NCBI GenBank assembly: GCA_017399405.1
Contig: JAFQCT010000012.1
Span: 124,001 to 188,000 of the forward strand
DNA length: 64,000 nt
Direction of reading: 5' to 3'
DNA from: Clostridia bacterium
GTDB taxonomy: Bacteria > Bacillota > Clostridia > Oscillospirales > Acutalibacteraceae
The position numbers and the translations under genes are program-made. Every line of letters starts with the position of its first letter. Position 1 is the first letter of the stretch. Positions 1 through 64,000 of the stretch are shown here, one piece after another. Below the pieces are notes generated by a model. That model saw only the letters and a list, made by a program, of their open reading frames with translations, was not told the DNA's origin and ran no database searches.

Positions 1-531
1 TTCGTGAAGATGTGTTCCTACCCCATGCCCTGTGTATTCACGGACAACCGAGAAACCTCGTTCTTCGCAATAGGACTGAATTGCAAATGCTATATCGCCG
101 ACTCTGTTGCCTGCAACAGCCTGTTCGATACCTAAATAAAGGCTCTCTCTCGTTGTGTCGCACAGCCGCTTTGCTTCATCGGAAATTTTTCCACAAGCAA
201 AAGTAGCAGCATTGTCACCGTTATATCCATTCACTTTAGCACCCAAGTCGATACTTACTATATCGCCCTCTTTAAGCACTCTCTTTTTTGAGGGAATGCC
301 GTGAATGACCTCGTCATTTATGGAAATACATGCTGTAGCAGGAAAACCGTTATAATTGAGAAAGTTTGGTTCAGCACCTTGCTTCTTTATATATCGGTAA
401 GCAATCTGGTCAATCTCGTATGTTGTAATACCTGGTTTGACCGCTTCACCTGCTACTTGTAATGCTTCTGCTGAAATCTGACACGCTTTACGCATTATAT
501 CAATTTCTTTTGCAGTTCTAAGCACTATCAT
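1..531 (-). CDS. map: Methionine aminopeptidase, type I (C-terminus cut by window edge)
   Basis: Cytosolic metallopeptidase that removes the initiator methionine from new proteins. 177 codons are visible; the last ~70 residues lie beyond the left edge. The start is the ATG at 529-531, with a GGAGG seven bases upstream inside the end of adk. Pita-bread fold landmarks are present: the substrate His77 in VIHGIPS, metal ligands Asp95 (SIDLG) and Asp106 (GYNGD), and the GHGVG metal-ligand motif with His169. It directly follows adk, the usual secY-adk-map order in Firmicutes, so it is very likely read from the same long transcript. Only the truncation limits confidence. Confidence 0.95.
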   Translation of the reverse strand, partial: MIVLRTAKEIDIMRKACQISAEALQVAGEAVKPGITTYEIDQIAYRYIKKQGAEPNFLNYNGFPATACISINDEVIHGIPSKKRVLKEGDIVSIDLGAKVNGYNGDNAATFACGKISDEAKRLCDTTRESLYLGIEQAVAGNRVGDIAFAIQSYCEERGFSVVREYTGHGVGTHLHE

Positions 532-532
532 G

Positions 533-1165
533 TTAATCCTCCAAAACTTTGAAAACAAGAGCTGTTGTATCAGCAACCTCTTCTTGTCCTTCTACTATTA
601 CTAACTTACCTGTTTTTGAATAGTAGTCTTTAAGTGGCTCTGTCTGTTCGTGATAAACTGAAAGTCTGTCAAGCACTGTTTCAGGACTATCATCTTTACG
701 CTGAACAAGTTCATCACCACATACATCGCAGATACCGTCTTTAGATGGTTTCTTGTATTCAAGATGATAAGTAGCACCACACTTTAAGCAAACGCGTCTG
801 CCTGAAAGTCTTGCTGTAATCTTTTCATCAGGAACTTCGATATCAACAACTTTGTCGATTACGATACCCATCTTATCAAGAGCTTCTGCCTGTGGTATTG
901 TTCTTGGGAAACCATCAAGAATGAAACCATTCTGGCAATCACTCTCTGCAAGTCTCTCTTTAATAATACCTATAACAACATCATCTGGAACAAGCTTGCC
1001 GGCATCGATATAGGACTTAGCTTTAAGTCCCATATCTGTACCGTTTTTAAGAGCTTCTCTGATGATATTACCTGTTGAAACAGCCGGAATATTGAATTTT
1101 TCACAAATCTTTTCCGCCTGAGTACCTTTTCCTGCACCTGGTGCACCGAGAAGGATTAAGTTCAT
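533..1165 (-). CDS. adk: Adenylate kinase, zinc-binding LID type
   Basis: Cytosolic enzyme interconverting ATP + AMP and 2 ADP. 210 residues. P-loop GAPGAGKGT at residues 7-15; the NMP-binding part includes STGNIIR, and the DGFPRT motif follows. The LID carries two CxxC pairs (CLKC and CDVC about 20 residues apart), the zinc-binding LID found in Gram-positive enzymes. I chose the ATG at 1165 over an upstream one at 1189 because a GGAGG lies eight bases before it and the protein then begins at the conserved MNLILLGAPG. The gene lies 16 bases after secY and 1 base before map. Confidence 0.97.
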   Translation of the reverse strand: MNLILLGAPGAGKGTQAEKICEKFNIPAVSTGNIIREALKNGTDMGLKAKSYIDAGKLVPDDVVIGIIKERLAESDCQNGFILDGFPRTIPQAEALDKMGIVIDKVVDIEVPDEKITARLSGRRVCLKCGATYHLEYKKPSKDGICDVCGDELVQRKDDSPETVLDRLSVYHEQTEPLKDYYSKTGKLVIVEGQEEVADTTALVFKVLED

Positions 1166-1181
1166 ATCATTTACCTCCGAA

Positions 1182-2507
1182 TCAATCAAGGAAGCCTTTA
1201 TAGTGACGCATCATCATCTGGCTTTCGAGCTGTTTCTCTGTTTCAAGAGCAACGCCGACCATAATGATAATTGATGTACCACCAACAGCAAGGTTCATAC
1301 CATATTCTGTGAAAAGGCCTGCAATCTGTGAGTAGATGATTGGGAACATTGCTACAACACTCAAAAGAAGAGCACCGATAAGTGTCATTCTGTTAAGAAT
1401 GTTTGTAATGTAAGAAACTGTTGGTTTACCTGGGCGGATACCTGGGATTGAACCGCTGTTCTTACGAAGGTTATCTGCCATTTCAATTGGGTTATACTGG
1501 ATAGCCGCATAGAAATAAGCAAAGAAGATAATAAAGATAAAGTAGATTGTTCCATAGAATGGGTGTGTCTGACCAAGCCATACTGTTGTAAGCTTATTCC
1601 AGAAACCACCTTCTTCACCTGGAGCAAACATAGCGATTGTAGGAAGAATTGAAAGCACTGAGCTTGCAAAGATAACAGGGAGAACACCGCACATATTAAC
1701 CTTAATAGGCATATGAGTATTCTGACCGCCGTACATCTTACGACCTACAACGCGTTTTGCGTACTGAATCGGGATTTTTCTCTCACCATTGTCCATCCAA
1801 ACGATGAAGAAAATCATACCAACAAGAGCAATTGCAGCGATTGGAACAAGTACGAAGTAAGCGCCACCTCTGTCCATATACTGATAAAGGTTAGCGATTG
1901 TTGTTGGCATACGAGCAACGATACCTGCAAAAAGAATCATTGAAATACCATTACCGATACCCTTTTCGTTAATCTGTTCGCCAAGCCACATTACAAGTGC
2001 TGTACCAGCAGTATAGCAAAGAATAACTACGATTGCTTGCAATACTGCATAGAAACCTGTAAATGCTTTACCGTTTGCATCTGTTAAAAGCATATTCTGA
2101 GACTTGATAAAGAAGTAATATGCAATACTCTGTGCAAAACCAAGTCCAAGTGCGAAATAACGAGTAATTTTATTCATTTTCTTTCTGCCTTCTTCGCCTT
2201 CCTTAGAAAGTTTCTGAAGTGCAGGAATTGCAACAGCAAGAAGCTGAATAATAATTGATGCGTTGATGTATGGTGTGATTGAGAGTGCAAATAATGTACC
2301 ATAGTTGAATGCGTTACCTGTCATCATTGAAAGGTAAGTAAGGAATGTACCTGCAGCTTCTTCGCCGAAAATACCTTCTGATGCGATATCAACAAATGGA
2401 ACAGGCATTGCTGAACCGATTCTGTAAATTAAAATTATAAGTGCTGTGAAAAGGAGCTTCTTACGAAGGTCTGTAATCTTCCACGCATTGATAAATGTAC
2501 GGAACAC
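1182..2507 (-). CDS. secY: Preprotein translocase channel subunit SecY
   Basis: Central pore of the Sec translocon in the cytoplasmic membrane, partner of SecE, SecG and SecA. 441 residues with ten hydrophobic segments; conserved landmarks include the N-terminal AWKITDLRKK, the plug-region PFVD, GIGNGIS, and the cytoplasmic loop GSIPGIRPG ahead of the last helices. The start is a GTG at 2505-2507 with GAGGTGA upstream; the preceding rplO stop codon begins three bases away, so translation is probably coupled. Standard position at the end of the spc gene order. Nothing unusual seen. Confidence 0.97.
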   Translation of the reverse strand: MFRTFINAWKITDLRKKLLFTALIILIYRIGSAMPVPFVDIASEGIFGEEAAGTFLTYLSMMTGNAFNYGTLFALSITPYINASIIIQLLAVAIPALQKLSKEGEEGRKKMNKITRYFALGLGFAQSIAYYFFIKSQNMLLTDANGKAFTGFYAVLQAIVVILCYTAGTALVMWLGEQINEKGIGNGISMILFAGIVARMPTTIANLYQYMDRGGAYFVLVPIAAIALVGMIFFIVWMDNGERKIPIQYAKRVVGRKMYGGQNTHMPIKVNMCGVLPVIFASSVLSILPTIAMFAPGEEGGFWNKLTTVWLGQTHPFYGTIYFIFIIFFAYFYAAIQYNPIEMADNLRKNSGSIPGIRPGKPTVSYITNILNRMTLIGALLLSVVAMFPIIYSQIAGLFTEYGMNLAVGGTSIIIMVGVALETEKQLESQMMMRHYKGFLD

Positions 2508-2509
2508 GG

Positions 2510-2950
2510 TTAAATCACCTCAGCCTTTCCGCCTGCTGCTTCGATTTTCTGCTTAGCAGATTCTGAATAAGCATTAACCTGAACAGTAAGCTTTTTGCTG
2601 AGTTCGCCATTTCCTAATACTTTTACTCCATCAAGAGCTTTTTTAACAAGGCCTGCGTTAACGAGTGCCTCAATTGTTACTGTTGTGCCATCCTCAAATG
2701 CATTGAGTGCTGAAACATTAACAGTTGCGATTTCCTTAGCGAAAATGTTATTGAAACCACGCTTTGGAAGTCTTCTTTGTAAAGGCATCTGGCCACCTTC
2801 AAAGCCGACCTGCATACCTCTACCTGCACGGGCCTTTTGACCCTTGTGACCCTTACCTGCTGTTTTACCCTGACCTGAAGCAGCACCACGACCGATACGC
2901 TTCACATCTTTCTTTGAACCAGCAGCTGGTGAAAGTTCGTGCAATTTCAT
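2510..2950 (-). CDS. rplO: 50S ribosomal protein L15 (uL15)
   Basis: Late-assembly protein of the large subunit. 146 residues from the chosen ATG at 2950; an in-frame GTG nine bases upstream overlaps the Shine-Dalgarno AAGGAGGTG and is therefore unlikely to be the start. Typical glycine/lysine-rich N-terminal half ([27 protein letters not shown] is read in pieces across residues 17-44) and the [13 protein letters not shown] segment. Lies 13 bases after rpmD and runs directly into secY, the conserved spc order. Confidence 0.96.
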
Positions 2951-2963
2951 ATTGTGCACCTCC

Positions 2964-3143
2964 TTAAGCCTTTGTAACCTCTAAAAGATGAGAGATTTTC
3001 TTAATCTTACCTTGTGTTTGTGCGTTATCAGGTTGTTCTGATACATCACCGATTTTACGGAGACCAAGTGCATAAGCAGTGGCAATTTGGTCTTTTTTGC
3101 TTCCGATAAGACTCTTAACGAGTTTAACCTGAATTTTTTCCAT
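2964..3143 (-). CDS. rpmD: 50S ribosomal protein L30 (uL30)
   Basis: Small protein of the large subunit, 59 residues, starting [14 protein letters not shown]. The ATG at 3143 sits ten bases after AAGGAG; an in-frame GTG nine bases further upstream is only one base from that RBS and is rejected. The central ALGLRKIG motif is typical of L30. It lies 14 bases after rpsE and 13 before rplO, as in other Firmicutes. Confidence 0.95.
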
Positions 3144-3157
3144 CTTGTCCACTCTCC

Positions 3158-3658
3158 TTATTCTGTAATCTCTTTAACTGATTTGCCACGGATAGCAGCA
3201 ACTTCTTCTGCTGTACGGAGTTTTGAAAGACCGTCAATAGTTGCTCTAACTACGTTGCAAGGATTGTTTGAACGAAGTGCTTTTGAACGGATGTCCTTGA
3301 TACCTACCATTTCAACAACGGCACGAACAGGGCCACCAGCGATAACACCAGTACCAGGTGCTGCAGGTTTCATAAGAACTACGCCTGCACCAAACTTACC
3401 TGTAATTTCATGTGGGATTGTTGTGCCTTTAAGAGAAACTTTAATAAGGTTCTTCTTAGCAGCTTCAATACCCTTACGGATAGCATCTGGAACTTCGCCT
3501 GATTTACCAAGACCGAAGCCTACGATACCGTTACCGTCACCTACAACAACCAAAGCGGAGAATTTCATAATACGGCCGCCCTTAACTGTTTTAGAAACAC
3601 GGTTGATAGCAACTACTCTTTCCTGAAGTTCGAGTGTTGATGCGTCAATAATAGCCAT
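3158..3658 (-). CDS. rpsE: 30S ribosomal protein S5 (uS5)
   Basis: Small-subunit protein involved in decoding fidelity and mRNA entry. 166 residues, with the N-terminal double-stranded RNA-binding domain ([16 protein letters not shown] then the [12 protein letters not shown] loop) and the C-terminal S5 domain ([36 protein letters not shown] read in pieces). The start ATG at 3658 has AAAGGAG upstream. It lies 18 bases after rplR. Confidence 0.97.
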
Positions 3659-3676
3659 TACTTTTTTCTCCTTTCC

Positions 3677-4036
3677 TTAGAAGTTGAGGCCGCCCTCACG
3701 GGCACCTTCTGCGAGAGCTGCTACTCTACCTGTGTAAACATAGCCGCCTCTGTCAAATACAACATCTGTAATGTTCTTTTCTTTTGCTCTTTCTGCAAGG
3801 AGCTTGCCAACTTCTTTAGCTGCTTCCTTGTTACCGCCATAATTTGCAAAGTCCTTCTCTGTTGTTGAAGCACTTACAAGTGTTACGCCTGCAACATCAT
3901 CAATCAACTGAGCATAGATATGCTGGAGAGAACGGAACACATTAAGGCGTGGGCACTCTGCAGTGCCTGAAATCTTGGCACGGACTCTCTTATGTCTCTT
4001 GAGTCTTGCTGCCTTTGTATCTGGTCTGTTAACCAT
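3677..4036 (-). CDS. rplR: 50S ribosomal protein L18 (uL18)
   Basis: 5S rRNA-binding protein of the large subunit. 119 residues; basic N-terminus ([15 protein letters not shown]) and the conserved C-terminal [20 protein letters not shown]. The start ATG at 4036 is preceded by AGGAGGAG. Sits between rplF and rpsE in the usual order. Confidence 0.97.
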
Positions 4037-4054
4037 AGTTTTACTCTCCTCCTA

Positions 4055-4597
4055 TTATTTGCCCTTACCGGCTTTACCTTCTTTACGACGGATATGCTCG
4101 TCAGCATATTTGATACCCTTGCCCTTATATGGCTCTGGTGGTCTCTTTTCGCGAACTTCTGCTGCGAACTGACCAACCTTCTGCTTGTCAGGACCTGAGA
4201 TAACGATTTTGTTAGGTGTAGGACACTCAACTGAAATTCCTTCTGGTAATGGCATAATTACCTGATGTGAATAACCGATGTTGAGAACAAGGTCCTTACC
4301 CTGCATTGCTACACGGTAACCAACGCCGTTAACATCAAGTTCCTTTTTGTAACCGTTGTTAACACCTTCAACCATATTTGCAATGTTTGTGCGTGTAAGA
4401 CCGTGGAGTGATTTGTTGAGGTTTGAGTCGTCTGGACGAGTTACTGTAATAACTGCACCATCGAGTTCAACCTTCATATTGCTGTGCACTGTTTGTGTAA
4501 GTGTGCCCTTAGGGCCTTTAACGGTAACAGTGCTGCCATCTACTTTAACTTCTACCCCTGCAGGAACTGCAATAGGGTTTCTGCCTATACGAGACAT
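4055..4597 (-). CDS. rplF: 50S ribosomal protein L6 (uL6)
   Basis: Large-subunit protein near the factor-binding site. 180 residues with the two tandem L6 folds; begins MSRIGRNPIAVP, and the C-terminal signature around PEPYKGKGIKYADE is present. The start ATG at 4597 follows AAGGAGG. It is 14 bases after rpsH and 18 before rplR. Confidence 0.97.
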   Translation of the reverse strand: MSRIGRNPIAVPAGVEVKVDGSTVTVKGPKGTLTQTVHSNMKVELDGAVITVTRPDDSNLNKSLHGLTRTNIANMVEGVNNGYKKELDVNGVGYRVAMQGKDLVLNIGYSHQVIMPLPEGISVECPTPNKIVISGPDKQKVGQFAAEVREKRPPEPYKGKGIKYADEHIRRKEGKAGKGK

Positions 4598-4611
4598 TTA
4601 CTGTACCCTCC

Positions 4612-5010
4612 TTACCAAACGAATGCGAGAACTTCGCCGCCCACATTGAGCTTACGAGCCTCTTTATCTGTCATAACACCCTTAGATGTTGAAAGGATTG
4701 CAATACCAAGACCTTTCATTACCTTAGGCATGTCTTCACAGTTTGTGTAAATACGCAAACCAGGTTTAGAAACTCTTCTGATACCTGTAATTACGCTTGA
4801 CTTGTTAGGACCGTACTTAAGAGCGATTTCGATAACGCCCTGTTTGCCGTCTTCCTCTACTGTAAATCCTTTGATGTAACCTTCATCAACAAGAATTTGA
4901 GCAATCGCTTTCTTCATGTTTGATGCAGGCACTTTCACTGTATCATGCTTTGCGGAATTCGCATTACGGATTCTGGTGAGCATATCACCGATTGCATCTG
5001 TAATTTGCAT
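4612..5010 (-). CDS. rpsH: 30S ribosomal protein S8 (uS8)
   Basis: 16S rRNA-binding protein, an autoregulator of the spc operon in some bacteria. 132 residues; N-terminus [17 protein letters not shown] and the C-terminal signature [16 protein letters not shown] are canonical. The start ATG at 5010 follows GGAGGTAAC. Lies 35 bases after rpsZ, one of the longer gaps in this operon. Confidence 0.97.
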
Positions 5011-5045
5011 AATGAGTTACCTCCTATAAATTTTAGATTGCTCTA

Positions 5046-5231
5046 TTACCAGCTTGATTTCTTCACGCCAGGAATCTGACCTGCGTGTGCTAACTCTCTG
5101 AAGCAAATACGGCAAACGCCATATTTACGGAGGTAAGCATGTGGTCTACCACAGATTTTGCATCTGTTGTAAGCTCTTGTTGAGTACTTTGCAGGTCTTG
5201 CCTGCTTAACTTTCATAGATGTCTTAGCCAC
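5046..5231 (-). CDS. rpsZ: 30S ribosomal protein S14, zinc (C+) form
   Basis: 61-residue small-subunit protein of the zinc-binding type: CKIC and CRIC pairs flank the conserved [10 protein letters not shown]. This short four-cysteine form is the housekeeping S14 of Firmicutes. The start is a GTG at 5229-5231, seven bases after GGAGGGG. Lies between rplE and rpsH. Confidence 0.96.
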
Positions 5232-5244
5232 TTGTCACCCCTCC

Positions 5245-5787
5245 TTATTTAGCAAACGGTGCACCCATGAGTGTTAAAAGCTCACGAGCTTCTTCGTCTG
5301 TGTTAGCTGTAGTTACGAAGCAAATATCCATGCCACGAACTTTATCAATCTTATCATAATCGATTTCAGGGAAAATCAACTGTTCTTTAACGCCCATTGA
5401 GTAGTTACCACGACCGTCAAATGAGTTAGGGTTGATACCTCTGAAGTCACGAACACGAGGGAGAGCAAGGTTGAAGAATCTGTCGATGAATTCATACATC
5501 TTGTCGCCACGAAGTGTTACTTTAACGCCGATTGTCATACCTTCACGAAGTTTGAAGTTAGCAACTGATTTTTTAGCTACGCACTTAACAGGTTTCTGAC
5601 CTGTAATCTGAGCAAGGTCGCCCATAATTGCGTCAACAACTTTTGCGTTGTCTTTAGCTTCGCCGCAGCCTACATTGATGATAACTTTGTCAATCTTCGG
5701 AATCTGCATAACGCTCTTGTAGTTGAACTTCTTCTGAAGTGCAGGAACAACTTCGGCTTTATACATTTCTCTAAGTCTAACTGCCAT
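5245..5787 (-). CDS. rplE: 50S ribosomal protein L5 (uL5)
   Basis: 5S rRNA-binding protein of the central protuberance. 180 residues; the segments [20 protein letters not shown] and the C-terminal [18 protein letters not shown] are typical. The start ATG at 5787 follows AAGGAGG. It lies 17 bases after rplX. Confidence 0.97.
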
Positions 5788-5804
5788 TTTATTGTTCCTC
5801 CTTA

Positions 5805-6119
5805 TTAAAACTTAGCGCCGCACTTTTTGCAAACGCGTACTTTTTCTTTGCCTGTACCTTCGTGACCTACTCTTGTAGCAGCTTTGCACTTAGGGCATAC
5901 AAGCTGAACTTTGTCAGCGTAAAGAGCACTTTCTGCCTTGATGATACCGCCCTGTTCACCCATCTTGCGAGGTTTAACATGCTTAGATACCATATTTACG
6001 CCTTCAACAATAACTTTGCCTTCTGAAGGGCTAACTTCAAGGACTTTGCCCTTCTTGCCACGGTCTTTACCATTGATAACGATAACTTCGTCACCAGTTT
6101 TAACATGAACCTTATTCAT
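5805..6119 (-). CDS. rplX: 50S ribosomal protein L24 (uL24) with C-terminal CxxC pairs
   Basis: Assembly-initiating protein of the large subunit. 104 residues; N-terminal KOW motif ([20 protein letters not shown]) and the [11 protein letters not shown] segment. The C-terminal third carries two CxxC pairs, CPKC at about residues 78-81 and CKKC at about 98-101. These would form a zinc ribbon; many bacterial L24 proteins lack them. Start ATG at 6119 follows GGAGGTG. Confidence 0.96.
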
Positions 6120-6132
6120 TTAGGGCACCTCC

Positions 6133-6501
6133 TTAAAGTACTTCTGGAGCGAGTGAAAGGATTTTCATATAGTCCTTATCACGAAGCTCTCTAGCTACTG
6201 GTCCAAAGATACGAGTACCTTTTGGATTTTTGTCTTCTTTAATAATAACTGCTGCGTTTTCATCGAAACGGATATATGTTCCGTCATCTCTGCGAACGCC
6301 TTTTACTGAACGAACAACGACTGCTTTCACAACATCGCCTTTTTTAACAACGCCGCCTGGTGCTGCTTTTTTAACAGATGCTACGATAACATCGCCGATG
6401 TTAGCATATCTTCTACCTGAACCACCGAGAACTCGGATGCACATAATTTCTTTTGCACCTGTGTTGTCGGCAACCTTGAGGTAAGTTTGTTGCTGTATCA
6501 C
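6133..6501 (-). CDS. rplN: 50S ribosomal protein L14 (uL14)
   Basis: Large-subunit protein at the subunit interface. 122 residues with the canonical [18 protein letters not shown] start and [15 protein letters not shown] end. The start is a GTG at 6499-6501, eight bases after AAAGGAGG. The gene lies 18 bases downstream of rpsQ. Confidence 0.97.
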
Positions 6502-6519
6502 AATGATTGCCTCCTTTAA

Positions 6520-6774
6520 TTACTTAGCTTTCTCGATAATTTCAGCAACACGCCATCTCTTATCTTTTGAAAGTGGACGTGTTTCCATTACTAATACTCT
6601 GTCGCCTACACCGCATTCGTTATTTTCATCGTGAGCTTTGATTTTCACTGTTCTGTTAACGATTTTGCTGTAAAGAGGATGTTTAACTCTGTCTTTGATT
6701 GAAACAACAACAGTTTTATCCATCTTATCGCTTGTTACGATGCCGACCTGTGTTTTTCTGAGGTTTCTTTCCAT
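6520..6774 (-). CDS. rpsQ: 30S ribosomal protein S17 (uS17)
   Basis: 16S rRNA-binding primary assembly protein, 84 residues. The OB-fold signature [19 protein letters not shown] and the [14 protein letters not shown] end are present. Start ATG at 6774 with GGGAGGG upstream. Lies 20 bases after rpmC. Confidence 0.97.
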
Positions 6775-6794
6775 TTTGAACGCCCTCCCTTTCC

Positions 6795-6998
6795 TTAAGA
6801 CTCTTTGCCGTGAAGCTCGATGTCACGAATTACTGTTTTAACTCGTGCAATGTCTTTCTTAACGGCACTGATTCTCATAGGATTTTCGAGTTGGTTGATG
6901 GCTTGTTGAAAACGAAGCTTGAAAAGTTCGTCTTTAAGCTCTAAGAGCTTTGCATCCAACTCTTTTGCAGAGAGGTTTCTAATCTCGCTTGCTTTCAT
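6795..6998 (-). CDS. rpmC: 50S ribosomal protein L29 (uL29)
   Basis: Helical hairpin protein at the polypeptide exit tunnel, docking site region for SRP and trigger factor. 67 residues; [17 protein letters not shown] and [12 protein letters not shown] are typical. The start ATG overlaps the rplP stop by one base (TAATG), so its translation is probably coupled to rplP. Confidence 0.96.
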
Positions 6999-7423
6999 TA
7001 CTGCTCACCACCCTGTTCTTCTTTAGTTACAAACTTACATTTTACTGGAAGTTTCATAGCTGCAAGACGCATAGCCTCACGAGCAACTTCCTCTGAAACA
7101 CCCTTAATCTCGAACATTACGCGACCGGGTTTTACTACTGCTACCCAATATTCTGGAGAACCTTTACCTGAACCCATTCGAGTTTCAGCAGGTTTCTCTG
7201 TAATTGGCTTGTCTGGGAAAATCTTAATCCAAACCTGACCGCCACGCTTGATGTAACGAGTCATCGCAATACGGGCTGCTTCAATCTGGTTAGATGTAAT
7301 CCATGCTGGTTCAAGAGACACAAGACCAAAATCACCATAAGTAACTTTAGTACCTCTTGAAGCTTTACCAGTCAAGCGTCCTCTGTGAACGCGACGGTAT
7401 TTTACTCTCTTAGGTAAAAGCAT
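6998..7423 (-). CDS. rplP: 50S ribosomal protein L16 (uL16)
   Basis: Large-subunit protein near the A-site tRNA and peptidyl-transferase centre. 141 residues; starts [16 protein letters not shown] and contains [19 protein letters not shown]. Its ATG overlaps the rpsC stop by one base and its own stop overlaps the rpmC start by one base, so three genes are translationally coupled. The RBS AAGGAGG lies inside rpsC. Confidence 0.97.
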
Positions 7424-8094
7424 TATTTTGTGCCTCCTTCTTTCTTTGATTTACGGCTTTCATGAAGAACTTCGCCTTTGTAAATCCATACTTTAACACC
7501 GAGTTTACCGTATGTTGTGTCTGCTTCTGCAAAACCATAGTCGATGTCAGCACGGATTGTCTGAAGAGGAATTGTACCCTCATGATAAGATTCTGAACGC
7601 GCAATTTCAGCACCGCCGATACGGCCGCTAACCTGAGTTTTGATACCTTTTGCACCAAGTCTCATTGTTCTGCCGATTGACTGCTTAAGAGCTCTTCTAA
7701 AAGAAATTCTTCTTTCAAGCTGTGAAGCAATGTTTTCAGCAACAAGCTGTGCATTAAGGTCAGGCTGCTTAACTTCAACGATATTGATGAAAACATCTTT
7801 ATCGCCGCCAAGCATTTTCTTGCATGTTTCTTTAAGTTTTTCAATTTCTGCACCCTGGCGACCAATTACCATACCAGGTTTTGCACAGTGAATGTTAATG
7901 CGAACTCTTTTCGCATCTCTTTCGATTTCTACCTTTGGAACACCTGCAGAAGCGAGTGTTTCAAGGAGATATTCACGAAGCTCGTAGTCAGAAACAAGTG
8001 TATCACCGAAGTTTGACTTATTTGCATACCAACGAGATTCCCAGTTTTTAATAACGCCGATTCTAAGACCGGTTGGATTAACTTTCTGGCCCAT
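7423..8094 (-). CDS. rpsC: 30S ribosomal protein S3 (uS3)
   Basis: Small-subunit protein lining the mRNA entry tunnel with S4 and S5 (helicase activity). 223 residues: [13 protein letters not shown] start, KH domain with the GxxG-type loop [13 protein letters not shown], and the C-terminal domain with [20 protein letters not shown] read in pieces. Start ATG at 8094 follows GGAGGAGG. Confidence 0.97.
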
Positions 8095-8113
8095 AATTTA
8101 ACCTCCTCCTTGA

Positions 8114-8446
8114 TTATTCTGCTTCTTTAAGTGTAATGTTGATGTGAGATGTCTTCTTATTGATTCTGTAAGCTCTACCCTTATCGCGAGCTCTGATTCT
8201 CTTAAGAGTTGGACCCTGGTCAACTGAACAAGCAGCTACATAGAGTCTTGTCACATCCATATTTTTGTTTTCTGCATTAGCCATTGCTGACTTGAGAAGT
8301 TTGTAGAGCGGTTCACACGCAGCCTTAGGTGTGTATTTAAGAATCGCCATAGCTTCTTCACAAGGCTTGTTTCTGATAAGGTTAAGAACGAGCTTTACCT
8401 TACGAGGTGCAATGCGGACAAAAGTAACTTTTGCGTTTGCTTCCAT
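8114..8446 (-). CDS. rplV: 50S ribosomal protein L22 (uL22)
   Basis: Large-subunit protein with a beta-hairpin lining the exit tunnel; macrolide contact point. 110 residues; [17 protein letters not shown] and the hairpin region ending [16 protein letters not shown]. Start ATG at 8446 with AAAGGAG upstream. Lies 22 bases after rpsS. Confidence 0.97.
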
Positions 8447-8468
8447 TGTTCAATACACTCCTTTCGAC

Positions 8469-8750
8469 TTATTTACCGTTATTAGATGTTTTTGAACCTG
8501 CATGACCTTTATAAGTTCTTGTAGGTGCAAATTCGCCTAATTTGTGACCAACCATGTCTTCTGTAACATATACAGGAACATGTTTTCTACCGTCATGTAC
8601 CGCAAAGGTATGACCAACAAATTCAGGGAAAATTGTTGAGCTGCGGCTCCATGTCTTAACAGCGATTTTTTCGCCGTTTGCATTCATTGTCTGAACCTTC
8701 TTCATAAGACTTGCTTCTACATAAGGTCCTTTTTTAGTACTTCTACTCAT
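8469..8750 (-). CDS. rpsS: 30S ribosomal protein S19 (uS19)
   Basis: Head protein of the small subunit, partner of S13. 93 residues; [15 protein letters not shown] start and the signature [16 protein letters not shown]. Start ATG at 8750 follows AAAGGAG. Lies 19 bases after rplB. Confidence 0.97.
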
Positions 8751-8769
8751 TTATGACAGCTCCTTTCCC

Positions 8770-9600
8770 TTATTTACCGTTACGACGCTTAACAATAAGC
8801 TTGTCGGAACTCTTCTTCTTGTTTCTTGTCTTGTAACCAAGAGCTGGTTTGCCCCATGGTGTGCAAGGACCTGGACGACCGATAGGTGACTTACCTTCAC
8901 CACCACCGTGCGGGTGGTCGTTAGGGTTCATAACAGAACCGCGAACTGTAGGTCTGATACCCATATGTCTTGTTCTACCTGCTTTACCGATTTTAACATT
9001 TTCGTGGTCAGCATTACCTACTGTACCAACTGTTGCCATACATGATGCAGGCACATTACGAAGTTCGCCTGATGGAAGTCTGAGAAGTGCATAAACGCCT
9101 TCTTTAGCCATAAGCTGTGCTGCGTTACCAGCTGCTCTTGCTAACTGACCACCGCGACCTGGGTAAAGTTCAACATTGTGTACGAATGTACCTGTTGGGA
9201 TGTTTGCAAGAGGAAGTGCGTTACCTGCTTTAATATCAGCGTCAGCACCTGCTGAAACTACATCGCCAACTTTAAGACCAACTGGAGCGAGAATGTATCT
9301 CTTCTCACCGTCTTCATACTGAACAAGTGCAATATGAGCTGAACGGTTTGGGTCATATTCAAGTGTTAATACTGTTGCAGCACCCATCTTATCTCTCTTG
9401 AAGTCGATAATACGGTACTTTCTGCGATTTCCGCCACCGTGATGACGAACTGTAATTCTTCCGTAGCTGTTACGGCCTGAGTGCTTTTTAAGAGGAGCAA
9501 GAAGACTTCTCTCTGGAGCAACCTTTGAAAGCTCGGAATAATCTGTAACCGACATGTTTCTTCTAGCATTTGTAGTCGGTTTGTAGACTTTAATCGACAT
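8770..9600 (-). CDS. rplB: 50S ribosomal protein L2 (uL2)
   Basis: Core large-subunit protein required for subunit association and peptidyl transfer. 276 residues beginning [15 protein letters not shown]; the C-terminal [17 protein letters not shown] carries the conserved histidines. I use the ATG at 9600, nine bases after AAAGGAG; the upstream in-frame ATG at 9609 directly abuts that RBS. A ~110-base gap with possible alternative secondary structure separates it from rplW. Confidence 0.97.
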
Positions 9601-9628
9601 TTCTTTCATCTCCTTTGATTAGTTTTTA

Positions 9629-9699
9629 TATGGAGTGGCTCTAAAGCCTGTCAGGAAGCTTTGCGGAGTATGTCGAAACTCCATACCTTACCGCCTGAC
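9629..9699 (-). promoter_or_regulatory. Possible switch-like RNA structure between rplW and rplB
   Basis: This ~100-base gap is the longest inside the operon. In the transcript an eight-base helix can form between 9678-9685 and 9629-9636 (TATGGAGT with ACTCCATA). Alternatively a six-base helix GTCAGG/CCTGAC (9694-9699 with 9650-9655) can enclose a shorter GGAGT/ACTCC hairpin (9678-9682 with 9665-9669). The two arrangements cannot form as simple nested helices. The site ends about 25 bases before the rplB RBS. The function is inferred only from position and pairing. Confidence 0.4.
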
Positions 9700-9709
9700 C
9701 TCAAAATCA

Positions 9710-10003
9710 TTACATCATTCCGTCAAAGAACTCGATTGTCTTTGAATCAGCTGTCAAAGTTACGATAGCCTTTTTCCAAGAAGCTTTGTAGCCTTCAAAT
9801 CTACCATAGCGTCTGAACTGACCACGGACATTCATTGTGTTTACTTTTTCAACTTTTACGCCGAAAAGTGATTCAACAGCTTTTGCGATATCAACCTTAG
9901 TTGCGTCTTTAGCAACTTTGAATGTGTACTTCTTAACAGCAGTACCCATCATTGATTCTTCTGTAATAACTGGAGCGAGGATAATTTCCTGTGCAAGTTT
10001 CAT
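9710..10003 (-). CDS. rplW: 50S ribosomal protein L23 (uL23)
   Basis: Exit-tunnel protein, docking site for trigger factor and SRP. 97 residues; [18 protein letters not shown] and the KVEKVNTMNVRGQFRRYGR segment are typical. Its ATG overlaps the rplD stop by one base (TAATG), with GAGGAGG inside rplD, so translation is coupled. Confidence 0.97.
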   Translation of the reverse strand: MKLAQEIILAPVITEESMMGTAVKKYTFKVAKDATKVDIAKAVESLFGVKVEKVNTMNVRGQFRRYGRFEGYKASWKKAIVTLTADSKTIEFFDGMM

Positions 10004-10626
10004 TATGCGTAAACCTCCTCAATCTTTGCTACAGCATCCTTAAGAACTACGATTGTGTCGCAGTTAAGAATGTCATAAACATTAAGTGTATTTACAAGAG
10101 TTGTGTTAACACCAGCGATGTTTCTTGCACTCTTATAAACGATTTCGTTTTTCTCAGGAAGAACGATAAGTGCTTTCTTACCAGCTTTGATTGCTGCAAG
10201 CACATTTGCAACTTCCTTAGTTTTGATTGCATCCATATTGAGAGAATCAAGAACAATCATCTCATCTGCTGCAACCTTAGCTGAAAGTGCAGACTTCATA
10301 GCAAGTCTTCTAACTTTCTTGTTGATTGAGAAACCATATTCACGAGGTTTTGGACCAAATGTGATACCACCGTGTGTCCACTGAGGAGCTCTTGTTGAAC
10401 CCTGACGAGCTCTACCTGTGCCCTTCTGTCTCCAAGGTTTCTTACCGCCACCAGACACCTCTGCACGAGTGAGAGTTGACTGTGTACCCTGACGCTGATG
10501 TGCAAGGTAATTAACTACTACAAGGTGCATAGCTGACTTGTTTGGCTCAATACCGAAAACGCCGTCATTAAGCTCGATGTCAGAAACTTTCTTGCCCTTT
10601 GTATCTACTACTGCTAATTTAGCCAT
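10003..10626 (-). CDS. rplD: 50S ribosomal protein L4 (uL4)
   Basis: Large-subunit protein with a tunnel-lining loop; a known repressor of its own operon in several bacteria. 207 residues; the loop region [19 protein letters not shown] and the following [17 protein letters not shown] are conserved. Start ATG at 10626 follows GAGGAGAG. Lies 17 bases after rplC. L4 is a natural candidate ligand for the structured operon leader described here. Confidence 0.97.
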
Positions 10627-10643
10627 TTACGAACTCTCCTCTC

Positions 10644-11276
10644 TTACTTAGATTTAACTGAATCTGCGATAACAACGATACCGTTTTTAGGACCTGGAAT
10701 AGCGCCCTTAATAGCGATGAGGTTGTTTTCTACATCAACCTTAACAATGTCAAGGTTCTGTACTGTAACTTTTTCTGTACCAAGGTGACCAGCCATTTTC
10801 TTGCCTTTGAAGATACGAGCTGGGTCGATAACGCCGAGTGAACCACCGTGACGGTGAACAGGGCCTGTACCGTGTGTTTCTTTAAGACGAGAGAAGTTCC
10901 AACGCTTAATTACACCTGCTGTACCTTTACCTTTACTTGTTCCTACAACATCAACTTTGTCGCCTACTGCGAAAGTATCAGCCTTGAGGATGTCACCTAC
11001 ATTTACATCTGCAATGTTCTCGAGTCTAAACTCTTTGAGAACTTTCTTTGGTGCAACATCTGCTTTCTTGAAGTGACCTGCCATTGGCTTGTTCACTCTC
11101 TGAACCTTAATGTCGCCGAAGCCAACCTGAATTGCTTCGTAACCATCGTTTTCGATAGTTTTCTTTTGCACTACTGTGCAAGGACCAGCTTCAACTACTG
11201 TAACAGGAATTACTTTTCCGTTTTCGTCGAAAAGCTGTGTCATACCGATTTTTTTACCGATAAGACCTTTTTTCAT
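10644..11276 (-). CDS. rplC: 50S ribosomal protein L3 (uL3)
   Basis: Early-assembly large-subunit protein reaching the peptidyl-transferase centre. 210 residues; [18 protein letters not shown] start, and the central [19 protein letters not shown] and [18 protein letters not shown] segments. Start ATG at 11276 with AAAGGAGG upstream. Follows rpsJ after 72 bases. Confidence 0.97.
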
Positions 11277-11348
11277 TGTATTTTCCTCCTTTGGTTATTG
11301 GTCGGTTTTTCACCGACTTGACCTTGCTTGGTGTCTTGTTCTTAAAGA

Positions 11349-11666
11349 TTAAAGTTTAATCTCGATATCAACACCAGCAGGAAGCTCAAGACTTGTAAGA
11401 GCTTCAACAGTTTTGTTTGAAGGTCTTAAAATGTCGATAAGCCTTTTGTGTGTTCTCTGCTCAAACTGTTCACGGCTGTCCTTGTACTTATGAACAGCAC
11501 GAAGGATTGTAACAACCTCTTTTTCTGTTGGGAGCGGAACTGGACCTGAAACCTGAGCGCCTGTACGCTTTGCTGTTTCAACAATCTTTTCAGCTGCCTT
11601 GTCAACGAGGTCATGGTCATAACCCTTAAGTCTGATTCTGATTTTCTTACCTTTTGTTGCTGCCAT
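11349..11666 (-). CDS. rpsJ: 30S ribosomal protein S10 (uS10)
   Basis: First gene of the operon; head protein of the small subunit and the NusE factor of antitermination. 105 residues; [22 protein letters not shown] and the loop [20 protein letters not shown]. Start ATG at 11666 follows AGGAGG. Preceded by a ~300-base structured leader. Confidence 0.97.
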
Positions 11667-11983
11667 TTTGGTTTCCTCCTAATTTTCTGGGCACATTATT
11701 TTACTTGCAACCTAGCCGGGTGTTTCAACCCTACCTTTTTTAAAACCGAAAAATCGGTTCTGATTTTTCGGACGGCGTAAAATAACGCAGAATGCTCCCT
11801 GCAAGTACCATTAAAACGCAGTTGGGGTACGCTTTAAAGTTTTGAAAGCATTATTGGTCGCCCGATTTGAAATCAGACATACTCCATGGTAATTCCCTGC
11901 ATCTGCGTGCAGCCACCTACCACTTCATCGCATATCGCACTATGTAAAAATGGGCAGAATTCGCCCTATTCCACGCGTGCCCT
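11667..11983 (-). promoter_or_regulatory. Structured 5' leader of the S10 operon
   Basis: About 300 bases lie between the predicted transcription start (near 11982) and rpsJ. The 5' terminal GGGCAC (11977-11982) is complementary to GTGCCC (11689-11694) just before the rpsJ RBS, so the leader can close on itself. Inside it are a GGGC/GCCC hairpin followed by five U (around 11946-11966), a CTGCA/TGCAG hairpin, and a terminator-like hairpin near the 3' end. This architecture fits a ribosomal-protein autoregulatory or attenuation leader; the ligand is not shown by the sequence. Confidence 0.6.
11742..11771 (-). terminator. Attenuator-like hairpin in the S10 leader
   Basis: Ten-base-pair stem CCGAAAAATC/GATTTTTCGG (11762-11771 with 11746-11755), six-base loop, followed in the transcript by UUUUA. 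It stands about 75 bases before rpsJ, where premature termination would switch off the whole operon. The short U-run makes it a weak terminator unless assisted. Confidence 0.5.
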
Positions 11984-11986
11984 AGA

Positions 11987-12015
11987 ATTGTAACATATAA
12001 TTTGTGAAATTGCAA
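11987..12015 (-). promoter_or_regulatory. Promoter of the S10-spc operon
   Basis: -35 TTGCAA (12010-12015), 17-base spacer, -10 TACAAT (11987-11992), reading left. The upstream side is very AT-rich (12016-12130), as expected for a strong promoter. The predicted start is at 11982-11983, giving an RNA that begins GGGCAC. Confidence 0.8.
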
Positions 12016-12252
12016 TAACTTTTTGCAAAAAAGTTTGTGAAAATCGCAGAATTTTTTTCTGCATAATTTTTGCCACAATATATAGTGTTTTACAAGAATT
12101 TATAACACAATTTTGATATTTTTTCGCATTAAAATTCCCCCTATATATAATAGGTATAGCAAAAATTAGATAAAAAGTGCAAAATCATCTACAATTGCAA
12201 CGCAGTTCCTAATTTTTTCTTTATTCAATATTCGTTATTCTTTATTCATTAA
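12016..12252. other. AT-rich gap without a gene
   Basis: Between the S10 promoter and the gatB terminator. I see no ORF with a ribosome binding site. It holds a small GCAGAA/TTCTGC hairpin at about 12045-12063 just upstream of the -35 and otherwise low-complexity AT-rich DNA that may act as an upstream promoter element. Confidence 0.5.
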
Positions 12253-12282
12253 AAAACGGTGAAGTCAACCTTCACCGTTTTT
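12253..12282 (-). terminator. Terminator of the aspS-gatC/gatA/gatB operon
   Basis: Stem CGGTGAAG/CTTCACCG (12257-12264 and 12270-12277) extended by A/T pairs, ending in a run of six T on the minus strand, five bases after the gatB stop codon. A T-run on the other side too, so it could work in both directions. Confidence 0.85.
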
Positions 12283-12286
12283 CTCT

Positions 12287-13705
12287 TTATGATAATTTAT
12301 TTGTTAAAAGTTCTTTGATTACTGCCAGATCGCCTGCACCACGAAGTTCTTTCATACAAGCACCGAAGAGGGCCATAAGAGCTTTTTCTTTGCCACTCTT
12401 ATAATCGGCAACTGCTTTTTCGTTTTCAGCGATAACTTTATCGATTACGCTATCAATTGCAGATGAGTCAAATTTCTTATCGAGCCCCTGTGCCTTAACA
12501 TATTCTTTAGGGTCAACATTATCTTCAACAACTGCGATAAGAACTTTCTTACCTGCGTTTCTGTTGATTTCACCGCTATCAACCATCTTAATAATTGTAG
12601 CAAGAGTTTCTGCAGTCATTGTAAGGTCGTTAAGAGTTTTACCGTCTTTACGAAGAACGCCTGCACAGTCAGTAAGAATCCAAGTTGCAGTATCTTTTGG
12701 ATTGCATCCCATAGCAACAATATCGTCAAGCATTTTTGCAATCTTATGATTTGAGATAAGCATATCGATTTCTTTTTCAGAAATTCCTGCCTCGCGGTAC
12801 TGTTCAGCCTTTTCATCAACTGCAACAGGTTTGTTAGCCTTGATTTCTTCAAGCCAAGCGTCGTCAATGATAATAGGCATAAGGTTTGCATCAGGGAAAT
12901 AACGGTAATCTGCTTCAGTTTCCTTATTTCTCATTGCAAATGTTTTACCGCTTACATCATCAAATCTTCTTGTTTCCTGAACAAGTTCTTCAATTTCATA
13001 TTCAAGAGCATCTATATGACGCTGTGATTCATACTTGATTGCTCTTTCAATAGCCTCGAATGATGCCATATTCTTAATTTCAGTACGAACACCAAATTCC
13101 GTGCTACCCTCAGGGCGAACAGAAATGTTAACATCGCAACGCATAGCACCCTCTTCGCACTCTGAAATGCCACTTGAACGGAACATAGATTTAAGTTTGT
13201 TAAGGTATGTTACAACTTCTTCAGCACTGCGGAAATCAGGCTGTGTAACAATCTCGATAAGCGGAACACTTGTACGGTTAAAGTCAACGAATGATGAGTT
13301 ACCGCTGTGAACAAGTTTACCTGCGTCTTCTTCCATATGAATTTGCTTAATGCGAATATCTCTTGTGCCCTCACTTGTTTTAAGAGTTACGCAACCATCA
13401 GTACAAATTGGGTGGTTAATCTGTGTAATCTGGTATGCACAAGGAAGGTCAGGATAATAGTAGTTTTTCTTATCAAATGTTGTGTAACGGTTAATGTTAC
13501 AGTTAAGCATAAGACCTGCTGTAACTGCAAGTTCAACAACTCGCTTATTCATAACAGGCAACATACCTGGCATACCTGAACAAGCAGGACAAACGCAATC
13601 GTTTGGCTCACTGCCCTGACCGTGTCCACCACATGAACAGAATATTTTTGATTCAGTACTTAACTCAACATGAGTTTCAAGGCCCATAACAAGTTCGTAT
13701 TTCAT
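12287..13705 (-). CDS. gatB: Asp/Glu-tRNA(Asn/Gln) amidotransferase subunit B
   Basis: Subunit of GatCAB that binds the mischarged tRNA, activates its Asp or Glu side chain with ATP and adds ammonia. 472 residues, full family length. N-terminal kinase/cradle domain starting MKYELVMGLETHVEL with a zinc-type cysteine cluster (CSC at about 22-24 and CVCPAC near 38-43) and the conserved IHMEEDAGK and DFNRTSVPLIEIVT blocks; C-terminal helical and YqeY-like tail domains. The ATG at 13705 follows AGGAGGG, two bases after the gatA stop. It looks intact, in contrast to its GatA partner. Confidence 0.95.
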   Translation of the reverse strand: MKYELVMGLETHVELSTESKIFCSCGGHGQGSEPNDCVCPACSGMPGMLPVMNKRVVELAVTAGLMLNCNINRYTTFDKKNYYYPDLPCAYQITQINHPICTDGCVTLKTSEGTRDIRIKQIHMEEDAGKLVHSGNSSFVDFNRTSVPLIEIVTQPDFRSAEEVVTYLNKLKSMFRSSGISECEEGAMRCDVNISVRPEGSTEFGVRTEIKNMASFEAIERAIKYESQRHIDALEYEIEELVQETRRFDDVSGKTFAMRNKETEADYRYFPDANLMPIIIDDAWLEEIKANKPVAVDEKAEQYREAGISEKEIDMLISNHKIAKMLDDIVAMGCNPKDTATWILTDCAGVLRKDGKTLNDLTMTAETLATIIKMVDSGEINRNAGKKVLIAVVEDNVDPKEYVKAQGLDKKFDSSAIDSVIDKVIAENEKAVADYKSGKEKALMALFGACMKELRGAGDLAVIKELLTNKLS

Positions 13706-13706
13706 A

Positions 13707-14888
13707 TTATTTGCCCTCCTTTTCAACGCTGTGAGCAAGACTTAAAAGTGTACTTTCGCTGAAATGATTACCCATAAGCTGAACACCATTTGTAACGAGA
13801 GCAGGAATACCAATAAGGTTTGGCACTGCTGTAAATACACTTTCTGCAAACACTTTGCCGAACGCATCTTTAATATCGTACGCTTCATATTCCGCTTTGC
13901 TGCAAGCAGGATTAAGAATTGCATCAAATTCTTCGAATGCTTTTGCGATGCCCTCTGCCACTACACGACGAATACGAAGTGACTTATCAAAGCAGTCTTT
14001 ATAACGGTGTTTTGAAAGAACATCAGAACCGTAAAGGATAACTGCCTTTGTAAGGAAGTTAAAGCCCTCTGTTCTTGTGTTTACATATAATTCATCAATG
14101 TTTTTGTATTCTTTTGCACGATGGCCGAACTTAACACCATCATAACGGGAAACATTGTTACAAGTTTCAGCACACATAAGAATCTGCCAAGCTGTGTTTG
14201 CGATTTCAACCATATCGCAAGAAATCTCAACAACTTCAACACCGTTTGCACGAAGCGAATCAGCAAATGCAAGAACTTTTGCTTTTGTTGAGTCGTCTGC
14301 TTTATCAAGCAAGTATTTGTTGATAGCAACTTTCTTGCCTTTTACATCAGTAAATGAGTAGTCATAAGTGTCATTTTTAAGACTTGTGCCGTCTTTGTCG
14401 TCATGACCTGCAATAACGCCCATAATTTCAGCAACTTTCTGTGCATCTTTTGCGTAAACACCAATCTGTTCACCTGATGCAGCACAAGAAATTACACCGT
14501 AACGGGAAACTGTGCCGTAAGTTGGTTTTAAGAAATCAACACCTGCGAGTGCTGCTGCTCTTCTTGTTGCACCATTCATATCAACGCCAAGTGCTGCTTC
14601 TACATCACCATTTTTAACGAGAGTTGCTGCTGCACCGCTGAGTTTTTCACCTTGTGGTGCATAGTATGAAAATTCACCAACAAGGTCAAGACCAAATTCA
14701 CCAACATTAGTCTTCCCTGCTACTGTATAGCCTTTATCTTCAAGACGAGTAACTACTTCAGCACTGAAAAGCGGCTTGAAACCGTCAAGGATTTTTGAGC
14801 CAGCAGTTGTAACAACATCTTTAACAAGGATTGTATCATCAACTGCAATATTGCCTTTATCACTAATTTGTGTTGCATAATATTTCAT
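13707..14888 (-). CDS. gatA: GatA-like subunit lacking the amidase nucleophile
   Basis: GatA normally hydrolyses glutamine and sends ammonia to GatB. Here the protein is 393 residues, against roughly 485 in the usual family. The amidase-signature lysine is kept (Lys23 in LVKD), as are GKTNVGEF and FLKPTYGTVSRYGV. The glycine/serine-rich motif that holds the cis-serine reads EKLSGAAATL (81-90), with Leu at the cis-serine position by alignment. The nucleophile motif, normally GSDTGGSIR, reads GVDMNGATR (101-109), with Ala107 where the catalytic Ser belongs. The reading frame is open, the start has GAGGTGA upstream, and it sits between aspS-gatC and gatB, so it looks like a maintained gene. I infer loss of glutaminase activity. 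Confidence 0.88.
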   Translation of the reverse strand: MKYYATQISDKGNIAVDDTILVKDVVTTAGSKILDGFKPLFSAEVVTRLEDKGYTVAGKTNVGEFGLDLVGEFSYYAPQGEKLSGAAATLVKNGDVEAALGVDMNGATRRAAALAGVDFLKPTYGTVSRYGVISCAASGEQIGVYAKDAQKVAEIMGVIAGHDDKDGTSLKNDTYDYSFTDVKGKKVAINKYLLDKADDSTKAKVLAFADSLRANGVEVVEISCDMVEIANTAWQILMCAETCNNVSRYDGVKFGHRAKEYKNIDELYVNTRTEGFNFLTKAVILYGSDVLSKHRYKDCFDKSLRIRRVVAEGIAKAFEEFDAILNPACSKAEYEAYDIKDAFGKVFAESVFTAVPNLIGIPALVTNGVQLMGNHFSESTLLSLAHSVEKEGK

Positions 14889-14899
14889 TACTATTCACC

Positions 14900-16978
14900 T
14901 CACTTTACAAGTCTTGGTACTTGCCAACTGTCTTCGTTTCTTTCAGGAGCACCCTCGAGAAGACTTTCTCTTGAGAAGTTCTGTATACGAACATCTTCAC
15001 GAAGTACATTTGTCATTGGCATAACATGTACCATTTCTTCAACATTTTCTGTATCGATTGTTTTAAGTTTTTCTTCGCTATCTTTCATTGCAGTAAAAAT
15101 GCCTTGCATTACTGCTTCTTCATCTTCTGTGAGAGAAAGTTGGTTAAGTTGTTGTGCATTTGAGAAAGTTGAGCGTTTACCCTGCGACTGTTTTGCAGTA
15201 CCGCCAACTGATGCTTGACGCTGTGCCAACGCACTGCCATTACCAAGAAGATGAACATCTTCAAGCTGTTGATTTGTAACCTCACTTGGAGCACCAAGTA
15301 ACAAGTCTTGAGCGTTACCATTAAGTGGGAATGCAATAACATCAAGGATTTTTTCTTCGTCAGTTAAAAGCATTACCATACGGTCAATACCCGGTGCCAT
15401 ACCTGCGTGAGGTGGTGCACCATACTGGAATGCTGTATATAAAGCATTGAAACGATTTTTAAGTTCTTCTTCGTCATAACCTGCAATTTCAAATGCCTTT
15501 TTCATAATATCAATGTCGTGGTTACGAACAGCACCAGATGCGAGCTCGATACCATTACAAACAAGGTCATACTGATAAGCCAAAACTTCAATAGGGTCTT
15601 TTGTAAGGAGAGATTCCATACCACCCTGTGGCATTGAGAATGGGTTGTGAGTAAAGATTGTTTCGCCTGTTTCTTCGTCATTTTCATACATTGGAAAATC
15701 AACAACAAAACAGAATTCAAATGCATCGTCACTAATAAGGTCAAGTTGGTCTTTACCTGCAAGCCAAGTACGAATCATACCTGCCTTTTTCTCTGTGCTG
15801 TTTTTCTTTTCGTCACAGATAAAGAACAGAGTTTCGCCCTCTTTAACGCCTGTGAGTTCTGTGATTTCAACTTTCTGTGCATCACTCAAGAATTTTGCAA
15901 TAGGACCTGCAAAAACACCGTCTTTAAGTGTGATATAACCAAGACCACCAAGGCCAACTTCATTTGAAGTTGCGAATTTAAGTGAGTCTTCAAAGAACTT
16001 CTTTGATTTACCCTGACAGTTTGCTACGATACCACGAACAGGCTTACCCTTGAAAGCAGGGAAGCTGACACCTGCGAAAAAGTCTGTTAAATCGCAGATA
16101 ACAAGTGGATTACGAAGGTCAGGTTTGTCTGAACCATAAGTCATCATAGCATCAGCATAAGTGATTCTACGGAATGGTTTAGGTGTAACCTTTTTATCTG
16201 TGAATGATTTGAATGTATCGTAAATCAAATCTTCACAAACATCAAGAACTTCTTCCTGAGTTGCAAATGCCATTTCGAAGTCAAGCTGATAGAATTCACC
16301 AGGTGAACGGTCAGCACGAGCATCTTCATCACGGAAGCAAGGTGCAACTTGGAAATAACGGTCAAAACCTGAAACCATAAGAAGCTGTTTGAACTGCTGT
16401 GGAGCCTGTGGAAGAGCATAGAACTTGCCCGGATGCTTTCTTGACGGAACAAGGAAATCACGAGCACCTTCAGGAGATGATGCAGTAAGAATTGGTGTTT
16501 GCATATCAAGGAAACCTTTTTCTTCCATCTTGTTACGAAGATGACGGATAATCATTGAACGCTTAACAAGATTGTCGTGGTTCTTTGGATTACGAAGGTC
16601 AAGGTAACGATATTTAAGACGAACTTCGTCTTTGCTCTGTCTTGATGCTCTAACATCAAATGGGAGCATATTTTTGCTTTTACCTAAAATTTGTAAACTG
16701 TCAGCTACAAGTTCTACATAACCTGTCGCAATCTTTTCGTTTACTGTGTCAGGGTCACGCTTTTCAACAACACCGCTAACTGAAATTACAGTTTCACGGT
16801 TTACATTTTTAACCAAATTTTCATCATGAATAACAACCTGTGTAACACCCGTATAGTCACGAATGTCAACGAAGATAACGCCACCGTGGTCACGAACAAC
16901 ATCAACCCAACCTGCAAGTTGAACGGTTTGACCAATGTGTTTATCGCAGATGTCGTTACAGTATAGTGTTCTGTACAT
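14900..16978 (-). CDS. aspS: Aspartyl-tRNA synthetase fused to GatC
   Basis: 692 residues. Residues 1-580 are a bacterial class II AspRS: anticodon-binding OB fold (GWVDVVRDHGGVIFVDIRD), motif 2 FRDEDARADRSPGEF, the bacterial insertion domain, motif 3 GIDRMVMLL and the usual end LLLGAPSEVTNQQLEDVHL. After a 24-residue linker, residues 605-692 match GatC: helix with LSLTEDEEAV, IDTENVEEMVHV, NVLREDVRI and the terminal APERNEDSWQVPRLV. The frame is continuous. The ATG at 16978 follows GGAGG; longer starts are rejected. There is no separate gatC in the window. His31 (VRDHGG) is the residue linked to relaxed tRNA(Asn) recognition in non-discriminating AspRS. Controlled by the T-box upstream. Confidence 0.93.
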   Translation of the reverse strand: MYRTLYCNDICDKHIGQTVQLAGWVDVVRDHGGVIFVDIRDYTGVTQVVIHDENLVKNVNRETVISVSGVVEKRDPDTVNEKIATGYVELVADSLQILGKSKNMLPFDVRASRQSKDEVRLKYRYLDLRNPKNHDNLVKRSMIIRHLRNKMEEKGFLDMQTPILTASSPEGARDFLVPSRKHPGKFYALPQAPQQFKQLLMVSGFDRYFQVAPCFRDEDARADRSPGEFYQLDFEMAFATQEEVLDVCEDLIYDTFKSFTDKKVTPKPFRRITYADAMMTYGSDKPDLRNPLVICDLTDFFAGVSFPAFKGKPVRGIVANCQGKSKKFFEDSLKFATSNEVGLGGLGYITLKDGVFAGPIAKFLSDAQKVEITELTGVKEGETLFFICDEKKNSTEKKAGMIRTWLAGKDQLDLISDDAFEFCFVVDFPMYENDEETGETIFTHNPFSMPQGGMESLLTKDPIEVLAYQYDLVCNGIELASGAVRNHDIDIMKKAFEIAGYDEEELKNRFNALYTAFQYGAPPHAGMAPGIDRMVMLLTDEEKILDVIAFPLNGNAQDLLLGAPSEVTNQQLEDVHLLGNGSALAQRQASVGGTAKQSQGKRSTFSNAQQLNQLSLTEDEEAVMQGIFTAMKDSEEKLKTIDTENVEEMVHVMPMTNVLREDVRIQNFSRESLLEGAPERNEDSWQVPRLVK

Positions 16979-17005
16979 TTTGTCTACCTCCAATTTATCC
17001 CGAGT

Positions 17006-17044
17006 AAAAAAATACGCCCCGGGAATACTTAAAATATTCCCGGG
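17006..17044 (-). terminator. T-box terminator ahead of aspS-gatC
   Basis: Ten-base-pair perfect stem CCCGGGAATA/TATTCCCGGG (17035-17044 with 17018-17027), seven-base loop, followed in the transcript by GCGTA and seven U. The CGTCCC at its 5' side (17042-17047) is the partner of the T-box antiterminator, so the two folds compete. Confidence 0.9.
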
Positions 17045-17225
17045 ACGAGTAAATCTAAAAAATACCCGCGGTGCCACCCGCATTGATTTGCAAAAGCAAA
17101 TCCTCTTTTAATATTAAATTAGTATTGCCTTCGAAGTGTTCCCAAACTTACTACTCATCTCAAACGCGCTTTCAGTCGGTGACGCGTTCTCCCTGTCAGA
17201 CTTTCCACAAAAGCCGAGTCTTCGA
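17006..17225 (-). promoter_or_regulatory. T-box riboswitch controlling aspS-gatC/gatA/gatB
   Basis: The transcript carries the T-box core GCGGGTGGCACCGCGGGT (17064-17081). The variable base in UGGC is C, matching a tRNA with G at position 73, as expected for tRNA(Asp) and tRNA(Asn). The antiterminator pairs with CGTCCC at 17042-17047, in competition with the terminator. A GAAG/CTTC closing helix, an AGGGAG...CTGAAAGC hairpin and GATGAGTAGTAA lie upstream as stem I/II elements. From the promoter to the T-box core is only about 150 bases, short for this class. I could not assign the specifier codon with confidence. Confidence 0.85.
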
Positions 17226-17230
17226 TAGAT

Positions 17231-17258
17231 ATTATAACAAAAAATCTTCTTTTGTCAA
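17231..17258 (-). promoter_or_regulatory. Promoter of the aspS-gatC operon
   Basis: -35 TTGACA (17253-17258), 16-base spacer, -10 TATAAT (17231-17236), reading left into the T-box leader. Both hexamers are consensus. Confidence 0.85.
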
Positions 17259-17283
17259 TATTTTTTCTTAATATATTATAGTA

Positions 17284-17730
17284 TTAAACTTTTACCTTGA
17301 CTACTACTTTTTTACAAGTAATTGATTTACCATTTGTGGCTACACCGGGACAATGCAAATCATTAGGATACAACACCATAAAACTGTTTTCAATAAGTGT
17401 TATCGGTTCTGTTTTGCACTCATAAAACCACACATCATTTTCAGGGATAGCCTGTGTTTCAGTTTTTGGGGTTTCAAAAGGTGCAACACCAATAAGTTCC
17501 TCACCTTTTACCATAAACTGAATGTCAATGTACTTTTTATGGGCTTCCGATATAGTTTTTTCCGGGTCAGTATTGTAACTTTGCACCATATAGTATATGT
17601 TGTCACCGTCAAGTTCATACCTACCCAAATCCATTTTATTGAAATCGGTTTCTGCTAAAAATTCAAGTGCAGTATATACTCTGCCTAATCCTTTGTAGTT
17701 TTCAATGTTTTTTAATGTATCAAAAATCAT
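17284..17730 (-). CDS. YhcH/YjgK/YiaL family protein
   Basis: 148 residues from the ATG at 17730, which follows CAGGTGAT. Matches the YhcH/YjgK/YiaL family (beta-galactosidase subunit beta/EbgC-like cupin fold): SEAHKKYIDIQFMVKGEELIG, and the C-terminal FMVLYPNDLHCPGVA carry the conserved Glu/His metal-type residues. Members are linked to sialic acid and other sugar acid metabolism in some bacteria, but the neighbours here give no pathway, so the substrate is unknown. It stands alone between the aspS promoter and the structured region 17800-18600. Confidence 0.85.
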   Translation of the reverse strand: MIFDTLKNIENYKGLGRVYTALEFLAETDFNKMDLGRYELDGDNIYYMVQSYNTDPEKTISEAHKKYIDIQFMVKGEELIGVAPFETPKTETQAIPENDVWFYECKTEPITLIENSFMVLYPNDLHCPGVATNGKSITCKKVVVKVKV

Positions 17731-17807
17731 AAATATCACCTGAAAACAATATATCAAAGACTATTCCAAAAGTCAATTGAAAATTTTTTAATTTTTTTAA
17801 TAAAAAA

Positions 17808-18004
17808 TTGCACAAACTTTTTGCCCTTTTAGACAGATTTTAACTCTTTTTGACTTCAATGTATTAAATTTTTCGCTTTACTCTTTGTTGAAGTTGCACA
17901 AAATCGTACATATTGATTAGTGGATTTTGCCACCAATGTCAATATATGTGTTTCTCGCTCTTTTGTACATATTGCACAAATCAAGTGGGTTCTTGTTGTG
18001 CAAA
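17808..18004. repeat. Four copies of TTGCACAAA upstream of a small-ORF promoter
   Basis: Exact 9-mers at 17808-17816, 17894-17902 and 17972-17980 in direct orientation, and one inverted at 17996-18004 that ends six bases before the -35 box at 18010. A second motif, GTACATATTG, occurs at 17906-17915 and 17965-17974 and overlaps the third 9-mer. The spacing suggests binding sites of one transcription factor; no factor is identified. Confidence 0.55.
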
Positions 18005-18009
18005 AATAC

Positions 18010-18038
18010 TTGACTTTTTGATTTTTTAGTGTTATTAT
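18010..18038 (+). promoter_or_regulatory. Promoter of the small ORF/hairpin transcript
   Basis: -35 TTGACT (18010-18015), 17-base spacer, -10 TATTAT (18033-18038), reading right. Followed by AAAGGAGG at about 18056 and the 36-codon ORF. Confidence 0.7.
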
Positions 18039-18072
18039 ATAGCCACAACAGAATAAAGGAGGCGGAACAATA

Positions 18073-18183
18073 GTGTTTAATGCCAACAAAGAGCAGATAA
18101 GACTTGCTCAGGAAGTAGTTACAGAACAACTTTCAATCAAGCACTTGCTCAAACTTGTTCAGTTAATGAGCTTCGCAGCGTAA
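18073..18183 (+). CDS. Small protein of 36 residues, unknown function
   Basis: Reads MFNANKEQIRLAQEVV, then TEQLSIKHLLKLVQLMSFAA, from a GTG at 18073 to TAA at 18181. It has a close-to-consensus promoter, a strong AAAGGAGG ribosome binding site about ten bases before the GTG, and a terminator downstream, which is good support for expression of so short an ORF. The sequence looks like an amphipathic helix with a hydrophobic end. I do not recognise a family; it could also be a leader peptide or the remnant of a longer gene. Confidence 0.5.
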   Translation: MFNANKEQIRLAQEVVTEQLSIKHLLKLVQLMSFAA

Positions 18184-18215
18184 AGCTGAACAAAATCTTC
18201 CTTTAGTTTGTTTAC

Positions 18216-18314
18216 AATTTCTGTGCGGTGGGTTTTCCAATCCCCAACAAATTTTCCCTTTCCTTTTTCATAAAGTATAACACCAATCCCTATTTTTCCC
18301 ACCGTACAGAAATT
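18216..18314 (+). ncRNA. Long inverted repeat, possible structured RNA
   Basis: Arms of 17 bases (18216-18232 and 18298-18314; AATTTCTGTGCGGTGGG with one mismatch) enclose a 65-base, pyrimidine-rich loop. It lies 33 bases after the small ORF, in the same predicted transcript, and is followed by a second perfect hairpin TGACTTGA/TCAAGTCA (18325-18332, 18336-18343). It may be a 3' regulatory RNA domain; the function is unknown. Confidence 0.45.
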
Positions 18315-18382
18315 TTTAATATACTGACTTGAAAATCAAGTCACAACACAGTTCATAATAATTTTTCTCATATAATAAAAAA

Positions 18383-18418
18383 ACGACTGTCCACGATACA
18401 CGGACGGTCGTCTTTTTT
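18383..18418 (+). terminator. Bidirectional terminator
   Basis: Ten-base-pair stem ACGACTGTCC/GGACGGTCGT (18383-18392, 18102 bases into the region at 18402-18411) with one G-T pair, nine-base loop, then CTTTTTT to the right and an A-run to the left that becomes a T-run on the minus strand. It ends the small-ORF transcript and can also stop the Rnf operon. Confidence 0.8.
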
Positions 18419-18461
18419 ATTTGTTTTGTTTTTTTGATATTCATAATTATATAGAAAACTC

Positions 18462-18594
18462 CAAAACTGTCTCAATAAGATGCAGAAAGCGTTTTTCGGT
18501 GCGACGGCGTATACTTTATACTCCGAGCATTGAAAAACGCTTAAAAATATAAAATGTATTTTATATTTTGGTCTGCACTTAGTGAGGCAGTTTT
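18462..18594. repeat. Palindromic element next to rnfB (MITE- or REP-like)
   Basis: Outer arms pair almost fully: AAAACTGTCTCAATAAG at 18462-18478 with its near-complement ending at 18594, plus TGCAGA/TCTGCA just inside. Two inner hairpins follow: AAGCGTTTTTC/GAAAAACGCTT around 18487-18542, and AAAATATAAAAT/ATTTTATATTTT around 18544-18570. A GTATACTTTATAC palindrome sits in the first loop. It abuts the rnfB stop codon. A related core (TTTTTCG, an AATACTTT-type mini-palindrome, CGAG, GAAAAA) appears at 28697-28807. Confidence 0.55.
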
Positions 18595-18595
18595 G

Positions 18596-19402
18596 TTATA
18601 CTTTCTTCATATCAACAAGGTCAATTACTCCAACCGGGCAAACCTTATGGCATTCGCCACAACCGATACATTTCTGATAATCAACATGTGCTACAAAGTT
18701 TTCAACCTTAACAGCGTCATACTCACAAGCCTTAACGCACTTCATACAACCAATGCAACCTGATGTGCATTCTTTACGAGTGATAGCACCTTTATCGTGA
18801 TTTTTACAAAGCACAGCCGCCGTAATACGGTGTAAAGGCATCATTTCAATAAGACCTTTAGGGCAGGTATTCACGCACATTTTACAAGCACGACACTGTA
18901 CTGGGTTAATTCTTGCAACACCGTCGCAAATGTGAATTGCCTCATAAGGACAAGCCTTAACACAATCACCAAGACCTAAACATCCATAAACACATTCTTT
19001 AGGCCCACCATAAAGTTGAGATGCCATTCGGCAACTTTCAACACCCTGATACTCATATTTAAGTTTCGCATTACCATTGTGGCCCATACAAAGCACAACA
19101 GCAGCCTCAGGCATAACCTCGCCTGCCTCAACACCTAAAAGTCCTGCAATTTCTTTTGAAACCGCATTACCGCCCGGTGAGCAAAGAGCTGTATTTTCAG
19201 TTTCACCTTTTGCAAGTGCAGCGGCATAACCGTCACAACCTGAAAATCCGCAAGCACCACAGTTAGCACCCGGAAGGCATTCACGAATTGCCTCAGCCTT
19301 TTCGTCTTTAGGCACTGCAAAAACAATTGATGCAACTGCAAGTCCGAGACCGAGAACAAGTCCGATTACAGCCACAATAATAACAGCAGTTAAAATATCC
19401 AT
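18596..19402 (-). CDS. rnfB: Rnf complex subunit B (iron-sulfur protein)
   Basis: Electron-entry subunit of the ferredoxin:NAD+ oxidoreductase that pumps Na+ or H+. 268 residues: one N-terminal membrane anchor (residues 1-28), a 4Fe-4S motif (CLPGANCGACGFSGC), then four clostridial ferredoxin-type motifs: CVYGCLGLGDCVKACP, CRACKMCVNTCP, CTSGCIGCMKCVKAC and CIGCGECHKVCP. Last gene of the operon, 14 bases after rnfA. Start ATG at 19402 follows AGGAGG. Confidence 0.96.
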   Translation of the reverse strand: MDILTAVIIVAVIGLVLGLGLAVASIVFAVPKDEKAEAIRECLPGANCGACGFSGCDGYAAALAKGETENTALCSPGGNAVSKEIAGLLGVEAGEVMPEAAVVLCMGHNGNAKLKYEYQGVESCRMASQLYGGPKECVYGCLGLGDCVKACPYEAIHICDGVARINPVQCRACKMCVNTCPKGLIEMMPLHRITAAVLCKNHDKGAITRKECTSGCIGCMKCVKACEYDAVKVENFVAHVDYQKCIGCGECHKVCPVGVIDLVDMKKV

Positions 19403-19416
19403 TCTCTGTCTCCTCC

Positions 19417-20007
19417 TTAACCGAAAATACCATCAACAAGTCCCGTAAAGCCTAAGAAAGACATTGACACAAGAGATGCTGAAACAAGTGTTATTGGAAG
19501 TCCCTGTAAACTTTTTGGAATATCTGCACCCTCAAGACGCTCACGGACACCCGCAAACATAATCATAGCCACCATAAAGCCGACACCTGCACCAAGAGAT
19601 GAAACTATTGATTCGCCGAATGTATAGCCATTTTCAACATTGAGAAGAACAACACCAAGAACAGCACAGTTTGTTGTAATAAGTGGCAGGTATATTCCCA
19701 ATGAATTGTAAAGTGCAACCATATACTTTTTAAGAATAATTTCAACAAGCTGAACAAGAGCTGCAATTACAAGAATAAATACGATTGTCTGTAAATATTC
19801 CATATCATTTTTAACGAGCAATGTGTTGATTGGGTATGTAACTGCAGTAGCAAGTACCATAACGAAAATAACCGCCGCACTCATTCCTACCGCAGTATTT
19901 ACTTTTTTAGAAACTCCCAAAAATGGGCAAATACCCAAGAACTTTGAGAGAATGTAGTTGTCAGTTAAAATTCCTGTAAGAAGAATTGCTAAAAATACTT
20001 TAATCAT
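19417..20007 (-). CDS. rnfA: Rnf complex subunit A
   Basis: Integral membrane subunit of Rnf, 196 residues with six hydrophobic segments; half of the RnfA/RnfE pair that carries an intramembrane iron-sulfur centre. The conserved LSKFLGICPFLGVS contains its cysteine and TTNCAVLG the second one. The start overlaps the rnfE stop by four bases. Confidence 0.95.
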   Translation of the reverse strand: MIKVFLAILLTGILTDNYILSKFLGICPFLGVSKKVNTAVGMSAAVIFVMVLATAVTYPINTLLVKNDMEYLQTIVFILVIAALVQLVEIILKKYMVALYNSLGIYLPLITTNCAVLGVVLLNVENGYTFGESIVSSLGAGVGFMVAMIMFAGVRERLEGADIPKSLQGLPITLVSASLVSMSFLGFTGLVDGIFG

Positions 20008-20705
20008 TTTGTTTCCTCCTTACATGCTTCTTTTGAACCTACAAGCGAACAAGTTGATGCCATTGGACAAGCTGAGCAACCTTTAAGTTCTGCTTTTGGC
20101 TTTCCGTTTCGTTCTGCAACCTTATTTGCAAGGGCAATTAAAATACCGAATACGAAAAATCCACCAGGGGCAAGTACGAAAATAGTCATTGGTGGAATTG
20201 CTTCCGGGAATACTGTAAATCCAGCGATTGAGCCAGCACCAAGAAGTTCACGGATACCACCCATAAGAAGAAGTGCAGCAGTAAAGCCAACGCCCATACC
20301 TACACCATCAACCGCTGAATAGAGAACTGTATTTTTGCTTGCAAATGCTTCAGCACGACCAAGAATAATACAGTTAACAACAATAAGAGGAAGATAAACG
20401 CCAAGCATTTCGTCAATCTGTGGCAAGAACGCTTTAACGAGCATCTGCACTAAAGTAACAAACCCTGCAATAATAACAATATAAGCAGGAATACGAACTT
20501 TTGACGGAATAACTTTTCTCATTGCTGAAATAACAATATTTGAGCAAACAAGAACTACCGTTGCAGCAAGTCCCATACCAATTGCACTTTCAACTGATGT
20601 TGAAACAGCGAGAGTAGGGCAAGTACCAAGCACAAGTCTTAAAACGGGATTTTCTTTAATAAGACCTTTAGAAAATTCCTTTGCAAGAGATTTTTTCTCA
20701 GCCAT
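20004..20705 (-). CDS. rnfE: Rnf complex subunit E
   Basis: Integral membrane subunit paralogous to RnfA, 233 residues from the ATG at 20705, which follows GAGGAGGTG. LVLGTCPTLAVS and VVNCIILGRAE carry the membrane cysteines that pair with those of RnfA. A cysteine-rich cytosolic tail (GCSACPMASTCSLVG) is present near the C-terminus. It overlaps rnfG by eight bases and rnfA by four. Confidence 0.95.
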   Translation of the reverse strand: MAEKKSLAKEFSKGLIKENPVLRLVLGTCPTLAVSTSVESAIGMGLAATVVLVCSNIVISAMRKVIPSKVRIPAYIVIIAGFVTLVQMLVKAFLPQIDEMLGVYLPLIVVNCIILGRAEAFASKNTVLYSAVDGVGMGVGFTAALLLMGGIRELLGAGSIAGFTVFPEAIPPMTIFVLAPGGFFVFGILIALANKVAERNGKPKAELKGCSACPMASTCSLVGSKEACKEETK

Positions 20706-21270
20706 TCTTACCCACCTCCTCATAAAGTTCTAATGCAATATTAACAGCATTTGTTACTGCTTTTGATGTGATTGTAGCACCTGTAAGTGCCTGAATTTCT
20801 GTATCAGTTGAGGTATTCTTATTAACACCGATTACACCGCTTTTGCCGACAAACTGTGACTTAAAATCGTCACTGTCTGCATTCATACCAAGGCCTGCGG
20901 TTTCTGAAATTGAAAGGAAATCCATACCTGCAACTGTTCCGTCAGTTTTAACACCAACCATAGTGCTTATGTCACCGCCATAGCCTTTTGCAGATGTTGT
21001 GAAAACATAACCGACAATATTTTTGCTATCGTCATAACCCTCATAATATGTATAACTTACACCATTATGTTCTATTGTTTTTTCTTCCGAAAAACTTTTA
21101 GCAACTGAAAGCACTTCTGCTTTTGTTTTATTTGCAGTTTCAATTTGCAACTGCTCAATTTTCGGTGCAGTAACTGAGTTTGTAACAGCAAGTAAAAGTG
21201 TTACAACCGTGCAGATAAGAAAGAGTGAAATAGTCGGAACAAGAATTTCTTTTATATCGAATTTCTTCAT
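20698..21270 (-). CDS. rnfG: Rnf complex subunit G (covalent FMN protein)
   Basis: 190-residue membrane-anchored, extracytoplasmic flavoprotein. One N-terminal membrane helix, then an FMN-binding domain. The flavinylation motif is ALTGATITSKAV; the second threonine of TGAT-x-T/S is the residue to which ApbE attaches FMN in this family. The ApbE gene heads the same operon. Overlaps rnfD by four bases. Confidence 0.95.
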   Translation of the reverse strand: MKKFDIKEILVPTISLFLICTVVTLLLAVTNSVTAPKIEQLQIETANKTKAEVLSVAKSFSEEKTIEHNGVSYTYYEGYDDSKNIVGYVFTTSAKGYGGDISTMVGVKTDGTVAGMDFLSISETAGLGMNADSDDFKSQFVGKSGVIGVNKNTSTDTEIQALTGATITSKAVTNAVNIALELYEEVGKNG

Positions 21271-22283
21271 TTTACTTCCTCCTTCTTATTTTTCTTTTCC
21301 TTTACCTCACCAAATGGTCTTGCTGTTGTGAGATGTTCAATGTGAGGAACAAGAATATTCATAATAATAATTGAGAAAGAAACGCCTTCAGGTAATGAAC
21401 CGAAAATACGGATTAAAGATGTAAGCAATCCACAACCGATTGCGTAAATAATTTTACCCTTGAATGATACAGGTGAAGTTGTGTAGTCAGTAGCCATAAA
21501 CACAGCACCAAGCACTAAACCGCCCGCCATAAGCTGATATGCAACAAACTCGAAATTACCTTTGCCAGCAATGAGCATTGCAACTGCAACTGTTCCCATA
21601 TAAACAAGTGGAATAACAGGCGAAATCACCTTGCGAATCACAAGATAAACAAATCCGATAAGTAACGCAAGTATGCAAACTTCACCAAGACAACCACCTT
21701 TGACACCAAAAAACATATCTAAAAGTGATGGGAGATTTGCATTATCAATGGCTGTGCCAAGATTTTCAGCAGAATAAACACCTGTCATTTGTGCAAGAGG
21801 AGTTGCGGTTGTTACTGCGTCAACTGTTTTATATGCAAATGGTGCTTCAAAATTGCCGATTTGTGTAGGATATGATGCCATAAGTACAATTCTACCAATA
21901 AGTGCTGGGTTTACAAAGTTGTTACCAATGCCACCGAAGAATTGTTTTGCGATTACGATTGCAACAAATGCACCGATTATTACCATCCAAACAGGCATTG
22001 TTGACGGAAGATTAAATGCCAAAAGCATACCCGTTACAACCGCACTCAAATCCCCTATTGTGTTATGTCTTTTCATAACTTTTCGTGAGAGGTATTCAAA
22101 CACAACGCAAGAGATTACGGAAACTACTGTAAGAACAAGTGAGCGTACGCCAAAAAGGATTACCGCTGCCACAAGAGCAGGAATCATAGCGATTATAACA
22201 TCAAGCATAATTTTTGTTGTAGTGTCTTTAGCACGGAAGTGTGGTGATGCACTAACAACAAGTTTTTTAGTTATTTCACTCAT
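21267..22283 (-). CDS. rnfD: Rnf complex subunit D (covalent FMN protein)
   Basis: 338-residue integral membrane subunit with about ten hydrophobic segments, homologous to NqrB. The FMN-threonine motif is VTTATPLAQM near residue 160. Start ATG at 22283 overlaps the rnfC stop by four bases. Together with RnfG it forms the membrane electron path between RnfC and RnfB. Confidence 0.95.
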   Translation of the reverse strand: MSEITKKLVVSASPHFRAKDTTTKIMLDVIIAMIPALVAAVILFGVRSLVLTVVSVISCVVFEYLSRKVMKRHNTIGDLSAVVTGMLLAFNLPSTMPVWMVIIGAFVAIVIAKQFFGGIGNNFVNPALIGRIVLMASYPTQIGNFEAPFAYKTVDAVTTATPLAQMTGVYSAENLGTAIDNANLPSLLDMFFGVKGGCLGEVCILALLIGFVYLVIRKVISPVIPLVYMGTVAVAMLIAGKGNFEFVAYQLMAGGLVLGAVFMATDYTTSPVSFKGKIIYAIGCGLLTSLIRIFGSLPEGVSFSIIIMNILVPHIEHLTTARPFGEVKEKKNKKEEVK

Positions 22284-23632
22284 TTTTTAGCCTCCTTCTC
22301 TCGAATTGTAGCCTTTGCAAGTCGCATATGCTGAACTAAAGGCTTACCTGCAGGGCAACTGTATGCACAAGACCCACATTCCATACATACCATAGCACCT
22401 GAATGTTTAAGTTTTTCAATATCACCGATTTTAGTGAACTTTTCAATGTTTGTAGGAACAAGATTAAGCGGGCATGCTGCTGCACAACGACCGCAACGGA
22501 TACAATCTGTTTCCTTTTTAATACTCAAATCACCTTTCTTAAATGCAAGCAAAGCGTTGTTACCTTTAAGTACGGGGTAATTGATGTTTGTAATTGCAGC
22601 ACCCATCATAGGACCACCGCAAACAATCTTTTCAGGTTCTTCTGTAAAACCACCGCAATAATCTACTATGTAATCCATCATTGTACCAATTGGCACACGA
22701 ACATTTTTAGGTGTTTTGATTGCAGAACCGTCAATTGTCATACTACGACTTACAAGAGGTTTACCCGTTGCAACATAACGACCAACAAAAGCAATACTTG
22801 CAACATTCATTACAACGCAACCAACATCTGACGGAAGTTTTCCCGGTGGCATTTTTCTGCCCGTTGCAGATTGAATAATCATTTTTTCTGCACCCTGAGG
22901 GTAGCGTGATTTAAGTGCCATAACCTTGACTTTTTCACCCTCAGTTGCACTGTCAGCAATTTCTTTAAGGATTTGAAGTGCAATTGGTTTATTATCTTCT
23001 ACCGCGATAATAACATTATCAATATGAAGATATTTACTTACCGCATTAACGCCACGCATAATATTAACACTGTTTTCTACACATTCACGGTAGTCAACTG
23101 TAATATATGGCTCACATTCGGCAGCATTGATAATAAGCGTATCAATTTTTGCCTCTTGTGGAAGATTAAGTTTTACATGAGCAGGGAAACCTGCACCACC
23201 AAGACCAACAAGTCCTGACTTGCGGACTGCGTCAACAAGACTTTTTGCGTCAGTTACCACAGGTGGAGTAAATTCGTCAGGTGTCATAAGACCATCACTT
23301 TCAATAACAACTGCCTTTGAAACAACACCTGTTGAAAGTTTAACATCCTTAATTTCAGTAACCGTACCTGAAACTGATGCATAAATAGGTGCACTGATGT
23401 ATGCGTCACTATCACCTATAAGTTGACCAAGTTTTACATAATCCCCTACTTTTACAGTTGGTGTGCAAGGTGCCCCAATACCCTGCGTCATAGAAATCAC
23501 AACAAACGGTGGTGTAGGAATTCTTATAACACGCATACCGGCTGTGTTTTTACGGTGAGCAATATCTACACCGCCACGACCTTTTTTAACCGCTTTAAGA
23601 AGTCCCTCCACTTTAATTTTTAATGGCTTCAC
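22280..23632 (-). CDS. rnfC: Rnf complex subunit C (NADH-binding)
   Basis: 450-residue peripheral subunit that exchanges electrons with NAD. N-terminal barrel-sandwich domain, then the flavin/NADH-binding SLBB-type part (GLGGAGFPAHVKL; INAAECEPYITVDYR), and two 4Fe-4S motifs, CIRCGRCAAACP and CMECGSCAYSCP. The start is a GTG at 23632 whose GTGA overlaps the stop of the upstream gene; AAGGAG lies before it. Confidence 0.96.
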   Translation of the reverse strand: MKPLKIKVEGLLKAVKKGRGGVDIAHRKNTAGMRVIRIPTPPFVVISMTQGIGAPCTPTVKVGDYVKLGQLIGDSDAYISAPIYASVSGTVTEIKDVKLSTGVVSKAVVIESDGLMTPDEFTPPVVTDAKSLVDAVRKSGLVGLGGAGFPAHVKLNLPQEAKIDTLIINAAECEPYITVDYRECVENSVNIMRGVNAVSKYLHIDNVIIAVEDNKPIALQILKEIADSATEGEKVKVMALKSRYPQGAEKMIIQSATGRKMPPGKLPSDVGCVVMNVASIAFVGRYVATGKPLVSRSMTIDGSAIKTPKNVRVPIGTMMDYIVDYCGGFTEEPEKIVCGGPMMGAAITNINYPVLKGNNALLAFKKGDLSIKKETDCIRCGRCAAACPLNLVPTNIEKFTKIGDIEKLKHSGAMVCMECGSCAYSCPAGKPLVQHMRLAKATIREKEAKK

Positions 23633-24153
23633 TTTCCCATCTCCTTAAAAGAAAATAATCTAGAAAAATAAGGCATTGTAAGTCTTAATACTGTGCCTGT
23701 TAAAAATCCTGTAATTACTGCTGTTATAAGCATTATTGGTGCGTAGCCTATAATAGCACTACTCTGCACCAAGAAAAATGATACCGCTAACTGTCCTATA
23801 TTATGACAGATTGCAGATAAAACACCGATACCCACAAACCCGAAACCCGTTGTTTTTCGAAGCATTATAAGCATACATACCGCACTTAAAAATCCACCAG
23901 CAAGGCTCATAAAAAATGCAGTAGCACCCCGTGTAATAAACACGAAAACGGATTTTGCAACAACTATAAGCATTGTTTCATGGGCACTTAATTTTGATGC
24001 CGAAAACATTACGGGTATGTTTGAAAGCCCTATTTTACTGCCCGGTGGCATAAAATATGCAGTTGGCAAAAGACTTTCAACAAATGACAGCACTACTGCA
24101 AAGGCAGTCATAAGAGCAGTGAATGTAATTCTTTTAATCTTTTCGTTTCTCAT
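23629..24153 (-). CDS. Gx transporter family (heptaprenyl diphosphate synthase component I-like) membrane protein
   Basis: 174 residues with five or six hydrophobic segments; the pattern MTAFAVVLSFVESLLP, GSKIGLSNIP and the polar GGFLSAVCM matches the small membrane family annotated as Gx transporter or Hpre_diP_synt_I. In clostridia this gene often travels with a NusG_II protein and ApbE, as here. Its role is not settled; the Rnf context suggests help with flavin, lipid-carrier or ion handling rather than prenyl synthesis, but that is inference. Overlaps rnfC by four bases. Confidence 0.8.
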   Translation of the reverse strand: MRNEKIKRITFTALMTAFAVVLSFVESLLPTAYFMPPGSKIGLSNIPVMFSASKLSAHETMLIVVAKSVFVFITRGATAFFMSLAGGFLSAVCMLIMLRKTTGFGFVGIGVLSAICHNIGQLAVSFFLVQSSAIIGYAPIMLITAVITGFLTGTVLRLTMPYFSRLFSFKEMGK

Positions 24154-24157
24154 ACAC

Positions 24158-24517
24158 TCACCCCGTCATAGCGTCGGGCAAGTCGGTATTCTTACCGTCA
24201 ATCTCAATTGAAACTCGGTTAGGGGCACAAATTATGCCCTCACCCGATTTTGAAATCTCGCCACTTCGCATACACACTTTATCGGTGCAAGTTGACTCTT
24301 TAACATAAATTTCACCATTTTCGCAAGTAACAACAACACCGTTAAACTCCACTAATGTATCTTCATTAAGCGAAAGTGTTTCAACCACTTCACCGTCAAC
24401 TTTTATTGTAGCAGTTTTGCCCTTGTCGGCTGAGTTTACAAGAATAAGACCTGCCAAACTCACTACAAGCACAATAATCACCAATACAAAATCTTTTTTA
24501 GTTATAAGTTTTTTCAT
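24158..24517 (-). CDS. NusG domain II-containing membrane-anchored protein
   Basis: 119 residues: one N-terminal membrane helix (about residues 9-27), then a small beta domain of the NusG_II family with the conserved STCTDKVCMRSGEIS and GEGIICAPNRVSI, including three cysteines. The domain would face outside the cell. Family members sit next to Rnf or ApbE genes in many Firmicutes, but no biochemical function is established. Four-base overlap with apbE. Confidence 0.85.
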   Translation of the reverse strand: MKKLITKKDFVLVIIVLVVSLAGLILVNSADKGKTATIKVDGEVVETLSLNEDTLVEFNGVVVTCENGEIYVKESTCTDKVCMRSGEISKSGEGIICAPNRVSIEIDGKNTDLPDAMTG

Positions 24518-25542
24518 TCAATCACCGAAACTGAAAAACTATCGTCTTTTAATGTAAACTTGTTCTTTAATTCTTCTGAAATAAGAACGGACTTATCTTT
24601 ATTTACGATTACCACAGAAGCGTCAAAATCTTCTGCTATTTTAACACCTTTTTCAATACCCTCAGCATAGATAACAGTTGATAAAAAGTCACTTAACATT
24701 CCGTTTTCTGCAACTACTGTCACTGAAGAAATATCATTTTGCACCGGTTTGCCTGTTGTAGCATCAAAAATGTGGGAATAGCGAACACCGTCACGCTCGA
24801 AATATTTTTCATAATCCCCTGATGTTGAAACAAAACAATCGGTTATGCTAAGGACTGCAAAATAATCGTTCTGATTGCCAAAAGGATTACGCACACCAAT
24901 ACTGAAATCGCTTTTGCCATCAGGCGAACCAATCATTCCAACCGTTCCGCCAACTGTTACAAGTGCATTTTTGACATTTTGTTTTTTGAGAGTTTCCAAT
25001 GCCTCGTCACAGGCAGTGCCTTTACCCAACGCACCTAAATCAAGTTTGCCTGTGCCAATTGAAATCTCATTATTATCTTCGTCAATTGCTATCAACGAGT
25101 TTTCGTGATTTTCAAGAACCTTTGCAAGTTCATCACTCGTGGGAATATATCCACCGTCTTCAATTTTCCATAAATCTTTGAACTCGCCGCTAAAAAGAGT
25201 AAAGCGGTTACTTTCACTTTGGTGTATCAAATCAAAGCATTTGTTAAGATATTCGGCAAGCCATTCACTTTTAACAGTTCCACCATTATTAAGTTTGTAA
25301 GTTGCAGAAGAAGTGAAAGTATGTGACAAAAAATTATCGTCAATATATTTAATTCTTTCAATTGCTTGGTTGCAATAATCTTCACCGTTTTTCGTGTCGT
25401 AAACTGTCACATTTACGGGGCTGCCCATAGCAAAACCACTTGCAGTTGAAGTTTTTACTTCACCACCGAAAAGGGATACCGTAAAAACCACAACAACAAG
25501 CAAAAGGGCAAGAACGGGTAATGCTTTTTTCAATTTTTCCAC
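24514..25542 (-). CDS. apbE: FAD:protein FMN transferase
   Basis: Transfers FMN from FAD to threonine residues of exported flavoproteins, here most likely RnfG and RnfD. 342 residues with an N-terminal membrane anchor or signal (residues 6-24) and no lipobox cysteine. ApbE landmarks: GFAMGSPVNVTVY, LDLGALGKGTACDEAL, GGTVGMIGSPDG, and SHIFDATTGKPVQNDISSV with the metal-binding SDFLSTVIY. First gene of the operon. The start is a GTG at 25540-25542 after GGTGAG; an out-of-frame ATG overlaps it. Confidence 0.94.
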   Translation of the reverse strand: MEKLKKALPVLALLLVVVVFTVSLFGGEVKTSTASGFAMGSPVNVTVYDTKNGEDYCNQAIERIKYIDDNFLSHTFTSSATYKLNNGGTVKSEWLAEYLNKCFDLIHQSESNRFTLFSGEFKDLWKIEDGGYIPTSDELAKVLENHENSLIAIDEDNNEISIGTGKLDLGALGKGTACDEALETLKKQNVKNALVTVGGTVGMIGSPDGKSDFSIGVRNPFGNQNDYFAVLSITDCFVSTSGDYEKYFERDGVRYSHIFDATTGKPVQNDISSVTVVAENGMLSDFLSTVIYAEGIEKGVKIAEDFDASVVIVNKDKSVLISEELKNKFTLKDDSFSVSVIE

Positions 25543-25573
25543 ATTCTCACCGCCTAATAATCTATACCATAAT

Positions 25574-25602
25574 ATAATACAATATTTTTACGCCTAATTC
25601 AA
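25574..25602 (-). promoter_or_regulatory. Promoter of the apbE-Rnf operon
   Basis: -35 TTGAAT (25597-25602), 17-base spacer, -10 TATTAT (25574-25579), reading left. It is back to back with the alcohol dehydrogenase promoter, only 12 bases between the two -35 boxes. Confidence 0.65.
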
Positions 25603-25614
25603 TAGGAAAATATA

Positions 25615-25644
25615 TTGCAATAGTAGTATGCAATATGATAAAAT
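25615..25644 (+). promoter_or_regulatory. Promoter of the alcohol dehydrogenase gene
   Basis: -35 TTGCAA (25615-25620), 18-base spacer, -10 TAAAAT (25639-25644) with an extended TG two bases before it. A Rex-type operator overlaps the -10 end and the start site. Confidence 0.65.
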
Positions 25645-25660
25645 GTTATTTAATTAACAA
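25643..25660 (+). promoter_or_regulatory. Putative Rex (NADH/NAD+ sensor) operator
   Basis: ATGTTATTTAATTAACAA. Against the clostridial Rex consensus (TTGTTAA, four bases, TTAACAA) the right half is a full match and the left half matches five of seven. It covers the last two bases of the -10 box and the transcription start of the downstream alcohol dehydrogenase gene, where a repressor would act. No rex gene lies in the window. Confidence 0.6.
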
Positions 25661-25677
25661 TGAAATGGGGATTTGTA

Positions 25678-26790
25678 ATGACTTACGATTTCAGTTTTTA
25701 TATGCCCGTAAATGTAATCGGTGGTAATAATACTTTGCAGAAAAATAAAAACATTTTTTCAGAACTTGGCAAAAAATGTTTGATTGTAACAGGTAGCACA
25801 TCTGCAAAAAAATCAGGTGCTCTTAATGATTTAATAGAGATTTTCAACGAATTGAACATTGAATATGCCATATTCGACAAAATCACTGAAAACCCACTTA
25901 CTGCCACTTGCTATGAGGGTGGAGTAATGGCAAGAGAGTTTGGTGCAGATTTCGTTGTAGGCATTGGCGGTGGCTCACCACTTGACGCATCAAAGGCGGT
26001 TTGCGTTTATGCTACAAACCCACACATTGTAAATGATGGAATTTATACTGAAAAAGTTAAGAACAAGCCTTTACCACTTGCGGTTATCGGAACAACATCA
26101 GGAACAGGCAGTGAGGTTTCAGGTGTTTCTGTGCTTACCCGTGAAAATGGCAGAAAGCAAAGTGTCAGTGGTAAAAATTATTACGCAAAATATGCTTTTG
26201 CAGATGCAAAGTACACATATTCTGTACCATTCTATACAACCGTTTCAACAGCACTTGATGCTCTGGCTCACGCAATTGAATCTGCTTTTTCACCTCGCGG
26301 GGATTTTCTTACACAACAATTTGCCCTTATTTCAGTTAAAATGATTTACCCGATTTTAGAAAAGTTAAGTAAAAGTAATGAGTTGCCATCAACAGATGAC
26401 CGTGATGCACTCTATTTTGCATCACTTTATGCAGGCTTTGCCCTTAATAAAGGTGGTACGGGATTTCCACACGGTATGGGCTATGCATTAACTGAAGATT
26501 TTAATGTGCCCCACGGTCTTGCTTGTGCAGTTTTTATTCCCGAGTATTTAAGAGAAGCAGAAAAATCAAAACCACAACTTCACAAAGCTTTTTTTGATGC
26601 TATGGGCACAACCCCTGAAGAACTTGAAAAGATTGTAACCCAATTCTGTGATTTTGATTTTACAATATCGCAAGAGAAAATAAATGAATATGAAATCCGT
26701 TGGGAAAATCTTAAAAACTTCAAGAACTCTCCTACCGGATTTAACAATAAAGATGCTGCTCGTTTAATGGCAGATTTATTTGCAAAATAG
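25678..26790 (+). CDS. Iron-containing alcohol dehydrogenase
   Basis: Group III metal-dependent, NAD(P)H-linked dehydrogenase; butanol/ethanol or lactaldehyde-type oxidoreductase activity is expected. 370 residues from the ATG at 25678 (GGGGAT upstream). Nucleotide-binding GGGSPLDASKAV with the preceding VGIGGG, the TTSGTGSEVSGVSVL motif, and metal ligands expected in SALDALAHAIES and FPHGMGYALTEDFNVPHGLACAV. Likely induced at high NADH if the Rex site is real. The exact substrate cannot be read from the sequence. Confidence 0.92.
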   Translation: MTYDFSFYMPVNVIGGNNTLQKNKNIFSELGKKCLIVTGSTSAKKSGALNDLIEIFNELNIEYAIFDKITENPLTATCYEGGVMAREFGADFVVGIGGGSPLDASKAVCVYATNPHIVNDGIYTEKVKNKPLPLAVIGTTSGTGSEVSGVSVLTRENGRKQSVSGKNYYAKYAFADAKYTYSVPFYTTVSTALDALAHAIESAFSPRGDFLTQQFALISVKMIYPILEKLSKSNELPSTDDRDALYFASLYAGFALNKGGTGFPHGMGYALTEDFNVPHGLACAVFIPEYLREAEKSKPQLHKAFFDAMGTTPEELEKIVTQFCDFDFTISQEKINEYEIRWENLKNFKNSPTGFNNKDAARLMADLFAK

Positions 26791-27028
26791 CATAGATAGT
26801 TAGTTTTTATCTATAATTTGCGATAAGTCCAAAAATTCTATATTTTAGATACATTTCCACCCTGTTTGTTGTATAACTGTTACAAAAAGGGTGGTTATTT
26901 TTCGCACTGAAAACCATATTGATTTTATAAAATAGATGATTTTTAACTAAATTGCCCTTGATTTTAAGCCATTTTGCATATTATAGATATTTTTTAACTA
27001 TCGTATAAAAAGAATTTCCAAAAATTGT
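26791..27028 (+). other. Intergenic region after the alcohol dehydrogenase gene
   Basis: No gene seen. It contains an ATAGATA/TTATCTAT hairpin right after the stop codon, the terminator at 26857-26902, and an AT-rich stretch leading to the next promoter. Confidence 0.6.
26857..26902 (+). terminator. Terminator after the alcohol dehydrogenase gene
   Basis: CCACCCT (26857-26863) pairs with AGGGTGG (26888-26894); inside, TTTGT pairs with ACAAA. Followed by TTATTTTT. Confidence 0.75.
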
Positions 27029-27056
27029 TTGACATAATAAAAAATAGTGTTATAAT
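27029..27056 (+). promoter_or_regulatory. Consensus promoter of the aminotransferase gene
   Basis: -35 TTGACA (27029-27034), 16-base spacer, -10 TATAAT (27051-27056). Both hexamers are perfect, and the gene's codon use is strongly biased, so high expression is expected. An inverted repeat TATCCG/CGGATA at 27070-27088 lies just after the start site and may be an operator. Confidence 0.85.
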
Positions 27057-27124
27057 TAGTATGAACATTTATCCGCTTAAAACGGATATAAATTCTATAC
27101 TTTCAAAAACGGAGGGTAAAAATT

Positions 27125-28615
27125 ATGGCAGATACAAGATTTGCAATCGCACATTATCATGATGCGGCTCAGATTAACAGACAGCTTGACGAACTTATTG
27201 AAAAACCAATTTATTCAATCAAGCCTGATGTACTCAAAAAGTACGAAGAAGAGTATTATGACAAGAAATGTGCAAAATCAAAAGAAATGATTGCTGAAGC
27301 AAAAACAATCATTCCTGGTGGTGTTCAGCACAACCTCGCATTCAACTATCCATTCCCACTTGTTTTCACAAAAGCTGAAGGTGCTTACCTTTATGATGTT
27401 GATGGTAACAAGTATTTTGACTTCCTTCAGGCAGGTGGCCCAACAGTTCTTGGCTCAAATCCTAAGGTAGTTCGTGACCAGGTTATTGACCTTCTTAACA
27501 CTTGCGGTCCTTCAACAGGTCTTTTCCACGAGTTTGAATACAAACTTGCTAAGAAAATCTCTGATTCAGTTGAATCAGTTGATATGTTCCGTATGCAGGG
27601 TTCAGGTACTGAAGCTTGTATGACAGCAGTTCGTGTTGCTCGTCTTGCAACAGGTAAAAAGAACATTCTTAAAATGGGCGGTGCTTACCACGGTTGGTCA
27701 GACCAGCTCGGTTACGGTATCCGTGTTCCTGGTTCTAAATTCACACAGGCAAGTGGTGTTCCACTTTACCTCTTCAAGCACACACAGGAATTCTTCCCTG
27801 GTGACCTTGAAGACCTTGAAAGAAAACTCTGGCTCAACCAGTTCAATGGCGGTACAGCTGCTGTATTTATTGAGCCTATCGGTCCTGAAAGTGGTACAAC
27901 TCCACTTGATTATGACTTCAATAAGGGTGTTGAAAGACTTTGCCGTAAATACGGTGCACTTCTCGTATTCGATGAAGTTGTTACAGGTTTCCGTATTGGT
28001 ATGGCAGGTGCTCAAGGCTTCTTCGGCGTATCTCCTGACCTTACAATCTTCGGTAAAGTTATTGCCGGTGGTTACCCAGGTGCAGGCGGTGTTGGTGGTA
28101 AGAAACAGTACATGAAGCACCTTGGTGCAGGTCTTGACGATTCAGGTATGAAAGTTAAGAAGGCATTTACAGGCGGTACAATGACTGCTAACCCACTTTC
28201 TTGCTGTGCAGGTTACTTCACTCTTGAAGAAATCGACAAGCAGAACGCATGTCAGAAGGCTGGCGAAATGGGTGACAGACTTACAACAGGTCTTCAGGAA
28301 CTCGTTGCTAAACACGGTCTTCCATTCGTATGCTGGAATGAAGGCTCAGTTTGCCACCTTGAAACAGTTGGTACAATGCACTACTCAATTGACTGGTGCA
28401 AACCTTGGAAAATCCCTGGTGTTCTTTCAGCTACAAGCGAAAGAAAGAAAGAAATGCAGTACATGGGTGCTGCTTACATGGCAGAAGGACTTGTTACTCT
28501 TGCAGGTAGCCGTCTCTACACATCAGCTGCATACACACCTAAGATGATTGACCAGGCACTTCAGTGCTTTGACAAAGTTTTTGCAAATGTTGCTGTTAAG
28601 CCATCTGCAAAATAA
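27125..28615 (+). CDS. Class III aminotransferase, glutamate-1-semialdehyde aminomutase-like
   Basis: PLP enzyme of 496 residues. Family landmarks: IPGGVQHNLAF, GNKYFDFLQAGGPTVLG, QGSGTEACMTAVRVAR, GGAYHGWSDQ, the cofactor-binding VFDEVVTGFRIG, and the Schiff-base lysine in IFGKVIAGGYPGAGGVGG. It is about 60 residues longer than HemL, mainly at the N-terminus, and there are no heme biosynthesis genes nearby. The next gene is a class II aldolase, so a carbon/amino-donor catabolic step seems likelier than tetrapyrrole synthesis. RBS GGAGGG; consensus promoter; frequent-codon bias suggests an abundant protein. Confidence 0.85.
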   Translation: MADTRFAIAHYHDAAQINRQLDELIEKPIYSIKPDVLKKYEEEYYDKKCAKSKEMIAEAKTIIPGGVQHNLAFNYPFPLVFTKAEGAYLYDVDGNKYFDFLQAGGPTVLGSNPKVVRDQVIDLLNTCGPSTGLFHEFEYKLAKKISDSVESVDMFRMQGSGTEACMTAVRVARLATGKKNILKMGGAYHGWSDQLGYGIRVPGSKFTQASGVPLYLFKHTQEFFPGDLEDLERKLWLNQFNGGTAAVFIEPIGPESGTTPLDYDFNKGVERLCRKYGALLVFDEVVTGFRIGMAGAQGFFGVSPDLTIFGKVIAGGYPGAGGVGGKKQYMKHLGAGLDDSGMKVKKAFTGGTMTANPLSCCAGYFTLEEIDKQNACQKAGEMGDRLTTGLQELVAKHGLPFVCWNEGSVCHLETVGTMHYSIDWCKPWKIPGVLSATSERKKEMQYMGAAYMAEGLVTLAGSRLYTSAAYTPKMIDQALQCFDKVFANVAVKPSAK

Positions 28616-28630
28616 ATCTTAACTTATTCG

Positions 28631-28660
28631 GGTGGATGATTCATCTTCATCCACCTTTTT
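28631..28660 (+). terminator. Terminator after the aminotransferase gene
   Basis: Nine-base-pair stem GGTGGATGA/TCATCCACC (28631-28639, 28647-28655), seven-base loop, then TTTTT. Confidence 0.85.
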
Positions 28661-28696
28661 AACCTATTAGAATAACCACTTATTATGATAGGGCAC

Positions 28697-28807
28697 AATT
28701 ATCAACGAGATAGTTTTTCGTCAGAGCCGTCAGAAAACGCAGGCAATACTTTGTGTATTAACGAGTATTTCGGACGAGTTATGACGGAAAAATAGCCGTT
28801 GAGAATT
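28697..28807 (+). repeat. Palindromic element ahead of the aldolase gene
   Basis: Outer arms (about 28697-28722 and 28783-28807) are near-complementary, with TCAACG/CGTTGA and TTTTTCGTC/GACGGAAAAA. Inside are GTCA/TGAC pairs and the mini-palindrome AATACTTTGTGTATT. It resembles the core of the element at 18462-18594. It ends just before the aldolase RBS, so it may be either a dispersed repeat or a structured leader. Confidence 0.5.
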
Positions 28808-28826
28808 AAATTGAGGTGAAAATATT

Positions 28827-30047
28827 ATGGATATTATGCAAGCAAAAGAAACTGTTATCAGAGCCGGTAAAGAACTTATCGCAGCGGGGCTTATTGCTCG
28901 TACTTGGGGTAACATTTCTTGCAGAATCAGTGATACACAGTTTGTAATCACACCAAGTGGTCGTGCTTATGAAACTCTTACTCCTGAAGAAATTGTGCTT
29001 GTAAACATTGAAGACCTTGAATATGAGGGTGAAATTAAGCCATCAAGTGAAAAAGGTATTCACGCAGCTTGCTACAAACTTCGTCCTGAAGTAAACTTTG
29101 TTATACATACTCATCAGGTAAACGCTTCAATCGTTTCTGCTCTTGGTATGGACATTAACAATGTTGAGGGCGAAAACGCACAGGTTGTTGGCACTAACCT
29201 TCCTATTGCATCTTATGGTCTCCCCGGCACAAAAAAACTTTGCAAGGGTGTTATTGATGCAATTACTCGTTCTGATGCAAAAGCAGCAGTTATGGCTCAC
29301 CACGGTGCAGTTTGCATGGGTGTTGACTATGATGACGCTTTCAATGTAGCACAGAAAGTTGAAGATATTTGCGAACAATATGTAATGGACAAATATACTT
29401 CACTTACAGGCAAAGTTGCAGAAAATCTTACAGCAATCAATGATTATGTAGTTGAAAAGTTTGTTAAGAAACCATCAACTGCTCCTGAATTCCCTGCTTG
29501 TAAGAGTGAGCGTGATGGTTCTGTTTTCAATATTTCAGTTATTGACGGTGACGGTGCAATCACAAGAATTGACATTGAATCAGGCGACATTATTGCAGGT
29601 GATGCAAATAACGAATCAATTGAACTTCACCGTGCAGTTTATAAAAAGCGTGCAGATGTAAACTTTATTTCTCATTCAAAAGACCCTTACACAGTTGCAT
29701 GTTCAAAAATGGGCAAAACAATGCGTCCACTTATTGACGACTTTGCTCAGATTGTTGGTGTCACTGTTAAGAGTGCAAAATATGACCCTAACAACTCACT
29801 TGCAACTTCAAAGAAAGTTGTTAAGAAGTTAAAAGGCAGAAATGCAGTTCTTCTTGAGAATAATGGTGCTCTTTGCGTAGCAGGTAGCGAATACGATGCA
29901 GGTGCTATTGAGTTTATCACAAACAAAGGTGCAAAGATTCAGATTAGTGCACAGATGTTTGAAAAAGTTGAGCCAATCAACCCACTTGAAACAAGAATTA
30001 TGCGTCTTGTTTACAAACTCAAGTATTCAAAACAGGCTGGTAAATAA
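28827..30047 (+). CDS. Tandem class II aldolase/adducin-domain protein
   Basis: 406 residues with two class II aldolase folds. Domain 1 (about 1-205) has a full metal site by family alignment: Glu75 (SSEKGIH), His94 and His96 (VIHTHQ) and the AHHG histidine at 158-159, as in fuculose-phosphate aldolases and ribulose-phosphate epimerases. Domain 2 (about 230-390) keeps the fold (SIELHRAVYKKR; LLENNGALC) but has HSK instead of HxH at 283-285 and Asn346 instead of His, so it is probably catalytically dead. RBS GAGGTGA nine bases before the ATG. Substrate unknown; its neighbour is the aminotransferase. Confidence 0.85.
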   Translation: MDIMQAKETVIRAGKELIAAGLIARTWGNISCRISDTQFVITPSGRAYETLTPEEIVLVNIEDLEYEGEIKPSSEKGIHAACYKLRPEVNFVIHTHQVNASIVSALGMDINNVEGENAQVVGTNLPIASYGLPGTKKLCKGVIDAITRSDAKAAVMAHHGAVCMGVDYDDAFNVAQKVEDICEQYVMDKYTSLTGKVAENLTAINDYVVEKFVKKPSTAPEFPACKSERDGSVFNISVIDGDGAITRIDIESGDIIAGDANNESIELHRAVYKKRADVNFISHSKDPYTVACSKMGKTMRPLIDDFAQIVGVTVKSAKYDPNNSLATSKKVVKKLKGRNAVLLENNGALCVAGSEYDAGAIEFITNKGAKIQISAQMFEKVEPINPLETRIMRLVYKLKYSKQAGK

Positions 30048-30063
30048 AGCTTAATAAAAAATT

Positions 30064-30096
30064 AAGGCATTCCCAATTGGGAATGCCTTTTTTGTT
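30064..30096. terminator. Bidirectional terminator between converging aldolase and ABC genes
   Basis: Eleven-base-pair perfect stem AAGGCATTCCC/GGGAATGCCTT (30064-30074, 30079-30089) with a four-base loop, T-run on the right and A-run on the left. Confidence 0.9.
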
Positions 30097-30097
30097 T

Positions 30098-32014
30098 TTA
30101 ATTTTCTGCAAAACTACCTGTATACAACTGATAATACTTACCTTTTTGTTCTATAAGGTCATCATGGTCGCCACGCTCTATGATGCGTCCGTTTTCAAGA
30201 ACCATAATCGCATTCGCATTTCGTACGGTTGAAAGACGGTGGGCAATAACAAAAACTGTTCTGCCCTCCATAAGAGCGTCCATACCCTTTTCAATTTGTT
30301 TCTCTGTTCTTGTGTCAATTGAACTTGTTGCCTCGTCAAGAATAAGCACAGGTGGGTCTGCAACTGCTGCACGGGCAATTGAAAGTAATTGACGCTGACC
30401 TTGCGAAAGATTTGCACCATCACCTGTAAGCATTGTATTATAGCCATCAGGAAGATTTTCAATAAATGAATGAGCATTTGCAATTTTGGCTGCTTTTACA
30501 ACATCTTCGTGAGTAGCTGTGAGGTTACCATATCTTATATTGTCTTCAATTGTGCCTGTAAACAGATGTGTGTCTTGAAGAACAATACCAAGTGAACGGC
30601 GTAAATCGTCTTTTTTGATTTTTTGAATATTTATACCATCATAACGGATTTTGCCCTCTTGGATTTCATAGAAACGGTTAATAAGATTTGTAATTGTAGT
30701 CTTGCCGGCACCTGTTGAGCCAACAAATGCAATTTTCTGACCAGGCTTTGCATAAAGTGAAACATCGTGAAGAACGGTTTTCTCGTCAGTGTATCCGAAT
30801 GTAACATCTTCAAACACAATATCACCTGCAAGACGAGTATAAGTGATTGTACCGTCACCGTGAGTGTGCTTCCAAGCCCAGATGCCTGTGTGCTTGTCTG
30901 TTTCTTCGATTTCGCCCTTGTCATTGAGTTTTGCGTTGACAAGCATTACATAACCCTCGTCAATTTCTGGTTTTTGGTCAATAACATCAAAAATTCTTTC
31001 TGCACCTGCAAGTGCCATAAATGTATTATTGAACTGTTGAGTGATGTTTGAAATAGGTTGCATAAAACTTCTTATATACTGTAAGAAAGCAACAATTTCA
31101 CCGGGAGTGATAGTTCCTTTAATTGCTAAAACGCCACCAAGTGCCGCAGATAGTGCATAAGCAATATGAGACAAGTTGTTCATAATTGGGCCTAACATAT
31201 TTGCAAAAGAGTTTGCACTTGTTGATGCTTTACGGAGTTTTTCGTTGATTTCGTTGAAATGGTCAGAAACCTCTTCTTCGTGATTAAACACTTTAACCAC
31301 TTTCTGTCCTTCAATAATTTCTTCAATATAACCGTTTACTTTACCCAAATCTTCTTGCTGTCTTTTGAAGAAGAATGCACTTCTTTTACCAATAACCTTG
31401 GTAACGATTATCATTACAACAACCATCAAAAGAACAACCAATGTCATTTGCCAACTCAAAAATATCATAATGATAAGCGAGCCGATAATCATAATACCTG
31501 ATGAAATAAACTGTGTAAGACCTTGGCTTATGAACATACGAAGTGTTTCAACATCGTTTGTAAATCGGCTCATAATCTCACCATTTGCACGGGAGTCAAA
31601 ATAACTGATTGGCAAATCTGAAAGTGAGTCAAACAAGTCTTTGCGGATTTTATTAAGCGTTTTCTGTGTAAGCCATACTGAACATTTTGATTGCCCGTAA
31701 GATGCTACAACACCGCTCAAGAAAACTGCCGCCATAATACCCATCATCTTAAAAAGACCTGTTACCAACTCGCCCTCAAAATTTTGCCCGATAAGCGGAG
31801 TAAGATAATCATCAATAATAGGCTCAATGAAAAGTGCGCCTGAAACAGATGCAAGTGAACTGATAGCCGCAAAGAAAAGCATACCTATAAAAAGGCCTTT
31901 TTGCATTAAGATATACTTTAACAATCTTTTGATTGTACCTTTTGTGTTTTTGGGTTTTGGTGGTGCAGGTCTGCCGCGACCACGATTACCCGGTGTTCCC
32001 ATTGGTCCTGCCAT
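30098..32014 (-). CDS. ABC exporter, heterodimer subunit with canonical ATPase site
   Basis: 638-residue fused membrane-ATPase half transporter. A proline/glycine-rich cytosolic N-terminus (residues 1-25), six membrane helices, and a nucleotide-binding domain with Walker A GSTGAGKTT, signature LSQGQRQ, Walker B VLILDEATSS with catalytic Glu, and the switch His in VIAHRLST. A ~40-residue insertion (GEIEETDKHTGIWAWKHTHG) sits between the membrane and ATPase domains. Its start ATG overlaps the partner gene's stop. Expected to export drugs or lipids together with the upstream partner. Confidence 0.92.
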   Translation of the reverse strand: MAGPMGTPGNRGRGRPAPPKPKNTKGTIKRLLKYILMQKGLFIGMLFFAAISSLASVSGALFIEPIIDDYLTPLIGQNFEGELVTGLFKMMGIMAAVFLSGVVASYGQSKCSVWLTQKTLNKIRKDLFDSLSDLPISYFDSRANGEIMSRFTNDVETLRMFISQGLTQFISSGIMIIGSLIIMIFLSWQMTLVVLLMVVVMIIVTKVIGKRSAFFFKRQQEDLGKVNGYIEEIIEGQKVVKVFNHEEEVSDHFNEINEKLRKASTSANSFANMLGPIMNNLSHIAYALSAALGGVLAIKGTITPGEIVAFLQYIRSFMQPISNITQQFNNTFMALAGAERIFDVIDQKPEIDEGYVMLVNAKLNDKGEIEETDKHTGIWAWKHTHGDGTITYTRLAGDIVFEDVTFGYTDEKTVLHDVSLYAKPGQKIAFVGSTGAGKTTITNLINRFYEIQEGKIRYDGINIQKIKKDDLRRSLGIVLQDTHLFTGTIEDNIRYGNLTATHEDVVKAAKIANAHSFIENLPDGYNTMLTGDGANLSQGQRQLLSIARAAVADPPVLILDEATSSIDTRTEKQIEKGMDALMEGRTVFVIAHRLSTVRNANAIMVLENGRIIERGDHDDLIEQKGKYYQLYTGSFAEN

Positions 32015-33771
32015 CAGTTTGCACCTCCTTGCAAGTCAAAATCGTCACTGCCCTTTTGCTGTGATTCGTAAATATCTTTATAAATCTCGTTACGCTCTAA
32101 TAACTCATCGTGAGTACCAATATCGTTGATTCCGCCATTTTCAAGAATAATAATCTTATCGCAATCTTCAACTGATGAAATTCGTTGAGCAATAATGATT
32201 TTTGTTGTATCAGGAATACACTCGCGAAGTCCTTTACGGATTTTTGAATCTGTAAAGGTATCAACCGCACTTGTTGAGTCGTCAAGAATAAGGATTTTAG
32301 GCTTTTTAAGGATTGCACGGGCAATACAAAGTCTTTGTTTTTGTCCACCCGAAACATTTGAACCACCCTGACTTAAATCTGTATTATACCCATCAGGGAA
32401 CGAAGAAATAAAGTTGTGAGCATCTGCAATTTTACAAGCCTCAACTAATTCTTCGTCAGTTGCATTTTTATTACCCCAACGAAGATTTTCAGAAATTGTG
32501 CCTGAGAAAAGCACATTTTTCTGTAAAACCATACTTACTTCTTCACGAAGTGCGTGAATTTTGTAATCTTTAACATCAATGCCACCAACTGTCACCTGAC
32601 CGTCAGTTACATCATAAAGTCTTGGAATAAGTTGCACTAAACTTGTTTTTGCACTACCAGTTGCACCGATAATACCAACCATTTCGCCACTTTCAATTCT
32701 GAAATCGGCATTTTTGATTACAGGATTATTAGCACCATTATACTTAAACGACACATTCTTAAACTCAATTGAGCCATCTTTTACAATCGTTTGGGTTGCT
32801 GTATCATCTCTTATATCGGGAATTTCCATAATTACTTCGTTAATACGCTTTGCACTTGCCTGCGACATAAAGAATTGCATAATAAGGAAAATAACCATCA
32901 AGAAACTCATCAAAATCTGCATTACATAAGTGTAAACAGCAGTAAAGTCACCAATGTTGAGAGTTTCTGCCGAAATGCATTTTGCTGCAATATAAAGTAT
33001 TGCAAGAATTGTGCCATACATAATCATCATAAATGTAGGCTGACCCAATATCATAAGTTTTTCTGCGTGTAATGCCGCATTAAGAAGATTATCGTTTGCC
33101 TTTTTGAATTTATCTTTTTCGTAATCAGAGCGGACAAATGCTTTAACAACTCTTATGTTAGTAAGATTTTCTTGAATTGAGGCATTAAAGCCATCAAACA
33201 TTTCAAGTAATTTCTTAAATCTTTTCATTGCTATCGGAGCAAAAATTACAAGTATAATCATAATAAGAGGAAGTGACACAAGAAATGCTGATGAAATCTC
33301 TTTGCTCATTCTTATTGTAAACACAAGTGCCACCACAAACTGCACAGGTGAACGGAACAACATTCTAATCATCATAACAAATGTATTCTGCACGCTGTTT
33401 ACATCAGTTGTAATTCGGGTAATAAGTGATGCAGTTGAAAACCTGTCAATATTTGAAAATGAGAATGTCTGGATTTTATCCATCATATTTTCACGAAGTT
33501 TTGCACCAAATCCCATACCTGCAACTGCGGCTGCACGGGCTGCAATTGTACCGCAACAAAGCGAGCCTAATGCGTATATGAGCATACGAAGTCCATAACG
33601 CAACATCTGGTTTAGACTTTCATCGCCAAACCCTTGTGTTTGAATAAGATTTACAATTTCTGCCATTACAAGAGGAATCATAAGTTCAAGTATAACTTCG
33701 CCCACCATAAATATAGGAGAAATTATTGCAGGAACTATATATTTTTTCGCATATCTCAATAACTTAAACAT
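32014..33771 (-). CDS. ABC exporter, heterodimer subunit with degenerate ATPase site
   Basis: 585 residues from the ATG at 33771, six bases after AAAGGAGG; the earlier in-frame ATG abuts the RBS. Six membrane helices and a nucleotide-binding domain with Walker A GATGSAKTS, signature VSGGQKQR and Walker B ILILDDSTSAVD, where Asp replaces the catalytic Glu, and IIAQRISS where Gln replaces the switch His. These are hallmarks of the degenerate half in LmrCD/BmrCD-type heterodimers. It overlaps marR by eight bases and its partner by one. Confidence 0.92.
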   Translation of the reverse strand: MFKLLRYAKKYIVPAIISPIFMVGEVILELMIPLVMAEIVNLIQTQGFGDESLNQMLRYGLRMLIYALGSLCCGTIAARAAAVAGMGFGAKLRENMMDKIQTFSFSNIDRFSTASLITRITTDVNSVQNTFVMMIRMLFRSPVQFVVALVFTIRMSKEISSAFLVSLPLIMIILVIFAPIAMKRFKKLLEMFDGFNASIQENLTNIRVVKAFVRSDYEKDKFKKANDNLLNAALHAEKLMILGQPTFMMIMYGTILAILYIAAKCISAETLNIGDFTAVYTYVMQILMSFLMVIFLIMQFFMSQASAKRINEVIMEIPDIRDDTATQTIVKDGSIEFKNVSFKYNGANNPVIKNADFRIESGEMVGIIGATGSAKTSLVQLIPRLYDVTDGQVTVGGIDVKDYKIHALREEVSMVLQKNVLFSGTISENLRWGNKNATDEELVEACKIADAHNFISSFPDGYNTDLSQGGSNVSGGQKQRLCIARAILKKPKILILDDSTSAVDTFTDSKIRKGLRECIPDTTKIIIAQRISSVEDCDKIIILENGGINDIGTHDELLERNEIYKDIYESQQKGSDDFDLQGGAN

Positions 33772-34213
33772 TTTCATCCTCCTTTACAAAATCAGTTAAG
33801 TTTTTATTCATTCTTTCAAAAAATGTTACCATTAAATCCATTTCTTCTTCTGTAAAACCTTTATATGCAATATCATCAATACGCATAAAAGTATTTTCTG
33901 CAAACAAAAAAAGTTCTTTGCCCTTTTTTGTGAGTTTTACAGTATTTCTTCGTGCGTCTTTTTTATTTTCAAGTCGCACAACAAGACCTGATTCTTCCAT
34001 TCTTTTAAGTGATGTTGCCACAGATGGTGCAGAAATATGCAAAAAATCGGCAATCTCTTTTTGCGTTGCATTTTCGTGTTCACTTAAATACTTTAATATT
34101 GGTGGTTGGCCAACATATATACCCTTTTCACGAAGTCTTGCATCAACAATATTTCTGTGACTACAATGATAACGGTGAAAAGCGTCATTTATTTTCTTAA
34201 CTTTTTCTATCAT
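33764..34213 (-). CDS. MarR family transcriptional regulator
   Basis: 149 residues with the winged helix-turn-helix: TQKEIADFLHISAPSVATSLKRMEESGLVVR, followed by the wing KKDARRNTVKLTKKGK. First gene of an operon with the two exporter halves, so it most likely represses its own operon and responds to an exported compound. The promoter and two 12-base operator-like repeats lie directly upstream. Confidence 0.93.
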   Translation of the reverse strand: MIEKVKKINDAFHRYHCSHRNIVDARLREKGIYVGQPPILKYLSEHENATQKEIADFLHISAPSVATSLKRMEESGLVVRLENKKDARRNTVKLTKKGKELFLFAENTFMRIDDIAYKGFTEEEMDLMVTFFERMNKNLTDFVKEDENV

Positions 34214-34237
34214 TTTTTCACTACCTATTCAAAATAC

Positions 34238-34264
34238 TTAACCGTTTAATAATTAACCGATTAA
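34238..34264 (-). promoter_or_regulatory. Putative MarR operator
   Basis: Two related 12-mers, TTAACCGTTTAA (34238-34249) and TTAACCGATTAA (34253-34264), each with TTAA at both ends and separated by three bases. They lie between the -10 box and the marR start, the usual place for autorepression. Confidence 0.55.
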
Positions 34265-34273
34265 CTATTTTAC

Positions 34274-34301
34274 ATTATATACCTATTTTTCTCTATGTCA
34301 A
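34274..34301 (-). promoter_or_regulatory. Promoter of the marR-exporter operon
   Basis: -35 TTGACA (34296-34301), 16-base spacer, -10 TATAAT (34274-34279), reading left; both are consensus. Confidence 0.85.
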
Positions 34302-34360
34302 CCCGATTTTTAAGGTCAATTATGAACTTTTTGTAAACAAATTCGTGCTTTTTCAAAATC

Positions 34361-34386
34361 GTCCCACATTTTGCGGGACTTTTTTT
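34361..34386 (+). terminator. Terminator-like hairpin just before the phage head cassette
   Basis: GTCCC (34361-34365) pairs with GGGAC (34375-34379), with CA/TG inside, followed by seven T. It lies 60 bases before terS on the same strand. It would block readthrough into the cassette or act as an attenuator; I could not find a convincing promoter between it and terS. Confidence 0.55.
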
Positions 34387-34445
34387 GTTTTCGGGACTAT
34401 TTATGGAGAGCTTTTTTTCTTCAATCACAACAAACGGAGGTAAAA

Positions 34446-34937
34446 ATGAAAGAACGAAAACTTACAAAAAAGGAATTAGATTTTTGTCGCATATATGTGC
34501 GACTGCGAAATCCAAAAGAATCGGCAATTCGGGCGGGGTTTGAAATCTTACCTGAATACCGAGCAACAAGTCTGTTATCTAAAAAAGAAATCCGCCAAAA
34601 AATCACAGAGTTAGAAAAAGAAGTAACCGCTGATGAAAATCTTATATCAGCAGGACTTCAACGCCTTGCATTCGGCTCTTGTGCAGACGCGGTGAAACTT
34701 ATTCTTTCTGCAAATCAAGACACCTCCCCCGATATTGATAGTCTTGATTTATTCAATGTGGCAGAAATTAAGTTCACTTGCGGTAAAGGTATGGAAATTA
34801 AGTTTTTTGACAGACTTAAAGCATTAGAAAAACTTTCTGAAATTTCACAAAGCGGAAAAGACGAAGGTGCTTTATCATTCTACGAAGCACTTGAAAGAAG
34901 CACCGCAAAACACAGGTCGAGTGAGAATAATGGCTGA
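34446..34937 (+). CDS. Phage terminase small subunit
   Basis: 163 residues, starting at the ATG at 34446 behind GGAGGTAAAA. Small-terminase pattern: KLTKKELDFCRIYVRLRNPKESAIRAGF with a helix-turn-helix, SLLSKKEIRQKITELE, then a region on assembly and ATPase stimulation. Recognises phage DNA for packaging by the large subunit, whose gene overlaps it by eight bases. Confidence 0.85.
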   Translation: MKERKLTKKELDFCRIYVRLRNPKESAIRAGFEILPEYRATSLLSKKEIRQKITELEKEVTADENLISAGLQRLAFGSCADAVKLILSANQDTSPDIDSLDLFNVAEIKFTCGKGMEIKFFDRLKALEKLSEISQSGKDEGALSFYEALERSTAKHRSSENNG

Positions 34938-36192
34938 CATTAAGTTTCGTGAATTTTCAGAAAAACAACTTACCGTACTTAACTGGTGGTGCGAGAATAG
35001 TCCGTATAAAGATTATGACGCTATTATCTGTGACGGTGCTGTAAGAAGTGGCAAAACTGTTTGTATGTCAATTTCGTTTATTCTTTGGGCTTTTTACCGA
35101 TTTTCTGATTGCTCATTTGCTCTTTGCGGGAAAACAATCACTTCACTGCGTCGCAATGTAGTTACTCCCCTTCTACCGTTACTTTGCGATATGGGATTTA
35201 CCGTAAAAGGCAGAAAAAGCAGTAATTTTATTGAAATATCAAATGGTAACAAAATCAACAGATTTTACCTTTTCGGTGGTCGTGATGAATCGTCAGCATC
35301 TCTTATTCAAGGTATTACGCTTTGCGGGATTTTACTTGACGAAGTGGCCCTTATGCCACGCTCATTCGTTGAACAGGCAATGGCAAGATGCTCAGTCACA
35401 GGGTCAAAATTGTGGTTTAACTGCAACCCTGAAAATCCTCGTCATTGGTTTCACACTGAATGGATTAAGAAAGCAAGTGAGAAAAACTGTCTTTATCTTC
35501 ACTTTCTTATGGACGATAACCCATCACTTTCAAAGAAAATCCGTGACCGTTACAAAACCTTGTATTCAGGTGCATTCTACGAAAGATTTGTACTTGGAAA
35601 ATGGGTGGCTGTTGACGGACTTGTGTATCCTTTTTTCAATGAAAAGGAACACATTACAAATACTCTCCCGAAAAATTGCAGTCAGTATTATATTTCTTGT
35701 GACTACGGTACTGTGAACCCTGCCTCATTCGGCTTGTGGGGGCTTTATAAAGGCGTGTGGTACAGAATAAGAGAATTCTATCACGATTCAAAAGCAAAAG
35801 GCTTTCAAATGACCGACAAAGAGTACTATGACGAATTAGTTACTCTTGCAGGTGACAAAAGAGTTGAAGCGGTGATAGTTGACCCCTCTGCCGCCTCTTT
35901 TATGGAGTGTATTCGTCGCGAAGGTAAGTTTCGTGTTATCCCCGCAAAAAACAATGTGGCAGACGGTATTCGCAAAGTCAGTGAAAAACTGAAATGCAAA
36001 GAAATTATAATCGGTAGTTCCTGCGTTGATACAATCCGCGAGTTCTCAATGTATCGCTGGGACCCGAATGGTGTTAATGATAACCCAAGAAAAGAGTATG
36101 ACCACGCTATGGACGATATTCGTTATTTTGTGGCTACTGCTCTTGAACAAACTGACGGACTTGGCTTTGCCTTATCCGTTGAAAGAAACTAA
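34930..36192 (+). CDS. Phage terminase large subunit (PBSX-type)
   Basis: Packaging motor ATPase and nuclease, 420 residues. Walker A GAVRSGKT at 36-43, Walker B GILLDEVAL around residue 130, then the RNase H-like nuclease domain with acidic residues in YISCDYGTVNPASF, AVIVDPSA and DHAMDDIRYF. The chosen ATG at 34930 lies within the end of terS. All motifs are intact, so there is no sign of decay. Confidence 0.93.
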   Translation: MADIKFREFSEKQLTVLNWWCENSPYKDYDAIICDGAVRSGKTVCMSISFILWAFYRFSDCSFALCGKTITSLRRNVVTPLLPLLCDMGFTVKGRKSSNFIEISNGNKINRFYLFGGRDESSASLIQGITLCGILLDEVALMPRSFVEQAMARCSVTGSKLWFNCNPENPRHWFHTEWIKKASEKNCLYLHFLMDDNPSLSKKIRDRYKTLYSGAFYERFVLGKWVAVDGLVYPFFNEKEHITNTLPKNCSQYYISCDYGTVNPASFGLWGLYKGVWYRIREFYHDSKAKGFQMTDKEYYDELVTLAGDKRVEAVIVDPSAASFMECIRREGKFRVIPAKNNVADGIRKVSEKLKCKEIIIGSSCVDTIREFSMYRWDPNGVNDNPRKEYDHAMDDIRYFVATALEQTDGLGFALSVERN

Positions 36193-36211
36193 ATGAAAGG
36201 AGAAAACAAAT

Positions 36212-37342
36212 TTGTCAATATTTTCAAAAATGGCAAAGAAAAAGGTCTGCACTTCTTCTCCGCAAACATCCAATTTATACACTTTTGATTTATTAGGCAG
36301 TTACTCGCCTGCAAGTGTCTGCAACCTTGAACTTTACAGAATGTTGCGTGAAGCAATACCCGTAATTGATACTGCTATTCACAAGATTGTGCGTCTTACT
36401 GGTGGTTTTACCGTAAAAGCCAATAATGGCAGAAATCAAGCACAACTTGAAGATTTTATACGCAACATAAATGTTGGTGGTGCAGGCAAAGGGCTACAAC
36501 AGTTTATTGACATTTATTTTGAACAGTTGCTTACTTACGGTACTTCTGCAGGTGAAATTGTCACAGACGGTAACAATATAAATTCTCTTTACAATGTGCC
36601 AATCCGCAATATATGTCTTAAAAGAAACCCTAAAAATTTCAATGAAATTCTTATTTGCAGACCTGATAGTACAAACACACCTGTAAAATTTCAAGAACTC
36701 GTTATGTATTCAGCACTTAACCCCGAAGCCGGCAGTATTACGGGTAACTCAATCCTTAAAGGGCTACCTTTTGTTGCATCAATTCTTGTGAAAATCTATG
36801 AGTCTATAGGGCAGAATTGGGAAAGAGCAGGTAATCTTCGATATGCGGTTACATATAACCCCGGTTCTGATATGCTTGACCGTGCTTATGCCAAAGAGCG
36901 AGCAACACAAATTGCTACTGAATGGGCAAATGCCATGGACAAAAATAGCGTTAAGGATTTTGTTGCAGTGGGCGATGTGCAGATTAAAGTAATTGGTGCA
37001 GATAATCAAGTGCTTGATAGCGAAATCCCTGTTAAACAAATGCTTGAACAGATTGTTGCAAAACTTGGTGTTCCGCCATTTATATTGGGACTTAGTTGGA
37101 GTACAACTGAAAGAATGTCATCACAACAGGCAGATGCCCTTACAACTGAACTTACTGCATACAGAAGAATTCTCACACCCGTTATTGAGAAAATATGCAA
37201 TATTTTCTTGCGTCTTTGTGGCAATAGTGACGGAGTGCAAGTGGTGTGGGACGAAATCACATTACAAGACACAGTAGAACTTGCAAAAGCTGAACTTTAT
37301 TCTGCACAGGCAAAATCGCTTTTGGGAGGTGACAGTAAATGA
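36212..37342 (+). CDS. Phage portal protein
   Basis: 376 residues; forms the dodecameric DNA entry ring at one capsid vertex. REAIPVIDTAIHKIVRLTGG near the N-terminus, the LGVPPFILGL and AYRRILTPVIEKICNIFLR segments are typical of HK97/SPP1-like portals. The start is a TTG at 36212, nine bases after AAAGGAG. It follows terL after 19 bases and overlaps the protease gene by four. Confidence 0.88.
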   Translation: MSIFSKMAKKKVCTSSPQTSNLYTFDLLGSYSPASVCNLELYRMLREAIPVIDTAIHKIVRLTGGFTVKANNGRNQAQLEDFIRNINVGGAGKGLQQFIDIYFEQLLTYGTSAGEIVTDGNNINSLYNVPIRNICLKRNPKNFNEILICRPDSTNTPVKFQELVMYSALNPEAGSITGNSILKGLPFVASILVKIYESIGQNWERAGNLRYAVTYNPGSDMLDRAYAKERATQIATEWANAMDKNSVKDFVAVGDVQIKVIGADNQVLDSEIPVKQMLEQIVAKLGVPPFILGLSWSTTERMSSQQADALTTELTAYRRILTPVIEKICNIFLRLCGNSDGVQVVWDEITLQDTVELAKAELYSAQAKSLLGGDSK

Positions 37343-38289
37343 TTAAATGTTATCAGTCAAAAAATGAAATTGGTATGCCAACAGATGAAGATATAACTCT
37401 TATCAATAAGTATACTCTTAAAACTCTCACAAAAGACGATGTTTTCTGTTTCAGCGTAATACTTTGCGACAACGACATTGACCGTGATTTTGAGCGTTTC
37501 GATGAAAATGCCCTTAAAACACTTGAAAAACTTTTTGTAGGTAAAACGGGTATTCTCAACCACAGTATGAAAAGTGAAGACCAAAACTCACGCACATACA
37601 AAACACAGTTGATTACAGATAATTCCCGTAAAACTTGCGACGGATTACCTTACACCTACTTAAAAGCTTGGTGCTACACAGTAAAAAGCGAGAAAAACGA
37701 ATCATTTATCCGTGATATTGAAAGCGGTATCAAAAAAGAAGTGAGTATAAGTTGTGCAAGTGACAATCGCATTTGTTCTGTCTGTGGTGAAAACCATTGT
37801 AATCATATTGCAGGTCGAAAATATAACGGTGAACGCTGTTATAAGACGATTACAGGTATTACAGACGCTTATGAATGGTCATTTGTGGCTGTTCCCGCAC
37901 AAAGAAATGCAGGTGTTACAAAATCTTATAAAAAGGAGAAATCTATGGAAAACATTCTTAAATCCATTAAAGAGGAAAAATCACTTACTTTAAGTGAAAA
38001 CGAACTTAAAAAGGTTTCCGATTATATTGAAAATCTTAAAACAAAAAGTGCAGATGGCGAAAAATACAGACTTTCGCTTTGCACAAAAATCAAGTCGTAC
38101 TTTTCTTTGGCAATTCCTGAAATCAGCGAGAGTTGTGTTGACGATATGATTAAAAACCTTTCAACTGACAGTCTTGAAGCACTTTCAAAGGCTATGAAAG
38201 CGAAAGCAAATACAGTTGTTCCGATTACAAGTCAACTTTACACCGAAGAAAATAGTGATGATAATTCAAATAGTCAGTTCAAATTTTAA
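37339..38289 (+). CDS. Phage prohead protease with C-terminal scaffold domain
   Basis: 316 residues. The N-terminal ~195 residues are a capsid maturation serine protease (U35/HK97-like): His in GILNHSMKSEDQ, Ser in KKEVSISCAS, and the end AYEWSFVAVPAQRNAGVTKS. A CSVCGENHCNH insert with Cys/His residues looks metal-binding. The remainder (from MENILKSIKEEKS) is charged and coiled, as expected for a scaffold. An internal AAGGAG six bases before the ATG at 37945 suggests that the scaffold is also made separately. Confidence 0.85.
   Translation: MIKCYQSKNEIGMPTDEDITLINKYTLKTLTKDDVFCFSVILCDNDIDRDFERFDENALKTLEKLFVGKTGILNHSMKSEDQNSRTYKTQLITDNSRKTCDGLPYTYLKAWCYTVKSEKNESFIRDIESGIKKEVSISCASDNRICSVCGENHCNHIAGRKYNGERCYKTITGITDAYEWSFVAVPAQRNAGVTKSYKKEKSMENILKSIKEEKSLTLSENELKKVSDYIENLKTKSADGEKYRLSLCTKIKSYFSLAIPEISESCVDDMIKNLSTDSLEALSKAMKAKANTVVPITSQLYTEENSDDNSNSQFKF
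37945..38289 (+). CDS. Nested capsid scaffold protein (internal start within the protease gene)
   Basis: In-frame ATG at 37945 with AAGGAG (37933-37938) six bases before it, inside the protease gene. It would yield a 114-residue coiled scaffold ending with the same C-terminus, in the manner of lambda Nu3 nested within C. Supported by the RBS and by the domain boundary falling at exactly this point; expression itself is inferred. Confidence 0.5.
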   Translation: MENILKSIKEEKSLTLSENELKKVSDYIENLKTKSADGEKYRLSLCTKIKSYFSLAIPEISESCVDDMIKNLSTDSLEALSKAMKAKANTVVPITSQLYTEENSDDNSNSQFKF

Positions 38290-38303
38290 GGAGGATATAA
38301 TTT

Positions 38304-39308
38304 ATGGCAACATTTGAAACAATTAAACTCGACAAAGGTCTTTACGGTACAGGCAAGGGATTTCTTACTGAACTTGAAAAAATTGACCCAAGTGAAAACT
38401 ACAAGGGTACTTCTCTTGAAAAACTTGACGCATTTGAGCGTCAGTTAAAGCGTTTTGATATTAAAATTAAAGGTGCAGGCAGTGACGCGGTAGAAAAATT
38501 CTTTGCTACTACTGATAGTGCTGTACTTTTCCCTGAATATGTATCCCGTGCGGTGCGTCAGGGTATTGAAGAAGCAAACAACCTTGATTCTATTATCGCA
38601 ACAAGAACAAACATCAATGGTTTTGATTACAGAACAATCGCATCTGTGCCAACCAATGAAGAAAAGGCACTTAAAGATGTTGCAGAGGGTGCTGCAATCC
38701 CCGAAACTGTTGTGCATACACAAGATAATCTTGTTACACTTAAAAAGCGTGGCAGAATGCTTGTGGCATCTTATGAGGCAATCCGTTTTCAGCGTCTTGA
38801 CCTTTTCACAGTTACACTTCGTCAGATTGGTGCTTATATTGCCCGCACACAGTTCAAAGATGCAGTAGATGTTCTTATCAATGGTGATGGTAACAACAAC
38901 CCTGCAAGCGAAATCAGTCCTGCAACTGATGGCACAATCACCTATGAAGATTTGATTACACTTTGGAATTCATTTTCACCTTATGAAATGAACACTCTTA
39001 TTGCGTCACCTGATATTACTGCAAAACTTCTTACAATGCCTGAGTTCCGTGATGCACCTGCCGGTCTTAACTTCCACGGTAAAGGCACAATGATTACTCC
39101 GCTTGGTGCTAAACTTATCAAGTCAAACGATATTAACAGTACTCTTATCGGTCTTGATAAAAACTGTGCACTTGAAATGGTAACTGCAGGCGGAGTTATG
39201 ACAGAATTCGACAAACTTATTGACCGTCAGCTTGAGCGTGCTGCAATTACACAGATTTCAGGTTTTGCTAAAATCTTTGCAGATGCTTCTAAAGTTATGA
39301 ATGTATAA
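38304..39308 (+). CDS. Phage major capsid protein (HK97-fold)
   Basis: 334 residues, directly after the protease, with AAGGAGG before the ATG. VLFPEYVSRAVRQGIEEANNLDSIIATRTNINGFDYR, VTLKKRGRMLVASYEAIRFQ and the A-domain segments match HK97-like capsid proteins of Firmicute siphophages. It has an N-terminal charged delta-like region of ~60 residues. Intact reading frame and capsid context make the call firm. Confidence 0.88.
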   Translation: MATFETIKLDKGLYGTGKGFLTELEKIDPSENYKGTSLEKLDAFERQLKRFDIKIKGAGSDAVEKFFATTDSAVLFPEYVSRAVRQGIEEANNLDSIIATRTNINGFDYRTIASVPTNEEKALKDVAEGAAIPETVVHTQDNLVTLKKRGRMLVASYEAIRFQRLDLFTVTLRQIGAYIARTQFKDAVDVLINGDGNNNPASEISPATDGTITYEDLITLWNSFSPYEMNTLIASPDITAKLLTMPEFRDAPAGLNFHGKGTMITPLGAKLIKSNDINSTLIGLDKNCALEMVTAGGVMTEFDKLIDRQLERAAITQISGFAKIFADASKVMNV

Positions 39309-39319
39309 GGTGATTTATA

Positions 39320-39688
39320 ATGATAAATGTCTGGTCAGTTTCACAAGTGCTTGAAGATACGGGAGTGTTGTCAGCAGAAGAATGTAAAAAGGCTATGCCC
39401 TTTTGCGTTTCAGCCTGTGCAAGACTTTCAAAGCGTCTAAAAGATATAAAAAACGAGGACGAACCTGCTGTAATCAACGCTTGTGCGGGAATTGCACTTT
39501 ATGGGTACACTCTTTTACAATGCAGTGGTAGTGACGATTTTTCATCATTCAAAGCAGGTGATGTTACAATAAGTAAAAGTTCTTCGGCAACTATTGAAAA
39601 TGCAGAAAAATTTCGTGATGACGCGTTACTTCAGGCATCTGAATACTTAACTGATGTGGATTTTGTATTTAAGGCGGTTGAAATATGA
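39320..39688 (+). CDS. Putative head-tail connector (adaptor) protein
   Basis: 122 residues following the capsid gene, where head-completion proteins sit. Mostly helical, with LEDTGVLSAEECKKAMPFCVSACARLSKRL and a conserved-looking DVTISKSSSATIENAEKFRDDAL. The sequence itself is not a match that I can name; the call rests on position, size and helical make-up. Overlaps the next gene by four bases. Confidence 0.55.
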   Translation: MINVWSVSQVLEDTGVLSAEECKKAMPFCVSACARLSKRLKDIKNEDEPAVINACAGIALYGYTLLQCSGSDDFSSFKAGDVTISKSSSATIENAEKFRDDALLQASEYLTDVDFVFKAVEI

Positions 39689-40032
39689 ATATAAATAAAG
39701 TCCTTAATGCTTATGGTAATACGGTTTATATTTGCGGTGCAGATGGGTGGAAATCCCCATTATTCAAAGCATTTATTCAACCGTTGCGATACAAAAACAA
39801 ATTGTATCAGCAAGGCAGTTACACCCCATTAGGCATAAACAAAAATAATGTTTATTTATATATTGGTCCCAACACACACGACCTTACAAAACTTGATAAA
39901 ACTTACAGAATCCACGACAAAGAAAATAAGCAATATATAGTTGACCGTGCTGAAAAAATTACAGTAAAAAACAATACTGTTTACATTTGGGCGGTTATTA
40001 GACAGACAACGGAGGTGCAATATGACACTTAA
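39685..40032 (+). CDS. Putative phage head-closure protein
   Basis: 115 residues, beta-rich, with GSYTPLGINKNNVYLYIGP and KTYRIHDKENKQYIVDRAEKI. The size and order fit the stopper/head-closure protein of siphophages. It overlaps its neighbours by 4 and 11 bases. I assign it by position only. Confidence 0.5.
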   Translation: MNINKVLNAYGNTVYICGADGWKSPLFKAFIQPLRYKNKLYQQGSYTPLGINKNNVYLYIGPNTHDLTKLDKTYRIHDKENKQYIVDRAEKITVKNNTVYIWAVIRQTTEVQYDT

Positions 40033-40453
40033 CGGAACACTTGCCGAAACTATTGTATCTGCGTTATCAACAGATACTCAGTTCAGCGACATTACTTTTG
40101 TTGTAGCATACGAAAATGAAATAAAGCCAACACCTATAGAAAAACCTATTGTGGCAATATCTGTAAAACAATGTGAAATCGGCGAAAAACTCCAAGAAAC
40201 TCTTGAAACAGGTGAAATTACAGTTACAAATAAAAGAGAAATGCACACAACTTTAAGTGCCGACATATATCTTCCATATTCCATGGGTGGAAGTGCAGGA
40301 CACAAGATTTTTGACAGAATTGCAACATATCTTTTGTTTACCAAAAAACACAACATATCAAAATCTGTTTGCTACAACACAGATTATGACAGTAATTGCG
40401 AGGCAATAATTCTTCGAACACATTTTATTTTTAATAATACCGTTTCGGCATAA
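40022..40453 (+). CDS. Putative phage tail-terminator/head-tail joining protein
   Basis: 143 residues; begins MTLNGTLAETIVSALSTDTQF and contains YLPYSMGGSAGHKIFDRIATYL. Position and length fit tail-completion proteins, but no tail genes follow: the reading frame ends at a strong terminator and the next gene is a host transporter on the other strand. Confidence 0.5.
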   Translation: MTLNGTLAETIVSALSTDTQFSDITFVVAYENEIKPTPIEKPIVAISVKQCEIGEKLQETLETGEITVTNKREMHTTLSADIYLPYSMGGSAGHKIFDRIATYLLFTKKHNISKSVCYNTDYDSNCEAIILRTHFIFNNTVSA

Positions 40454-40490
40454 AAAATCCCACTCCAAGAATTTTGGAGTGGGTAATTTT
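40452..40490. terminator. Bidirectional terminator closing the phage cassette and the MFS gene
   Basis: Ten-base-pair perfect stem CCCACTCCAA/TTGGAGTGGG (40459-40468, 40474-40483), five-base loop, TAATTTTTT on the right and six A on the left. Confidence 0.9.
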
Positions 40491-40502
40491 TTGTTTTGCT
40501 AA

Positions 40503-41975
40503 TTAGTCAGCGTTTTCTTCTTCAATTTTATCAACGATTTCTTGTGGAACTGCTTCACCGTGTTTAACAAAAAGGATACAAGCAATACTTAAGATGAACA
40601 TAATCGGGCTATATACGAAGAGTGACATATAAGAGCCTGTGAACATACGAACAATACCGTAAATGATTGGAGAAGCAATCTGTGCTGAGAATGTTGCTGT
40701 GTAGTAGTAGCCTGTGAATGTACCAACTTTTTCAATACCGCCAATATCAAGAACAAGTGGCAATGTATTAACTGTGATGAACATATTAGCAGCACCACCA
40801 AGAACAAGAGCAACCCAAATAAGTGCCATATTCTGTGTAAGCACATAAAGAAGGAATACTGCCATAAATACTATAAGACCAATAAGAATTGTCTTTTTAC
40901 GGCCAATTTTCTTACCCATTTTACCTGCAGGAATTGCAGCAGCAGCAGAACAAACTGCAAAGAGTGTTGTCATAATTGTTGCTTCGCCTGTGCTCTTACC
41001 AAGAACTTCTTCAGCAAAGAGTGCAAAGAATGTTGTAATAGCATTTGTACCGCAGAAAAGGAAGAACAAACCGCCAAGCATAAAGATAAGGCTCTTTCTT
41101 TCACCCTTTGAAAGTTTTTCAGCTTTTCTTGCAGCCTTTTCAGCTTTCTTTGCTGCTTTTTCATCCATATACTGATTGTTTGCCGCAACTTCTTCAAGGC
41201 TTGATGGCTCTTTAACGAAAATACGAACAACAAGCATGCCGATAACCATAACAATTGCACCAAGAAGGAATACATAAGGGAAACTTGTAAACTGTTCGTT
41301 TTCAGTAGTAACTTTAACACCTGTTACAGCCAAATAAATAGCACTTACAAGAGTACCTGCTACCATACCGATAACAGAACCTACACCACCCATAAGGTTG
41401 ATGATTGCATTACCTTCTGAACGAAGGTGTGATGGTGTAAGAGCAGGCATAAGAGCAACTGCAGGAGCACGCCAAAGCGACATTGAGAATACAAAAAGGA
41501 TAATGAAAATCATTGTTACAGGAAGAGTTGACTTCAATGCAACCCAAGGAATAATTGCAAAAAGCAAGGCTGAAACAGGTGCACCGTAAACAATGAAAGG
41601 ACGGCGTTTGCCGAGTTTTGAACGGCAACGGTCTGAAAGTTTACCGAATGTTGGCTGGAAGATAACACCGAAAATGTTATCAAATGTCATAATAACACCG
41701 ATAAACAACGGAACAAGTGTAATTCCGCCACCTACATTAACATCCTGACCCTGTGTTTCTGCAAATTTTGCAAGCACAGGAAACGCTTCGTTAAGTTTTG
41801 CACTAAGATTTGTAATCCATACTGATTCTGTAAGCAATCTGTTAAGAATCTTTGTGATATATGGGTCATAAATTGCCCACGCGATTGATGTTGTGAGGAA
41901 AGCGAAACCTGTCAAAATGGTATGCCATGTATGAAGTTTACCGTTTTTCTCACAGAAAAGTTCTTGTTTGCTCAT
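40503..41975 (-). CDS. MFS sugar transporter, GPH/SLC45-like
   Basis: 490-residue inner-membrane transporter with 12 hydrophobic segments. The loop GKLSDRCRSKLGKRRPFIVYG and APAVALMPALTPSHLRSEGNAI are typical of glycoside-pentoside-hexuronide:cation and sucrose symporter relatives. A lysine-rich cytosolic loop (EKAAKKAEKAARKAEK) joins the two halves. It probably imports a sugar or glycoside; the DUF2804 gene upstream may be a partner. RBS AGGAGG. Confidence 0.85.
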   Translation of the reverse strand: MSKQELFCEKNGKLHTWHTILTGFAFLTTSIAWAIYDPYITKILNRLLTESVWITNLSAKLNEAFPVLAKFAETQGQDVNVGGGITLVPLFIGVIMTFDNIFGVIFQPTFGKLSDRCRSKLGKRRPFIVYGAPVSALLFAIIPWVALKSTLPVTMIFIILFVFSMSLWRAPAVALMPALTPSHLRSEGNAIINLMGGVGSVIGMVAGTLVSAIYLAVTGVKVTTENEQFTSFPYVFLLGAIVMVIGMLVVRIFVKEPSSLEEVAANNQYMDEKAAKKAEKAARKAEKLSKGERKSLIFMLGGLFFLFCGTNAITTFFALFAEEVLGKSTGEATIMTTLFAVCSAAAAIPAGKMGKKIGRKKTILIGLIVFMAVFLLYVLTQNMALIWVALVLGGAANMFITVNTLPLVLDIGGIEKVGTFTGYYYTATFSAQIASPIIYGIVRMFTGSYMSLFVYSPIMFILSIACILFVKHGEAVPQEIVDKIEEENAD

Positions 41976-42109
41976 ATTTTACCTCCTGATAAAATTCAGA
42001 AAATTTATACGCATTCATTATACAATATTTTTTCCAAAATAGAAAGGTATAAAACACCTAAATTATAGAAATATTTTTGTATAGAGTGTTGAGAAATATT
42101 GTTTATCAA

Positions 42110-43207
42110 TTACCACTTGTTTTCAACATACTCGCACCAGCTTGGCAAGTCTTTGATTTCAATTACTTTACCGTCGTCAAGTGTTACTGTACCATTCCAT
42201 ATTCCGTTTACCTGATGGCAATTCATTCTTGCAATATCAAAAACATTCAGGTCAGTTACACTATCGAAAGTAGGTGTGAGTGTCATATTAAATCTTCCGT
42301 CATCAGAAATGATTTTCCACTCTTCCATAAATCTGCCTTTAGGGAATTTTTCTACATCAACTGCACCGATTTTATGTGCTTTACCATCCCAGAAAAGACA
42401 GGTTTCGGTAGCGTTACTCTCGTCACCGATTGCCCATGTAATTTCAAAGCCGAAAAGATGCTTTGTACCATCTTCATCATAAATGTATTGTGAACCGTTA
42501 CCCCAATACCATACAAGCTTATGAGGTGTGTTTACACGCCCCCAATCCATATAGCAGAAAGTATTTTCTTTTGAGAATTCATAAATCTCGTCACCGAATC
42601 TATATGTACCGCTACAAGGCATACAGTTCTGTTTTGTCGTCATAAAGTATCTTGTTGGTTGGTCTTTGAACGGAAGAACAGTTGTAATGTTTTCAAGTCC
42701 CGGCATAATATCCATATGGAACTCGCACTCAACAACCTTACCTTTATAAGGTGCTCTGAACCAGAGAGTTCTGTATGTTTCGTGAGTAACAAACTCGAAT
42801 TGTGCCTGTCTAACATTTCCCTTAAATGTGTTTGGCACATCACCTTTTGGTGGAAGAATATATTTGTTAGCACCGCCAACATACATATAGTTTGCATCTG
42901 CTATTACACATTTGTTTTTGATGTCAGTAAGTTTTGCACTAACATAACCACCAATAGAAATATTTGCAAAACTTAAATCAACAACATAATCTTTGTTGCG
43001 GATAACATAAAAATCCCATTCTTTTTTACGCCAGTTTGGTTTTGAATGGTCACGGTTATAAGTGAATACATTGTGTCTTGCCCAACCTTTAACAAGTAGT
43101 GTTCCGTCTTCTGCTAAAAGCGGAGTTTCTTCTGTGTATTCGGTTTGTTTTGACTTAGCTTCCCACTCAGTAAAGCTTTTGTAAGTTCTTGGTAATTCTT
43201 TTGACAT
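42110..43207 (-). CDS. DUF2804 family protein
   Basis: 365 residues, no signal peptide and no membrane segment. Conserved pieces: KGWARHNVFTYNRDHSKPNWRKKEWDFYVI, FWDGKAHKIGAV, CYMDWGRVNTPHKLVWYWGNGS and DIARMNCHQVNGIWNGTV, a pattern I recognise as DUF2804, a beta-rich family of unknown function. It precedes the sugar transporter but has its own promoter, and a 134-base gap separates them. Confidence 0.75.
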   Translation of the reverse strand: MSKELPRTYKSFTEWEAKSKQTEYTEETPLLAEDGTLLVKGWARHNVFTYNRDHSKPNWRKKEWDFYVIRNKDYVVDLSFANISIGGYVSAKLTDIKNKCVIADANYMYVGGANKYILPPKGDVPNTFKGNVRQAQFEFVTHETYRTLWFRAPYKGKVVECEFHMDIMPGLENITTVLPFKDQPTRYFMTTKQNCMPCSGTYRFGDEIYEFSKENTFCYMDWGRVNTPHKLVWYWGNGSQYIYDEDGTKHLFGFEITWAIGDESNATETCLFWDGKAHKIGAVDVEKFPKGRFMEEWKIISDDGRFNMTLTPTFDSVTDLNVFDIARMNCHQVNGIWNGTVTLDDGKVIEIKDLPSWCEYVENKW

Positions 43208-43237
43208 AAAATCACTTCCCTAAATTTTCCATATATA

Positions 43238-43266
43238 ATTATAACAATATAAAACAGCCAATTCAA
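43238..43266 (-). promoter_or_regulatory. Promoter of the DUF2804 gene
   Basis: -35 TTGAAT (43261-43266), 17-base spacer, -10 TATAAT (43238-43243). The -35 box lies inside the terminator hairpin of the upstream padR operon. Confidence 0.7.
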
Positions 43267-43290
43267 TACCCAATATTGAACTGACTGTTG
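43252..43290 (-). terminator. Terminator of the padR operon, overlapping the next promoter
   Basis: On the minus strand ACAGTCAGTTCAATA pairs imperfectly with TATTGAATTGGCTGT around a small GGG loop, followed by TTTATATT. It starts a few bases after the stop codon of the 79-residue protein. Confidence 0.6.
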
Positions 43291-43296
43291 ATTTTT

Positions 43297-43536
43297 TTAT
43301 TTATTTAATTTTTTCTGAAGTTCGTCATACTCTTTTTCGATTTCTGCCATACGCTTTTCCAGCGTTGCGTATTCCTCCTGCCACAAAGCGTATTCTTTTT
43401 TATCGTCTTTGTCAGGTGCAAAATCTTCAAGGTCTAAAAGTTGGTCTTCTAAATCGTCATATTCATCAGAAAGACGCTCCATTAAATCTTCAAGTTCCCA
43501 AAGAGTCTTGTTTGAAAATTCGTAAATTTCGCCCAT
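43297..43536 (-). CDS. Small acidic coiled-coil protein, unknown function
   Basis: 79 residues, almost entirely charged helix with heptads (LEDLMERLSDEYDDLEDQLLDLEDF; YATLEKRMAEIEKEYDELQKKL). No cysteine and no membrane segment. Last gene of the padR operon, two bases after the PspC-like gene, so it may act with PspC at the membrane, a suggestion from position only. Confidence 0.65.
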   Translation of the reverse strand: MGEIYEFSNKTLWELEDLMERLSDEYDDLEDQLLDLEDFAPDKDDKKEYALWQEEYATLEKRMAEIEKEYDELQKKLNK

Positions 43537-43538
43537 AA

Positions 43539-43787
43539 TTACTGATTATCGTCTGTTTTGTTTTCTTCGTATTCGTTGTACTGATATTCAGGGAATGGAC
43601 GCTGTGGAATTACGAATGCAAGAACTGCATAGATAATAATGCAAGGGAATGCAGCAGTAAACAATGCAATCAACGCATAAACAACTCTTACAATTGTTGG
43701 GTCGATTTCAAAGAACTCTGCAAAACCTGCACAAACACCGCTGATTTTCTTGTCTGTACTCTTGTATAATTTCTTTTCTTTGAACAT
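43539..43787 (-). CDS. PspC domain membrane protein
   Basis: 82 residues. PspC signature KKLYKSTDKKISGVCAGFAEFFEIDPTIVRVVYAL followed by a membrane helix ending AFVIPQRP. Phage-shock-type stress component at the cytoplasmic membrane. Cotranscribed with PadR and HAAS-domain genes, a common Firmicute arrangement for envelope stress. Confidence 0.88.
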   Translation of the reverse strand: MFKEKKLYKSTDKKISGVCAGFAEFFEIDPTIVRVVYALIALFTAAFPCIIIYAVLAFVIPQRPFPEYQYNEYEENKTDDNQ

Positions 43788-43819
43788 TTTCTGTTCCTCC
43801 TATATTGTTTTTTATTATT

Positions 43820-44449
43820 TTAGCATAAAGATTTGTTTTCTTCAACAAATCCATTAAAACAAGCTTTTACAAATTCAAGATTTGTAACTTTTTTTATTTT
43901 CTTTCGTATTCTTATTTTCCCTATCAGTCCCCAAATTAAAAATCCAAAGCCTAAAACGATTAAACCTAAATACCAAACCCCATCTTCAACTACAGGTTCA
44001 CCAAGCTGTAATAGTAAAAATACTATTCCAATTATAAGATAAAGTGTGTACCAATTCCACAACTTTGCTCTTCTGCAAGATTTTTTAAGATTAGAAATCT
44101 CGAAACTACAATTATTTTTAATCAATGGGTCATCAATGTATAATCTATTGTATTCGATGTATTCGTCTGGTGAAAAACTATCATACTTAATTGAAAATTG
44201 GTGTTCCATACCGCCTTGCAAATACAGAGTATATGTTGAGTTTACATTCAACCAAACTGTCGCTTCGTCAAAAATCTCATCCAATGGCGGTAATACAAAA
44301 CTCTTGAACTTAATCATCAATTTAATTGTCACTGGACAATTATCAGGACATTGAACCACAAGAAAACGATTTCGTTTTATCATATAGTTTATGCCATTGA
44401 TATTGACAAGGATTTTACATCCCGCATCATTAAACAACCTTAATTGCAT
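43820..44449 (-). CDS. Unknown protein with two C-terminal membrane helices
   Basis: 209 residues. Residues 1-125 look like a cytosolic beta-rich domain (KILVNINGINYMIKRNRFLVV; VWLNVNSTYTLYLQGGMEHQF). Two membrane helices (about 134-151 and 156-175) and a basic tail follow. I recognise no family. It sits between the 61-residue membrane protein and the PspC gene in the same operon, so an envelope role is likely. Confidence 0.6.
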   Translation of the reverse strand: MQLRLFNDAGCKILVNINGINYMIKRNRFLVVQCPDNCPVTIKLMIKFKSFVLPPLDEIFDEATVWLNVNSTYTLYLQGGMEHQFSIKYDSFSPDEYIEYNRLYIDDPLIKNNCSFEISNLKKSCRRAKLWNWYTLYLIIGIVFLLLQLGEPVVEDGVWYLGLIVLGFGFLIWGLIGKIRIRKKIKKVTNLEFVKACFNGFVEENKSLC

Positions 44450-44455
44450 ACTATT

Positions 44456-44641
44456 TTACCTTAAATTATCAATAATATCTGTTATATCATTTTCGCCGGT
44501 TGATTTGTATTCGCGATACTGCTCAACACCGTATTCTACACCCGTTTTTATAAGTTCGCCACCGCAAACCGCAAAACTGACAATGGCAGTAAAGAGCGAA
44601 ATCACAAAAAGTATTACAACTGCTACAAGTGCTTTTTTCAT
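44456..44641 (-). CDS. Small single-pass membrane protein, unknown
   Basis: 61 residues: a hydrophobic N-terminal helix (ALVAVVILFVISLFTAIVSFAVCGG) and a short polar tail ending DITDIIDNLR. It has a plausible GGAGAG RBS and fits tightly between the HAAS-domain gene and the 209-residue gene. No family recognised. Confidence 0.55.
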   Translation of the reverse strand: MKKALVAVVILFVISLFTAIVSFAVCGGELIKTGVEYGVEQYREYKSTGENDITDIIDNLR

Positions 44642-44657
44642 ATAAATCTCTCCTTAC

Positions 44658-45146
44658 TTATTTATTAATCATACGAACACATTCTTTAATTTCTACTGCT
44701 GCCCACAGTAATGTAATTACACCAAGTAAAAATACTGTGAGTGTTGAAGAAATTGCGAATACTAAAAATGCAACTGAACTGATTGCCGGTACTACAAAGC
44801 AGAAGAACACAGCCATTACTGCAGATGCAATAAACAATCCAAGTGTCAGCGGAATTGAAATAAATGCCTGAATAATATTCCACACAAGTGCTACTGTCCA
44901 GAATGTTTTGTTATGTTTTATACCCTTTTTAGGCTCAACTCTTTTTTGAACTATTGCGTCACCTACATACTGTTTTGCACATTCAAACGGTGAACCAAGT
45001 TCTTGACAGATTTGCTCTTGTGTTTTGCCTGCTGCCTCACCCTCTTGGAAATGAGCACGAAAATCTTCAAGAATTTCACCTCGTTCTTCCTTTTTTAGCG
45101 GTGAAAGATAATAATATAACTCATTCAAAAAATCTACTTTGTTCAT
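44658..45146 (-). CDS. HAAS/DUF1700 domain membrane protein
   Basis: 162 residues. N-terminal HAAS domain (MNKVDFLNELYYYLSPLKKEERGEILEDFRAHFQEG, QICQELGSPFECAKQYV) followed by hydrophobic helices. DUF1700 proteins are typically encoded immediately after a PadR regulator, as here with a four-base overlap, and are thought to act with it in membrane sensing. Confidence 0.88.
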   Translation of the reverse strand: MNKVDFLNELYYYLSPLKKEERGEILEDFRAHFQEGEAAGKTQEQICQELGSPFECAKQYVGDAIVQKRVEPKKGIKHNKTFWTVALVWNIIQAFISIPLTLGLFIASAVMAVFFCFVVPAISSVAFLVFAISSTLTVFLLGVITLLWAAVEIKECVRMINK

Positions 45147-45460
45147 TTTGTTACCCCCTCAAAAAATGAGTTTACCTGATTTGAAAATTCGCTCCATTGG
45201 TCTTGCAAAAGTTTTTGTCTGTCGCGACCTTTAAGCGTAATTCTGTAATATTTTCTTGCAGGACCGTTTGGCGACTCTTTTAAGTATGAGTCAAAATACC
45301 CGTCACTTTGCAAGCGTTTAAGCATTGGATAAACCGAGCCTTCTGAAATTGACATTTTTTTGCCCAGCATATCGGCTAACTCGTACCCGTAACGGTCACC
45401 ATTCAGCAAAACCGTTAGTGCACAAAGTTCTAACACACCTTTTTTGAACTGTGTATTCAT
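45143..45460 (-). CDS. PadR family transcriptional regulator
   Basis: 105 residues; winged helix with GVLELCALTVLLNGDRYGYELADML, ISEGSVYPMLKRLQSDGY and RKYYRITLKGRDR. Head of a six-gene minus-strand operon with HAAS, PspC and unknown membrane proteins, and a likely autorepressor. RBS AAGGAGGG before the ATG at 45460. Confidence 0.93.
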   Translation of the reverse strand: MNTQFKKGVLELCALTVLLNGDRYGYELADMLGKKMSISEGSVYPMLKRLQSDGYFDSYLKESPNGPARKYYRITLKGRDRQKLLQDQWSEFSNQVNSFFEGVTK

Positions 45461-45494
45461 ATCCTGCCCTCCTTGTTTTTATTGTTATGCTATT

Positions 45495-45523
45495 ATAATA
45501 TCACACACTACTAAATAATGCAA
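45495..45523 (-). promoter_or_regulatory. Promoter of the padR operon
   Basis: -35 TTGCAT (45518-45523), 17-base spacer, -10 TATTAT (45495-45500), reading left. TAGTGTGTGATA within the spacer recurs as TAGTGTGATA on the other strand at about 45559, a possible PadR operator pair. Confidence 0.6.
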
Positions 45524-45562
45524 GATAGTTTTCAAAAATTAATAGTTTGTTAAAAATTAGTG

Positions 45563-45752
45563 TGATAAATTTGAGTTTGTCGGGATGTTCGCGTAGTGGC
45601 AGGCTTCCACGCCTGCGTTGTAGGGGCGATTCATGAATCGCCCGTTTAGACTTGTATTGTAACCTTTGGAACGGGTCATTCGTGAATGACCCCTACAAAG
45701 TATGTTTGTTTAATTGAAATAATTAAAGAGCCCGACAAACTCCAATTTATCA
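45563..45752. mobile_element. MITE-like element A with GAGTTTGTCG ends
   Basis: 190 bases bounded by 22-base terminal inverted repeats with one mismatch; their core is GAGTTTGTCGGG (left end 45563-45584, right end 45731-45752). No ORF. The interior carries palindromes GGGGCGATTCATGAATCGCCC and GGGTCATTCGTGAATGACCC and a GGCAGGCTTCCACGCCTGC hairpin. The right end abuts the T-run of the pilD terminator. Ends match those of element B at 48468-48694. Confidence 0.6.
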
Positions 45753-45755
45753 AAC

Positions 45756-45781
45756 AAAAAGGCAAGGTTAATACCTTGCCT
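45756..45781 (-). terminator. Terminator after pilD
   Basis: GGCAAGGT/ACCTTGCC stem (45761-45768, 45773-45780), four-base loop, five T on the minus strand. Confidence 0.8.
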
Positions 45782-45800
45782 CATCTATCAATTTAATGTT

Positions 45801-46664
45801 TTAATGCACATGTGTATGAGTACCACCACAAGCTTCACATTCGTGAGGTGCAGTAATGCCACATACAAACAAATACCAATCAAGGAATTGTTGACCTACA
45901 AAAATACAGACAGCAACTGCTAATGCAAGATGTGGTGCAAAAGGCACCTTGTGGTCCATTTTTTCCTCTTTTTTTCTGTTTTTGAGATATACAACAATAA
46001 AGTAGATTGTGCCGGAAAGAGCACCGAAAATCAAAGATAAAAGTACTAATTGCCAACCGAGTAAGAATCCGCAGGCAGCCATAAGTTTAATATCGCCACC
46101 GCCCATACCGCCTTTGGTAATAACAGCAAGAACAAAAAGAATAGTGCTTGCAGTAAAGAAGCCGATAACTCGCTCAATAAGATTTTCAAAAATAAATCCG
46201 TTAGTAATCAAGTCGTTTATGTAAACAAGAATACCGCCAACTAAAATTGTAACCCACATCGAGTCAGGGATTTCCATAATCTTAATGTCAATAGCACTTG
46301 CTACTATAAGAGCAGAAATTGCAAGGCAATAACCAACTGTTGCAAGATTGAGCTGACCATCAGTAACAAACCAGAATACGAGAGCATACATGATACCGTT
46401 AAACGCTTCAACAATTGGGTATTGAGGTGAAATTTTCGCCTTGCAGTAACGACATTTACCGCCTAAGAAAATCCAACTGAAAAGTGGAACTAAATCTTTA
46501 GCATAAAGACGATGGTTACAAGTCATACAATGACTGTTTGTAGTTGTAAAATTTTCTTTTTTAGGTATTCTGTAAATAAGTACATTGAGAAAACTACCAA
46601 TACAAATACCCATAAGAAAAACGAAGAATGCTATAAAAAGTTTTGGAATAAGCATATAATCCAT
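45801..46664 (-). CDS. pilD: Prepilin peptidase/N-methyltransferase
   Basis: 287-residue membrane aspartyl protease that cleaves type IV prepilin leaders and methylates the new N-terminus. Hydrophobic helices throughout; cytosolic zinc-type pairs CMTC and CRYC (methyltransferase region), first catalytic Asp in ASAIDIKIMEIPD and the second in the GGMGGGDIKLM (GxGD) motif. The C-terminus has an unusual Cys/His-rich tail, HECEACGGTHTHVH. The ATG at 46664 follows GAGGAG. Its substrates are the seven prepilin-like genes nearby. Confidence 0.95.
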   Translation of the reverse strand: MDYMLIPKLFIAFFVFLMGICIGSFLNVLIYRIPKKENFTTTNSHCMTCNHRLYAKDLVPLFSWIFLGGKCRYCKAKISPQYPIVEAFNGIMYALVFWFVTDGQLNLATVGYCLAISALIVASAIDIKIMEIPDSMWVTILVGGILVYINDLITNGFIFENLIERVIGFFTASTILFVLAVITKGGMGGGDIKLMAACGFLLGWQLVLLSLIFGALSGTIYFIVVYLKNRKKEEKMDHKVPFAPHLALAVAVCIFVGQQFLDWYLFVCGITAPHECEACGGTHTHVH

Positions 46665-46743
46665 AATAAAACTCCTCTCTTATCACAAGATTATTGTAAC
46701 ACTAAAAATTCTATTTGAAAAGAGAAATATTTGTTTTTTCTAA

Positions 46744-46777
46744 CAAAAAAGCGAGGGGTCTTCCCCTCGCCCTTTTT
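46744..46777 (-). terminator. Terminator of pilin gene 1
   Basis: Eight-base-pair stem GCGAGGGG/CCCCTCGC, four-base loop, six T on the minus strand. Confidence 0.9.
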
Positions 46778-46797
46778 AGTTAATTATGTAAGTCTAA

Positions 46798-47157
46798 TTA
46801 TGCACCGTGTGAACCGTCAACACTCTGAGCACCACATATAACTGTAGCTGTACCGTCAGCTGCAAATGATACCTGATAACCTTCGTAGTTATCCATTTCT
46901 TCGCCCCATGGACATTCTGGAACGCCACCTTCGAATGTAAGGTCGTCGATAGAGTCAGCTTTTGCACCATGTTCTGTGTAGTAAACTACTGCAGAGTTCT
47001 GGATAGCGTCGATGTTTGAAGCACATGTCTTGTTCTTTGCATTAGTTGTGATTGTTCCGTAAAGAGGAATAGCAACTGCAATAAGAATACCCATGATAAC
47101 AACAACAATCATAAGCTCAACAAGTGAAAAGCCTTTTTTGTTTAACATTTTTCTCAT
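46798..47157 (-). CDS. Type IV pilin, small, copy 1
   Basis: 119 residues. Class III leader MRKMLNKKG with cleavage before FSLVELMIVVVIMGILIA; Glu5 of the mature protein is present. The globular part has the NKTCASNIDAIQNS segment and a CPWG motif, with a third Cys near the C-terminus for disulfide bonding. The first 60 residues are nearly identical to pilin copy 2, so the two are recent duplicates. Own promoter, palindrome and terminator, so expressed separately. Confidence 0.95.
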   Translation of the reverse strand: MRKMLNKKGFSLVELMIVVVIMGILIAVAIPLYGTITTNAKNKTCASNIDAIQNSAVVYYTEHGAKADSIDDLTFEGGVPECPWGEEMDNYEGYQVSFAADGTATVICGAQSVDGSHGA

Positions 47158-47196
47158 AATAATTTTCTCCTTTATAAAGAATTTTTATTTTACAGC

Positions 47197-47213
47197 TACG
47201 GGAACATTCCGTA
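47197..47213 (-). promoter_or_regulatory. Palindromic motif in the 5' region of pilin gene 1
   Basis: TACGGGAACATTCCGTA (plus strand). Lies about 18 bases downstream of the -10 box and 40 bases before the start codon. The same motif stands at the same place in the two other small pilin genes (47752, 48383). Confidence 0.7.
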
Positions 47214-47230
47214 ACCGTTTCTGTACTTTT

Positions 47231-47258
47231 ATTATATAACAATTTACAGATTTTGCAA
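47231..47258 (-). promoter_or_regulatory. Promoter of pilin gene 1
   Basis: -35 TTGCAA (47253-47258), 16-base spacer, -10 TATAAT (47231-47236). Confidence 0.8.
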
Positions 47259-47344
47259 TATGGCAAACTACACAAACTTAATATACATTTTTTGACAGTT
47301 TAGCCAAATTGTATATGTGCAGTAGTTGTTTGCCCTTATTTTAA

Positions 47345-47374
47345 TAAAAAAACGAGGAATTACCCTCGTTTTTT
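47345..47374 (-). terminator. Terminator of pilin gene 2
   Basis: AAAACGAGG/CCTCGTTTT stem around a six-base loop, with a T-run on the minus strand. Confidence 0.8.
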
Positions 47375-47388
47375 ATACACTAAATAAA

Positions 47389-47727
47389 TTATCCTTCGTG
47401 AGTTGCAGTACATGTAACTGTTGCAAAGCCGGTAGTTGTGTTGATTGTAACATCATATTCAGCACCGTCACCTTCACCCCATGGGCATTTTGGTGTGCCA
47501 CCTTCAAATGTAAGGTCGCTCATTTCTGCAGCATGGCCATGTTCTGTGTAATAAGCAACTGCAGCATTTTTGATTGAATCAATGTTAGAAGCACAAGTCT
47601 TATTTTTTGCATTAGTTGTGATTGAGCCATAAAGTGGAATAGCAACTGCAATAAGGATACCCATAATAACAACAACAATCATAAGTTCAACAAGTGAGAA
47701 GCCTTTTTTGTTCATCATTTTTCTCAT
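47389..47727 (-). CDS. Type IV pilin, small, copy 2
   Basis: 112 residues from the ATG at 47727, which follows AAGGAG. Leader MRKMMNKKG, then FSLVELMIVVVIMGILIAVA as in copy 1; CPWG motif and three Cys in the globular part. The C-terminal third differs fully from copy 1, so the pair may supply alternative pilus surfaces. Promoter architecture (TTGCAA-16-TATAAT) and palindrome match copy 1. Confidence 0.95.
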   Translation of the reverse strand: MRKMMNKKGFSLVELMIVVVIMGILIAVAIPLYGSITTNAKNKTCASNIDSIKNAAVAYYTEHGHAAEMSDLTFEGGTPKCPWGEGDGAEYDVTINTTTGFATVTCTATHEG

Positions 47728-47751
47728 AATATTTTCTCCTTTTAATTTGTT

Positions 47752-47766
47752 CGGGAACATTCCGTA
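47752..47766 (-). promoter_or_regulatory. Palindromic motif in the 5' region of pilin gene 2
   Basis: CGGGAACATTCCGTA (plus strand), 25 bases before the start codon and about 18 bases downstream of the -10 box. Same motif as at 47197 and 48383. Confidence 0.7.
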
Positions 47767-47783
47767 ACCCATTATACACTTTA

Positions 47784-47811
47784 ATTATATACTATTTACC
47801 AATTTTTGCAA
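47784..47811 (-). promoter_or_regulatory. Promoter of pilin gene 2
   Basis: -35 TTGCAA (47806-47811), 16-base spacer, -10 TATAAT (47784-47789). Confidence 0.8.
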
Positions 47812-47866
47812 TATGCAAAATACACAAACTTAATATACATTTTTTGTGATTATGATAATTATATAA

Positions 47867-47892
47867 CAAGAAAGAGTGCCGAAGCACTCTTT
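47867..47892 (-). terminator. Terminator of pilin gene 3
   Basis: Nine-base-pair stem AAAGAGTGC/GCACTCTTT with a CGAA-complement loop, then CTTGTTATATAA on the minus strand. The U-run is short. Confidence 0.65.
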
Positions 47893-47903
47893 GAGATTTT
47901 AGT

Positions 47904-48356
47904 TTACTTATTTGTTGTTGATGCGTTCTGCAAAATATAGCACTGACCCGGAGTAGTTGATGTAGGGAATGTTGTATCCTCACCATCTGGCTTATGCTTT
48001 TCGTCGTCACAAGCACAAACTACAATTCCTGTCCATGTACCATCTGCATTCTTCTTTGTTGCAACGCCATAGTTATAAACCGTATTGTCGTTACTTTTTG
48101 AGCAAACCGGCAAACCTTCATCATCAAGGAATGGTGCTAAATCGTCAAGAGAATCGGGAGCTGTTTGCAGTGAAGTGTAATAATCCACAATCGCAAGTTT
48201 AATTATCTCAATATTTGTTGCACAGGCTTCATTTTCTGAACGAGTCTGAGATGCTCTGTATGAAGGGAATGCTATCAAAAGCACAATACCCATTAAAACA
48301 ACTACAACAATTAACTCGGTCAGTGAAAAACCTTTTTTATTTAATATTTTTCTCAT
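47904..48356 (-). CDS. Type IV pilin-like protein, copy 3
   Basis: 150 residues. Leader MRKILNKKG, mature start FSLTELIVVVVLMGIVLLIAF with Glu5. Related in layout to copies 1 and 2 (ACATNIEIIKLAIVDYYT) but more diverged and longer, with four or five Cys in the globular part. Separate promoter, palindrome and terminator. Could be a minor pilin or an alternate major one. Confidence 0.93.
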   Translation of the reverse strand: MRKILNKKGFSLTELIVVVVLMGIVLLIAFPSYRASQTRSENEACATNIEIIKLAIVDYYTSLQTAPDSLDDLAPFLDDEGLPVCSKSNDNTVYNYGVATKKNADGTWTGIVVCACDDEKHKPDGEDTTFPTSTTPGQCYILQNASTTNK

Positions 48357-48382
48357 ATAAAGTCATTCCTTTCAAGGATTCA

Positions 48383-48399
48383 TACGGGAACAATTCGTA
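48383..48399 (-). promoter_or_regulatory. Palindromic motif in the 5' region of pilin gene 3
   Basis: TACGGGAACAATTCGTA (plus strand), 15 bases downstream of the -10 box. Shares the motif of 47197 and 47752 with one or two changes. Confidence 0.65.
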
Positions 48400-48413
48400 T
48401 CTTTTATAGTTTG

Positions 48414-48442
48414 ATTATATACCATTTTAACAAAGTAGTCAA
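48414..48442 (-). promoter_or_regulatory. Promoter of pilin gene 3
   Basis: -35 TTGACT (48437-48442), 17-base spacer, -10 TATAAT (48414-48419). Confidence 0.8.
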
Positions 48443-48467
48443 TATTAAATAAAGTTGAGTGATAACA

Positions 48468-48694
48468 TTGAGTTTGTCGAACTCATCCAATCGTAGATTG
48501 GATTTCATCTTTTAATTTATTAAAAGATTTCATCGAATTTATTCGATTTCATCATCCGTAGGATGATTTCATTTATAAACACAGTTATTAAATGAAATCT
48601 GTCTTCGACAGATGAAATCACTTTGTGATGAAATCCTCGTTTTACTCGGGTGAAATCTGCCTTTGGCAGATGATTAACATCTCGACAAACTCAA
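48468..48694. mobile_element. MITE-like element B: mini-hairpin array with GAGTTTGTCG ends
   Basis: 227 bases with perfect 13-base terminal inverted repeats TTGAGTTTGTCGA (48468-48480, 48682-48694). The interior is an array of eight small hairpins. On the left half they are separated by ATTTCAT, on the right half by its complement ATGAAAT, with a spacer of 19 bases at the centre near 48572-48590. Examples are CCAATC-gta-GATTGG, CATCC-gta-GGATG, CTGTC-ttc-GACAG and CTGCC-ttt-GGCAG. No ORF. The right end abuts the T-run of a terminator, as in element A. Confidence 0.65.
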
Positions 48695-48705
48695 ATTTGC
48701 AAAAC

Positions 48706-48732
48706 AAAAAGGCGAAGAATTAACCCCGCCTT
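48706..48732 (-). terminator. Terminator of the main pilus operon
   Basis: GGCGGGG/CTTCGCC-type stem (48711-48717 with 48724-48730) with one mismatch, followed by five T on the minus strand, just after the stop of the 391-residue prepilin-like gene. Confidence 0.65.
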
Positions 48733-48738
48733 AATATT

Positions 48739-49914
48739 TTATAAATTTGCAATAAAATCACAGATATATGACAATGGTTCTGAAACGAACTTCAATACCG
48801 GTCTTAAGAATGCTGTATTTTCAATCATAAATGGTGACAAATCATTGTAATAGAAACTAATGAACCAATCACCTATTTCAGTACCGCGAAGAACATTATC
48901 ACGGAAATTACGGAAATTATCAAGCACGCGTTCTGAAGCCTCTGTACCATCACTGAAAAGCCATGTCTGAATACAGCTTGCCTTGTGGCTTGTTGTACCC
49001 TGACCTTCACCATCTTCAACCTTCATATCTGAAAGAGGAGATAAGAAACGAAGCACATTACCTGTATTTTGAAGCTCAGAACTCTTAAAATTGTAAACCT
49101 TTGAATTGTTTTCACCGTAGTTTGTAGCGGTTTTAGGATAACCATGTTGTTCTTTATTACCGCTATTTATAGTTTCATCGCTCCAACCACAAGGGTATGC
49201 TTTTGCAACATTATCTACAACCCAATCTTCTTCAAGAATAAGGTTGCCGCCATCGTGATTAATCACTTTTGTTGCACTAAAATTTTCAAGAATGTAAACA
49301 GTTTCAACCTGAAATTCAGTAATATTCTCATTACCGGATTTCATAACAAGGTTCACACCGTTACTTTGGTAACTTGGGTCTCCTGTTTCGTGCTGAAGTT
49401 CATCAGTAGCAATACTAAATTCAACCTGAACAGGAACTTCACCAAAGCCTTCACTATCAAGGAACAATGTACTTGTTGTTTCTTTGCAATCTTTGATAAA
49501 CAAGAAATAGCCTAAATAATGGTCTTCATCATTTTTATCCCACGCAGGAGTTGAGAATATGTATGAATAATCCTCATCCTTTGAGCCTTCATTAGGCACA
49601 ACATACGGTGTTTTACCGTCTTTCCATGTGAATGTGTTAGTTGCCTCATCATACAAAATGCCATTTGCAATAGTTTCATCATAGAAAACATCAAGTATTT
49701 TTGAGTTTGCTATCAAATCAGTTTCTGTTTCAAACTTTGCACTTGCAAGACGAACTGCGTTTTGCACTTGCCAACGGGTTGCGGCTTTTTCGTGAGTATT
49801 TGCAAACAGACTGAAAGCTGTACCCGAAAGCACAATCACAAGACCTACAACTGCAACTGTAACTATAAGTTCAACCAAAGACATACCTTTTCTGTTGTGA
49901 ATAAGTTTGAACAT
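48739..49914 (-). CDS. Large prepilin-like protein (PilW/PilV type)
   Basis: 391 residues. Class III leader ending NRKG, then MSLVELIVTVAVVGLVIVLSG with Glu5. A long hydrophilic extracellular part (about 350 residues) with few Cys follows. Size and place after the giant prepilin fit a minor pilin of the priming/tip complex. The RBS GAGGTGA precedes the ATG. A 73-base gap with a stable hairpin separates it from the upstream gene. Confidence 0.85.
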   Translation of the reverse strand: MFKLIHNRKGMSLVELIVTVAVVGLVIVLSGTAFSLFANTHEKAATRWQVQNAVRLASAKFETETDLIANSKILDVFYDETIANGILYDEATNTFTWKDGKTPYVVPNEGSKDEDYSYIFSTPAWDKNDEDHYLGYFLFIKDCKETTSTLFLDSEGFGEVPVQVEFSIATDELQHETGDPSYQSNGVNLVMKSGNENITEFQVETVYILENFSATKVINHDGGNLILEEDWVVDNVAKAYPCGWSDETINSGNKEQHGYPKTATNYGENNSKVYNFKSSELQNTGNVLRFLSPLSDMKVEDGEGQGTTSHKASCIQTWLFSDGTEASERVLDNFRNFRDNVLRGTEIGDWFISFYYNDLSPFMIENTAFLRPVLKFVSEPLSYICDFIANL

Positions 49915-49947
49915 ACTTTCACCTCATTTACAAATGAGTTCTATATT

Positions 49948-49973
49948 CCCGACACCGATTTCACAGTGTCGGG
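49948..49973 (-). other. Intercistronic hairpin in the pilus operon
   Basis: CCCGACAC/GTGTCGGG, eight base pairs, between the giant prepilin gene and the 391-residue prepilin gene. No U-run follows on the minus strand, so RNA stabilisation or processing is likelier than termination. Confidence 0.55.
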
Positions 49974-49987
49974 ACTTAAATTTTCAA

Positions 49988-52900
49988 TTACTCTGTTCTT
50001 GTAGCACAAGAGTTGATACCGCCAACTTTATTTTGGTCAAGTGCAGTCATACTTGTTCCATTATTTGCATAGAACTGTACTTCTTCGCTCCATTTACCGT
50101 CCATATACTCGTCACAAGCACCTAATGGATTACGAGCCCAACAAACAACTGTGCGTTCACCGTTATCGTATTCCTCGTTATTGTTAGCATCTTCATAACC
50201 TGTAGCAACCCAGATACCATTAAGGTTGTTAATCTGAACGATATTGTAGTTTTCGTTATTAGAAATCTTAACTGCACGCCAGTGATAATAAGCGTTGTCA
50301 TCTGCTTGATTGCCACTACCATTAGTATCAACCCAGTAACGAACATTTACCCAAGAACCGCCACGACCGTTGCTTGTATAAGCTCTTGCAATCTCGCCGC
50401 CACCATTCCATTGACCGCTTGAACAATAGTCAGCAGGGTCCTTATCACTTTGGTCACCAACTGCAACCCACAAGTCATTATCATAAGCAATATCATTGAT
50501 TGTTTCAAGAGTTGAAATAAATCCAATTGAACCCCAAAGACCTGTTTCCTGTGAAGTTTTATCTGCGAAATACTTGAAAGTATTAGGAATTGAACCTGAA
50601 CCAAGTGAATACGATGTACCTGTTGTACTTGTTGTATTAAATGTTGCAGAACCAAGTGTATCCTTCCACTGTGAACTATCAAGTGCAAAGGTTTTTCCGT
50701 TTACATTATCAACCCACTTGTATGATTGGAATTCTGCATCGACAGAACGGTCATTCCAAGCTTCTGATGAATGTGAACCCTGTGTAGTTGTTGTATTAAC
50801 CCACCAACTAAGCACAGTACCATTTTCAGTACCCCACATAGCTTCAGGATAACCATTCCAAGTTACGCCCCAAGCAACACAATTAACCTTTGTATTTGCC
50901 ATTGGATGTGAACGAAGATATTCATAGTTTGTTGATGTATCCGTACCATCAGTAGCAGTGCCACCACCAATTGACCTGTACTGAATATGGCGGTTATTCT
51001 GCCAATACTCTGCACCATAAAGGTTACCGATATGGCTACCTTTTGATGGCTCCTGAGTATATTCACCATGCTTACCATAAGAACTACCTATTGAAGTTCT
51101 TGAGTTAAGGTAATAGAACTGATGGAAAACATTGGATTCTGTTGCAAGCTTGTAACCATCTTTATCGGTTGCAAGATATTCGTAAGTTTCGCCGTTAGCA
51201 GAGTTCTGTGTATCTATATTGTAGTCACCTGCACGAAGGAATACAATACCATTGTTCATAACTGAACCAACATCAACAGTTGTATTACTACCACTATCTG
51301 AATAACTTACAGTACCACCAAGAACATAACCTACCATAAGAGAAACAGGAATATCTTTTTCACCACTTGGAATAACTGTACTTGCACTATCAAGGAAAGT
51401 AATAGTTTCACGACGATTATTCCAATAATAAATATAGTGACCGTCGCTCTTATTATTTGTAAGGTCATAAACTATATCATCAGTCGGGTTAGCGGCAACC
51501 GCTATTGCATAAGGGTGTGAAAGATATGAAATTGTAATATCAACAATATCGCCATTGGTAACATTTTGCTGAATACCATCGCGATGGTTAATCAGAACAT
51601 CAGGCGTTGCAATTGTGTAGCCTGTTGACTCAAAGTTCTGGAAGTAAGACTCAATTTTATCACGCTGTGTGTTATAGGTTTCAGCATCATAGAACTTACC
51701 TGTAATAGCATACTGCAAGTTTTCATACGGATAGAAAACAACATTGTTGTACCATCTTACTGTGGTACCACCAATACCCCAGAGACCGCCTTCTTTTTTG
51801 TTTTCACCATCATAATATGCAAGCTCACCGTTTTTATTTGGGTCAATATATAATGCGTCTCCACTTGTATAATATGGTGTAACGCCAAGTGTCATTCGCC
51901 AATATGCAACCTTTTCTGCATTATCATAAAGTGTCAAACGATTGGTTGCTTTTTTAAGATAAACATTACCAACCGGATTGAAGTTTGTTGTTACCTCACT
52001 GTGAGCGTAAGTACCTTCCCAAGTGTCAGGATATCTATAAGAACCTGTTGAACCTGTTTTTGATGCAAACAAGTCCATCATAGCAGGAATATAACCGCAA
52101 TAAAGAGTATAACTCGATTGTGGATAGTTAAGGTTTGTTACAGCGTTTTCAGCCTGAGTATCGCCATTACCAGTAGCAGTGAAGTAATAACTACCGTCAT
52201 TCTTAACATCAGTCTTGTTTGGTGTATTAATACGGATAGCGTCAACAGAAGTAAGTGTAATAGGGTATGAATCGGGGTTTACCGTTGATTTATCAATACC
52301 CATAAAATCAAAATATGAATTATCATTTGTTTCAAGCCAACCATGAGCAGTATTATTAATAGTATTGATTCTCATCGCCTTATAACTAGTACCATTTATT
52401 GTTATTGAACCGGGATTATCAAAATCTTCAGTCTGTTTAATATTCTGCACTTGTGTATAAGTCGCCGTGGGAACACTATCTGGGTTTCCCTCTCTTATTT
52501 TATAGAAATAAATTGCACCGTCAGCACCATAGAACTCACCATCATCTGCTCTTGTAACCGAGACAACTGTCAAGCTTCTTAAAAGAGCAGTATTCAAGTT
52601 AACCAAGCTACCAACAAGGTTATATTCTTTTGATGACACATTAAAGCCTGATTGTGTAGTTGATGCAGTTCGCTGTGAAATAAACTTAAACGATGTATCT
52701 GTGCTATACACCGGGCTACTGTTTGTTGCACCATTTTTATCAGTTGCATAAATGTGAGCCTGTGCACCATTGTCATTAACCTGAACAAAGTCATAGTCAG
52801 TATAATATGTATAGTCACCACCCCAGTAGTAGTTACCGGTTGTGTTGTTACGCCAGAAACGACGCACCTGGCCATTGTCACCACACATTACATAATAACC

Positions 52901-53902
52901 ATACTTGTTGCTCGCGTTATCAACATTATAACCGTCACCACTGTCAGCAGGTACCCACTCAACATCATTCATAGCTGAAGTAAGGGTAACTGTCTGACTA
53001 TTGTGAGCATCTGTTGATTTCATTTCACGACGAATAATTGCAAGTTCATCCTTATTTGTATCAGCGTCTGTACCGTCAATTATTTCACCGCGAGAAACAT
53101 AATAATAATATTTACCGTCATCGTCAGCTTCACCTACCATAATCATAGAAGGTGCGTCAACTTCAACCTGAAGTATGTGCTGACCGTTTTTATAATTGAT
53201 TAAAAGTGGTGATGTTTCAAAGGAAACTTTACCGCCACCATAAATTGTAAACTCTACCATTGATGATGCAAGTTTTCTTACTGTATAGTCTGTTCCATTT
53301 GAAAGACTTGTTCCGCCATTAAGACCGCAAGACAACTTGAAATCTGTTGCAAATGAAGCACTTGCGAAATTAATACCGCCACTACCGTAAACAATAATTT
53401 TTGCTTCAATAAAGTCGTCAGTAAGTGATTTAGGATAACAAACAAGACCTGAAGATGAGCCTTGAGCCTTGATTGTTGTATAACCATTTGCAAGATTTGT
53501 AGGGTCTGATACAAGAAAATCACCTTTAACAGAGTCAGTATCCTCACCTACTGCAATTGTAACTGCACCATTCAGTGTTGTTGAAACAGTTGAACCATTT
53601 GAATTTGTACGGGTAAGTGTTGCTGAAGAAGGTGTTGTAAGCTGAAGGGCAATTTCAGTAACATTTGCACTGTAATTACCGCCTTTGCCTGCATTAAAAT
53701 TACCAATAACAGTCTGCAAAATACCCGACTGATTCTGAACATCCTTAATTTCTGTACCGGCAACTGTAATCGCCTTGAAATATGTTAAAAATAAAGGGGT
53801 AAAACAGAAAATAATCAATGACAAAATTGCCATAGCAGTAAGAACTTCAACCAAAGTCATACCGCGTTTATTACCGAAATAACTTTTAAGTATGTTCTTC
53901 AT
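49988..53902 (-). CDS. Giant prepilin-like protein, 1304 residues
   Basis: Class III leader MKNILKSYFGNKRG, then MTLVEVLTAMAILSLIIFCF with Glu5, so it should be processed by PilD and enter the pilus. Over 1,270 extracellular residues follow, rich in Asn, Thr, Gly, Tyr and Trp. Near the C-terminus (about residue 1140 on) WVAVGDQS and WVATGYED, each followed by a Trp/Gly-rich segment, resemble beta-propeller or BNR-like repeats. This is many times the size of a normal pilin (~150 residues) and suggests a tip adhesin. Encoded between two other prepilin-like genes in the pil operon. The binding target cannot be read from the sequence. Confidence 0.85.
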   Translation of the reverse strand: MKNILKSYFGNKRGMTLVEVLTAMAILSLIIFCFTPLFLTYFKAITVAGTEIKDVQNQSGILQTVIGNFNAGKGGNYSANVTEIALQLTTPSSATLTRTNSNGSTVSTTLNGAVTIAVGEDTDSVKGDFLVSDPTNLANGYTTIKAQGSSSGLVCYPKSLTDDFIEAKIIVYGSGGINFASASFATDFKLSCGLNGGTSLSNGTDYTVRKLASSMVEFTIYGGGKVSFETSPLLINYKNGQHILQVEVDAPSMIMVGEADDDGKYYYYVSRGEIIDGTDADTNKDELAIIRREMKSTDAHNSQTVTLTSAMNDVEWVPADSGDGYNVDNASNKYGYYVMCGDNGQVRRFWRNNTTGNYYWGGDYTYYTDYDFVQVNDNGAQAHIYATDKNGATNSSPVYSTDTSFKFISQRTASTTQSGFNVSSKEYNLVGSLVNLNTALLRSLTVVSVTRADDGEFYGADGAIYFYKIREGNPDSVPTATYTQVQNIKQTEDFDNPGSITINGTSYKAMRINTINNTAHGWLETNDNSYFDFMGIDKSTVNPDSYPITLTSVDAIRINTPNKTDVKNDGSYYFTATGNGDTQAENAVTNLNYPQSSYTLYCGYIPAMMDLFASKTGSTGSYRYPDTWEGTYAHSEVTTNFNPVGNVYLKKATNRLTLYDNAEKVAYWRMTLGVTPYYTSGDALYIDPNKNGELAYYDGENKKEGGLWGIGGTTVRWYNNVVFYPYENLQYAITGKFYDAETYNTQRDKIESYFQNFESTGYTIATPDVLINHRDGIQQNVTNGDIVDITISYLSHPYAIAVAANPTDDIVYDLTNNKSDGHYIYYWNNRRETITFLDSASTVIPSGEKDIPVSLMVGYVLGGTVSYSDSGSNTTVDVGSVMNNGIVFLRAGDYNIDTQNSANGETYEYLATDKDGYKLATESNVFHQFYYLNSRTSIGSSYGKHGEYTQEPSKGSHIGNLYGAEYWQNNRHIQYRSIGGGTATDGTDTSTNYEYLRSHPMANTKVNCVAWGVTWNGYPEAMWGTENGTVLSWWVNTTTTQGSHSSEAWNDRSVDAEFQSYKWVDNVNGKTFALDSSQWKDTLGSATFNTTSTTGTSYSLGSGSIPNTFKYFADKTSQETGLWGSIGFISTLETINDIAYDNDLWVAVGDQSDKDPADYCSSGQWNGGGEIARAYTSNGRGGSWVNVRYWVDTNGSGNQADDNAYYHWRAVKISNNENYNIVQINNLNGIWVATGYEDANNNEEYDNGERTVVCWARNPLGACDEYMDGKWSEEVQFYANNGTSMTALDQNKVGGINSCATRTE

Positions 53903-53920
53903 AATATTTGCCCCTTTCTT

Positions 53921-55669
53921 TTAATCTGCTAAAACTGAAACTGTTGGTTTGCCCCAGTTAATTTTGAAACTGCTTGTTGGTGTTGGTTGCTGAATATATT
54001 CAATCAACTCTCTTTCGCCAACCTTATATGTAAGTGCTTTACCGTCAATAGAAACACTTGATGCACCTAAATTAACATCAAGTTTTCTGATTGGTCTCTG
54101 AATAATATTACCTGAAGAATCTGTTTGGAAATATGACGGTTCACCCGGGCTTTGTGTATCTGCAGGGTCACCGTAATAAAGGTCACGAATTTGTGTCATT
54201 TTCTTTTTGGCAGAATCGCCTAACTTAAATCCCTGTTCCTCTGCAATTACTGCATCAAGGAAATATTTAAGAAGGTCTATACCTCTTGTAGTAACTTCTT
54301 CACTACTATCAACATCTGTGTTAGTTGCTTCGTAAACGCCATTGAATAGACATACATCACCGGCACTGAATACTCGATATGTTTCTGTACTTGCACCCTG
54401 TGAGTAAATCTTCAAGTTAACATTACCGTTAAAGAAAATTCGGCTACCATTAGTAAGCGTTTTGCCATTTTGGTCAGTAACGCCACCCTGACTGCAACTA
54501 AGATACTCTGCCCACTCGCCACCTGATGCAAGACCATTACCAATCATAACTGTACCTAACCTGAAACGATTACCGAGTGTAGCAATCAAAGTGGTTGTAT
54601 TTGAGAAAAATCCACTTGTATTTACATGATAAACACTCATTGTAATATCGCCATCAACAACAATATCACTACCATAAAGACCTATAGTTGCATATTTACC
54701 TTTTGTTGGCTCAACATAAAGGCCTGTATCTTCAAGAATAAGTGAACCTGATGTTGAGAATATGTAGAAGTTATTTTTACCATCATTAATTTTGATTTCG
54801 CCGACTTTTTCTGAAGGACGAGCCAAAATCAAGTCTCCGCCACCAATCATTTCATAAACAGTAATATTTTCCTGAGCAGGAATAATACCTGTTGCTTTCA
54901 TAATATTAAAAGCAAGTTTCAAAAGGCCATTTTTAAGTCTCTGCCACCATCTACCTGTTTTTGTGTTAAATTGTGCCTCGTCATAAGAAACTGTTTTTGT
55001 ATCAGAATTGTCAAAATCATTTACATTTGTTGAAAGATAACCGTCTGCACCATAACAAGTTTCTGAACTTACAGTTTGTGTGGGATACATATATCCGCTT
55101 GAAACCCTTGAAACTTCAGAACCGCTGTTATTAAAGCAAACCGCAGTACTTCTGAATTCAATAACAGGTTTAAGAACCTCTGTTTCAACACCGTTATCAT
55201 TTACAATAGTTTCTTGTTCACCACCTGCAATTTCAATAGAAAAATAACCTATTGCGTTGTCTGATGCACTTGTTGTGAACTTAAGTCCTTCCCACATTGT
55301 GCCTTCGTTTTCATTATCGCCGTCATATACAAGATAAATTTTATTACTTGTAATCTTCTCATCACTATCTTCAATAACTGAAACAAACTTATCAACATCA
55401 TTAAAACCAACAAGTCCGTTTGCAAAGCTATCATTATTATCAAAGCTACTTGTTGTTTTTGTTGTAGCATTCTGATATGCAAAAGCACCCGCTTCAACAC
55501 CTGCACGGGCAAGATAGTATGCTTGTTTCTGAGCGTTCATATATTTAACTGTTCTTAAAGACTGGCTCGCATAAGTGCCAAGTGCCGCTGCAAGAACAGT
55601 TAAAATCATCATGATAATCAAAACCATAGGCAAAGCCATACCCTGATTATTTTTAAGGTATTTTTTCAT
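53921..55669 (-). CDS. PilX-like pilus assembly protein
   Basis: 582 residues. Starts MKKYLKNNQGMALPMVLIIMMILTVLAAALG, a PilX_N-type leader with Met/Ala at the cleavage region and no Glu5, then QKQAYYLARAGVEAGAFAY, typical of PilX/GspK-like minor pilins. The long remainder is extracellular and of unknown fold. GspK-like pseudopilins lacking Glu5 usually sit at the very tip. RBS AAGGAG, 18 bases upstream of the giant prepilin gene. Confidence 0.82.
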   Translation of the reverse strand: MKKYLKNNQGMALPMVLIIMMILTVLAAALGTYASQSLRTVKYMNAQKQAYYLARAGVEAGAFAYQNATTKTTSSFDNNDSFANGLVGFNDVDKFVSVIEDSDEKITSNKIYLVYDGDNENEGTMWEGLKFTTSASDNAIGYFSIEIAGGEQETIVNDNGVETEVLKPVIEFRSTAVCFNNSGSEVSRVSSGYMYPTQTVSSETCYGADGYLSTNVNDFDNSDTKTVSYDEAQFNTKTGRWWQRLKNGLLKLAFNIMKATGIIPAQENITVYEMIGGGDLILARPSEKVGEIKINDGKNNFYIFSTSGSLILEDTGLYVEPTKGKYATIGLYGSDIVVDGDITMSVYHVNTSGFFSNTTTLIATLGNRFRLGTVMIGNGLASGGEWAEYLSCSQGGVTDQNGKTLTNGSRIFFNGNVNLKIYSQGASTETYRVFSAGDVCLFNGVYEATNTDVDSSEEVTTRGIDLLKYFLDAVIAEEQGFKLGDSAKKKMTQIRDLYYGDPADTQSPGEPSYFQTDSSGNIIQRPIRKLDVNLGASSVSIDGKALTYKVGERELIEYIQQPTPTSSFKINWGKPTVSVLAD

Positions 55670-55711
55670 AATGACACGCTCCTTTCAAAAGATTTTAATA
55701 AATTGTAAAAA

Positions 55712-57397
55712 TTAAACGATAACACGTAAAACTTCTTCAAGAGAAGTATTACCTTCCATCATTTTATAAAGGCCTTCGTCTTTAAGAGTCTTCATTTCCT
55801 GTGAAACTGCTAATGCTTTAACCTCTGCAACTGTTGCACGGTCAAGAATAAGGCGTTTCATTTCTTCTGTAACTGTAAGGAATTCGAATACAGCTTCTCG
55901 TCCCTTATAACCAGTATTGTTACATGTAAGACATCCCTTTGCCTTGTAAAGTTTATAGCTTGGTTGATTGTAGCCATAATCTTCAAGGTCAGAAACTATA
56001 TTTTTAAGTTCTGCATGAGAAATCTCATATTCTTCTTTACATTTTGGACAAAGTTTTCTTACAAGACGCTGTGCAAGAACACCAACAAGAGATGATGCAG
56101 TAAGGAATGGCTCAACGCCCATTTCGTCAAGACGAGTAACCGCACCAGATGCGTCATTTGTATGAAGTGTTGAAAGAACCATATGTCCTGTAAGAGCAGC
56201 TTCAACAGCAATTTTTGCAGTTTCACTGTCTCGGATTTCACCGACCATGACAATATCAGGGTCAGAACGGAGAACTGAACGAAGAGCTGCCGCGAAAGTC
56301 ATACCTGCACGATTATTCATCTGTACCTGGTTAATACCTGACATTCTACGCTCAACAGGGTCTTCAAGTGTAATAACATTCTTTTCAAGTGTACTGATTT
56401 CAGCCAATGTAGCATAAAGAGTTGTTGATTTACCACTACCTGTAGGTCCTGTAACAAGAACAAAACCATAAGGCATATGAATAGCGTGGTTAAATCTGTC
56501 AAACTGACGAGGACTGAACTTAATATCTTTAAGTGTAACAATGTTTGTATTACTTCTTTCAAGCAAACGCATTACGACTTTTTCACCGTAAACTGTTGGC
56601 ATTGAAGCAATACGAACGTCCATTGTTTTATCTTCAAATTTAACTGTTGCACGACCGTCTTGAGGAATACGGCGTTCAGCAATATCCATACCACCAATAA
56701 CCTTGATTCTGGAAATAACTGCCGCATACATTTTAATAGGGTTCTGCATAATTTCCTGCAAAACGCCGTCAATTCTGAAACGAACACGCATATATTTTTC
56801 AAGTGCCTCAATATGAATATCAGATGCACCTGCTTTAATAGCATTGTTAATAATTTGATTTACAAGTTGAACGGCAGGTTTATCATCAATATCAAGGTTT
56901 TCAGATTCAACAACATCATCTTCAGCCTCTTCATCGTAATTGTCAACACCGCTATTCATATTTGCAAAGTTTTCAATAGCTGCCTGAAGTTCCATATCAG
57001 CTGCTACTACAGGGCAAATTTCATAACCTGTAAGCATACGGAGATAGTCTACAGTAAGAATATCGTTAGGATTCTTCATTGCAACATAAACAATACCATC
57101 TTCCTCATAAATAGGAAGGATATTGTTTTTTACAGCAAGTTCAGGAGTAATAAGGTTTGCAACTGCAATATTTACGCCAACTTCATCAATTGAAATGAAC
57201 TTGTGACCTGTTTTGCTTGCAAGCATTCGTGCAACATCTTCTTCAGTACAATAACCTAACTGTGTAAGGATTGTACCGATAAGTTGTTTGCTTGTCTTCT
57301 GTATTTCAAGAGCTTCTTCTAACTGCTCTGTTGTAATAATTCCGGCATCAATAAGTCTTGCACAAATGCTACCGGGAATAATAATATTATCTGACAT
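55712..57397 (-). CDS. pilB: Type IV pilus extension ATPase
   Basis: 561-residue hexameric cytosolic motor that powers pilus assembly. N-terminal GspE N-domain (GYCTEEDVARMLASKTGH), then the RecA-like core: Walker A TGPTGSGKST, Asp box, Walker B SDPDIVMVGEIRD, His box, and a CPKC...CLTC zinc-type pair before GREAVFEFL. RBS-like AGGT before the ATG at 57397. Confidence 0.95.
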   Translation of the reverse strand: MSDNIIIPGSICARLIDAGIITTEQLEEALEIQKTSKQLIGTILTQLGYCTEEDVARMLASKTGHKFISIDEVGVNIAVANLITPELAVKNNILPIYEEDGIVYVAMKNPNDILTVDYLRMLTGYEICPVVAADMELQAAIENFANMNSGVDNYDEEAEDDVVESENLDIDDKPAVQLVNQIINNAIKAGASDIHIEALEKYMRVRFRIDGVLQEIMQNPIKMYAAVISRIKVIGGMDIAERRIPQDGRATVKFEDKTMDVRIASMPTVYGEKVVMRLLERSNTNIVTLKDIKFSPRQFDRFNHAIHMPYGFVLVTGPTGSGKSTTLYATLAEISTLEKNVITLEDPVERRMSGINQVQMNNRAGMTFAAALRSVLRSDPDIVMVGEIRDSETAKIAVEAALTGHMVLSTLHTNDASGAVTRLDEMGVEPFLTASSLVGVLAQRLVRKLCPKCKEEYEISHAELKNIVSDLEDYGYNQPSYKLYKAKGCLTCNNTGYKGREAVFEFLTVTEEMKRLILDRATVAEVKALAVSQEMKTLKDEGLYKMMEGNTSLEEVLRVIV

Positions 57398-57427
57398 AGA
57401 AATACCTATCTTTCGTGTTCAAAATCT

Positions 57428-57979
57428 TTATTTTGTGAAGTTTACGATTACCATTGAAGCTGCAACAGTACCATCTTCCTGTTTTGCCATAGCAATAGTG
57501 TCAATTCGTGCAATTTCTTGCTGTGAAACAATTTCAACTGCCATTCTTCTAACATCTACTTCTTCACCAACAACTGCAATTGTTGTTTTTGCTTCACAAA
57601 CAAGACCGTTAGCTACCATATCGCCAACTGAAATGTCAACAACTTTAAGATTGTACTTTTTGCACATTTCATCAAGCTCAACATAATAGTCAACTACATT
57701 ATATGTGCCATTATCAGCTATAATTTTGTCGTATTCAGCCTGTTGTGCTTCATAATATTTTGAATCAGCTCTTAATTTTTCAAGACTTGCAACAAAAATC
57801 TTGTTTTCATCATATTTTGTGATACTTGAACCAATAGTCTCTTTCAACTGAGTAACTTCTGATATTGTAAAATATGATGCAACACCTAATACTGCAACGA
57901 GAAACACCATAGCTATAACAACAAGAGCAACTGTACTTACTTTATCCTTAAGGCCGGAAAGATTAATTTTTGTATTCAT
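57428..57979 (-). CDS. pilO: PilO-like inner-membrane pilus assembly protein
   Basis: 183 residues: cytosolic N-terminus, one membrane helix (VALVVIAMVFLVAVLGVASYF, about 17-37), a coiled coil, then an extracytoplasmic ferredoxin-like domain. Position after PilN and general layout support the name; primary sequence similarity in this family is low. Alignment-complex partner of PilN and PilM. Confidence 0.8.
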   Translation of the reverse strand: MNTKINLSGLKDKVSTVALVVIAMVFLVAVLGVASYFTISEVTQLKETIGSSITKYDENKIFVASLEKLRADSKYYEAQQAEYDKIIADNGTYNVVDYYVELDEMCKKYNLKVVDISVGDMVANGLVCEAKTTIAVVGEEVDVRRMAVEIVSQQEIARIDTIAMAKQEDGTVAASMVIVNFTK

Positions 57980-57992
57980 TTATTTTTCCTCC

Positions 57993-58715
57993 TTATTCTT
58001 CTGTAGTTGCTTCTGTTGATGAAGTGTCAGCAGGAGCTGTTGTTGTGGTTGTAGTAGTGGTTGTTGTAGTTGTTGTTGTAGTGGTTGTAGTTACAAGAGC
58101 GCCTGACTCATCAAGAACAATGCTACCACCTGTTGAAAGGTAAATACGGAATGTATATGTCTGATTACCTTGAGCATCTGTTGTAACAGATGGCATATTG
58201 TTAATAACCTTAACCTCAGTCACAACATCCTTAAAATCTTCACCATTTTTGAAAATTTCTTCTAAATCACGAAGTTGTGATACTGCATCGCCCACATTCT
58301 GTGCAGCAGGAAGACTGCCTTCAATCATACAAATAGGGTTTGTTGACCATTCCTGAACTGTTACAACTGTATATTCAGCATATTCAGGACGATTTGTCTG
58401 CACCAAAGACAAGAATTTAACTGCACTTGGTGACTTTGGTAAAATCTGGTCAACTCTCTGTTGAGATGTAACAAGGTTATCGTAAATAGCTTTATATTGT
58501 TCAAGCTCTGAAACTTCAGCAGCAACCATACCATTACTCTTTTGAATATCTTTAAGCTGAGCTTTAAGAATGAACAACCTTACAGCGAAACCACTGTACA
58601 TAATAAGCATACAAATCAAAACGACTAACGCAACTTTGATAATTAAATCTTTTTTCTTTTTACCTTCCAGCAACTTTCTGTAACTTGCTGGTAACAAACT
58701 TACCTTAAACACCAT
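57993..58715 (-). CDS. pilN: PilN-like protein with C-terminal poly-threonine tail
   Basis: 240 residues. Begins MVFKVSLLPASYRKL, the conserved PilN N-terminus that binds PilM, followed by a membrane helix, coiled coil and extracytoplasmic domain. After residue ~205 it ends in a run of about 18 threonines and then APADTSSTEATTEE. The DNA is a degenerate ACN repeat, so the tract is kept by selection or slippage. The ATG overlaps the pilM stop (TAATG) behind GGAGGG. Confidence 0.85.
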   Translation of the reverse strand: MVFKVSLLPASYRKLLEGKKKKDLIIKVALVVLICMLIMYSGFAVRLFILKAQLKDIQKSNGMVAAEVSELEQYKAIYDNLVTSQQRVDQILPKSPSAVKFLSLVQTNRPEYAEYTVVTVQEWSTNPICMIEGSLPAAQNVGDAVSQLRDLEEIFKNGEDFKDVVTEVKVINNMPSVTTDAQGNQTYTFRIYLSTGGSIVLDESGALVTTTTTTTTTTTTTTTTTTAPADTSSTEATTEE

Positions 58716-59686
58716 TATCCCTCCAAACTTGAAATTGCAATTCCTATACAACTTGCATATTCACCTAACGGTGTAACTGACTCTGCCTGTAAGTTTGGAT
58801 AAAACTGTGGCACTTCCATAGGAATATATATATTTGATGCTACTGCAGGAGCAATTTTTTCTGTTGCTGATGAGTTCATAATGAAATAAAGTTTTTCAAT
58901 AGGCTTTGGATTCTGCATTGAGTAATAACTGATTGTTGATGAAGTTTCAGATGAAAGGAAGTTTGCAACTGTTTCAACATCTTCATCTGTATATGAGCCA
59001 TCTCTTGAACCCTTGAACACATTTGTAACCGCATTCTGATTTCTTTCAGTGATTGTTATTGAACGAACCATTGCGATTTCGTTGCCTTCAACAACAATAA
59101 AGTTAAGCACATCATCGGTAAGATTAACTACACCGTATCTTGCCCCGCCACTGATTTCATTAAGACCACGACAGTATGCAAGTAATGAAGAATCAATCTC
59201 CTGTACCTGTAATTTTGATGCAGTAAACAAGTTAATATAACCTTCAAGCATCTGTTTTCTTGCTGCAATAAGCATTACATTTACCTGTGGAGTATCATCT
59301 TCGCCAACAGTTTCACCTGCAACAACAAAGTCAACCTCCATTTCCTGAATAGGAATAGGAATGAACTCCTGTGCCTGTAAAAGAATCATATTGCGAAGCT
59401 TATCGTTGTCAACCTTCGGGAAGGTAGCATAACGCATAAGCACATTTTCATTATTTACACCGATTGCAACATCAGTTGTCTGGAAATTACCTTGGGCAAT
59501 AAGCAGTGTAATTGCATCATTGAATTTATCAGAATCTCTGATAAATGCTTCACCAACAACACCTTCTTCTAAAGGGATGTAGCCCATAGCAAGAATTTTA
59601 TAATTGCCGTTTTCTTTAGCAATTTCAACTGCTCTTATCTCATTGGCTGTAATTTCACAACCAATAACGCTTTTAAGTTTAGCCAT
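58715..59686 (-). CDS. pilM: Type IV pilus assembly protein PilM
   Basis: 323-residue actin-like cytosolic ATPase-fold protein that binds the PilN N-terminus. KSVIGCEITANEIRAVEI near the start is the PilM phosphate-1-type segment, and the pattern VMLIAARKQMLEGYINLF fits. I use the ATG at 59686, ten bases after AGGAG; the earlier ATG at 59695 is one base from the RBS. Confidence 0.88.
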   Translation of the reverse strand: MAKLKSVIGCEITANEIRAVEIAKENGNYKILAMGYIPLEEGVVGEAFIRDSDKFNDAITLLIAQGNFQTTDVAIGVNNENVLMRYATFPKVDNDKLRNMILLQAQEFIPIPIQEMEVDFVVAGETVGEDDTPQVNVMLIAARKQMLEGYINLFTASKLQVQEIDSSLLAYCRGLNEISGGARYGVVNLTDDVLNFIVVEGNEIAMVRSITITERNQNAVTNVFKGSRDGSYTDEDVETVANFLSSETSSTISYYSMQNPKPIEKLYFIMNSSATEKIAPAVASNIYIPMEVPQFYPNLQAESVTPLGEYASCIGIAISSLEG

Positions 59687-59725
59687 ATATATCATTCTCC
59701 TGTCAATATAAGGATTTTTTCTTTT

Positions 59726-60928
59726 TTATGCACCAATTGATGTAGAAGCAGTAAGCATTGGAACATAAAGAGCAATAAGCATACCACCAACAACAACACC
59801 AACGAAAATAAGTGCGATAGGTTCAATAATAGCACGAAGGTTTCGTGATGTATTTTCAACATCTTCTTCAAAGAATTCAGCAACTTTATCAAGAAGTTCG
59901 GGCAAAGCACCTGACTCTTCACCGATAGCTACCATACCTGTAAGCATTGGTGGGAAAATACCACTTTTATCAAGTGCATCGGAAATACTCTTACCCTCTT
60001 CAATATCTTCAATTGCTTCATTAACTGCTTTTTCAAGTTTCTCTGAACCTGATGTAGGACCCGCACTTTTAAGTGCTTCAACTGCTGTAACACCGCCTGC
60101 AAGAAGTGTTGCAAATGTACGGCAGAAACGAGCAACAACCATCTTAGTCATAAAGTCACCAAGCATTGGCATTGTAAGCTTATTATTTTCCCATATCTTA
60201 TGAGCAATAGGACTCTTTGCGAAAAGCATTATCGCACCAATAATAGCACCTGCAACAAGAATCCATATATGTGTATCTTCACGAAGACTATCAGAAGCGT
60301 CAAAAATGAACTTTGAAATACCTGTAATCTCAGTACTGCTTGTCATCATCTTCTTGAAAATCGGAACCATGAACCAAAGCATTGCAATAAGTAATACAAT
60401 AGACAAAAGTCCAACACTTCGTGGATATGAATAAGCTGATTTAATATTTTGCTGAAGGTTTTTCTCTTTTTGAAGCATTTCACCAAGACTGACAAGAGCT
60501 TGTTCCATAATACCACCAGCTTCACCAGAAGCAACCATGGCAATAAAAAGAGGTGAGAATACCTTTGGATACTGTGCAAATGCGTCTGAAAGAGGCATAC
60601 CGCCTTCTACGCTTTTTGCAATTTCTTCCATAATATCTCCAAGTTTTGGATTTGCACACTGTTTTGAAAGAGTTGTCAATGCTCTTGTAATAGGAACACC
60701 GGCTGAAAGCATAACTGCCAACTGTTTACAAACAATGGCAACATCTTCAACTGTAATTTTTTTACCGCCACCACTTGATTTCTTTTTAGCGGCTTTCTCT
60801 TTCATTTCGGTAACTATAACTCCGTTTTCACGAAGTCTGTCAATGGCTTGAGCAGTACTGTCGGCAATAACTTCACCTTGTACGCTCTGACCTTGTTTGT
60901 TTATACCATTATAAGTAAAGGCTGCCAA
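59726..60928 (-). CDS. pilC: Type IV pilus platform protein PilC
   Basis: 400-residue inner-membrane platform with two GspF domains: MSAGVPITRALTTLSKQ and LLAGGVTAVEALKSAG, each followed by the FxxxYP-type and GEESGALPELL motifs, and three membrane helices. Couples PilB/PilT rotation to pilin movement. The start is a TTG at 60926-60928, about ten bases after AAGGGGG, an uncommon start. Confidence 0.94.
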   Translation of the reverse strand: MAAFTYNGINKQGQSVQGEVIADSTAQAIDRLRENGVIVTEMKEKAAKKKSSGGGKKITVEDVAIVCKQLAVMLSAGVPITRALTTLSKQCANPKLGDIMEEIAKSVEGGMPLSDAFAQYPKVFSPLFIAMVASGEAGGIMEQALVSLGEMLQKEKNLQQNIKSAYSYPRSVGLLSIVLLIAMLWFMVPIFKKMMTSSTEITGISKFIFDASDSLREDTHIWILVAGAIIGAIMLFAKSPIAHKIWENNKLTMPMLGDFMTKMVVARFCRTFATLLAGGVTAVEALKSAGPTSGSEKLEKAVNEAIEDIEEGKSISDALDKSGIFPPMLTGMVAIGEESGALPELLDKVAEFFEEDVENTSRNLRAIIEPIALIFVGVVVGGMLIALYVPMLTASTSIGA

Positions 60929-60970
60929 AGCAAGTTGCCCCCTTTATATGTAAAGATTAGTATTTTCTGA

Positions 60971-62071
60971 TTAAAGTCCCATGGTACCCATAAGGCGAAT
61001 AACTTCTTTCTGGTCAACACAGAACTCAAGAACTGCTTCTCTTGTAATTTTCTGTTGTTTAAGAAGATTAAGAAGTGCCTGGTCCATAGTCTGCATACTC
61101 TGCATTGCACCTGTTTGCATTGTGGCATAAAGCTGATGCTCTTTTTCTTCACGAATAAGGTTTTTAACTGCAGGAGTATCTATCATATATTCAATAGCAG
61201 CAACTCTTCCTCGACCATTGATAGTTGGAATAAGTTGTTGAGAAATAACTGCTTTAATTGTATTCGCAAGCTGCGAACGGATTTGACCCTTTTGTTCCAT
61301 TGGGAATGAGTCAACGATACGAGAAATTGTCATTGGTGCGGTCTGCGTATGAAGTGTTGAAAGAACAAGGTGTCCTGTTTCAGCGGCAGTAACCGCAATC
61401 TGAATACTTTCAGGGTCACGCATTTCACCAATCATAATAACATCAGGGTCGTGACGAAGAACTGTTTTAAGAGCGTTTGCAAAGCTTCTTGTATCAGTAC
61501 CGATTTCACGCTGACGAACTGTTGATAATTTATGTGAATGTAAAAATTCAATAGGGTCTTCAACTGTTACTATATTTGTTTCGTAATGATTATTGATATA
61601 ATCAATCATTGCAGCAAGAGTTGTTGATTTACCACTACCGGTAGGTCCTGTAACAAGAACAAGACCACGAGGGAGGTTGCAAAGACGCTTAACATCAGCA
61701 GGCAAGCCCAATTTATCAAGAGGGGGAATCTCAAAGGGAATTGCTCTGAAAACTGCCGCAATAGAACTACGCTGAATAATGACATTCCCACGGAAACGAG
61801 CACATTTAGGAACTGAAATAGCAAGGTCAAGTTCCCAGTTTTCTTCAAACTCTTTAACCTGCTGGTCAGTCATACACTTGCGTAAAACTTGTTCAACATC
61901 TTCAGGAAACATTCTTGGTAAATCTGTCTGACGAACAAGAGAACCATTTATTCTTATACAAGGCTCAATACCGCTTACAAGATGTAAGTCAGAACCGCCT
62001 TTTTCAACTGTAAGTCGCAGTAAATCTTCAAGTGTTTTTGGGTATTGACTTGGTTTCTCAAAAAATCTCAT
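60971..62071 (-). CDS. pilT: Pilus retraction ATPase PilT
   Basis: 366-residue hexameric motor for pilus disassembly. Walker A TGPTGSGKST at 141-150, Walker B RHDPDVIMIGEMRD, and the PilT-specific AIRNLIRE-like segment AVKNLIREEKEHQL; C-terminal MDQALLNLLK. It indicates that the pili retract, so twitching or adhesion-detachment is possible. Lies 42 bases upstream of pilC. Confidence 0.95.
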   Translation of the reverse strand: MRFFEKPSQYPKTLEDLLRLTVEKGGSDLHLVSGIEPCIRINGSLVRQTDLPRMFPEDVEQVLRKCMTDQQVKEFEENWELDLAISVPKCARFRGNVIIQRSSIAAVFRAIPFEIPPLDKLGLPADVKRLCNLPRGLVLVTGPTGSGKSTTLAAMIDYINNHYETNIVTVEDPIEFLHSHKLSTVRQREIGTDTRSFANALKTVLRHDPDVIMIGEMRDPESIQIAVTAAETGHLVLSTLHTQTAPMTISRIVDSFPMEQKGQIRSQLANTIKAVISQQLIPTINGRGRVAAIEYMIDTPAVKNLIREEKEHQLYATMQTGAMQSMQTMDQALLNLLKQQKITREAVLEFCVDQKEVIRLMGTMGL

Positions 62072-62120
62072 TATTTTTCAACCCGTTTTCTGCAATAAAA
62101 TAAAAGTCTGTACATAAGTG

Positions 62121-62152
62121 GCTATGGGGGTGCGAAAATCGCACCCCTTAGC
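62121..62152 (-). other. Stable intercistronic hairpin between the LysM protein and pilT
   Basis: GGGGTGCG/CGCACCCC (62127-62134, 62140-62147) extended by GCTA/TAGC; five-base loop. No U-run on the minus strand, so it is more likely a stability or processing element than a terminator, but a partial attenuator is possible. Confidence 0.55.
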
Positions 62153-62159
62153 TTGTTTT

Positions 62160-63962
62160 TTATGCGTTCTGTAAGCTGTTAAGAAGATTTGTCATTCTTG
62201 TAGCTTGTGCAGAAGTTACATAAGCGTATGTAACTGCCTTATAAGATGCACCTGTAATCTCGCCTGTTGCTGGGTCTTTTTCACCCTTTTCAAGTTCAAG
62301 AATAACTGTTTTGTACTCAATACCACCGAATACGCCATCATAGAGTTCTTGCATTACTTTAATGTTGCTTTCAACAGCCTCAACAGCATCTGCACTATTA
62401 TCTTCTGTCTTTGACTGAATTGGAATCCATGTCTTTTCACCTGTGTCAACAGCATCAAGAGTCTGGAGTAATTCAAGAATTTCGTTGTTCCATGTAACTT
62501 CATCACAATAAACAATAAGGCTGTTTGTAATTGCTGCATGGTCATAGAGATAGAAACTTACATTTTCATATTTAACGCCTTCAAGACGATTCATAAGTTC
62601 TTCAACTGTACAGTTCTGAGCTGTATATGTATGTACTGTGCTTGATGCAGAAGCAACATTTGCGTCAATATCCATAATAATTGCTTTTGCATTATCGATT
62701 GCTGTCTGAGTACCGAAGAGCCACAATGATTTAGTCATTCTGTCGTGACCATATACGCTGATACCCTCAACATATCTTGCAATAATTGATTCAGCATCTG
62801 CTCTTGTAATGTTAATAAGGTCAATCTTTTCATAAGTGATTGGCTCTTCTTCAGGTTCTTCTGGTGTTGTTGTGTCGTCTGTATTTGTATTGTCATTTGT
62901 TGTGTCATCAGAAGGAGTATTTGTTGTATCATCACCTGTTGAATCATCTGGCTTGATTACAGGAGTACCTGTTGCGTTATCACCTGTAATAGCATCTTCA
63001 GTATCAACAACCTTTTTGATTGTCATAATGTCAGCAAGCTGAGTACCGCCTACATAAACGAAGAGAGTCATAGGTCTAACTGACATTGTAATACCTGCAT
63101 GAAGACCAAGGCTTGAAAGAAGATTTGAAAAATCTGTTGCTGAAATATAGTCAAGTTCGATAGGGGTAAATGCAGCAGCAATACTGTTACTACCTACGCT
63201 GATATTTTCAGGAGCATCAAGAATTTCAACGAGTTCGTGAATTTTAGCCATTTCTTTTGGATAAGCTGAAATCCATACATCTCTGCCATTGTTGGTCTGA
63301 GATACAGTTTTAATGTTTGAAAGACCTAATGCACTTGCCTGACCGAGAAGTTCATCATAAGTGATATATTGGAATGAGAACTTTGTAAGTACAAGGCTGT
63401 CCACAAATGTGCTGTTAAGCTCACCAGCAGTAGCAACAAGAATTGTATTACCATCTTTAAGATATGAAAGACCAACCATTCTTGTAACATAATCAATTGC
63501 TTTAAGAGGTGATACTTTTTCAAGGTCAACAGTTACAGTTTCTGTACCTGCACCCTTGTAAATAACTGTATAGCCTGCATTATAAGCGATTGAAGAGATA
63601 AGGTCTTTAACATTTGATTCTTTAGCTTTGATTGTGATGCTTGAAGAAATAACCTGATTTTGTTTATTCTCACTTGTCACTGGAACTTTAAGAATCTGAC
63701 CTCTGTAAATTGAATCACTGCTGTCAAGGTCGTTATAAGTCATAATGTCACTTACTGTAACACCATTCTTACTTGCGATTGAAGCAAGTGTGTCACCGCT
63801 CTTAACTGAGTAATAGCGGTATTGACCGAGGCTTGTTCCTTTTAATCCGCCTCCGTTGTTGTCTGAACCCATTACAGTGAGTGGAGCCACCGCACTGATA
63901 AGGAGTACAATTGACAAAGCAATTACAAGAATTGATTTGCCGAGTCTCTTAGAACCTGTCAT
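62160..63962 (-). CDS. LysM protein with secretin-type N-domains and no secretin barrel
   Basis: 600 residues. N-terminal signal/anchor (11-31), LysM domain at 47-93 (YYSVKSGDTLASIASKNGV...GQILKVP) for peptidoglycan binding, then STN/N0-type (IKAKESNVKDLISSIAYNAGY...) and further secretin N1-like repeats, including STVHTYTAQNCTVEELMNRLEG. A Thr/Asp-rich linker (about 350-390) separates them. The beta-barrel secretin domain of PilQ is missing, which fits a monoderm without outer membrane. First pil gene visible, RBS AGGGGG. I infer a cell-wall conduit or anchor for the pilus. Confidence 0.82.
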   Translation of the reverse strand: MTGSKRLGKSILVIALSIVLLISAVAPLTVMGSDNNGGGLKGTSLGQYRYYSVKSGDTLASIASKNGVTVSDIMTYNDLDSSDSIYRGQILKVPVTSENKQNQVISSSITIKAKESNVKDLISSIAYNAGYTVIYKGAGTETVTVDLEKVSPLKAIDYVTRMVGLSYLKDGNTILVATAGELNSTFVDSLVLTKFSFQYITYDELLGQASALGLSNIKTVSQTNNGRDVWISAYPKEMAKIHELVEILDAPENISVGSNSIAAAFTPIELDYISATDFSNLLSSLGLHAGITMSVRPMTLFVYVGGTQLADIMTIKKVVDTEDAITGDNATGTPVIKPDDSTGDDTTNTPSDDTTNDNTNTDDTTTPEEPEEEPITYEKIDLINITRADAESIIARYVEGISVYGHDRMTKSLWLFGTQTAIDNAKAIIMDIDANVASASSTVHTYTAQNCTVEELMNRLEGVKYENVSFYLYDHAAITNSLIVYCDEVTWNNEILELLQTLDAVDTGEKTWIPIQSKTEDNSADAVEAVESNIKVMQELYDGVFGGIEYKTVILELEKGEKDPATGEITGASYKAVTYAYVTSAQATRMTNLLNSLQNA

Positions 63963-64000
63963 TTTTAGTTCCCCCTAAAAACTTTTATATGTAAATTAAA

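Follow-up and report, generated by a model that had tools for sequence, protein, structure and literature searches.

The window (the whole stretch of 64,000 nucleotides analysed, from the 1.96-Mb, 97.5% complete assembly of a Clostridia bacterium) contains a reverse-strand operon in which an aspartyl-tRNA synthetase (AspRS) fused to GatC is followed by gatA and gatB and preceded by a T-box leader (Table 1). The leader scores below the gathering score of its Rfam model (45.6 against 93 bits), and a whole-window Rfam scan at the gathering score gave no match. The gatA gene starts 11 bases past the stop codon of the fusion, so no missing GatA N-terminus is hidden there. The listed open reading frame of gatB begins earlier than the ATG, at TTG 13738. 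Upstream of the T-box is a gene of the YhcH/YjgK/YiaL family (17284-17757; TIGR00022 over its cut-off).

Table 1. Features of the aspS2-gatC operon, with positions in the window
Feature	Position	Strand	Basis
aspS2-gatC fusion gene, 692 aa	14900..16978	(-)	open frame, Pfam and NCBIfam
AspRS part, residues 1-577, bacterial type with GAD domain	15248..16978	(-)	
Linker, residues 578-603 (about 26 residues), variable; two unlike types among relatives	15170..15247	(-)	
GatC part, residues 604-692 and stop	14900..15169	(-)	
gatA, 393 aa, predicted from sequence to be catalytically dead	13707..14888	(-)	
gatB, ATG at 13705, active-site motifs kept	12287..13705	(-)	
T-box leader RF00230	17038..17267	(-)	45.6 bits, E 6.7e-9
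Probable specifier codon AAC (Asn)	17138..17140	(-)	position by eye
GGAGG ribosome-binding site of aspS2-gatC	16987..16991	(-)	by eye

The AspRS-GatC fusion is real. The single frame of 692 residues matches Pfam tRNA_anti-codon (19-98), tRNA-synt_2 (117-553) and GAD (314-393), all above their cut-offs, and its C-terminal residues match GatC with both Pfam (616-687, 47.6 bits, cut-off 23) and TIGR00135 (604-691, 54 bits, cut-off 47.1). A preliminary description of this DNA had proposed one frame joining AspRS to GatC; this was confirmed, as was the C-terminal placement of GatC, but AspRS ends near residue 577 rather than at 580. Its statement that no separate gatC exists also held, as the sole GatC match of a profile search in the source assembly is the fusion's own. 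A sequencing error at the junction was ruled out by the recurrence of AspRS-GatC frames (693-774 aa), which account for 19 GatC matches in 18 of 200 genomes of the family, source included; Pfam GatC has a match in 119 of the 200. The suggestion that the covalent link hard-wires a transamidosome is supported and likely to be correct. An AF2 model of the fused protein was set aside (pLDDT 67, pTM 0.53, with the linker and most of GatC below 50).

The 19 family fusions are of two kinds. Thirteen, including that of the window, are accompanied by a short GatA that has lost its active site (dead type, described below; one is truncated by the contig end). The other six (L043-L048) share the domain order, and five of them a T-box-like motif, but their GatA is full length with the triad intact (live) and their AspRS falls in a different clade (support 100, quick tree), which indicates that AspRS was joined to GatC at least twice. 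Both kinds are found in one genome, G177 (L048 and L049). A single origin of the fusion is not claimed: for the dead-type fusions the quick AspRS tree needs two changes, of which the starred branches force only one, and the linkers of the two groups differ. At L127 (2912-4987), the AspRS-GatC frame is split into pieces of 408 and 266 aa; the genome, G237, has an asparaginyl-tRNA synthetase (AsnRS).

Literature searches, with subscription papers mostly out of reach, gave no report of an AspRS-GatC fusion, in line with the view of the preliminary description that such a protein was undescribed, but NCBIfam already holds a model, NF009460 (PRK12820), named 'bifunctional aspartyl-tRNA synthetase/aspartyl/glutamyl-tRNA amidotransferase subunit C'. 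That group has the same domain order, AspRS-GatC, but is another protein group by score: the fusion reaches 464.9 bits and four of its relatives 448.6-632.8 bits, against a cut-off of 1379. The unfused AspRS of the source genome (603.2 bits) outscores the fusion, so the score reflects AspRS alone and is silent on a shared fusion. By itself, the fusion is a modest find.

The GatA of the window retains the fold, as its AF2 model is confident and GatA proteins are the top solved-structure matches, but the amidase triad Lys/cis-Ser/Ser is absent. Up to the position of the catalytic Lys, the protein is 61 residues shorter than the live GatA of L068. Compared with live GatA, it has Asp (D17) in place of the catalytic Lys and MNGA in place of the nucleophile motif TGGS (Ser to A107); the glutamine-binding loop and the Gly-Ser-Ser-Gly-Gly loop, which carries the cis-Ser, are both deleted. 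Catalytic and substrate residues were taken as named in section 16 of PMC4027206, and the same losses appear in an alignment to the Aquifex GatA of known structure. Among 57 dead-type GatA (window included), the Lys column holds Asp in 56 and Glu in one, the nucleophile column Ala in 37, Ser in 13, Thr in four, Tyr in two and Phe in one, and the glutamine-binding Asp column a gap in all. In 57 live GatA used as control, the Lys and Ser residues are present throughout and the glutamine-binding Asp in 49. A branch with support 100 sets the 57 dead-type rows apart (midpoint-rooted tree). Loci L094, L119 and L126 (identical to others), L052 and L095 (GatA cut or split) and L246 (GatA the same as that of L097) were dropped before the counts. 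No report of a glutaminase-less GatA was returned by the literature searches, again with most subscription papers out of reach.

Two further pairs of loci have altered GatA. L234 (5925-7052) and L235 (6009-7139), of family f11, encode short GatA of 375-376 aa with the Lys and the cis-Ser loop lost, which the tree puts on a long branch next to the dead clade; their aspS and gatC are unfused, and an AAC T-box precedes L234. The GatA of L064 (5257-6582) and L067 (5228-6565), 441-445 aa long, have lost Lys and cis-Ser and kept the nucleophile Ser and the N-terminus. They were rejected as members of the dead clade because they fall outside it on a long branch; their state looks like separate decay, and their genomes also hold live GatA.

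The dead gatA is maintained by selection. In 12 of 12 close pairs, picked at 83-99.5% GatA identity and in some cases sharing a locus, its dN/dS is 0.058-0.130; values for the same pairs are lower in aspS (0.017-0.084) and gatB (0.015-0.081). Of 99 GatA columns invariant in live loci, 40 are kept and 38 lost in dead loci, and the dead proteins have their own set of invariant residues. For GatB, 81 of 100 live-invariant columns are kept (at ≥90%) and ten are lost. The window GatB scores 571.8 bits with its family model (cut-off 338) and has the active-site residues E21, H23, E136/E137, E162, N204 and S206, mapped by motif and by eye to residues named in PMC4027206. By the low gatA dN/dS and the column conservation, dead GatA looks like a maintained scaffold rather than debris, and the kinase/transamidase of GatB looks intact. 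The same selection and private invariant residues could be expected of a GatA whose active site had been rebuilt so as to go on hydrolysing glutamine. We consider this very unlikely, since none of the 57 proteins retains the Lys or the glutamine-binding Asp loop, the cis-Ser block is broken up and the residue at the nucleophile position varies.

The preliminary description had treated the rest of the locus as an ordinary GatCAB system. This did not hold: the catalytic residues of GatA are missing, and the fused AspRS is present in addition to an unfused one, whose gene is located behind hisS elsewhere in the source genome. Neither the active-site loss, nor the second aspS, nor the failure to find AsnRS had been noticed. 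The observation was confirmed and its interpretation supported in part. His at AspRS position 31 is a mark of non-discriminating (ND) AspRS. The fused AspRS has this His together with the GAD domain, as expected of a bacterial-type ND-AspRS; His is found in all 53 dead-locus AspRS, while the unfused AspRS1 of the source genome has Leu and five of the six live-GatA fusions, unlike the window protein, have Met. The tRNA-Asn has a U1-A72 pair. Where the DNA upstream of a dead locus could be read, a T-box with an AAC codon is present in 52 of 53 cases (absent in L092), and in a second sample in nine of ten (absent in L247). The fused AspRS, a second copy, is probably dedicated to tRNA(Asn). At L086, an archaeal-type AspRS gene (1255-2589; NF003483 over its cut-off) is located just upstream of the fused operon.

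AsnRS was not found in the source genome, in which LysRS, GluRS, GlnRS and the second AspRS are present. Live GatA was not found there either, the only other amidase match being an apparently secreted protein. Among 55 genomes with dead GatA, AsnRS is present in 11, live GatA in 16 and neither in 31, five of which are at least 96% complete (G000, G198, G075, G190 and G126); the genomes are mostly MAGs, so some of these absences may be gaps, especially in the 40 genomes reached via loci. Those with AsnRS occupy about seven places in the GatA tree, read by eye. Of 58 genomes searched for GlnRS (the 55 and three others), 53 have a match over the cut-off, and GatCAB is therefore mostly not needed there for Gln-tRNA. 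AsnRS was present in all eight genomes tested among the 81 family genomes without GatC, including G098 of the same genus. A weak AsnRS-like protein in G203 was rejected as AsnRS, being an archaeal-type AspRS, and G203 stays counted among genomes without AsnRS. G210 has an AsnRS-like match of 255 bits and also a live GatA. The incompleteness of MAGs and the 11 genomes with AsnRS would fit an operon that is a decaying or moonlighting relic, with Asn-tRNA supplied by some enzyme that escaped recognition. Such a relic is highly improbable given the low dN/dS of all three genes in the 12 pairs, the T-box kept almost throughout and the 31 genomes in which no other route is recognisable.

Dead-type GatA is widespread. 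A scan of genome contigs gave at least 47 dead-type loci at 45-78% identity, and live GatA among the matches listed follows behind at no more than 38%; a herbivore gut site is named in the record for 33 of the at least 47. The genome searches took 40 of them, leaving out L094, L119 and L126 (copies) and L095, L108, L112 and L114 (short contigs). In a survey of 391 genomes of the class (the second sample), 13, source included and under eight family labels, match the dead type with scores of at least 459 bits, with the next match at 308; the AsnRS counts above exclude the dead genomes of this survey.

The fusion, the gene order, the T-box codon, the loss of the GatA active-site residues, the selection on GatA, the conservation of GatB and the failure to find AsnRS or a live GatA are all read from sequence; from them we infer each reaction step, and the origin of the ammonia, in the following scheme. 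Uncharged tRNA(Asn) would be read by the AAC T-box and so induce the operon. Asp would be loaded onto tRNA(Asn) by the AspRS2 part of the fusion, and with GatA and GatB tethered to the GatC tail of that protein, the mischarged tRNA would be passed on without being set free. GatB would activate Asp with ATP and then amidate it, GatA serving as a scaffold or regulator with glutamine hydrolysis lost. If GatA no longer hydrolyses glutamine, ammonia must come from elsewhere, most likely as free ammonia, possibly with an asparaginase-family partner. Free ammonia is plentiful in the gut. Glutamine is the nitrogen source of GatCAB enzymes in the portions of the literature consulted, and according to PMC4027206, trimming the GatF arm of yeast GatFAB abolished glutaminase activity and gave NH4Cl-driven transamidation. 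By analogy, free ammonia would be the simplest donor, and we give it about an even chance of being the main one.

A dedicated Asn system whose GatA is unable to use glutamine by the amidase mechanism is, judged from these data, very probable. The whole explanation, in which GatB of a dedicated Asn-tRNA(Asn) system draws on ammonia that does not stem from GatA, we regard as moderately probable; against it weigh the 13 dead GatA with Ser at the nucleophile position, the ten GatB columns lost and the 16 genomes that also have live GatA. That gut Clostridia of several families have taken Asn-tRNA synthesis off glutamine, with ammonia or a GatD-like asparaginase feeding the fused AspRS-GatC-GatA-GatB machine, is put forward tentatively. 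The source genome also encodes a glutamine-hydrolysing asparagine synthetase (L192 1477-3306; TIGR01536 over its cut-off), a puzzling presence if the cell is unable to charge free Asn.

In archaea, GatD, a member of the asparaginase family, serves GatE as amide donor. Within flanks of at most about 5 kb, a divergent asparaginase-family gene accompanies 16 of 57 dead loci and one of 56 live loci, whose kinship was not matched to the dead ones (Fisher p 9e-5; the live match scores 47 bits). The linkage recurs in seven of 11 dead loci of the second sample, and the linked genes take several places and orientations, often 0-70 bp behind gatB. At more than 150 bits, a line drawn after the score gap was seen, 39 of the 44 dead genomes that lack AsnRS have the gene, against two of the 11 that have AsnRS (Fisher p 1.4e-5; these counts and p values ignore kinship), and it is present in 29 of the 31 with neither AsnRS nor live GatA. 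With the 14 genomes behind the model rows removed, the figures are 25 of 30 and two of 11 (p 2.3e-4), and 15 of 17. Among solved structures, GatD (1zq1_A) is the third best match (E 3e-27). These observations, and the fact that the products of an asparaginase are both substrates of the Asn-tRNA pathway, point to an asparaginase-family protein that replaced GatA as amide donor, giving GatB ammonia (and supplying Asp) from Asn or Gln. We nevertheless judge this rather unlikely. At what we take to be the positions of the catalytic Thr, Thr-Asp and Lys, the 15 aligned members keep T12, T93 and D94 but have an invariant Gln171 in place of the Lys conserved in asparaginase I and GatD, which makes activity doubtful, and all five members scanned score far below asparaginase and GatD cut-offs. 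In the source genome, the gene is of a weaker class (202 bits), alone on another contig and without a T-box; no T-box was found before stand-alone asparaginase-like genes in 13 loci scanned. The gene also occurs in five of 15 live-only and one of eight AsnRS-only genomes, and it may only salvage free Asn, which is unchargeable without AsnRS. A relative of the genes for alanyl-tRNA editing proteins (AlaXM, 146 bits, under the cut-off) is located downstream on the same strand at L049 (7897-9051) and ten other dead loci, behind gatB or behind the asparaginase-like gene.

The dedicated Asn system proposed here can be set against known ones. It resembles the Asn-transamidosome of GatCAB and ND-AspRS in the adjacency of AspRS, GatC, GatA and GatB and in the GatB active-site motifs, but GatC is fused to AspRS and GatA is without glutaminase residues. 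Saad et al. reportedly described in 2012 T-box aspS2-gatCAB genes of Clostridium acetobutylicum. Those genes likewise place an extra AspRS and GatCAB under T-box control; they are not known to include a fusion or a dead GatA, and AsnRS was not found here. If the asparaginase-family protein were the donor, the system would resemble archaeal GatDE in having a GatB-like kinase fed by an asparaginase-family subunit; it differs in that the protein is without the conserved catalytic Lys and the N-terminal part of GatD, and in that GatA and GatC are still present. What was known is AspRS/GatC as an NCBIfam model; what is new is the proposed fused, T-box-controlled, glutaminase-less Asn-tRNA machine. 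If the reading is true, a selected and widespread GatCAB without glutaminase ties protein synthesis directly to the supply of ammonia or asparagine, and it offers a simple test of GatA roles besides glutaminase. The covalent AspRS-GatC fixes the stoichiometry of an otherwise non-covalent transamidosome, and the 31 genomes in which the operon is the only recognisable Asn-tRNA route are a clean system. At L106 (670-9009), aspS, gatC, dead gatA and gatB are followed in tandem by gatC, live gatA and gatB, after which the stretch ends in the first part of an asparaginase-like gene.
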